From a virus: a stretch of 20,708 nt of DNA. The stretch is from IMG/VR virus record IMGVR_UViG_3300025128_006297, positions 1-20,708 of that record, one strand, 5' to 3'. Both the position numbers and the translations under genes were made by a program. The notes under the pieces were generated by a model. It was not told where the DNA came from and made no database searches. It worked only from the letters and a program-made list of their open reading frames with translations. How positions within the stretch are numbered: the stretch's first letter is position 1; each line of letters starts with the position of its first letter. Below, in pieces: positions 1-20,708 of the stretch.

Positions 1-353
1 GCTTCCGCATCGGGTCCGAGGTAAAGGCTACGCTTAAGAAGTCCCGCTTCGGAACACAGGGGCGACAATGCACCTTCAAGATTCTTTGGGGTGAGAACAT
101 TGGAATCTCTGACGAGGAGTCATGGTTTGAAGCTATTAGAGGCTCCAAGTATCTCTCAGGCTCAGGCTCGTGGTACACAATGGACATGGGCGACGGAACA
201 ACAGAGAAGTTCCAACCAAGCCGATGGGTAGAGAAGATGCAAGATGAAAAGTTCAAAGAGCGTGTCTTGTCCATTATGGATGAGGAAGTCATCTTGAAGT
301 TCCAGAACCGAGTAGGTTCCGCAGATGAGTTTTACGACATCGAAGGAGAATGA
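1..353 (+). CDS. RecA/UvsX-type recombinase, C-terminal part (5' end outside window)
   Basis: The reading frame is open from base 3 to the TGA at 351-353 and gives 116 residues. The segment reading FKILWGENIG followed by a Gly/Ser-rich stretch and SWYTMDMGDG matches the C-terminal side of the RecA core, where the family has a beta strand ending in a FxILYGxGI-like motif and then GAWY. Proteins of this family form a filament on single-stranded DNA and drive strand exchange, and phages use them for recombination-dependent replication and repair. Walker A and B motifs lie upstream of the window and cannot be checked. The stop overlaps the start of the next gene. I cannot tell a RecA-like from a UvsX-like origin from this piece alone. 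Confidence 0.82.
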   Translation, partial: FRIGSEVKATLKKSRFGTQGRQCTFKILWGENIGISDEESWFEAIRGSKYLSGSGSWYTMDMGDGTTEKFQPSRWVEKMQDEKFKERVLSIMDEEVILKFQNRVGSADEFYDIEGE

Positions 354-745
354 ATGTTTCCAAAAAAACAAGTGGTTATCTTCACTTAGCAAGAAGGATG
401 GCGGAGCAAAGCACCTACGGCAACATTAGCCATGGTGCTGTCCTTGTCAAGGGCGGCTCCGTCATCAATGCTTCTTACAACAAAGATAACTCTTGTTCTT
501 TTGGGAGCAGGTTCAGAGATCCCGATAGAGGCAGGGCTACACTCCACGCCGAACTCGGATGTATTCTCAACCTAGACAAGTCTGTGACCCAGGGTGCTAC
601 GATTTATGTCGTGAGAGTTGGAAAAAGAGGAGACTTCAAAATGAGTAAACCTTGTCCAATGTGTAACGGAGCACTAAAACATGTAGGAATAAAGAAAGTA
701 TTTTACACAAGTGATGAAGGAACACTAGAAAGTTATAAGCTATGA
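350..745 (+). CDS. Cytidine/deoxycytidylate deaminase-family zinc enzyme
   Basis: This 131-residue protein has the zinc deaminase signature: His66-Ala-Glu68 (the HAE motif; Glu is the proton shuttle in the family) and a Pro-Cys102-x-x-Cys105 zinc pair. An early HGAVLVKGG segment matches the family's first strand. The likely role is deamination of dCMP or another cytosine nucleotide, feeding dUMP to thymidylate synthesis, which fits the dUTPase and reductase downstream. The substrate is not certain, because the same fold covers cytidine, dCMP and RNA-editing deaminases. The ATG overlaps the recombinase stop. An AAGGAGA ribosome site sits directly against it, unusually close, but no other start in this frame would keep the first helix. 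Confidence 0.8.
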   Translation: MNVSKKTSGYLHLARRMAEQSTYGNISHGAVLVKGGSVINASYNKDNSCSFGSRFRDPDRGRATLHAELGCILNLDKSVTQGATIYVVRVGKRGDFKMSKPCPMCNGALKHVGIKKVFYTSDEGTLESYKL

Positions 746-1050
746 AACTAAACACAGGCGACATTGTAGGAGTTAAAGAGGATGAGGAGCGCCACCCTCT
801 GTTGTGGAAGCAATCGGACCTCTTCAATAGTATGGTGGTTTACTTTGTCTATTGGCAGACAGAAGACTATGAAGAAAGGCACGAAAAAAGTGAAGTAATA
901 AAGCCAGGAACACTACTATTATATATTGGCCCCTTCACAGACTGGAACACTCGACAAGAATTTCATAAGTTCTACCACGCCAGTGGTGAAGAATACGCCA
1001 TTAGAGAAAAAGATTTTAAATTTTTGGAGATGATAAGTGAGAGTCGGTGA
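742..1050 (+). CDS. Unassigned small acidic protein
   Basis: I do not recognise this 102-residue product. It is rich in charged and aromatic residues (a YFVYWQTEDYEERHE stretch near residue 34) and has no signal peptide, membrane helix or cysteine pair. The opening, LNTGDIVGVKEDE, resembles the beta-barrel openings common in small phage proteins, and the next gene opens in a similar way (RVGDLVQWKK). The ATG overlaps the deaminase stop by four bases (ATGA type), so translation is probably coupled. No function can be given. Confidence 0.72.
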   Translation: MKLNTGDIVGVKEDEERHPLLWKQSDLFNSMVVYFVYWQTEDYEERHEKSEVIKPGTLLLYIGPFTDWNTRQEFHKFYHASGEEYAIREKDFKFLEMISESR

Positions 1051-1234
1051 CCTAGTACAATGGAAGAAAGATCATAAATATGTTGGTGTCGTTGTAGACA
1101 CTTGTATGGGAACCCCCAACGTCGTTGAGATCTACTGGCTCAACGGCAGAATGAAACAATTCAATATGTCAAAAACATTAAACATAATTTCACAGGTAAA
1201 AAAGCAAGAGGAGACAGATGCTAGAGATATTTAA
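1037..1234 (+). CDS. Unassigned 65-residue protein, possible SH3-like barrel, GTG start
   Basis: The frame opens with GTG at 1037, six bases after a GGAGA ribosome site at 1026-1030, and overlaps the previous gene by 14 bases. The product opens RVGDLVQWKKDHKYVGVVVD and continues with VEIYWLNGRMKQF. This pattern of short strands with Gly-Val-Val and a Tyr-Trp is seen in small KOW- or SH3-like barrels, such as phage proteins that recur as short 'VGDLV' modules. That is pattern similarity only; no binding partner or activity can be inferred. The C-terminus is acidic and polar and overlaps the next start. Confidence 0.65.
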   Translation: MRVGDLVQWKKDHKYVGVVVDTCMGTPNVVEIYWLNGRMKQFNMSKTLNIISQVKKQEETDARDI

Positions 1235-1517
1235 GAATTCACACCCACTCACCAAGATAGCAGCAGTCTGCTTTGTTCTTGGAAAAATAATGTTCCTCTT
1301 CACCCTATCGGCCCTGGCCATAGACTACACTCTCGCAGCCATCTTCTTGGCCATTCAGTCCGCACTAATCCTTACAGCAATTGTCTTGCCCATCATTGTC
1401 CACCTCTCTGAAAAGAAGAAAGAAACTAAGATTCAGATCGAAGGGCGCTCTTTCTCTCTTTCTGAAGAAGAGCTTGACAAACTGAAGAATTATATGTATA
1501 ATGTTCACGGTACTTAA
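1218..1517 (+). CDS. Small membrane protein with two predicted helices
   Basis: The 99-residue product has two long hydrophobic stretches at about residues 13-35 (AAVCFVLGKIMFLFTLSALA) and 38-62, with a short gap between them. A charged tail follows that begins EKKKETK and contains an SLSEEELDKLKNYM amphipathic helix. A strong GAGGAG ribosome site at 1208-1213 precedes the ATG. The likely place is the inner membrane with the charged tail in the cytoplasm. Two helices and this size would suit a holin, but nothing specific supports that and the lytic transglycosylase is more than 6 kb away. A consensus promoter for the next gene lies inside its last codons. Confidence 0.7.
   Translation: MLEIFKNSHPLTKIAAVCFVLGKIMFLFTLSALAIDYTLAAIFLAIQSALILTAIVLPIIVHLSEKKKETKIQIEGRSFSLSEEELDKLKNYMYNVHGT
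1474..1502 (+). promoter_or_regulatory. Sigma70-type promoter ahead of the 1532 gene
   Basis: TTGACA at 1474-1479, a 17-base spacer and TATAAT at 1497-1502 match the consensus exactly. The site lies inside the 3' end of the membrane-protein gene. Transcription would begin near 1509, about 23 bases before the GTG start at 1532. The -10 is half of a perfect inverted repeat, ATTATA-TG-TATAAT (1489-1502). Confidence 0.72.
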
Positions 1518-1531
1518 ATTGGAGTTTAGTA

Positions 1532-2056
1532 GTGAATATCTTTGCAATAGAAAATAATGACCACGGCGGCATCGATTGGGTTAAGTCAGCGCAATCACAA
1601 GACAACTACCGAGTTGTCAAGATGATTTTAGAGAGTTGTCAGATACTCAGCACCGTCCTAAACGAGCAGGGCATCAGCGCACCCTACCGTTCTTTCAACC
1701 CCAAGCACCCTTCCTGCCTATGGGCAGCGGAGAGTAGTGACAACTTCTACAATCTAATCATCCACTGCGATGCCATGATTGAAGAGTACACACGCCGCTT
1801 CAAGAAGACACATAAATGCGCCGCAGTCTTAGAAAAGATTGTATCCTTGTTCGACCCCGAGCGTTTCCCTACCCACGAGCCCACACCACTTCGCATGGCT
1901 ATGCCGGATCATTTCCGTTCCAGCGACATTGTGGAGTCTTATCGTCGTTTCTACGCCAGCAAACCACGAGTTCGTTATTTCGAGAGCAACATCCCATCCT
2001 GGTTCCAAGAGTACCGAGGAGACAAAGAATTTCAAATCATCGGAGACAGAGATTGA
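1532..2056 (+). CDS. Conserved phage protein of unknown function (VVKMILE...HPSCLW family), GTG start
   Basis: The 174-residue product starts MNIF and carries three motifs: VVKMILESCQILST (28-41), HPSCLWAAESSDNFYNL (59-75) and EEYTRRFKKTHKC (84-96), followed by a proline-rich PLRMAMPDHF segment. I recognise this arrangement (His/Arg-VVKMxLE, then HPCxxWxRES.NY, then EYxxRYxKxHK) as a family found in many phages and some bacteria. From memory it has no established function, although it sometimes carries DNA-repair labels. The conserved His, Trp, Glu and Lys residues suggest an enzyme. The start is GTG, with a GGAG site at 1521-1524 and its own consensus promoter just upstream. The stop overlaps the next gene. 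Confidence 0.8.
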   Translation: MNIFAIENNDHGGIDWVKSAQSQDNYRVVKMILESCQILSTVLNEQGISAPYRSFNPKHPSCLWAAESSDNFYNLIIHCDAMIEEYTRRFKKTHKCAAVLEKIVSLFDPERFPTHEPTPLRMAMPDHFRSSDIVESYRRFYASKPRVRYFESNIPSWFQEYRGDKEFQIIGDRD

Positions 2057-2313
2057 AAAAGGAAAGACTTCTTCAGATACTACGTGAAGAGAACCCAGAA
2101 CAAGAAATCAAAATTGGATACCGCAAGCTCAAAAATAACGGTGATGCATACGGATACACCCGCTACCAAATACTGAAGATAAACAAAGTACCAATCTCTA
2201 AATGGTTACCACACGTTGACGATCTAACGGACAAATACTTTGACGCCCTTTTGGTTCGTTTGCGGAGAGATATAAAAGATTATTTGAAAAGGAAGAAAAA
2301 TGAAAAGAAATAG
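2053..2313 (+). CDS. Unassigned small basic protein, TTG start
   Basis: The frame stays open far upstream into the previous gene, but a sensible start is the TTG at 2053. It overlaps the preceding stop (TTGA) and lies seven bases after GGAG at 2042-2045. This gives 86 residues: LKKERLLQILREENP, a central IGYRKLKNNGDAYGYTRYQILKI section, then a lysine-rich end (DYLKRKKNEKK). It is highly basic with no cysteines or membrane helix, so nucleic-acid binding is possible but unproven. It overlaps the nuclease start by 14 bases. The family is not recognised. Confidence 0.62.
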   Translation: MKKERLLQILREENPEQEIKIGYRKLKNNGDAYGYTRYQILKINKVPISKWLPHVDDLTDKYFDALLVRLRRDIKDYLKRKKNEKK

Positions 2314-3274
2314 AATATTAATAGTAGATGGGCTTAATGCCTATTATAGAAGTTACATCGTAGACCCCAGCCTATCGACCAATGGAGTTCCAATTGGAGG
2401 CGTCAAAGGCTTCCTCAAGATCTTACAGAAGCTTGTTAGGGAAACAACACCAGACCGAGTAGCGATTATCTGGGACGGCCCTGGAGGCTCTATGAGGCGT
2501 CGCCAAGTTAACAAGGGTTATAAGGAAGGCCGCAAGCCCATCCGTCTCAACCGAGACGTGAGAAACCTAACAGAAGACCAGGAGTTAGAGAACAAGGTGT
2601 GGCAACAGATGCGCCTCGTTGAGTATCTAAACGAACTCCCCATCAGCCAGATTATGATTCCAGCCATCGAAGCCGATGACGTCATCTCTTTGGTCACTCA
2701 GCTTCCCACCCTCAAAGGTTGGCAGAAGGTCATCGTATCTAGCGACAAAGACTTCTTCCAGTTGTGCGATGATGAGACTGTTCTGTTCAGGCCAATCCAA
2801 AAAGAAGTCTTGAACAAGAATACTATCTTAGAGAAGCACGGTATTCATCCCACCAATTTCGCTCTAGCCCGAGCCATCGCAGGAGACAAGAGCGATAATC
2901 TCCCAGGCGTTCCAGGTGCTGGCCTTAAGACCGTTGCAAAGCGCCTTCCATTCTTGTCGGAGGATAAGAGTTATACAATTGACGAGGTGGTAGACTTTTG
3001 TAAAAACACCGAGAGCAAGCTGAAAGCGTTCACGAGTATCGTCGAGCACGCAGATGTTGTTAAAGAGAACTATCAAATCATGCAACTTTATTCTCCAAGC
3101 ATGTCCCCGCAGGCAAAAAGGCAAGTCAAGACAGCCATAAACGATTTAGAGCCAGAACTTAATAAGACCGGCGTGATGAAAATGATGCACGAAGATGGCT
3201 TTGGGAGTTACGATTGGTCAGATCTGTTCGTTGCTATGAAGAGAATTGTTTCTTTTCCCATTGACAAAGCATAA
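2300..3274 (+). CDS. FEN-type 5'-3' exonuclease / flap endonuclease (T4 RNase H or Pol I N-domain type)
   Basis: The 324-residue protein carries the whole 5'-nuclease signature: Asp10 in ILIVDGLNAYYRS, Glu124-Ala-Asp126-Asp127, the SSDKDFFQL motif with Asp149 and Asp151, and the helix-three-turn-helix region GDKSDNLPGVPGAG (195-208) with Asp196 and Asp199. These acidic residues hold the two metal ions in the family. The enzyme removes RNA primers and 5' flaps during lagging-strand synthesis. Its length is typical of free-standing phage enzymes (about 300 residues), and no polymerase I domain is attached. It overlaps the basic protein upstream. Its last codons contain the -35 box of the promoter for the helicase. 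Confidence 0.93.
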   Translation: MKRNRILIVDGLNAYYRSYIVDPSLSTNGVPIGGVKGFLKILQKLVRETTPDRVAIIWDGPGGSMRRRQVNKGYKEGRKPIRLNRDVRNLTEDQELENKVWQQMRLVEYLNELPISQIMIPAIEADDVISLVTQLPTLKGWQKVIVSSDKDFFQLCDDETVLFRPIQKEVLNKNTILEKHGIHPTNFALARAIAGDKSDNLPGVPGAGLKTVAKRLPFLSEDKSYTIDEVVDFCKNTESKLKAFTSIVEHADVVKENYQIMQLYSPSMSPQAKRQVKTAINDLEPELNKTGVMKMMHEDGFGSYDWSDLFVAMKRIVSFPIDKA

Positions 3275-3289
3275 GTTATGTGTTAGAAT
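3261..3289 (+). promoter_or_regulatory. Sigma70-type promoter ahead of the helicase
   Basis: TTGACA at 3261-3266, a 17-base spacer and TAGAAT at 3284-3289, with TG one base before the -10 (extended -10). The expected start of transcription is near 3296, about 32 bases before the TTG start codon. The -35 lies in the last codons of the nuclease. Confidence 0.75.
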
Positions 3290-3303
3290 GCTCGTAAGAG
3301 CAT
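3288..3303. repeat. Perfect inverted repeat at the helicase transcription start
   Basis: ATGCTC-GTAA-GAGCAT, a six-base stem with a four-base loop. It begins in the last two bases of the -10 and spans the expected transcription start, so it could be an operator or a hairpin at the 5' end of the transcript. Confidence 0.6.
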
Positions 3304-3327
3304 CACGATTGGAATGGAGAAAAGTAG

Positions 3328-4701
3328 TTGAGAACAAATGAGAAAGTGGATTTTAGTAAGTTTGGTAAATCATTCCAAGAGAAGCTCTGCCAACTAATTC
3401 TCCACGATAGACCCTTCGCTGATCAAATCGGAGAAGTATTAGAGTATGGATTCTTTGAGTTAAAGCATCTCCAGGTGTTTGCTCGCAAGATTTATGAATA
3501 TAAGAAGGACTACGGAGTCCATCCAACTGTTGAGATTATGACGACGGTGTTTCGCACATCGTTGGAAGACGAGAACGAAGCCACCCAACAAATGGTTCGA
3601 GACTACTTCGCAAGAACAATGTCTTCCGAGGTTTCAGATCGAGAAAGTAAATACATAAAAGAGAAAACGTTAGAGTTTTGTCGTAAACAATCTCTCAAGA
3701 AAGCGATGATTAAGTCTGTGGATTTATTGCAGAGTTCATCCTTTGATGAGATCTCACATTTGATTGAAGAGGCTATCAAGCTCGGGAGCGACAATGACTT
3801 TGGATACGACTACGTCAAAGACTTTGAGCAACGGTTCCTGACTAGAGCCAGAAACCCTGTCTCTACCGGATGGTCTGAGGTAGATTCCATAAGCAAGGGA
3901 GGCTTGGGCTCAAAAGAACTCGGCGTTGTCATCGCTCCAACCGGAGCAGGAAAAAGCATGATGCTTGTTCATTTAGGAGCACAGGCTTTAAAACAAGGTA
4001 AAAATGTGGTACACTATACACTAGAGCTAGGTGATACGGTTGTAGCTTCTCGCTATGACAGTTGCCTTACCGGTGTAAAATTAGGAGAGCTTTTTTCCTA
4101 TAAAGACCTTATTTATGATAAGGTTCAAGATATAGAGGGAAGATTGATTGTAAAAGAATATCCCACGAAGTCAGCCTCACCGGCTACCATTCGTGCCCAT
4201 TTAGAACGAGTACAACAAAGGGGAACAAATGTTGATATGGTCATCGTTGACTATGGAGACCTGTTGCGCCCCTCTATCATCCGAAAAGAAAAACGCCACG
4301 AGTTGGAAACAATTTATGAGGACCTTCGTGCAATCGGTCAAGACTTTCAGTGTCCAATCTGGACAGCATCACAGACCAACCGATCTGGCCTCAACGCCAC
4401 CGTCGTTACGATGGAGGAGATTTCAGAGGCATTCAATAAATGCTTCGTCGCAGATTTCATCTGCACAGTGTCGAGAACCAAGGACGACAAAATGGCAAAC
4501 ACAGGAATCATGTTTGTCGCCAAGAATAGAAATGGGCCAGACGGAATGCAGTTCCCTCTCTTTATGGATACATCCAACATCAGGATAAAAGTGTTAGAAG
4601 CATCTGAAGAGAACTTTACTCGCATCACAACAGCCCGAGAACAAAAAGAAACGTTAGCAGAAAAATACAAAAAACACAGAAAGGAAATAAGAAATGTTTA
4701 A
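3328..4701 (+). CDS. Replicative DnaB/gp41-type DNA helicase, TTG start
   Basis: This 457-residue protein has a RecA-fold helicase core. The Walker A motif APTGAGKS is at about residues 203-210, a Walker B strand VDMVIVDYGDLL is near 300-312, and a family-typical LELGDTVVASRYDS segment follows Walker A. The N-terminal 150 residues are helical and charged, as in DnaB N-domains. SuperFamily 4 helicases form hexamers that unwind the fork ahead of the polymerase and usually bind a primase; no primase is visible here, and no topoisomerase-primase domain is fused. The TTG start at 3328 fits the GGAGA at 3316-3320 (seven-base gap) and the promoter just upstream. The C-terminus ends in a basic KYKKHRKEIRN tail that overlaps the reductase start. 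Confidence 0.9.
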   Translation: MRTNEKVDFSKFGKSFQEKLCQLILHDRPFADQIGEVLEYGFFELKHLQVFARKIYEYKKDYGVHPTVEIMTTVFRTSLEDENEATQQMVRDYFARTMSSEVSDRESKYIKEKTLEFCRKQSLKKAMIKSVDLLQSSSFDEISHLIEEAIKLGSDNDFGYDYVKDFEQRFLTRARNPVSTGWSEVDSISKGGLGSKELGVVIAPTGAGKSMMLVHLGAQALKQGKNVVHYTLELGDTVVASRYDSCLTGVKLGELFSYKDLIYDKVQDIEGRLIVKEYPTKSASPATIRAHLERVQQRGTNVDMVIVDYGDLLRPSIIRKEKRHELETIYEDLRAIGQDFQCPIWTASQTNRSGLNATVVTMEEISEAFNKCFVADFICTVSRTKDDKMANTGIMFVAKNRNGPDGMQFPLFMDTSNIRIKVLEASEENFTRITTAREQKETLAEKYKKHRKEIRNV

Positions 4702-7123
4702 TTCAGAAGAGGTAAGGGGTGCTACCCTGAGTTATTTCAGCGGGGATGAACTAGCAACAAACGTATGGATGACCAAGTATGCTCTCAAAGACAAAGAGGG
4801 CAACTTCACAGAGAAGACACCAGACGACATGCACTTGCGTCTGGCCAGCGAATTCGCCAGGATGGAGAAGAAGTTCGGCGGCAACCGAGCCGTGTCCGAG
4901 AAAGAAATCTATAATCTTCTCAAGGACTTTAAGTATATTGTCCCACAAGGCTCGCCAATGATGGGCATTGGAAACAACTACGTCAACGTATCTCTTTCCA
5001 ACTGCGTGGTCATTGAGTCTCCCACAGACAACATCTCTGCCATCATGGATTCAGGAAAGGAGTTAGCCAACCTCTTCAAGCGCCGCTGTGGTGTTGGGTT
5101 GGACATTTCCGAGCTTCGCCCCGAAGGAGCAGCAGTCAATAACTCTGCTGGAACAACAACTGGAGCTTGGAGCTTCGCAGACTTTTATTCCTATGTCTGC
5201 CGAATGATTGGACAAAACGGTCGTCGTGGCGCTCTGATGATCACAATGGACGTTCGACACCCAGACATTGAACAGTTCGTCACGATGAAGCACGACCTGA
5301 CCAAAGTCACCGGGGCCAATGTCTCTGTTAAGATCACAGATGACTTTATGCGAGCCGTCCAAAATGATGAGGAGTACACTCTACGTTTCCCAGTCGAGGC
5401 TAAAAAACCAAAGTTCTCCAAGACCATCAAGGCGAAAGAGCTTTGGAATACAATCGTAGAGTCAGCAACTAAGACCGCAGAGCCGGGGCTGATGATGTGG
5501 GATAATATCCTCAACAACCTCCCAGCCAACGAGTATGCAGATCAGGGCTTCAAGACCATAACCACAAATCCTTGTGGAGAAATCCCCCTGTCAGCCTACG
5601 ATAGCTGCCGTCTCATCTCAATCAATCTTAAGAACTTCGTGACCAACCGCTTCACCGGAAAGGCAAAGTTCAACTTTGATAAGTTCAAGGACGTTGTTGG
5701 AATTGGTATGAGGATGTCTGACGACCTCGTGGAACTAGAGGTGGAGAAGTTAGACAACATCATCGCAGCAGCAGACACGCAGGACGAAAAGGAAATGTGG
5801 AACCGCCTCCTCAGAGCCTGCCGTAACGGACGACGCACAGGCTTGGGAACTCACGGACTAGCCGATGCTATGGCTTGTCTTAACCTTCGCTACGACAGCG
5901 ACGAAGCGATTGAAATTATTGAGGAAATCTATAAAACCCTCCGTGACTCCGCTTACTGCGAGAGCGTTAACCTAGCCAAAGAACGTGGGGCATTCCCCGT
6001 CTTTGACTGGAAGACCGAAAAAGACAACGCATATATCCAGAGACTTCCAGCGGACGTTCGGGAACAACTGTCTCGCTTTGGCCGCAGGAACATTTCTATC
6101 CTGACCAACGCCCCCACCGGCTCCGTATCCATTATGTCCCAGACAAGTTCTGGTTTGGAGCCAGTCTTCCGCAACGACTATACCCGCCGCAGGAAGCTCT
6201 CTCACAATGAGAGGGACGCCACTCCTGACTTCATTGATGAACTGGGTGACCGATGGATGGAGTACAAAGTCTTTCATCATAACCTGAGAGACTGGATGAA
6301 CACAACAGGCAAGACAGAGGAAGACATCCCAGACTTCTTTATCACCAGTGAGGAGATTGACTGGTCTCGCCGCATCCTGGTCCAAGCAGCCATCCAACGC
6401 AGCATCGATCACTCTATCAGTTCAACAATCAACCTCCCCAAGGACACTCCTCCAGAGGTCGTAGGTGAACTATACTTTGAGGGATGGAAGCACGGACTGA
6501 AAGGTGTAACCGTTTATGTTGACGGCTCCCGCACAGGCGTCCTCGTTACCAATGACGACAAGTCACTAGGCGAGGTCTTCCCTCAAAACAGAGCACCAAG
6601 ACGTCCCGAGACCCTTGACTGTGACATCCACCACACCACCATCCAAGGTGAGAAGTGGGTCATCCTCATCGGCCTGATGGACGGAAAGCCTTACGAAGTG
6701 ATGGGAGGGCTCTCAAATCTAATCGAGATCCCAAAGAAACATGAGACTGGACATCTCCTTAAGCAACGCTACAAGACAAAAGAGAATCGTTATGACGTTG
6801 TAATTGGAGACGAAGAGGACGCCTTCGCTGTCCGAGACATTGTAAAGGTCTTCGACAATCCAGAGCACTCAGCGTTCACCCGAATGATTTCCCTTGGCCT
6901 CCGTCACGGAGCCAACATTACCTATGTTGTTGAGCAACTCCAGAAGGATCGAGACAGCAACATGTTCAGCTTCGCCCGTTGTGTTGCGAGAGTATTAAAG
7001 AAATACATTCAAGATGGAACAGAAGCAACCGACAATACCTGTCCTAAATGTCAAGAGGAAGGGTTGATATATGTCGAAGGGTGTGAGACTTGCACGCAAT
7101 GCGGTTTCGCAAAATGTGGATAA
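4694..7123 (+). CDS. nrdJ: Class II (adenosylcobalamin-dependent) ribonucleotide reductase
   Basis: This 809-residue single-chain reductase converts ribonucleotides to deoxyribonucleotides. The radical-site motif NPCGE gives Asn292, Cys294 and Glu296. Cys104 in SLSNCVV fits the first redox cysteine, and GVGLDISELRP and NAPTGSVSI are further family motifs. The C-terminus ends in a CPKC...CETCTQCGFAKC zinc-ribbon/swinging-cysteine tail typical of NrdJ. No small radical subunit or activase lies next to it, which agrees with class II. The enzyme would depend on host or environmental B12. The ATG at 4694 has AAGGA at 4681-4685 and overlaps the helicase stop by eight bases, so the two are probably one transcript. 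I see no inserted intein or intron. Confidence 0.93.
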   Translation: MFNSEEVRGATLSYFSGDELATNVWMTKYALKDKEGNFTEKTPDDMHLRLASEFARMEKKFGGNRAVSEKEIYNLLKDFKYIVPQGSPMMGIGNNYVNVSLSNCVVIESPTDNISAIMDSGKELANLFKRRCGVGLDISELRPEGAAVNNSAGTTTGAWSFADFYSYVCRMIGQNGRRGALMITMDVRHPDIEQFVTMKHDLTKVTGANVSVKITDDFMRAVQNDEEYTLRFPVEAKKPKFSKTIKAKELWNTIVESATKTAEPGLMMWDNILNNLPANEYADQGFKTITTNPCGEIPLSAYDSCRLISINLKNFVTNRFTGKAKFNFDKFKDVVGIGMRMSDDLVELEVEKLDNIIAAADTQDEKEMWNRLLRACRNGRRTGLGTHGLADAMACLNLRYDSDEAIEIIEEIYKTLRDSAYCESVNLAKERGAFPVFDWKTEKDNAYIQRLPADVREQLSRFGRRNISILTNAPTGSVSIMSQTSSGLEPVFRNDYTRRRKLSHNERDATPDFIDELGDRWMEYKVFHHNLRDWMNTTGKTEEDIPDFFITSEEIDWSRRILVQAAIQRSIDHSISSTINLPKDTPPEVVGELYFEGWKHGLKGVTVYVDGSRTGVLVTNDDKSLGEVFPQNRAPRRPETLDCDIHHTTIQGEKWVILIGLMDGKPYEVMGGLSNLIEIPKKHETGHLLKQRYKTKENRYDVVIGDEEDAFAVRDIVKVFDNPEHSAFTRMISLGLRHGANITYVVEQLQKDRDSNMFSFARCVARVLKKYIQDGTEATDNTCPKCQEEGLIYVEGCETCTQCGFAKCG

Positions 7124-7128
7124 ATTAC

Positions 7129-7157
7129 TTGACAAACCAAAACACCTATGATACTAT
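7129..7157 (+). promoter_or_regulatory. Sigma70-type promoter ahead of the 7191 gene and GroES
   Basis: TTGACA at 7129-7134, a 17-base spacer and TACTAT at 7152-7157, with TG one base upstream (extended -10). It begins five bases after the reductase stop. Transcription would start near 7164, giving a leader of about 27 bases that carries AAGGAG. Confidence 0.75.
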
Positions 7158-7164
7158 GGTATCA
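7149..7164. repeat. Perfect inverted repeat covering the -10 box
   Basis: TGATAC-TATG-GTATCA, a six-base stem with a four-base loop, covers the whole -10 box and the expected start. It has the same 6-4-6 geometry as the repeats at 3288 and 19901 but a different sequence. It is a candidate operator. Confidence 0.55.
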
Positions 7165-7190
7165 ATCTTAACGACATAAAGGAGAAATAA

Positions 7191-7436
7191 ATGTCAGAAT
7201 CTAAAGACAAATACATCGAGAGTTACATCAAGTCACTTGCAGCAGTTGAGAACGAGATGGAGCCTTTGAAAGAGCACAAGCGAGAACTCAAGGCATCCTA
7301 CGTTGATAACGGCTGGCTTACCAAAGAAGAGATTTCAATGGCCGTCAAGGCGTTCCGTCTCATCAAAGGTGAGGTAGATATGGACCAACTGCGTGATTTC
7401 TACAACCAGGTTTCCAAGACGATTGGGAGAGGCTAA
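7191..7436 (+). CDS. Small helical protein, weakly similar to GapR/DUF2312-type DNA-binding proteins
   Basis: The 81-residue product is predicted to be nearly all helix: an N-terminal coiled-coil-like section (SYIKSLAAVENEMEPLKEHK) and then RELKASYVDNGWLTKEEISMAV and a DMDQLRDFY segment. The layout (long helix with xLKExxRxLKxxYxxN/G, then xxAVKAFRLIKxE) resembles the GapR family, whose members bind overtwisted DNA. I infer this from pattern only, so it should be read as a possibility. It is the first gene after a strong promoter and has a GGAG site seven bases before the ATG. Its stop abuts the GroES start, so the two are co-expressed. Confidence 0.68.
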   Translation: MSESKDKYIESYIKSLAAVENEMEPLKEHKRELKASYVDNGWLTKEEISMAVKAFRLIKGEVDMDQLRDFYNQVSKTIGRG

Positions 7437-7727
7437 ATGAGATTCAGTCCTAGAAATCGTCACCTTCTAGTAGAAGTTCTCAAGCAACAGTCTGGGGAGG
7501 AGGATAGTAAACCAACGATCCTCCTCCCTGATGGCTACAAACCAACAGAGACTGAGCAGGAGTATGTTTCAGTGAGGGTAAGAGAAGTCTCACCTGACTG
7601 TACAATTAGCATTACGAAGGGAGACTTAGCAATCGCTTCAAACAGAATGATTGAGGAGATTACTATTGGAGACGAAACATCCCACCTAGTTCTTGAAAAC
7701 TATATCATCGGAGTGATGAGGAGATAA
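7437..7727 (+). CDS. groES: GroES-type co-chaperonin
   Basis: The 96-residue product fits the Cpn10 fold from end to end: an N-terminal strand FSPRNRHLLVEVL, a loop containing PTILLPDGYKP that matches the mobile loop (whose Ile-Val-Leu triplet docks on GroEL), a central ISITKGDLAIA strand and a closing HLVLENYIIGVMR that corresponds to the family's YLVVREDDILAVI end. It would cap a GroEL ring, either the host's or the phage's own chaperonin, which begins at 19954. T4 gp31 is the best known phage co-chaperonin. Overall identity looks low, so the call rests on the pattern of strands and the mobile loop. It follows the previous stop directly (TAAATG). Confidence 0.75.
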   Translation: MRFSPRNRHLLVEVLKQQSGEEDSKPTILLPDGYKPTETEQEYVSVRVREVSPDCTISITKGDLAIASNRMIEEITIGDETSHLVLENYIIGVMRR

Positions 7728-7731
7728 TAAA

Positions 7732-8271
7732 ATGACACTTGCCGAATTATTATGTTCAGCATACATCGCCCTGTCTTTGCCTAATGCAGAGACGGCATGT
7801 GTGAACATGGACACAGTTGTAGAATCCAGCTACCAACACAACATTGATGCATCCATTCTAACAGCCCTTATCTTCTATGAGAGCCGCTGGAAGCCAAGAG
7901 CAATCAGCAACTCCAAAGCGTGTGGCCTCACGCAGGTTCTTCCTAAGTATACTCGCAACCCCCGCAGAACTTGCAAGGAACTTTTGGACCCGACAGTGAG
8001 TATCAATACCGGAGCAAAGACACTTGGTCAATGGCAGCACGGACGCTACGCCAAAGGTCGTGTAAAGATTGCCCTGTGCGCTTACAGCAAAGGTTATCGC
8101 TGTTACGGTGAGGATGCTCACCAAGGTGCCCACAGGTACGCCCGCAAAATCATCCGTTTGTCGAAGAGGCTTAAAAAGAAAATGTTTAAGATTAAAGACG
8201 ACCATGCCCGAGGACTCGACGTACCGGGCTGTTACGATGATACTCCCGATGCCACAGGGCACTATGATTAA
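7732..8271 (+). CDS. Lytic transglycosylase (SLT domain) with likely N-terminal signal
   Basis: This 179-residue protein carries the soluble-lytic-transglycosylase fold: catalytic Glu50 in FYESRWKP, the ACGLTQVLP motif at 63-71 (family A-x-GLMQ-x-xP) and ALCAYSKG at 114-121 (family ALAAYNAG). It would cleave the MurNAc-GlcNAc bond of peptidoglycan. The first 22 residues (LAELLCSAYIALSLPNAETA) look like a signal peptide or signal anchor, so the protein may act in the periplasm. A basic KRLKKKMFK segment follows the domain. It may serve in lysis or in local wall opening; neither holin nor spanin is obvious nearby. An AGGAGAT site precedes the ATG. Confidence 0.88.
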   Translation: MTLAELLCSAYIALSLPNAETACVNMDTVVESSYQHNIDASILTALIFYESRWKPRAISNSKACGLTQVLPKYTRNPRRTCKELLDPTVSINTGAKTLGQWQHGRYAKGRVKIALCAYSKGYRCYGEDAHQGAHRYARKIIRLSKRLKKKMFKIKDDHARGLDVPGCYDDTPDATGHYD

Positions 8272-9172
8272 ACACACGTATGAATACGACGAGATAGTAA
8301 TAGGGCACGACTTAAGTGCCCTATTTTATTCATACTTCAATTGTAAACCCCTTATCCTAAACAGCACTCGCAAGCCGTTCCTCTTTGACTTTCTCGACAT
8401 TGACATTGAATTGGAGAAGGTCTTCATGGAACCAGTCGAGTATGAGATGGCAACCAGAAGCGAACCAAAGAAGGTAGGGTGTCCAACTATCACAGCCTGG
8501 GACCGAGTATGCTTCCCTCTTTCCCTCGCAGGTCTTATGCCTATAGCAGACAAAGTCCAAGCAATCAGAGTGGAAGACAACACGCTAAGGGTTACAACAG
8601 ATCGCTCAAGATTAATAAAGTACAAGTTCAACAAGCTCACAATCTTTAATGACGAGAACGTCGCAGGCATAGGGGTTCCAACCGAGCATAACAAAAGGTT
8701 CAAGGTCATTGATTGGATTGACGTTCGTTCAGGAGCAACACACCAGTTTGATTACTTTGGAACCGAAGACGGCCTAGCCAAAGAAGTTTACTTCTACCCC
8801 TCGCCAAGACTAGGTGGAGGCGAGAAAGATAAAAGAAAAGATTGTGTTTCAGTTTCATATATGAACAAAGAACAACTTGACAATTTTGATTTTTCTGATA
8901 CAATGGTCAGGTTCAAGATTCTAAAGATGATGAAAGAGCAAGGTATCCGTGGTATGAGAAACGGACGAGACAAGAGACGTCCAGGCAAATACTATCACTA
9001 TGCAGTCAAGATTGAGCCGAGAAAGAGAGAAGTAATCCAGTTAGACAAAAACAAATACGAGAACACAGAATTAATAAATTATGATTACAGAACTCCAGAA
9101 GAAATCTTAGAGCAGTCAGAAATCTCTTACAACTATCTTTGGAAGATAAACAAACACTTGATGCAGGGATAA
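8264..9172 (+). CDS. Unassigned phage protein; possible Rossmann-like N-terminus
   Basis: The frame is open from 8069, but the first part lies inside the transglycosylase gene, so I use the ATG at 8264 (302 residues; 8249 is an alternative). The opening YDEIVIGHDLSALFYSYF, followed by PLIL, resembles the dinucleotide-binding turn of FAD/NAD oxidoreductases (for example the UDP-galactopyranose mutase group). The usual GxGxxG is replaced by GHDLSA, however, so binding is doubtful. The middle has YKFNKLTIFNDENVAG, and the C-terminal half is basic (GMRNGRDKRRPGKYYHY). No cysteine cluster or membrane helix is seen. It is coupled to the next gene by a TAATG overlap, and a promoter lies inside it. 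Confidence 0.7.
   Translation: MIKHTYEYDEIVIGHDLSALFYSYFNCKPLILNSTRKPFLFDFLDIDIELEKVFMEPVEYEMATRSEPKKVGCPTITAWDRVCFPLSLAGLMPIADKVQAIRVEDNTLRVTTDRSRLIKYKFNKLTIFNDENVAGIGVPTEHNKRFKVIDWIDVRSGATHQFDYFGTEDGLAKEVYFYPSPRLGGGEKDKRKDCVSVSYMNKEQLDNFDFSDTMVRFKILKMMKEQGIRGMRNGRDKRRPGKYYHYAVKIEPRKREVIQLDKNKYENTELINYDYRTPEEILEQSEISYNYLWKINKHLMQG
8877..8904 (+). promoter_or_regulatory. Internal sigma70-type promoter
   Basis: TTGACA at 8877-8882, a 16-base spacer and TACAAT at 8899-8904, with TG one base upstream of the -10. It lies inside the 8264 gene and would feed the 9172 gene and the polymerase. Being inside coding sequence, it could be chance. Confidence 0.5.
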
Positions 9173-10086
9173 TGGAAAAACCAGAGCAAAACATGAGATC
9201 GTTTCACCTCGCAGGCATTGTCCCTGTCGCAGGTCAGCCACTGGACTTTAACTTCCCTTGGCACGATTGTTGTATGCCAATTGCTCAAGACTATCTAGCC
9301 ATCGAGCAAGCGGTTATGGAATGTGCCCACGCAGGCTGTGAAACAATCTGGGTCATCTGTAATGACGACATGCAGCCCCTCATTCGCTACCGCCTTGGTG
9401 ATTACATCTACGACCCCGTAACTTACAAAGCGGAGTACGACCCAAAAGCAAACGAGAAGAAGAAGGAAGTTCCCATCTTCTATGTGCCCATCCACCCCAA
9501 AGACCGAGACCGGCGTGACTGTTTGTCGTGGAGTGTTCTTCACGGAGCCAACTCTGCCTATCACATCTCTCTGCGTCTAAGCAAGTGGATTACACCAGAC
9601 AGATACTATGTTTCTTTCCCCTATGGCATCTTCCCAGCCGACAGGGTCCTGCGAAAGCACAGACGAGACATCTCAAGCACCAAGAGCTTCTTCTTATCCC
9701 ACGAGGGAAAGACCGTAAGGGACGGAGAATACTTGAGTTTTACATTCTCCCCTGACGAATTCATCAAATACAGGCGAGACTTAAGACAAAGCGCAACAAA
9801 GAAGTTCGTCAATTCAGGAGACCAAATCCCAAAGGAGACTCTCCCTCTCGAAGAAAGATACTCAGCAAGATACTTTTCTCTTGACAAAGTCTTTGGATCT
9901 GCTATACTAGATGACGCCAATGTAGTTGAAACACCTTGGTATTATAACATAGGAAGTTGGGAAGGCTATTGTGAATACATTGCGTCCGAAGACAAGAAAA
10001 TCATAAAGAGACCTTCAAGAACGTTTTTTGGTTACAGAGAATTTAACGGAATAGGAACAGATAATGAGAACAGAGAGCAAGATTAA
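9172..10086 (+). CDS. Possible nucleotidyltransferase-fold protein
   Basis: I start this at the ATG overlapping the previous stop (TAATG), giving 304 residues; ATG 9193 and a TTG further upstream are alternatives. The N-terminal third follows the sugar-1-phosphate nucleotidyltransferase pattern: an AGIVPVAGQPLDFNFPW opening strand and loop, CMPIAQDYLAIEQAV, then ECAHAGCETIWVICNDD (family pattern 'aGi.eIiiv'). The usual Gly-x-Gly-x-Arg loop is absent, and the strand where the family has its metal-binding Asp reads YYVSFPYGIFP with no Asp, so activity is uncertain. The rest is highly charged and Tyr/Arg-rich. It sits between the unassigned 8264 gene and the polymerase, and a promoter for the polymerase lies in its 3' end. 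Confidence 0.6.
   Translation: MEKPEQNMRSFHLAGIVPVAGQPLDFNFPWHDCCMPIAQDYLAIEQAVMECAHAGCETIWVICNDDMQPLIRYRLGDYIYDPVTYKAEYDPKANEKKKEVPIFYVPIHPKDRDRRDCLSWSVLHGANSAYHISLRLSKWITPDRYYVSFPYGIFPADRVLRKHRRDISSTKSFFLSHEGKTVRDGEYLSFTFSPDEFIKYRRDLRQSATKKFVNSGDQIPKETLPLEERYSARYFSLDKVFGSAILDDANVVETPWYYNIGSWEGYCEYIASEDKKIIKRPSRTFFGYREFNGIGTDNENREQD
9881..9908 (+). promoter_or_regulatory. Sigma70-type promoter upstream of the polymerase
   Basis: TTGACA at 9881-9886, a 16-base spacer and TATACT at 9903-9908, with TG one base before the -10. It lies within the 3' part of the 9172 gene, giving a leader of about 150 bases to the polymerase ATG at 10064. Confidence 0.6.
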
Positions 10087-13000
10087 ATTTGTAGGACTTC
10101 ACGCACACTCAGGGATGAGTCTCAATGACGGCCTGGGTTACCCACAAGACCACATGGACTTCGCCTACGAGAACGGAATGGATGCTCTTGCGCTCACAGA
10201 CCACGGTCATATGAACGGCTTGGCGTATCAAGTTCTCCACGCCCAAAAGATGAAGAAGGATAACAAGAACTTCAAGCCTATCTTCGGAGTCGAGGCATAC
10301 TTCTTGCCCTCTATTGAGGACTGGAAGACCGAGTATGATAGCGTAGCTGAAAAGAAGAAGAGCAAGAAAAAGAAGAAAGACGACATGAAACTATCTATTG
10401 AGGATGAAGCCGCTTCCAAGAAGGCAATCAAAAACATCCTCAATCGTAGAAATCATTTGATTCTTGTTGCGATGAACCAGACAGGGCTCAACAACATCTT
10501 CAAATTGATTTCGGAGAGTTATAAGAATGAAAACTTTTACCGTTATCCTCGTATCGATTATGACTTACTGGCTCGCTATAGCGACGGGATCATTTCTACT
10601 AGCGCCTGCCTCGGTGGTGTTTACGCTGGTGACTATTGGAACAATAAAGATGAGGGGGAAGAACAAACGCTATCTGCCATGAGAAAGACGACAGAGCGTA
10701 TGTTAGAGATCTTTGGAGACCGCTGGTATGGCGAAATCCAATGGAACGCCATCCCCGAACAACACGAACTAAACAAGTACATCATCCAGGTCTGCAAGGA
10801 ATACAACGTTCAACTTGTCTCCACAGCAGACAGCCATTACCCAAACCCCAACGCCTGGACAGACCGAGAACTCTACAAGCGCCTTGGTTGGTTGAGTAAG
10901 GGTGGCCTTCCAGATTACATGGACGCCAACCTCCCAGTCTCCGTTGAGGAGATTGGTTACGAACTCTACCCCAAGAACGGTGACCAGATGTGGGAGAGTT
11001 ACAAAAAGTATTCTGAAATGCTCGGTGTAGAATATGACGACGACCTCGTTATGGATTCCATCCAACGCACCCACGCAATTGCTCACGAACGTATTGAGAG
11101 CTTCTTACCAGACAACACAGTCCGTCTTCCCAACTTCGTGGTCCCCGAAGGAATGACAGAGGTTGCCGCTCTCACATCAGCCTGCGTCAAAGGGCTTAAG
11201 GAGAAGAACCTTCAGGAGAGCCAAGAATACATTGACCGCCTGAAGGAAGAACTCAACGTCATCAAGGACCGAGGGTTCAGCAAATACTTCCTCACAATGA
11301 AGGCCATCGCAGATAAAGCAGCCGCAGTCCAACTTGTCGGCCCAGGTCGAGGTTCAGCAGCAGGCTCGCTGGTTGCGTATGTCCTTGACATTACACAGAT
11401 TGACCCCATCAAATACGGGCTCCTGTTCTCACGTTTCCTTCGCAGAGACGCAACAGACTATCCTGATATTGACTATGATGTAAGCGACCCGATGGAACTG
11501 AAAGAACTTTTGATTGATGAGTGGGGAGATACAACCGTTGTTCCTATTTCCAACTACAACACACTCCAACTCCGCTCCCTGGTTAAGGACGTGTCTAAGT
11601 TCTACGACATCCCCTTCACCGAGGTCAACGCAGTCACAGGGAAGATGCTCCACGAAGCCACGCCCCTCGCAAAGCAGAAGCACGGCATCAAAGCAGGCGT
11701 CTATGCCCCCACCTTTGAAGAGGTCAAGGAATACAGTGCCAGCCTCAAAGGCTTCCTCAAGAAGTATCCCCACGTCGCTCATCACATTGACGCTCTCTAC
11801 GGACAGGTCCGCAGTGTCTCTCGCCACGCAGGTGGTGTTGTGGTTGGTGAGAACCTAGACGAATGGATGCCCCTGGTCAACAGCAAGGGTGTTCGTCAAA
11901 CCCCTTGGAGTGAAGGCCAAAACGTCCGACACCTTGAGCCCCTCGGCTTTATTAAGTTCGACATCCTTGGACTCTCCACATTGAGAATGATTGAGGGTTG
12001 TGTTCGCAACATCCTCAAGCGCCATCACAACATTCCTGAGCCAACCTTTGAGGACGTCAAGAGGTATTATGATGAGAACCTTCATCCAGACGTCATCAAC
12101 ATGAACGATCAGAATGTCTACAAGAACATCTTCCACAACGGAAAGTGGGCAGGCATCTTCCAGTTCACAGAGCAAGGGGCACAAGGTTTCTGCAAAAGAG
12201 CGAAGCCACAAAACATAGTTGACATCTCCGCTATCACTTCAATCTTCCGACCAGGACCATTGAGCGCCAAGGTGGACAGGAACTATGTTGCTGCAAAGCA
12301 AAACCCAAAGGACATTGAATACGTCCATAAGATCGTCAGGGAGGTCACAAAAGAAACCTATGGCTTCTTGATTTTCCAAGAGCAGATTGCTCTACTCGCA
12401 CACAAACTAGGAAAGAATGTTTCTCTTGACGAAGGAAACATGCTTCGCAAACTACTAACTAAAAAGGGCACAGGTAAGGGGGCACAGAAGAAAAATGAAA
12501 TCCACAAGAAATTCATCGAAGGTTGTATATCTAAAGGACTATCGGCGTCCGCAGGAGAAGAACTCTGGGAAACATTCGAGTACTTCTCAGGGTATGGTTT
12601 TAATAAGTCCCACGCTATTAGCTATAGTGTTCTTAGTTATCAGTGTGCCCATCTTTTTAATTACTACCCCTCTGAATGGGTTGCGGCGTTTCTCTCGAAA
12701 GAGCCGGAAGGAAGAAAAGAAAAGGCAATCAACATTGCAAAGTCAATGGGATTCAATATTGAGCCGCTCCAAATAAATACTTCCGGCAGAGTGTGGGAAA
12801 TCTCAGAGGATGGGAAGACACTCATCCAACCCCTCTCTTCAATCAAGGGCTTGGGTGATGCGGCAATGGATCAGATCTTAGCTAACCGCCCCTTCAATAC
12901 AATTGAGGAGTTCATCTTCAACGACGACATCGTCTATAGCAAGCTCAACAAGAAGGCTCTGGATGTACTTCTACGCAGCCACGCACTCAATTGCTTGATG

Positions 13001-13489
13001 GACGACAGGTTCACAGGGCAGAAGCATTTCTGGTCTGCTACCGTTGCCGACCGACCTAAGACGTTGAAGAAGTTCCGTGAGAACATTGAACTCTATGCCG
13101 AGGAAGGAGACTTCAGTAAGGAAGAACACATCGCACACCTTTCAGAATACACAGGCGTGTTCCCCATTCATCTCGTAATGGACCAAGAGACTGAAGATAG
13201 TCTTAAGGAGAAGTTCATTCCTCCCATCTCAGAATTCGACCGAGACCTCGGCCTCGTCTGGTTTATCCCGAGAGAAGTAATCAAAAAGAAAACCAAGAGA
13301 GGAAAGGACTATTACATTGTGAATGTCGTAGACAGCAACAGCACAACGACACAAATCAAATGCTGGGGTGTTCGCCCCGAAAAAGATAAGGTTCTCTTGA
13401 ACCGACCCTACATCGCCAAGCTGGAGCACGATGAACAATGGGGATTCTCTACTCGCTCCATTCGACATAACTTTAGATTAATTGGTTGA
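10064..13489 (+). CDS. dnaE: DNA polymerase III alpha subunit (family C) with PHP domain
   Basis: This 1141-residue protein is close to full DnaE length. The N-terminal PHP domain keeps His13-x-His15, Asp46-His47, Glu77 and Asp256-x-His258, several of which are lost in E. coli alpha. The palm motif GPGRGSAAGSLVAYVL is near residue 426. The catalytic aspartates are Asp468 and Asp470 in PDIDYD and Asp633 in FIKFDILGL. A C-terminal OB-like strand set (GLVWFIPREV...YYIVNVVDS...IKCWGV) follows. A lysine-rich insert (about residues 96-125) interrupts the PHP domain. This would be the replicative polymerase; no DnaQ exonuclease, clamp or loader is visible here. ATG 10064 overlaps the preceding gene by 23 bases behind an AGGAACAG site. 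Confidence 0.95.
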   Translation: MRTESKIKFVGLHAHSGMSLNDGLGYPQDHMDFAYENGMDALALTDHGHMNGLAYQVLHAQKMKKDNKNFKPIFGVEAYFLPSIEDWKTEYDSVAEKKKSKKKKKDDMKLSIEDEAASKKAIKNILNRRNHLILVAMNQTGLNNIFKLISESYKNENFYRYPRIDYDLLARYSDGIISTSACLGGVYAGDYWNNKDEGEEQTLSAMRKTTERMLEIFGDRWYGEIQWNAIPEQHELNKYIIQVCKEYNVQLVSTADSHYPNPNAWTDRELYKRLGWLSKGGLPDYMDANLPVSVEEIGYELYPKNGDQMWESYKKYSEMLGVEYDDDLVMDSIQRTHAIAHERIESFLPDNTVRLPNFVVPEGMTEVAALTSACVKGLKEKNLQESQEYIDRLKEELNVIKDRGFSKYFLTMKAIADKAAAVQLVGPGRGSAAGSLVAYVLDITQIDPIKYGLLFSRFLRRDATDYPDIDYDVSDPMELKELLIDEWGDTTVVPISNYNTLQLRSLVKDVSKFYDIPFTEVNAVTGKMLHEATPLAKQKHGIKAGVYAPTFEEVKEYSASLKGFLKKYPHVAHHIDALYGQVRSVSRHAGGVVVGENLDEWMPLVNSKGVRQTPWSEGQNVRHLEPLGFIKFDILGLSTLRMIEGCVRNILKRHHNIPEPTFEDVKRYYDENLHPDVINMNDQNVYKNIFHNGKWAGIFQFTEQGAQGFCKRAKPQNIVDISAITSIFRPGPLSAKVDRNYVAAKQNPKDIEYVHKIVREVTKETYGFLIFQEQIALLAHKLGKNVSLDEGNMLRKLLTKKGTGKGAQKKNEIHKKFIEGCISKGLSASAGEELWETFEYFSGYGFNKSHAISYSVLSYQCAHLFNYYPSEWVAAFLSKEPEGRKEKAINIAKSMGFNIEPLQINTSGRVWEISEDGKTLIQPLSSIKGLGDAAMDQILANRPFNTIEEFIFNDDIVYSKLNKKALDVLLRSHALNCLMDDRFTGQKHFWSATVADRPKTLKKFRENIELYAEEGDFSKEEHIAHLSEYTGVFPIHLVMDQETEDSLKEKFIPPISEFDRDLGLVWFIPREVIKKKTKRGKDYYIVNVVDSNSTTTQIKCWGVRPEKDKVLLNRPYIAKLEHDEQWGFSTRSIRHNFRLIG

Positions 13490-13514
13490 CAAGCGTCTCC
13501 AGAAATAGTATAAT
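13486..13514 (+). promoter_or_regulatory. Consensus sigma70-type promoter ahead of dUTPase
   Basis: TTGACA at 13486-13491, a 17-base spacer and TATAAT at 13509-13514. Its -35 contains the polymerase stop codon. The expected start near 13521 leaves only about 12 bases before the ATG at 13533, with GAGGT in between. Confidence 0.78.
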
Positions 13515-13532
13515 AAAATCAATGAGGTATAA

Positions 13533-14012
13533 ATGAAACTTAAAGTATTCCGCCTACGCCCAGAGGCCAAACTTCCCCACCGGGCACACCCAACAGATGC
13601 AGGCTGCGATGTCTTCTATTGCCGCCGTGGAGATGACATCTTCACTTCTGATTCTATAGACGACAGGGGGAACATCATTGTCTACCCCAACACGACCTGT
13701 CTGATCCCCACGGGCATCAAGGTAGAGTTCGCCTCCAATCACATGTTGGAAGTCAAGAACAAATCAGGTATTGCCAGCAAGAAGAACTTGGTTGTGGGAG
13801 CGTGCGTGATTGACCATCTCTATGACGGAGAGGTTTACATCAACCTTCACAACGTCGGCAAGGTTCCCCGAATAATCGAACCAGGGCAAAAGGTTGCCCA
13901 AGTCGTTCTCGTTCCCATCTCTACCTGTGAGGTTGAGGAAGTGTTCGAGGACAATCTAAACCAAGGCACCGCTCGCTCAGAAGGTGGCTTTGGCTCAACA
14001 GGAGATTTTTAA
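13533..14012 (+). CDS. dut: dUTPase (trimeric type)
   Basis: All five dUTPase motifs appear in order in this 159-residue protein: HPTDAGCDVF (motif 1), NKSGIASKK (2), CVIDHLYDGEV (3; Asp is the catalytic residue of the family), GQKVAQVVLVP (4) and ARSEGGFGSTGDF (5, the Gly-rich P-loop-like tail). It hydrolyses dUTP to dUMP and pyrophosphate, keeping uracil out of DNA and supplying dUMP for thymidylate synthesis. An insert of about 15 residues after motif 1 (RRGDDIFTSDSIDDRGN) lengthens it slightly. Motif 2 has Lys-Ser where most have Arg-Ser. It has its own consensus promoter and starts the operon that includes the next two genes. Confidence 0.95.
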   Translation: MKLKVFRLRPEAKLPHRAHPTDAGCDVFYCRRGDDIFTSDSIDDRGNIIVYPNTTCLIPTGIKVEFASNHMLEVKNKSGIASKKNLVVGACVIDHLYDGEVYINLHNVGKVPRIIEPGQKVAQVVLVPISTCEVEEVFEDNLNQGTARSEGGFGSTGDF

Positions 14013-14317
14013 TGAGTAAGTTTGAAAGAAAGATCCGAAGACAAAAAGAAAAAGAAGCTAGAAAGCGTGAAAGAAAGGAATTCAAGAACGCAGACCAAGA
14101 CCTGGGAGAGAAGGTAGGTCTCTTCAATAAAATCCCAGACCACTGTATGATGTGTCAAGACTCATTCGACAAGACCAATCGAGAGATGGTTTCGTCTTGG
14201 AACGTCGTTGTGAGAGAAGAAGAGGGTAAAGTAAATCTATATTGCCCTGATTGCTGGGACAACGCACAAAAGATCATCAGAGAGTTTCAGGAGAGTTTAA
14301 ATGAAAGAGGCAGTTAG
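14012..14317 (+). CDS. Unassigned zinc-ribbon-like protein with basic N-terminus
   Basis: The 101-residue product begins with a strongly basic helix (KIRRQKEKEARKRERKEFK, residues 7-25). Two Cys-x-x-Cys pairs follow, Cys45/Cys48 (HCMMCQ) and Cys78/Cys81 (YCPDCWD), a spacing that would fit a zinc ribbon. This combination suggests a nucleic-acid or protein-binding adaptor, but no family is recognised. Its ATG overlaps the dUTPase stop by one base (TAATG), behind AGGAG. It overlaps the next gene by 17 bases, so all three are probably translated from one message. Confidence 0.72.
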   Translation: MSKFERKIRRQKEKEARKRERKEFKNADQDLGEKVGLFNKIPDHCMMCQDSFDKTNREMVSSWNVVVREEEGKVNLYCPDCWDNAQKIIREFQESLNERGS

Positions 14318-15311
14318 TTTCGACGATGTCCTGCTCACACCAGGATACTCCGACATCACCAGTCGGTCAGAGATTGATGCAGGGAGTACACTGGGCCAGA
14401 TGTATTTCAGCCTCCCAGTCATCTCCTCCCCGATGGATACTGTCACGGAAGTGGGAATGTCCCAGGCCCTAAGCACCGCAGGTGGAGTAGGTATCATCCA
14501 TCGCTACAATTCAATTGAGGAGCAGGCTGGCCTCGTCGCCAACCTACGCACCCAAAGCATCCATACCGGAGCAGCAATTGGAATTACAGGAGACTTCTTG
14601 GCCAGAGCCGAGACCCTCGTGGAGAACGATGTATCTTTCCTATGTGTTGATGTGGCCCACGGCCATCACGCATTGGTCAAGGGTGCGCTCACTTCTTTGC
14701 GTGAGGCACTCCCAAGCGACACTCACATCATGGCTGGGAACGTTGCGACCCTTCAAGGTTTCAATGACTTAGCCGACTGGGGAGCCAGCAGCATCAGGGT
14801 CGGCATCGGAGGAGGTTCAATCTGTAGCACACGCATCCAAACAGGCCACGGGGTTCCAACACTCCAGTCTGTGATTGAGTGCGCCCAGTCAGATCGGAAC
14901 GCAACTCTCATTGCTGACGGAGGGTTCAAGACCAGTGGTGACATTGTGAAAGCCCTCGCCGCAGGGGCAGACTTCGTTATGCTCGGCTCAATGCTCGCAG
15001 GCACTGAGGAGGCACCAGGAGAAATCATTTATAACAATGGTGCTGCCTTCAAGGTTTACCGAGGCATGGCGAGCAAGGAAGCCCAAGTAGAGTGGAGAGG
15101 TCGCTTCTCTTCCAACGAAGGCGTCACAGGCTGGCTCCCATTCAAAGGTTCAGTCGGCCCAATCCTTGAGGACTTGGAGCGAGGGATCCGAAGTGGTCTC
15201 TCCTATTCAGGCGCAAGGAACCTACTGGAACTAAGAGCCAAGCACGAGTTCATTCGTCAGACACCAGCGGGACAAACTGAAAGCGGTACCCGTATCCAGA
15301 GAAAGTTATGA
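14301..15311 (+). CDS. IMP dehydrogenase / GMP reductase family enzyme (no CBS domains)
   Basis: The 336-residue TIM-barrel protein starts with SFDDVLLTPGYSD, has SLPVISSPMDTVTE and GGVGIIHRY, and carries the loop GIGGGSICSTRIQTGHG with the catalytic Cys175. It ends with GIRSGLSYSGARNLLEL. The two CBS domains common in IMP dehydrogenases are absent. The stretch from the GM-x-S motif to the EG of the flap is about 20 residues, nearer GMP reductases (about 23) than IMP dehydrogenases (about 28), and the PFKG and FIR segments also read GMP reductase-like. I do not see the Arg-Tyr pair that IMP dehydrogenases use. GMP reductase (GMP to IMP) is therefore slightly favoured. Either activity would shift purine nucleotide balance. 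SD GGAG lies upstream of ATG 14301. Confidence 0.85.
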   Translation: MKEAVSFDDVLLTPGYSDITSRSEIDAGSTLGQMYFSLPVISSPMDTVTEVGMSQALSTAGGVGIIHRYNSIEEQAGLVANLRTQSIHTGAAIGITGDFLARAETLVENDVSFLCVDVAHGHHALVKGALTSLREALPSDTHIMAGNVATLQGFNDLADWGASSIRVGIGGGSICSTRIQTGHGVPTLQSVIECAQSDRNATLIADGGFKTSGDIVKALAAGADFVMLGSMLAGTEEAPGEIIYNNGAAFKVYRGMASKEAQVEWRGRFSSNEGVTGWLPFKGSVGPILEDLERGIRSGLSYSGARNLLELRAKHEFIRQTPAGQTESGTRIQRKL

Positions 15312-15646
15312 CTGACTTTTCAAAGCGTCGTAGAGCCAAGAAGAAGATTTCCTTTGAAGACTTCGCAGAACAACACGCAAGTCTTAAGATACGCCTCAAC
15401 TATGATGGGGTAAAGCAAGGAGAGTTCTTCCGAGCAATACTAGACGCATACGTAAATAAGAACGAGCACATCTTAAATTTCATCGAAGAGTATAAAAAAG
15501 AAAAACAAATACACAGCGATGAAAAGAGAGCCAAGTCCAGAAAGCTGGTTCAAAAGGGCAAAGAAGTTACTACAAAGTTTGCCTTGAATGAAGATGAGAT
15601 AGAGAGTATTTTCGACCTAATAGCAGAGGAGCACCCAGATTTATGA
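15308..15646 (+). CDS. Possible ribbon-helix-helix regulator
   Basis: The 112-residue product has a basic head (SKRRRAKKK, residues 5-13). A segment at about 25-50, ASLKIRLNYD then KQGEFFRAILDAYVNKN, has the strand-helix-helix spacing of Arc/MetJ-type DNA-binding proteins. A long charged helix and an acidic C-terminus (LNEDEIESIFDLIAEEHPDL) follow. A dimeric DNA-binding role is inferred from this pattern only. It overlaps the purine enzyme by four bases (ATGA), and the sigma-like gene overlaps its stop in the same way, so the two proteins are very likely made together. Confidence 0.65.
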   Translation: MTDFSKRRRAKKKISFEDFAEQHASLKIRLNYDGVKQGEFFRAILDAYVNKNEHILNFIEEYKKEKQIHSDEKRAKSRKLVQKGKEVTTKFALNEDEIESIFDLIAEEHPDL

Positions 15647-15915
15647 GTAAGAATAAGAATAGACTAAGAGAATGTTGTAATTGCTGTTTGGCACACGACG
15701 TAGCGTGCCCAGTGGAAGATTGCAGACAATGGATCGATTACGAAGAAGATAATAACTGTACGCTGATAGCAGTACAAAAGAATGGAGCAATGACCCTCCG
15801 AGAGATAGGAGATAGGCTCGATGTCAGCTTTGTTCGAGTGAAACAGATTGAGTCCGAGATATTAAAAAAATTAGATAAGAAATTCCCAGACTTAAAAAAA
15901 CAGCTATTGAAATGA
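15643..15915 (+). CDS. Small sigma-factor region 4-like protein with cysteine-rich N-terminus
   Basis: The 90-residue product ends with a clear sigma region 4 helix-turn-helix at residues 51-77: TLREIGDRLDVSFVRVKQIE, then an ILKKL helix, matching the housekeeping-sigma pattern TLxEIGxxxxVTRERVRQIExxALxKLR. The region that binds the -35 element is therefore present, but regions 1-3, including the -10-reading region 2, are missing. The N-terminus holds seven cysteines (11, 12, 14, 15, 22, 27, 39) and may bind zinc. By comparison with T4 late transcription proteins it might act on host RNA polymerase, but this is inference. GAGGAG lies upstream and the ATGA overlap couples it to the preceding gene. 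Confidence 0.8.
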   Translation: MSKNKNRLRECCNCCLAHDVACPVEDCRQWIDYEEDNNCTLIAVQKNGAMTLREIGDRLDVSFVRVKQIESEILKKLDKKFPDLKKQLLK

Positions 15916-15926
15916 TTTTATGGGAC

Positions 15927-15953
15927 TTTACCATATTACAAACTATTTATACT
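15927..15953 (+). promoter_or_regulatory. Possible promoter ahead of the acidic protein
   Basis: TATACT at 15948-15953 lies 15 bases after TTTACC at 15927-15932. The short spacer weakens the call, but the resulting leader of about 24 bases before ATG 15984, with AGGAG, matches the other units. The non-coding gap here is 68 bases. Confidence 0.4.
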
Positions 15954-15983
15954 TGACTCAATCAACCAATTAGGAGACAAATC

Positions 15984-16787
15984 ATGAGTGACAACAAGAA
16001 CTTACTAAACGAGAACACACTTCGCCGTTTTATGAAGCTTGCTTCTCTTCACAGTCTTGCCGATTCAACTGTTGAAAAGGTGATCGTAAAAGAGGAAGAG
16101 ATCGTAGAAGAAGGCTATGGACATAAGAAAGGCGACGACGACCGTGAGGCCATGGCCCATGGCGACGAGGCTCATAGTGATTATGAGACCACAAAGAAAG
16201 GCGACGAGACCGAAGAAGGTATGCCCGCTTACATGCAAGAGGACGAGGCAGAAGAGCTTCGTGCTGATGCAGAGATGGACATGGACGACGCTGCTGACGA
16301 TTTAGCATTAGCCGCAGACGACGACATGGACGCTGCTGAAGACGCCATGGACGCCGCAGAGGACGAGATGGAAGACGCAGAGGCAGACATGGAAGACGCC
16401 GAAGAAGAAGTAGAGATGGCTGAGAAAGAGGCTCTCGCAGTAGACGTAATGGATGCTGTTGCCGCTGCCCTCGACGCTGCCCTTGGAACTGTAACTACAG
16501 TTGAGACTGGCGACGAAGAGCCAGAGCTTGAGCTAGACGACACAGAGGTTGTTGACCTTGGCGACGACGAGCTTGAGATCGAGGACGACGAAGAGCTTGA
16601 GATGGCTGAAATGGCCCACGCAGAAGAAGAAGAGGTAATGGAAGAAGCAGTTGTAAGTCAGATCGTTGATCGTGTTGCAGCCCGCTTAACTCAAGAAGTC
16701 AAAGATGATAAGAAAGATCAATTGGCTGAGAGTCTTGCCGACAAAATAATCTTTGCTCGTCTTACAGCAAAGAGCACCTCTAAGTAA
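15984..16787 (+). CDS. Extremely acidic heptad-repeat protein, possible scaffold/core protein
   Basis: The 267-residue product starts with a basic amphipathic segment (NENTLRRFMKLASLHSL, residues 9-25) and ends with a charged helix (DKKDQLAESLADKIIFARL). Between them about 150 residues are mostly Asp, Glu, Ala and Met. Methionines 115, 122, 129 and 136 are exactly seven residues apart, so the middle is a heptad repeat and probably a long helix. I recall similar openings near head-assembly proteins of marine phages but cannot verify this. A scaffolding or prohead-core role is the first guess, a DNA-mimic or calcium-binding role the alternatives. It probably has its own promoter and a strong AGGAG site. 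Confidence 0.85.
   Translation: MSDNKNLLNENTLRRFMKLASLHSLADSTVEKVIVKEEEIVEEGYGHKKGDDDREAMAHGDEAHSDYETTKKGDETEEGMPAYMQEDEAEELRADAEMDMDDAADDLALAADDDMDAAEDAMDAAEDEMEDAEADMEDAEEEVEMAEKEALAVDVMDAVAAALDAALGTVTTVETGDEEPELELDDTEVVDLGDDELEIEDDEELEMAEMAHAEEEEVMEEAVVSQIVDRVAARLTQEVKDDKKDQLAESLADKIIFARLTAKSTSK
16305..16424 (+). repeat. In-frame 21-base repeats coding the acidic heptads
   Basis: Imperfect 21-base units code heptads such as MDAAEDA, MDAAEDE, MEDAEAD and MEDAEEE (about residues 108-147 of the acidic protein). The gac, gcc, gag and gaa codons recur with small changes, as expected of old tandem duplication. Confidence 0.7.
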
Positions 16788-16799
16788 TAGAGCTTTGGT

Positions 16800-17432
16800 T
16801 TGATTGAGACAAACAAAGAAAAGCTTGAGAGATTAAATGGCGAAATCGAGAAGAACATTCCCGGTTTCGCCATTTTAAGTAAGAGGGATAGCACTCTGAT
16901 GAGACTGTTGTCTAAGCTCTTGTTCTTCAACAAGGGCTTTACGACGCAGTATGTCACAGTGATTTATCCGAAGCTTTACGTCCCAGAGCTTCCCTGGTAT
17001 CCTAACGATCCCAGGAGAGCCTTTGAGGTATTGGCTCACGAGTATGTCCACCTACAGGACACCAAGAGAATGGGGAAGGTGTTTGACCTTCTCTATCTCA
17101 CCCCGCAAATCTTTGCCCTCGCAGCCCTCGGAGCCTTTTGGAACCTATCGTTCCTCTGGGCTCTTCTATTCCTTCTACCACTACCAAGCCCAGGCCGAGC
17201 CTACTTGGAGTTCCGTGGATACAGAATGAGTATGGCCGTTGCGATGTGGCAAGGAAGAAACCCGAACATCGAGTGGATGGTAAAACAATTTACCACAGGC
17301 GCTTATTATTGGATGTTCCCCTTTAAAAAATACTTGACAAACAAGTTCCAAAAAGAGTATAATAGGATTGAAGCTGGTGATTACGAGCCAGAGTTAAAGA
17401 ATATCAAGGACAAGTTTTTTACAAAAGGATAA
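16800..17432 (+). CDS. Membrane-associated HExxH metallopeptidase-like protein, TTG start
   Basis: The 210-residue protein has a zinc-protease signature, His80-Glu81-x-x-His84 in VLAHEYVHLQD, followed by a long hydrophobic stretch (about residues 95-129, FALAALGAFWNLSFLWALLF, probably one helical hairpin). Glu137 in AYLEFRGYRMSM could be the third zinc ligand, as in gluzincins (HExxH...E). This arrangement resembles small membrane-bound metallopeptidases of the M48 kind, but the family is not identified. The active site would lie at the membrane face. Start: only a TTG at 16800 gives the full N-terminus and its ribosome site is weak, so a later start is possible. A promoter for the next gene lies in its last codons. 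Confidence 0.75.
   Translation: MIETNKEKLERLNGEIEKNIPGFAILSKRDSTLMRLLSKLLFFNKGFTTQYVTVIYPKLYVPELPWYPNDPRRAFEVLAHEYVHLQDTKRMGKVFDLLYLTPQIFALAALGAFWNLSFLWALLFLLPLPSPGRAYLEFRGYRMSMAVAMWQGRNPNIEWMVKQFTTGAYYWMFPFKKYLTNKFQKEYNRIEAGDYEPELKNIKDKFFTKG
17334..17363 (+). promoter_or_regulatory. Sigma70-type promoter ahead of the 17438 gene
   Basis: TTGACA at 17334-17339, an 18-base spacer and TATAAT at 17358-17363, inside the 3' end of the metallopeptidase-like gene. The leader to ATG 17438 would be about 68 bases. An ACTTG-ACAAA-CAAGT repeat covers the -35. Confidence 0.65.
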
Positions 17433-17437
17433 AATAG

Positions 17438-17860
17438 ATGTACGAGTTTATGTACTTTGCGTTTGGCATCCTTGCCTACCGCATCATCTCCACAGTTATT
17501 AACTACGGGCACCTCACCGACCACGTCAAATTGGTCAACGAACAGTCCCTTCGAGTTCTAGGGGCAGTCACAGAAGACATTTCTTTTGCCCGAGGCTTAA
17601 AATATAAAACATTAAAAGAGTCAGGGATGGCAGAAGACGAAGTAGAGAAGATTAAAATCGTAGACGACAAGTCTTACCAGGTATGGAAGGACGTAACAAT
17701 CGGTCGTGTTATCTACACATTCCCTAAGCACTACAGGCATTTGATTAAATATATTGACTGGACAGGGGCGATGAAGGAACTAGAGCATATTTATAAAAGA
17801 GACATGCAGCGATTAGAGAAGATTCGTAAGAAAAATCTTGACAAGAAGAAGGAAGGATGA
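17438..17860 (+). CDS. Unassigned protein with one N-terminal membrane helix
   Basis: The 140-residue product opens with a hydrophobic, aromatic stretch (MYEFMYFAFGILAYRIISTV) that fits a single membrane anchor. A soluble helical region follows (VNEQSLRVLGAVTEDISFARGLKYKTLKESG) and then a basic tail (RLEKIRKKNLDKKKEG). No catalytic motif or cysteine cluster is seen and the family is not recognised. The gene lies six bases after the metallopeptidase-like gene behind AAGGAT, and both products are membrane proteins, so a joint role is possible. Its last codons hold the next promoter. Confidence 0.72.
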   Translation: MYEFMYFAFGILAYRIISTVINYGHLTDHVKLVNEQSLRVLGAVTEDISFARGLKYKTLKESGMAEDEVEKIKIVDDKSYQVWKDVTIGRVIYTFPKHYRHLIKYIDWTGAMKELEHIYKRDMQRLEKIRKKNLDKKKEG

Positions 17861-17866
17861 TAAGAT
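17838..17866 (+). promoter_or_regulatory. Sigma70-type promoter that decides the next start codon
   Basis: TTGACA at 17838-17843, a 17-base spacer and TAAGAT at 17861-17866, with TG one base before the -10. The -10 covers the ATG at 17865. Transcripts starting near 17873 would first meet ATG 17901, which has TGGAG six bases ahead. Confidence 0.6.
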
Positions 17867-17900
17867 GGTTTCAACTTTAAAATCAAATTTGGAGTATAAC

Positions 17901-18206
17901 ATGAAAGCATCAGCCTGGAGAATCCCCACTGGCATCAAGGGGGACTATCTTTATCACCTTCAAGTGGACGGTCAACTTGGTCGCTCCAAACGAAAGGTCT
18001 ATAGGATTATGGACGACTGGCGTTTGGTAGGCGATGGCTCTTCTATGGTTATCTTTTCAAGGAGCTTTGATAGCATTGCTTCCTGGGTTAAGTGGGCAAA
18101 GTCTTTTCCATTCGAACTGGAAGAACTTGACTCTAAGACAGATAAACCAAAGAAGATCAAGCTCGGTCTCGCAGCCCAACGGCGCAAAAAAAGGAAAACA
18201 AAATAA
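17901..18206 (+). CDS. Unassigned small basic protein
   Basis: I place the start at ATG 17901 because it follows TGGAG at 17890-17894 and lies downstream of the promoter at 17838-17866. ATG 17865, with GGAAGG upstream, is possible on a read-through transcript and would add 12 residues. The 101-residue product contains KASAWRIPTGIKGDYLYHLQ, an aromatic SWVKWAKSFPFELEEL stretch and a very basic tail (AAQRRKKRKTK). There is no signal, membrane helix or metal motif, and the family is not recognised. The tail suggests nucleic-acid contact. The gene ends directly at the ClpP-like start. Confidence 0.65.
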   Translation: MKASAWRIPTGIKGDYLYHLQVDGQLGRSKRKVYRIMDDWRLVGDGSSMVIFSRSFDSIASWVKWAKSFPFELEELDSKTDKPKKIKLGLAAQRRKKRKTK

Positions 18207-18929
18207 ATGGACTTTGCCAAAAAGAAAAAAACAACAGAAGACGAAGAGCCTAAAGAGGAAAAGGCAGAAGCAACACCCGAGGAGCAAGCAAAAACTTTAG
18301 AAGATATGCTCGCCTCCTCACCAGTGTTGTTCCTAAATTCTCCCCAAGAGCCTCCTCAAGATGAAGTTAAGATCAGAAACCTCACACTCTACGGAGACTT
18401 GGTGGAAGATAAAGCAGCAGAGCTTTGCTTTGCCCTCAATGCATTAAAGGAGATGGGGAAATACAAAACCCTCAAAGATCCCGAAGATGCTACTTCAGCA
18501 ATCATCACGGCCTACAAGCCAATTGACTTTACCATCTCAACCTACGGTGGTTCAGCCCTCGACATGTTCGCCATCTACGATACAATGCGTATGGTGCGTG
18601 AAGAGTGCGGCATCAACACTTTAGGGATTGGAAAGGTTATGTCCGCAGGAGTTCTGCTCCTTGCAGCAGGATCTAAAGGAAAGAGAAAGATTGGCCGCAA
18701 CTGCCGTGTTATGATTCACAGTGTTGTTGGTGGAAGCCACGGAAGCATTCACAACCTTGAGAATGAGATGGACGAGGTCCGTTGGATTCAAGACAAGTAC
18801 AGTGAATTGCTTTGTGCCGAGACAGACATGACTAGATCTTACCTCAAGAAGATCTTAGGAAGAAAAGTCAATGTTTATCTCACGGCGGTCGAGGCGGTCG
18901 AGTTGGGCATCGCAGACGAAGTGGTATAA
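18207..18929 (+). CDS. ClpP-family (S14) serine protease, catalytic Asp not visible
   Basis: The ClpP fold is clear over residues 55-240 of this 240-residue protein: an oxyanion Gly114-Gly115 (TYGGSALDMFAIYDTM), the nucleophile Ser146 in GKVMSAGVLLLAAGSKG and His171 in RVMIHSVVGGSHG, closing with AVEAVELGIADEV. The third residue of the family triad (Asp171 of mature E. coli ClpP) aligns with about Gly218, and residues 209-228 contain no Asp or Glu. A charged, Lys/Glu-rich head of about 30 residues replaces the propeptide, and about 15 extra residues lie near 85-104. It may partner with a host Clp ATPase or act as a head-maturation protease. No ClpX or ClpA is seen. Confidence 0.88.
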   Translation: MDFAKKKKTTEDEEPKEEKAEATPEEQAKTLEDMLASSPVLFLNSPQEPPQDEVKIRNLTLYGDLVEDKAAELCFALNALKEMGKYKTLKDPEDATSAIITAYKPIDFTISTYGGSALDMFAIYDTMRMVREECGINTLGIGKVMSAGVLLLAAGSKGKRKIGRNCRVMIHSVVGGSHGSIHNLENEMDEVRWIQDKYSELLCAETDMTRSYLKKILGRKVNVYLTAVEAVELGIADEVV

Positions 18930-18930
18930 G
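18903..18930 (+). promoter_or_regulatory. Weak promoter candidate ahead of the 18973 gene
   Basis: TATAAG at 18925-18930 with TG one base upstream (extended -10), 16 bases after a poor -35, TTGGGC. It overlaps the ClpP-like stop. The leader would be about 38 bases and ends with TAGGAG before ATG 18973. Confidence 0.35.
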
Positions 18931-18972
18931 GAAAGCCCGTCAGAAGAAATTTTTTCCAGGTAGGAGTAAATT

Positions 18973-19833
18973 ATGAAACCAATTGAAGAAGCAATAGACA
19001 ACTATTTCCGCCCAAAGGTATCCTTTGAGCAGTTATGCGAAGTAGTAGAAGAGGTAATGCTAACAAAAGAGTCCCAGCGTGGATTCGCTTACGAAGAGGA
19101 AGTCATCGCAGTTCTCAACTCCGCTGGCCTCGCAGGTAACATTACTTCAGGTGCAGGCGCAAGTGCAGCAGCGGCAGATGCCGACATGAACATTGGTGGA
19201 AACATTCAGAAGATTGAAGTCAAGCTAGACGGCAATGCACAAATGGGGGGCACTTCTTTGAGGTACAACCCTCTTACGGATGACGCTACCGAAAGGTTTG
19301 TCATCGTTTCCGATACTGTTGACCCAGATACAGTATCTCTTATGGAAGAGGCGCTCACCCCGCTTGTCCCCAGGCTAAACGACTTCCTTGAGTTCGTCGG
19401 AGCCACCAAGTTCCCCGCAACCGTAACCCGAGACAAGTGGGTTGAAGCAAAGCAACTTGGACTCCTTCGCCCCCTCAATGTTAAAGTCAAGAGGACCACC
19501 AACTTCATCATCAACCATTACCGCAAGAAGGGTGTCAACTACATTCAAATCGGAGGCAGTGGACTGTTCTATCTCGCAGACAACCCGGCGAACCTTCCCA
19601 TCCCCCAATTGGATGGTGAAATCAATATCGAACTACGACCAGGCCGCTCAGGTTCCAAGACCCGTAAGGACGGAACAAAGGTTGTAGGCGGCGGGCTACG
19701 TGTTCAAGGCAGGCTCCGCTTCAAGGGCAAGTCCCCCTTCACACTTGATGACCCCGAAAGTATTAGGGAAATGATGGAAGCACACAACGTGGAGGCCGCA
19801 GAAGAGCCCCCATCCGACGAAACAACCCCCTAA
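18973..19833 (+). CDS. Possible PD-(D/E)XK nuclease
   Basis: The 286-residue product has a pattern consistent with the PD-(D/E)XK nuclease core: an acidic helix with Glu41-Glu43 (FAYEEEVIAVL), then Asp71 (ADADMNI), then Glu82-x-Lys84 in KIEVKLDG and Gln90 in NAQMGGTSLRYN. Other elements are a Gly/Ala-rich ITSGAGASAAAADAD turn and a C-terminal strand-rich, basic part (ELRPGRSGSKTRKDG, GGGLRVQGRLRFKG). A role in DNA cleavage, branch resolution or host DNA breakdown would follow if the fold is right. I infer this from motif spacing only, and the specific family is not identified. TAGGAG precedes the ATG by seven bases. Confidence 0.65.
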   Translation: MKPIEEAIDNYFRPKVSFEQLCEVVEEVMLTKESQRGFAYEEEVIAVLNSAGLAGNITSGAGASAAAADADMNIGGNIQKIEVKLDGNAQMGGTSLRYNPLTDDATERFVIVSDTVDPDTVSLMEEALTPLVPRLNDFLEFVGATKFPATVTRDKWVEAKQLGLLRPLNVKVKRTTNFIINHYRKKGVNYIQIGGSGLFYLADNPANLPIPQLDGEINIELRPGRSGSKTRKDGTKVVGGGLRVQGRLRFKGKSPFTLDDPESIREMMEAHNVEAAEEPPSDETTP

Positions 19834-19843
19834 CCAACATACA

Positions 19844-19873
19844 CTCTCTAAAACCGTTTCGTCCGTTAGAGAG
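19844..19873. terminator. Hairpin after the nuclease-like gene, doubtful terminator
   Basis: CTCTCTAA at 19844-19851 pairs with TTAGAGAG at 19866-19873 (eight base pairs, 14-base loop). It is not followed by a T-run on the + strand (cAAAAATAAAG follows), so it is a poor intrinsic terminator. It may mark or protect a 3' end just before the GroEL promoter. Confidence 0.35.
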
Positions 19874-19896
19874 CAAAAATAAAGTAAAATAAGTCC

Positions 19897-19924
19897 TTTA
19901 CATTTCTGTAGAAATGATTATAAT
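19897..19924 (+). promoter_or_regulatory. Sigma70-type promoter ahead of GroEL
   Basis: TTTACA at 19897-19902, a 16-base spacer and TATAAT at 19919-19924. Transcription from near 19931 would leave about 23 bases before ATG 19954, with GAGG at 19940-19943. I see no CIRCE-type heat-shock operator. Confidence 0.72.
19901..19916. repeat. Inverted repeat between -35 and -10 of the GroEL promoter
   Basis: CATTTC-TGTA-GAAATG, a perfect six-base stem with a four-base loop, fills the spacer and touches the -35 box. A protein bound here would block RNA polymerase, so this is a candidate operator. Confidence 0.55.
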
Positions 19925-19953
19925 AGTAACAACACCAACGAGGCTATACAACT

Positions 19954-20708
19954 ATGACCAAACACTATGATTCGGGAGAGTCCCTCCAACAAAAGATTCT
20001 TGACGGAATCGACATCCTTGCCGACAATGTGGCATCCACACTTGGCCCAAGAGGGCGCAATGTGATCTTACACAAGGCAGGCGTCAATCCTATCGTCACC
20101 AAAGACGGAGTAACCGTCGCTAACTTTGTTGAGTTGGATGACCCGTTCCAAAACGCCGCTGTTCAAATTATGAAGCAAGCAGCATCTGAAACAAACAACA
20201 ACGCTGGGGATGGGACAACCACCTCCACCGTTCTTGCCCGAGCAATCCTCAAGCATTCCCAACGCTTCTTAGCGACCGGGGCTTCGCCCGTTGAACTGAA
20301 GAGGGGCATTGACAAAGCGGTTGCTGGCCTTGTGGAGAACCTGGAAGAGGCTGCTTCACCCATCTCAAGTGCTGAAGACATTGAGCACATCGCAACCATC
20401 TCGGCTAATGGCGACAAGACAATCGGAAAATTAATCGCTACTGCTGTCGATGCTGCTGGGAAGGATGGGGCCATCACTGTTGAGGAGGCACGTGCTGTTG
20501 AGACGACCCTGGACATTGTGGAAGGGTTTCGGTTTGATTCAGGTTATCTATCGCCGCAGTTTATTACGGACCAGCGGAGAGGTTCGGCTTCGTACAATGA
20601 GCCTTACTTCTTGGTTACAGACTATGCCATGGAGAGTGTGGAAGAGCTTCTGCCTGTCCTTGAGGTTGTTGCCCGAGAGGCACGCCCCTTCGTAATTGTT
20701 GCGGAGAA
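19954..20708 (+). CDS. groEL: GroEL chaperonin, N-terminal part (3' end outside window)
   Basis: The frame is open from ATG 19954 to the window edge (251 full codons), covering the equatorial, intermediate and much of the apical domain. The family's key stretches are present: TLGPRGRNVIL, TKDGVTVA (nucleotide-binding Asp), NAGDGTTTSTVLA (catalytic Asp in GDGTT), ELKRGIDKAV, ATISANGDKTIG, DIVEGFRFDSGYLSPQF and LLPVLEVVARE. Up to this point it aligns with bacterial GroEL without obvious gaps. It would form a ring that folds phage proteins in an ATP cycle, with the phage GroES at 7437 or the host's. It has its own promoter. Whether the C-terminal GGM tail is present cannot be seen. Confidence 0.95.
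   Translation, partial: MTKHYDSGESLQQKILDGIDILADNVASTLGPRGRNVILHKAGVNPIVTKDGVTVANFVELDDPFQNAAVQIMKQAASETNNNAGDGTTTSTVLARAILKHSQRFLATGASPVELKRGIDKAVAGLVENLEEAASPISSAEDIEHIATISANGDKTIGKLIATAVDAAGKDGAITVEEARAVETTLDIVEGFRFDSGYLSPQFITDQRRGSASYNEPYFLVTDYAMESVEELLPVLEVVAREARPFVIVAE

Follow-up and report, generated by a model that had tools for sequence, protein, structure and literature searches.

A 20,708-base virus record (a genome fragment, hereafter the window) encodes two small coupled proteins: a 90-aa protein that contains sigma region 4 and no other sigma region, and a 112-aa protein that is predicted to be all-helical. The pair, which ends where late transcription appears to start (Table 1), is a good candidate for a component that helps to activate the virus assembly genes. 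In the putative late promoters of this virus group, a position-locked -35 block precedes a CTATTTA box, with the consensus AGCTTTTT-N13-A-CTATTTA. We tentatively propose, with a little less than even confidence, that the pair is an adaptor through which RNA polymerase is switched from middle to late transcription, in which the sigma region 4 (sigma-4) protein would be a true sigma-4 counterpart of phage T4 gp33 beside a gp55-like factor.

Table 1. Features around the gene pair in the window
Feature	Position	Strand	Remarks
Sigma-70-type promoter TTGACA-N17-TATAAT	13486..13514	+	No mismatch; 5' of the pair's operon
dUTPase-like gene	13533..14012	+	First gene of the operon; assigned by reading the sequence
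GuaB/GMP-reductase-like gene	14301..15311	+	Directly 5' of the pair; 4-base overlap with the 112-aa gene
112-aa all-helical protein (first gene of the pair)	15308..15646	+	Ribbon-helix-helix fold possible; the C-terminal tail IFDLIxxExPDL is conserved
90-aa sigma region 4-only protein	15643..15915	+	Five-cysteine head
-35-like block GGGACTTT	15922..15929	+	Family consensus AGCTTTTT; -21..-14 of the box
Putative late-promoter box CTATTTA	15943..15949	+	Occurs once in the window, both strands counted; just 3' of the sigma-4 gene
Acidic protein, N-terminal LLxExxxRxFMKLA motif	15984..16787	+	First gene 3' of the late box

The two proteins and their inheritance

The match of the 90-aa protein to Pfam Sigma70_r4 (PF04545) covers residues 49-77 and lies above the curated cut-off (E 5.5e-8; 32.6 bits against 24.1), and the Pfam, PHROGs and NCBIfam scans detected no other sigma region in the protein, including Sigma70_r2. 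Region 4.1 is incomplete: the match starts at profile position 20, and a cysteine head replaces the first part of this region, unlike in PF04545 itself. In the AlphaFold2 model (mean pLDDT 88), helices are formed by residues 10-18, 40-47, 52-59 and 63-80; the first lies within the cysteine-rich head, and the last two constitute the helix-turn-helix (HTH) of region 4.2. The fold matches of this model in the PDB are weak and mostly to sigma region 4 chains (Foldseek best E 1.3; VIA-align best Z 3.0), and they include WhiB-SigA complexes, which match through their sigma-4 chains. The profile of the 90-aa family, when compared with solved structures, hits essentially only sigma factors (best E about 1e-5). 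An earlier note on this DNA had read a region 4 HTH and no other sigma region in the protein, and had named a predicted structure lacking the HTH, or relatives in the form of longer sigma factors, as outcomes that would speak against its reading. The HTH is present in the model, and no longer sigma factor occurs among the 91 distinct relatives, all of which are short.

Seven cysteines lie N-terminal to the HTH, as the same note had counted, and five of them (C11, C15, C22, C27 and C39) are conserved at 99-100% in the 91 distinct sequences. C11, C22, C27 and C39 are invariant, together with N38, R58 and Q68, and C15 is kept at 99%. The five-cysteine head is probably a Zn or Fe-S site. Short cysteine-bearing sigma-4-like proteins may also occur in some bacterial chromosomes. 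The recognition helix reads S-F-V/A-R-V-K-Q-I-E, as compared to TRERIRQIE in region 4.2 of sigma-70, and the base-contacting residues R584 and E585 of sigma-70 correspond to F63 and V64. As judged from these comparisons, which predict no DNA specificity, the region 4.2 fold is kept and the base contacts are unlike those of sigma-70; only the HTH half of the protein is assigned to the domain family of sigma region 4.

The 112-aa protein is modelled with five helices (residues 17-33, 37-49, 53-66, 71-90 and 95-108; pLDDT 80.5). Its possible identity as a ribbon-helix-helix DNA binder, as the earlier note had suggested, is plausible from the element order of the monomer model, in which a short N-terminal segment (residues 11-16, a strand at low confidence) is followed by helices 17-33 and 37-49, as in Arc/Mnt-type proteins, and from a weak alignment with P22 Mnt. 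No ribbon-helix-helix Pfam match was obtained for 26 members of the family, no PDB fold match for the model in the fold searches, and no alignment of the protein to Arc. Unlike the Arc/Mnt-type proteins, it also has about 60 further residues and a conserved FDLI tail. This C-terminal tail is common to a conserved protein of about 97 aa (AAKYVETLQRSNEQLVKI ... ELFDLI), which is encoded directly 3' of the gp55-like gene described below (L123, about 2730-3030, and most of L074-L135). These two are the only proteins with FDLI tails among the 206 proteins of the relative G001, a count that is not significant against the shuffled expectation of 0.66.

How faithfully is the pair inherited? In the window, the sequence ATGA at 15643-15646 is common to both ORFs, which lie where the earlier note had placed them, with the 4-base overlap that it described. 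The pair is more than a chance arrangement, since one pattern scan detected relatives of the 90-aa protein at 39 viral loci and a profile scan of the 112-aa family detected 506 related stretches, 80 of which were kept. The first gene was found at 120 loci, of which 117 also have the sigma-4 gene, directly adjacent in 114 of the 117, and the overlap (ATGA or GTGA) is retained in 104/117. The first gene stands without sigma-4 cleanly at three loci, and also on two large contigs (G032 and G033); no sigma-4 gene was found elsewhere in these five records. Sigma-4 without the first gene was never seen in the loci examined. The guaB-like gene occupies the same place in most relatives and is missing from some, the acidic LLxExxxRxFMKLA gene is the next after the pair in the relatives read, and the order of guaB-like gene, 112-aa type gene, sigma-4 gene and acidic gene is kept in nearly all of the loci read.

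No convincing relatives were found in annotated phages and plasmids, and no cultured phage with the pair was found; both genes are absent from the gp55-bearing Flavobacterium phage immuto, Microcystis phage Mel-JY01 and LR756508. A cellular origin was rejected, as the sole match in the genome collection (L043) is a phage cassette inside a bacterial MAG, and the 192 genomes of the same phylum contain no other full-length relatives. This MAG contig, NZBZ01000006.1, is probably mis-binned virus DNA. We found no description of the pair in the open-access literature.

The promoter border and the gp55-like factor

A sigma-70 consensus with at most one mismatch occurs within 2 kb upstream in 36/95 loci, as compared to 4/95 shuffled controls, and the operon of the pair is, by its sequence, of the early/middle type. 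The CTATTTA box is found within the same 2 kb in 3/95 loci, as against 86/95 in the 130 bp after sigma-4; it lies 3' of the cassette in 104/111, with an expectation of about 0.03 per locus. In G001, a near-complete 185-kb contig that is the home of L007, CTATTTA stands 5' of the sheath, capsid and other structural units, and the replication genes have TTGACA-type promoters. This contig contains tail and head genes, a DnaE-type polymerase and a T4-type ssDNA-binding protein, mostly assigned by reading the sequences. Because of this gene content behind CTATTTA in G001, we infer that CTATTTA is the late box.

About 100 kb from the pair, G001 encodes a gp55-like protein. It matches a PHROG late sigma (E 4.7e-4), its alignment with T4 gp55 by hhalign is collinear and weak, and Pfam Sigma70_r2 is detected in 4/19 of its relatives (best E 0.0056); together, these matches give modest support for the gp55-like assignment. 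Genes of this type are very common among viral contigs. Sigma-4 was found on 7/20 gp55-positive contigs and the first gene on 9/20, and the absence of either gene from a fragment is not informative. Two contigs initially regarded as lacking the pair, G022 and G036, were withdrawn, as the whole cassette region is not on them. Compared with T4 gp55, the gp55-like proteins are extended by a conserved C-terminal domain of 75 aa, which is also present where sigma-4 is absent. No PDB chain matched this domain, and its identification as another sigma-4 was rejected, as it has no match to the sigma-4 profile. Neither a gp45 nor a beta sliding clamp was recognisable in 12 large contigs including G001, and the host clamp may be used; G001 has no recognisable clamp although its DnaE-type polymerase is present. 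On a different contig with the pair, G002, there is also a gene for a full-length sigma factor comprising regions 2 to 4 (L042:985-1818, minus strand; PHROG 351, E 8e-37).

The -35 block of the putative late promoters

The earlier note had looked toward late promoters with an altered -35, and a position-locked block does exist as a fact of sequence. When the CTATTTA sites in intergenic DNA 5' of genes were aligned for 12 sigma-4-positive genomes (n=115), the block was seen at -22..-14. The leave-one-out block scores exceed the genome null in 12/12 of these genomes (p 7e-7 to 0.04), and the mean block score is maximal at offset -22, a peak that persists after the removal of hairpin-bearing sites. 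The T-runs of terminators were thereby rejected as the cause of the block, since no more than 9/115 and 5/62 promoters have hairpins. The block does not differ between the 37 promoters in which it is clear of the sigma-4 ORF and the 25 in which it runs into the end of this ORF. In a replication with 57 further promoters of other cassettes, the block was sharper: G at -20 and C at -19 are each present in 39/57, and T is present in 35, 45, 51, 51 and 49 promoters at -18 to -14, respectively.

Does the sigma-4 protein read this block? In five contigs without sigma-4 (G032, G033, G040, G041 and G042), no loss of the block was seen: it was detected in 15/38 (39%), as compared to 44/111 (40%) with sigma-4 (p=0.62). 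The block is as frequent without the gene, and therefore the sigma-4 protein is not its only reader. A G-G at -23..-19 is rarer without sigma-4 (4/33 vs 39/106, p about 0.009) and the T-run is equal; this sub-signal was chosen after inspection, from related genomes, and its association with sigma-4 is a lead only. The C-terminal domain of the gp55-like proteins could be the common block reader, and the first protein, which is kept in all five contigs lacking sigma-4, is also a candidate.

A proposed adaptor and its alternatives

In the adaptor that we propose, the two proteins would be co-produced and form a complex. Its sigma-4 module would dock on the beta flap, the normal seat of host sigma region 4, and face the -35 DNA, CTATTTA would be read by the gp55-like factor, and these two would act jointly as a late sigma in split form. 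In place of the first region 4.1 helix, the cysteine head would probably shape the docking or the partner binding. The 90-aa protein has a -35-type HTH and no domain able to melt DNA, and AGCTTTTT-N13-A-CTATTTA stands 5' of the structural-gene units. Because the block also occurs in viruses with the first gene and without sigma-4, the sigma-4 protein would help or tune the -35 recognition and would not be the sole reader. Counting against the adaptor, the most direct prediction for a -35 reader failed, as the block frequency is the same without sigma-4. Further points against it are F63 and V64 at the base-contact positions of sigma-70, the absence of a recognisable viral sliding clamp from the 12 contigs, the modest support for the gp55-like assignment and the putative nature of the late box. 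An extended form of the proposal, a several-part late factor in which the gp55-like protein reads CTATTTA while a metal-dependent, cysteine-headed genuine sigma-4 and its helical partner occupy the beta flap and the AGCTTTTT block, is in our estimation unlikely.

Sigma-4-type HTHs are also found in ordinary regulators. The pair might be a stand-alone repressor or activator complex, in which a possible ribbon-helix-helix and an HTH bind operators, perhaps those of its own operon or of the early/late boundary, and in which no part docks on RNA polymerase in the manner of a sigma surrogate. This reading, which we regard as rather unlikely, accords with the persistence of the first protein alone in five contigs, as expected of a self-sufficient regulator, and with the independence of the -35 block from the sigma-4 gene, but true sigma-4 is what the HTH most resembles, with its Pfam match above the cut-off and its PDB profile matches to sigma factors. 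The same independence of the block would fit a role in host shut-off, in which the sigma-4 domain competes with region 4 of the host sigma for the beta flap and weakens the host and early -35-dependent promoters, and the gp55-like factor reads both late boxes by its own C-terminal domain. Remodelling of sigma-4 by phage proteins such as AsiA is known (PMC11598898), and the conserved 75-aa domain of the gp55-like proteins, present with or without sigma-4, is available for such reading. However, this domain matches neither a PDB chain nor the sigma-4 profile, and a pure blocker need not conserve the HTH residues R58, R65, K67 and Q68; host shut-off is in our view decidedly unlikely.

An anti-sigma or storage pair, in which the first protein would hold back the activity of the sigma-4 protein until late in infection, would agree with the ATGA coupling in 104/117 loci and with the constant company of the first gene wherever sigma-4 is seen; the first gene alone in five contigs is unexpected for a dedicated inhibitor, and we consider this arrangement improbable. 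Barely credible, finally, is a degenerate remnant of a full sigma factor: region 4 is all that is left, as such a remnant would have it, but the short architecture, the cysteines and the gene order are shared by 91 distinct sequences, and this candidate was rejected.

The proposed adaptor is best compared with the late factors of T4. On the beta flap, T4 gp33 is a "sigma-4 mimic", and gp55 plus gp33 form a "split sigma" (PMC2988020; PMC7892883); gp33 reads no DNA sequence, and the T4 late promoters need no -35 element (PMC2988020). The loose likeness to gp33/gp55 drawn in the earlier note is supported in part, because the 185-kb relative encodes a gp55-like sigma and the cassette lies at the early/late boundary; neither member of the pair is itself a sigma-2 protein. 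As in T4, a sigma-2-type late factor occurs in the same virus with an AT-rich late box, and a separate small protein is proposed for the flap site. Unlike gp33, this small protein has a true HTH with a cysteine head and is coupled to a second small protein, and no gp33 PHROG was among the matches of either protein. Unlike in T4, the late promoters here have a -35 block, and no sliding clamp was found in 12 contigs. As candidate counterparts of the clamp-binding tail of gp33, FDLI tails were observed on the first protein and on the protein encoded after the gp55-like gene.

A split sigma calls for a sigma-2-type protein in the same virus, which G001 has in its gp55-like protein, and for a sigma-4 part tied to a -35 element; such a tie was not found, the block being equally frequent without the gene and only the G-G sub-signal differing. 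In Bacillus subtilis SigO/RsoA, the sigma-4 and sigma-2 domains are also on separate proteins (PMC10028694). The sigma parts considered here differ from SigO/RsoA in lying about 100 kb apart, in the cysteine head and in the helical partner, and their cooperation is only proposed. WhiB-SigA region 4 likewise places a cysteine-rich module beside a sigma-4 domain at the beta flap, where docking of the 90-aa protein is proposed. Unlike WhiB and SigA, which are separate proteins, the two modules are on one chain here, with no WhiB sequence match and with a putative Fe-S or Zn site.

If the adaptor model is true, these abundant uncultured tailed phages would present another natural splitting of sigma for late transcription, with a real -35-type module kept, and a computable promoter code, AGCTTTTT-N13-ACTATTTA, would sort early from late genes in the phage group. 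Should the model be wrong, this code and the place of the pair at the border of early and late genes still open the question to a direct test.

Further genes follow the late box. After the acidic gene, the window encodes a ClpP-like head maturation protease (18207-18929; PHROG 94, E 1.2e-15) and then GroEL. In G001, about 10 otherwise different proteins begin with a leader like MKLLFENWRxYLKE (L045, G001 bases 22410-33246; G001 ends L044, L052 and L053), and several others begin with MKLTKQxLxxxIKEELxxLL. These shared leaders are perhaps capsid-targeting sequences that are cut by the head protease.

Follow-up and report, generated by a model that had tools for sequence, protein, structure and literature searches.

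A putative membrane-anchored, gluzincin-type zinc protease family of large bacterial viruses

The protease locus

The window, that is, the whole 20.7 kb stretch of DNA analysed, is a virus record carrying phage nucleotide-metabolism and replication genes. These include dCMP deaminase and ribonucleotide reductase (both recognized by Pfam), a sigma region-4 protein, a DnaE-type polymerase whose matches in GenBank phages are about 28–30% identical, and dUTPase and IMPDH-like proteins read from the sequence. The IMPDH/GMP-reductase-like gene (14301–15311) is found in the same place in almost all relatives of the window lineage, and a protein encoded at 1532–2056 matches pyrimidine dimer DNA glycosylase, a repair enzyme (PF03013, E 3e-5). 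The features of concern here are the following:

15984..16787, + strand: acidic low-complexity protein, syntenic, directly upstream of the protease (open reading frame, synteny)
16800..17432, + strand: putative membrane-anchored gluzincin-type metallopeptidase gene, 210 aa, TTG start (open reading frame, relatives, model)
17037..17051, + strand: HEYVH, predicted zinc-binding/catalytic motif, residues 80–84 (sequence; H80, E81 and H84 invariant in 70 of 70)
17079..17177, + strand: hydrophobic hairpin in the interval from HEXXH to the third ligand, residues ~94–126 (hydropathy, charge, model helices)
17208..17210, + strand: Glu137, predicted third zinc ligand, in the ExRGY motif (YLEFRGY; invariant in 70 of 70, on helix 131–150)
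17438..17860, + strand: partner, all-helical, 140 aa, with one N-terminal membrane helix (lineage-specific; model pLDDT 95.6)
17447..17503, + strand: predicted transmembrane helix of the partner, residues ~4–22 (hydropathy; conserved W6/F7/G10)
17838..18206, + strand: small basic protein, often between partner and ClpP; true start probably ~17865
18207..18929, + strand: ClpP-type serine protease, neighbour in the window lineage (Pfam CLP_protease, 3e-28; synteny)
19954..20706, + strand: GroEL/Cpn60 chaperonin, extending past the window end (open reading frame; tblastn in the relatives' loci; Cpn60 matches in the relatives' records)

The reading frame of 16800–17432 opens just three codons upstream of the TTG, which is taken as the start because the conserved N-terminus has no other start before it. 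The original prediction had named a HEYVH motif, a hydrophobic hairpin and a later Glu in YLEFRGY; open reading frame and hydropathy place all three as described. The second protein that it had seen next to the protease gene is likewise there, separated by 5 intervening bases and bearing one hydrophobic N-terminal helix (~4–22). The acidic protein upstream (15984–16787) has a conserved LLNENTLRRFMKLASL-like motif at its N-terminus, as do its counterparts in L002 and L003; it has no significant family match, and its first 46 residues are unmatched in GenBank phages. Between the ClpP and GroEL genes, the product of 18973–19833 matches phrog_26930 (E 1e-9) but has no known function.

Relatives and conserved residues

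Judging from its relatives, gene 16800–17432 appears to encode a member of an undescribed family of zinc-dependent membrane proteases, apparently one of large bacterial viruses' own. About 70 relatives of the 210-aa protein, with identities down to 21%, are found in IMG/VR, on contigs of up to 529 kb. A scan with the single sequence recovered four; a profile scan with LAHEYVH or EFRGYRM as seed yielded 54 loci, and a scan from a distant member with peptides such as FFNKAFMT and YYFMWPFK yielded 18 further ones. Only nine columns are invariant in the alignment of 70 sequences (K28, H80, E81, H84, P102, P127, R133, E137 and Y169); the fourth position after the Glu of ExRGY is Tyr in 69 and Asn in one.

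Part of this invariance is circular, since those seeds contain residues of the motifs. The 14 non-redundant members found by the third scan only are therefore the more telling subset: H80, E81, H84, K28, P102, P127, R133 and E137 do not vary there either, although the HEXXH motif itself is diversely worded (HEAVH, HEFVH, HELRH, HEIQH, HEGLH, HETIH). The seed of that scan favours Y169, Y170 and M172, which carry no weight in this subset. Conservation of the motif is, as far as the alignments can tell, beyond chance. The gluzincin site had been proposed on the understanding that homologues would retain its two histidines; these, the catalytic Glu and Glu137 are unchanged across all 70 sequences, including the 14 not selected by motif.

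The protease gene is single-copy in each of the 26 whole records. No relative of the window protease or of two distant members was found in GenBank phages, and two scans of 84,980 bacterial and archaeal genomes, both seeded on LAHEYVH, returned none either; Pfam, NCBIfam and PHROG models gave only sub-threshold noise with the window protease. As far as observed here, the family is confined to viral contigs.

The hydrophobic hairpin

Residues 96–126 form the strongest hydrophobic stretch of the protein and are nearly charge-free (0.4 charged residues on average among the relatives); the flanks carry mean net charges of +1.9 and +1.6, and a hydrophobic insert with positive flanks is present in every member checked. 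By the positive-inside rule, these flank charges would put both ends of the hairpin in the cytosol. In the AlphaFold2 model, the hairpin consists of short helices (93–99, 101–113, 116–124), the latter two being 13 and 9 residues long; a bilayer span exceeds their reach, and in the window protein a re-entrant or monotopic anchor is therefore likelier than a full span. To go by the model, the segment may dip only shallowly into the membrane, or it may instead lie buried.

Among the relatives, E137 follows H84 at a distance of 53 to 107 residues, depending on the hydrophobic insert. Two jumbo-phage members, L052 and L053, have an insert of ~50 residues between HEXXH and Glu, and in L052 the hydrophobic segments are doubled to four. 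Variable spacing and the expansion in L052 fit a membrane-embedded insertion that splits the halves of the active site.

Fold and structural comparison

The AlphaFold2 model of the window protease has a pLDDT of 93.4. HEXXH lies on helix 71–91, preceded by strands 53–55 and 58–61, and E137 on helix 131–150, with the hairpin separating the two helices; the order of elements (strand, HEXXH helix, ligand helix) is that of a zincin.

Foldseek against PDB and BFVD gave no significant match for the window protease. After re-ranking with VIA, the top eight rows contain six zinc peptidases: BlaR1 twice (Z 5.2 and 4.8), ERAP2 (4.5), APN (4.2), the putative Zn-dependent peptidase 3c37 (4.0) and ERAP1 (3.9). 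Z values of 4–5 are weak and, according to the tool, may reflect merely a common arrangement; also, Foldseek preselection before VIA may favour HExxH sequences. Even so, six zinc peptidases among eight would be unlikely by accident. The first aligned pairs in VIA are offset by 273 for ERAP1, 290 for ERAP2 and 308 for APN, all M1 enzymes; these are the offsets that put residue 80 on the HEXXH histidine, which is residue 353, 370 and 388, respectively, an agreement that counts once as the three enzymes are homologous. In a profile search of PDB, MJ1213 was matched in register (E 0.46–0.51) and a neutral metalloprotease over the HEXXH helix, both weakly and non-significantly.

The lack of a significant fold match with Foldseek would suit a pseudoenzyme, that is, a membrane protein whose metal site serves structure or regulation instead of proteolysis; this we regard as very improbable, since Glu81, the catalytic residue, is no less invariant than the ligands, unlike in typical pseudoenzymes. 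Conservation of the catalytic Glu besides the ligands favours activity, and the protein is probably an active membrane zinc protease of the gluzincin type, to judge from its conserved residues and the model.

Relation to known families

HEXXH with a C-terminal Glu as predicted third ligand, a feature of MEROPS clan MA(E), is conserved throughout the family, and on these residues the protease is filed as gluzincin-type in that clan, as a putative new family. It is assigned to neither M48 nor M56, because no model matches and E-xxx-D is replaced by E-x-R-G-Y. Comparison with M48 and related families had been suggested. PF01435 finds nothing in the window, where controls were detected, or among the 42 members tested, and ExRGY stands in place of ExxxD; membership in M48 is thus not supported. 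What is M48-like is that hydrophobic segments separate HEXXH from the Glu ligand. Against a shallow M48 set, hhalign gives no more than 64%. PF05569 (M56) has no match in the window either, and one of the 42 members has it at E 0.15.

Like the window protease, HtpX/Ste24 (M48) have HEXXH, then hydrophobic segments, then the Glu ligand, but their motif is ExxAD instead of ExRGY, the distance from HEXXH to Glu is ~79 residues in E. coli HtpX (by sequence reading) as opposed to 53, and their N-terminal transmembrane pair is absent from the window protease. MJ1213 (PDB 4qhf–4qhj), the minigluzincin selecase, shares a strand and the HEXXH helix in its weak in-register profile match, which is not significant; it is soluble, unlike the putatively membrane-anchored window protease. 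Among the M56 enzymes, BlaR1 is a membrane gluzincin whose HEXXH...E site faces the cytosol, with a re-entrant loop and an E242XXXD motif (PMC9834060). BlaR1/MecR1 resemble what is predicted for the window protease, and the BlaR1 protease domain is the top structural match of the model, if a weak one (Z 5.2, rmsd 5.4, 134 residues). BlaR1 differs, however, in its E242xxxD motif, its four transmembrane helices and its sensor domain; the window protease has ExRGY, one short hairpin and no sensor.

Phages do encode other metallopeptidases. Jumbo phages have zincin-like ones (SprT-like, ArdC-like and a "group 1" zincin), for which the available portions of the source do not describe a membrane location (PMC7824862); the window protease family is without a sequence match in GenBank phages. 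A phage-derived metzincin/TIMP-like pair of Listeria resembles the window in that a protease gene has a membrane-associated companion, but that metzincin is secreted and the companion a lipoprotein unrelated to the window partner (PMC8235301). A phage-encoded HtpX- or BlaR1-like enzyme is not described in the literature searched, most subscription journals being outside its scope.

The downstream partner

The original prediction had paired the protease with the membrane-anchored protein downstream. Within the window lineage the pairing stands, the partner gene following immediately (gap −11 to +11 nt) in each of the 21 loci that carry it, but it does not extend to many other relatives: the partner is missing from 16 loci with the same synteny (e.g., L019–L021, L025, L028 and L038) and from every distant relative. 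Its presence requires three changes on the tree, where L045, truncated by its contig end, should not be taken as an absence. Because the partner is missing from many protease loci, the protease does not require it. The basic tail also ascribed to the partner is a feature of the window protein, whose end is Lys/Arg-rich; it is not conserved (L007 ends in KKGRF, L033 in DSEENNT). Conserved residues in the partner alignment are G10, K55, D76, W83, P96 and W108. A scan with the single partner sequence recovered a near-identical copy alone, GenBank phages contain no relative of it, and Foldseek against PDB found nothing.

It is quite conceivable, if short of probable, that the partner serves the protease specifically, as its inhibitor or adaptor, by analogy to known inhibitors of membrane proteases; this would be compatible with the protein upstream being an active membrane protease. 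The constant position directly downstream is in line with such a role, and precedents are SpoIVFB with BofA/SpoIVFA (PMC9042235) and the metzincin with its TIMP-like protein (PMC8235301). Relatives without partner keep the same active site, which argues against it.

One sublineage has an additional P-loop kinase-like gene (FKAVFMFGPAGAGKGYI) that separates the partner from the small basic protein (6997–8217 in L008; likewise in L014, L015, L018, L024, L034 and L041).

Genomic neighbourhood and possible roles

Gene order in the window lineage is dUTPase, zinc protein, IMPDH, two small genes, acidic protein and protease, followed by partner and/or kinase, ClpP, amidase or GlnA, and GroEL. Elsewhere, vWA-domain genes adjoin the protease gene in two loci (L108, 710–2302, Ro60/TROVE-like; L115, 3330–4760, a DUF2201 putative metallopeptidase-vWA), and a small N-acetylmuramoyl amidase gene overlaps its start by a few bases in L100 (4435–4953) and L058 (5444–5968). 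The record G002, which contains L024, has two distinct ClpP-type genes, at 57432 and 88726.

Distances to five gene families were tested in the 26 whole records, taking one record per lineage. Amidase_2 is unusually close to the protease gene in three lineages (387 bp, 1.8 kb and 108 bp) and far in two, with a Fisher p of 0.003 that is optimistic as the amidase had been noticed before testing. The distance to ribonucleotide reductase gave p 0.04 and that to Cpn60, weakly short, p 0.10; distances to ClpP (p 0.40) and terminase (p 0.99) are not short. A proteostasis module with ClpP and GroEL was considered and set aside as suggestive at most, with ClpP near in the window lineage only and GroEL in two lineages.

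The closeness of the amidase bears on the possibility that the protease is linked to lysis or the envelope and works together with the peptidoglycan amidase of the phage, for instance in processing a lysis protein or in eliminating a regulator of the host envelope just ahead of lysis. The amidase gene is within 2.2 kb of the protease gene in three of five amidase-bearing lineages, including records of 302–318 kb, it overlaps the protease gene start in L058, L100 and L101, and a protein near the protease in L099 has an endolysin-like PHROG match. Against this, the amidase is more than 30 kb away in the two other amidase-bearing lineages and is not found nearby in L006, the near-identical relative of the window, and no holin or spanin was identified. 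On balance, a lysis link seems rather unlikely.

A role in virion maturation, with the protease active at the membrane during prohead assembly, could be read from the adjacent ClpP, which matches PHROG "head maturation protease" models, and from the suggestion that additional zincins of jumbo phages serve maturation (PMC7824862). This adjacency is confined to the window lineage, however, and the role is disfavoured because the terminase lies 45–80 kb from the protease gene in seven of the eight records showing both; we consider it very improbable.

Alternatively, the protease could serve counter-defence or host takeover by cutting a host membrane sensor or a membrane-bound defence protein. A membrane active site facing the cytosol, as predicted here, would be suited to this, and host proteins have been suggested as targets of phage peptidases with a patchy distribution (PMC7824862). 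But arms-race genes would be expected to turn over rapidly, whereas this gene occurs in single copy and its core does not vary, and none of its neighbours was recognized as defence-related, in a comparison made without a defence library. Cleavage of host sensors or defence proteins thus appears distinctly unlikely.

Proposed function

For the protein as an active gluzincin-type membrane protease, we propose the following. The hairpin between the HEXXH and third-ligand helices would anchor the protease in the inner membrane with its active site facing the cytosol; zinc would be bound by H80, H84 and E137, and water activated by E81. Its mode of action would be like that of the HtpX/Ste24 (M48) and BlaR1 (M56) catalytic cores, in a separate family. 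During infection it would most likely cleave membrane- or envelope-associated proteins in the portions that face the cytosol, for turnover or remodelling, and in the window lineage the co-translated one-helix partner probably positions or restrains the protease. Turnover or remodelling of membrane proteins is ranked first among the possible roles, before a lysis link, cleavage of host sensors and virion maturation, in this order. Only tentatively do we go further, to a scenario doubtful as a whole, of a virus-specific family of membrane zinc proteases, single-copy in large phages (contigs of about 50–529 kb), which remodel the host inner membrane or the lysis machinery and are controlled by a one-helix partner in one lineage.

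Proteases working at membranes are central to stress sensing and envelope control in bacteria. If the proposal is true, a conserved family with an intact site in many lineages of large phages would represent an unstudied route by which phages alter the host membrane.
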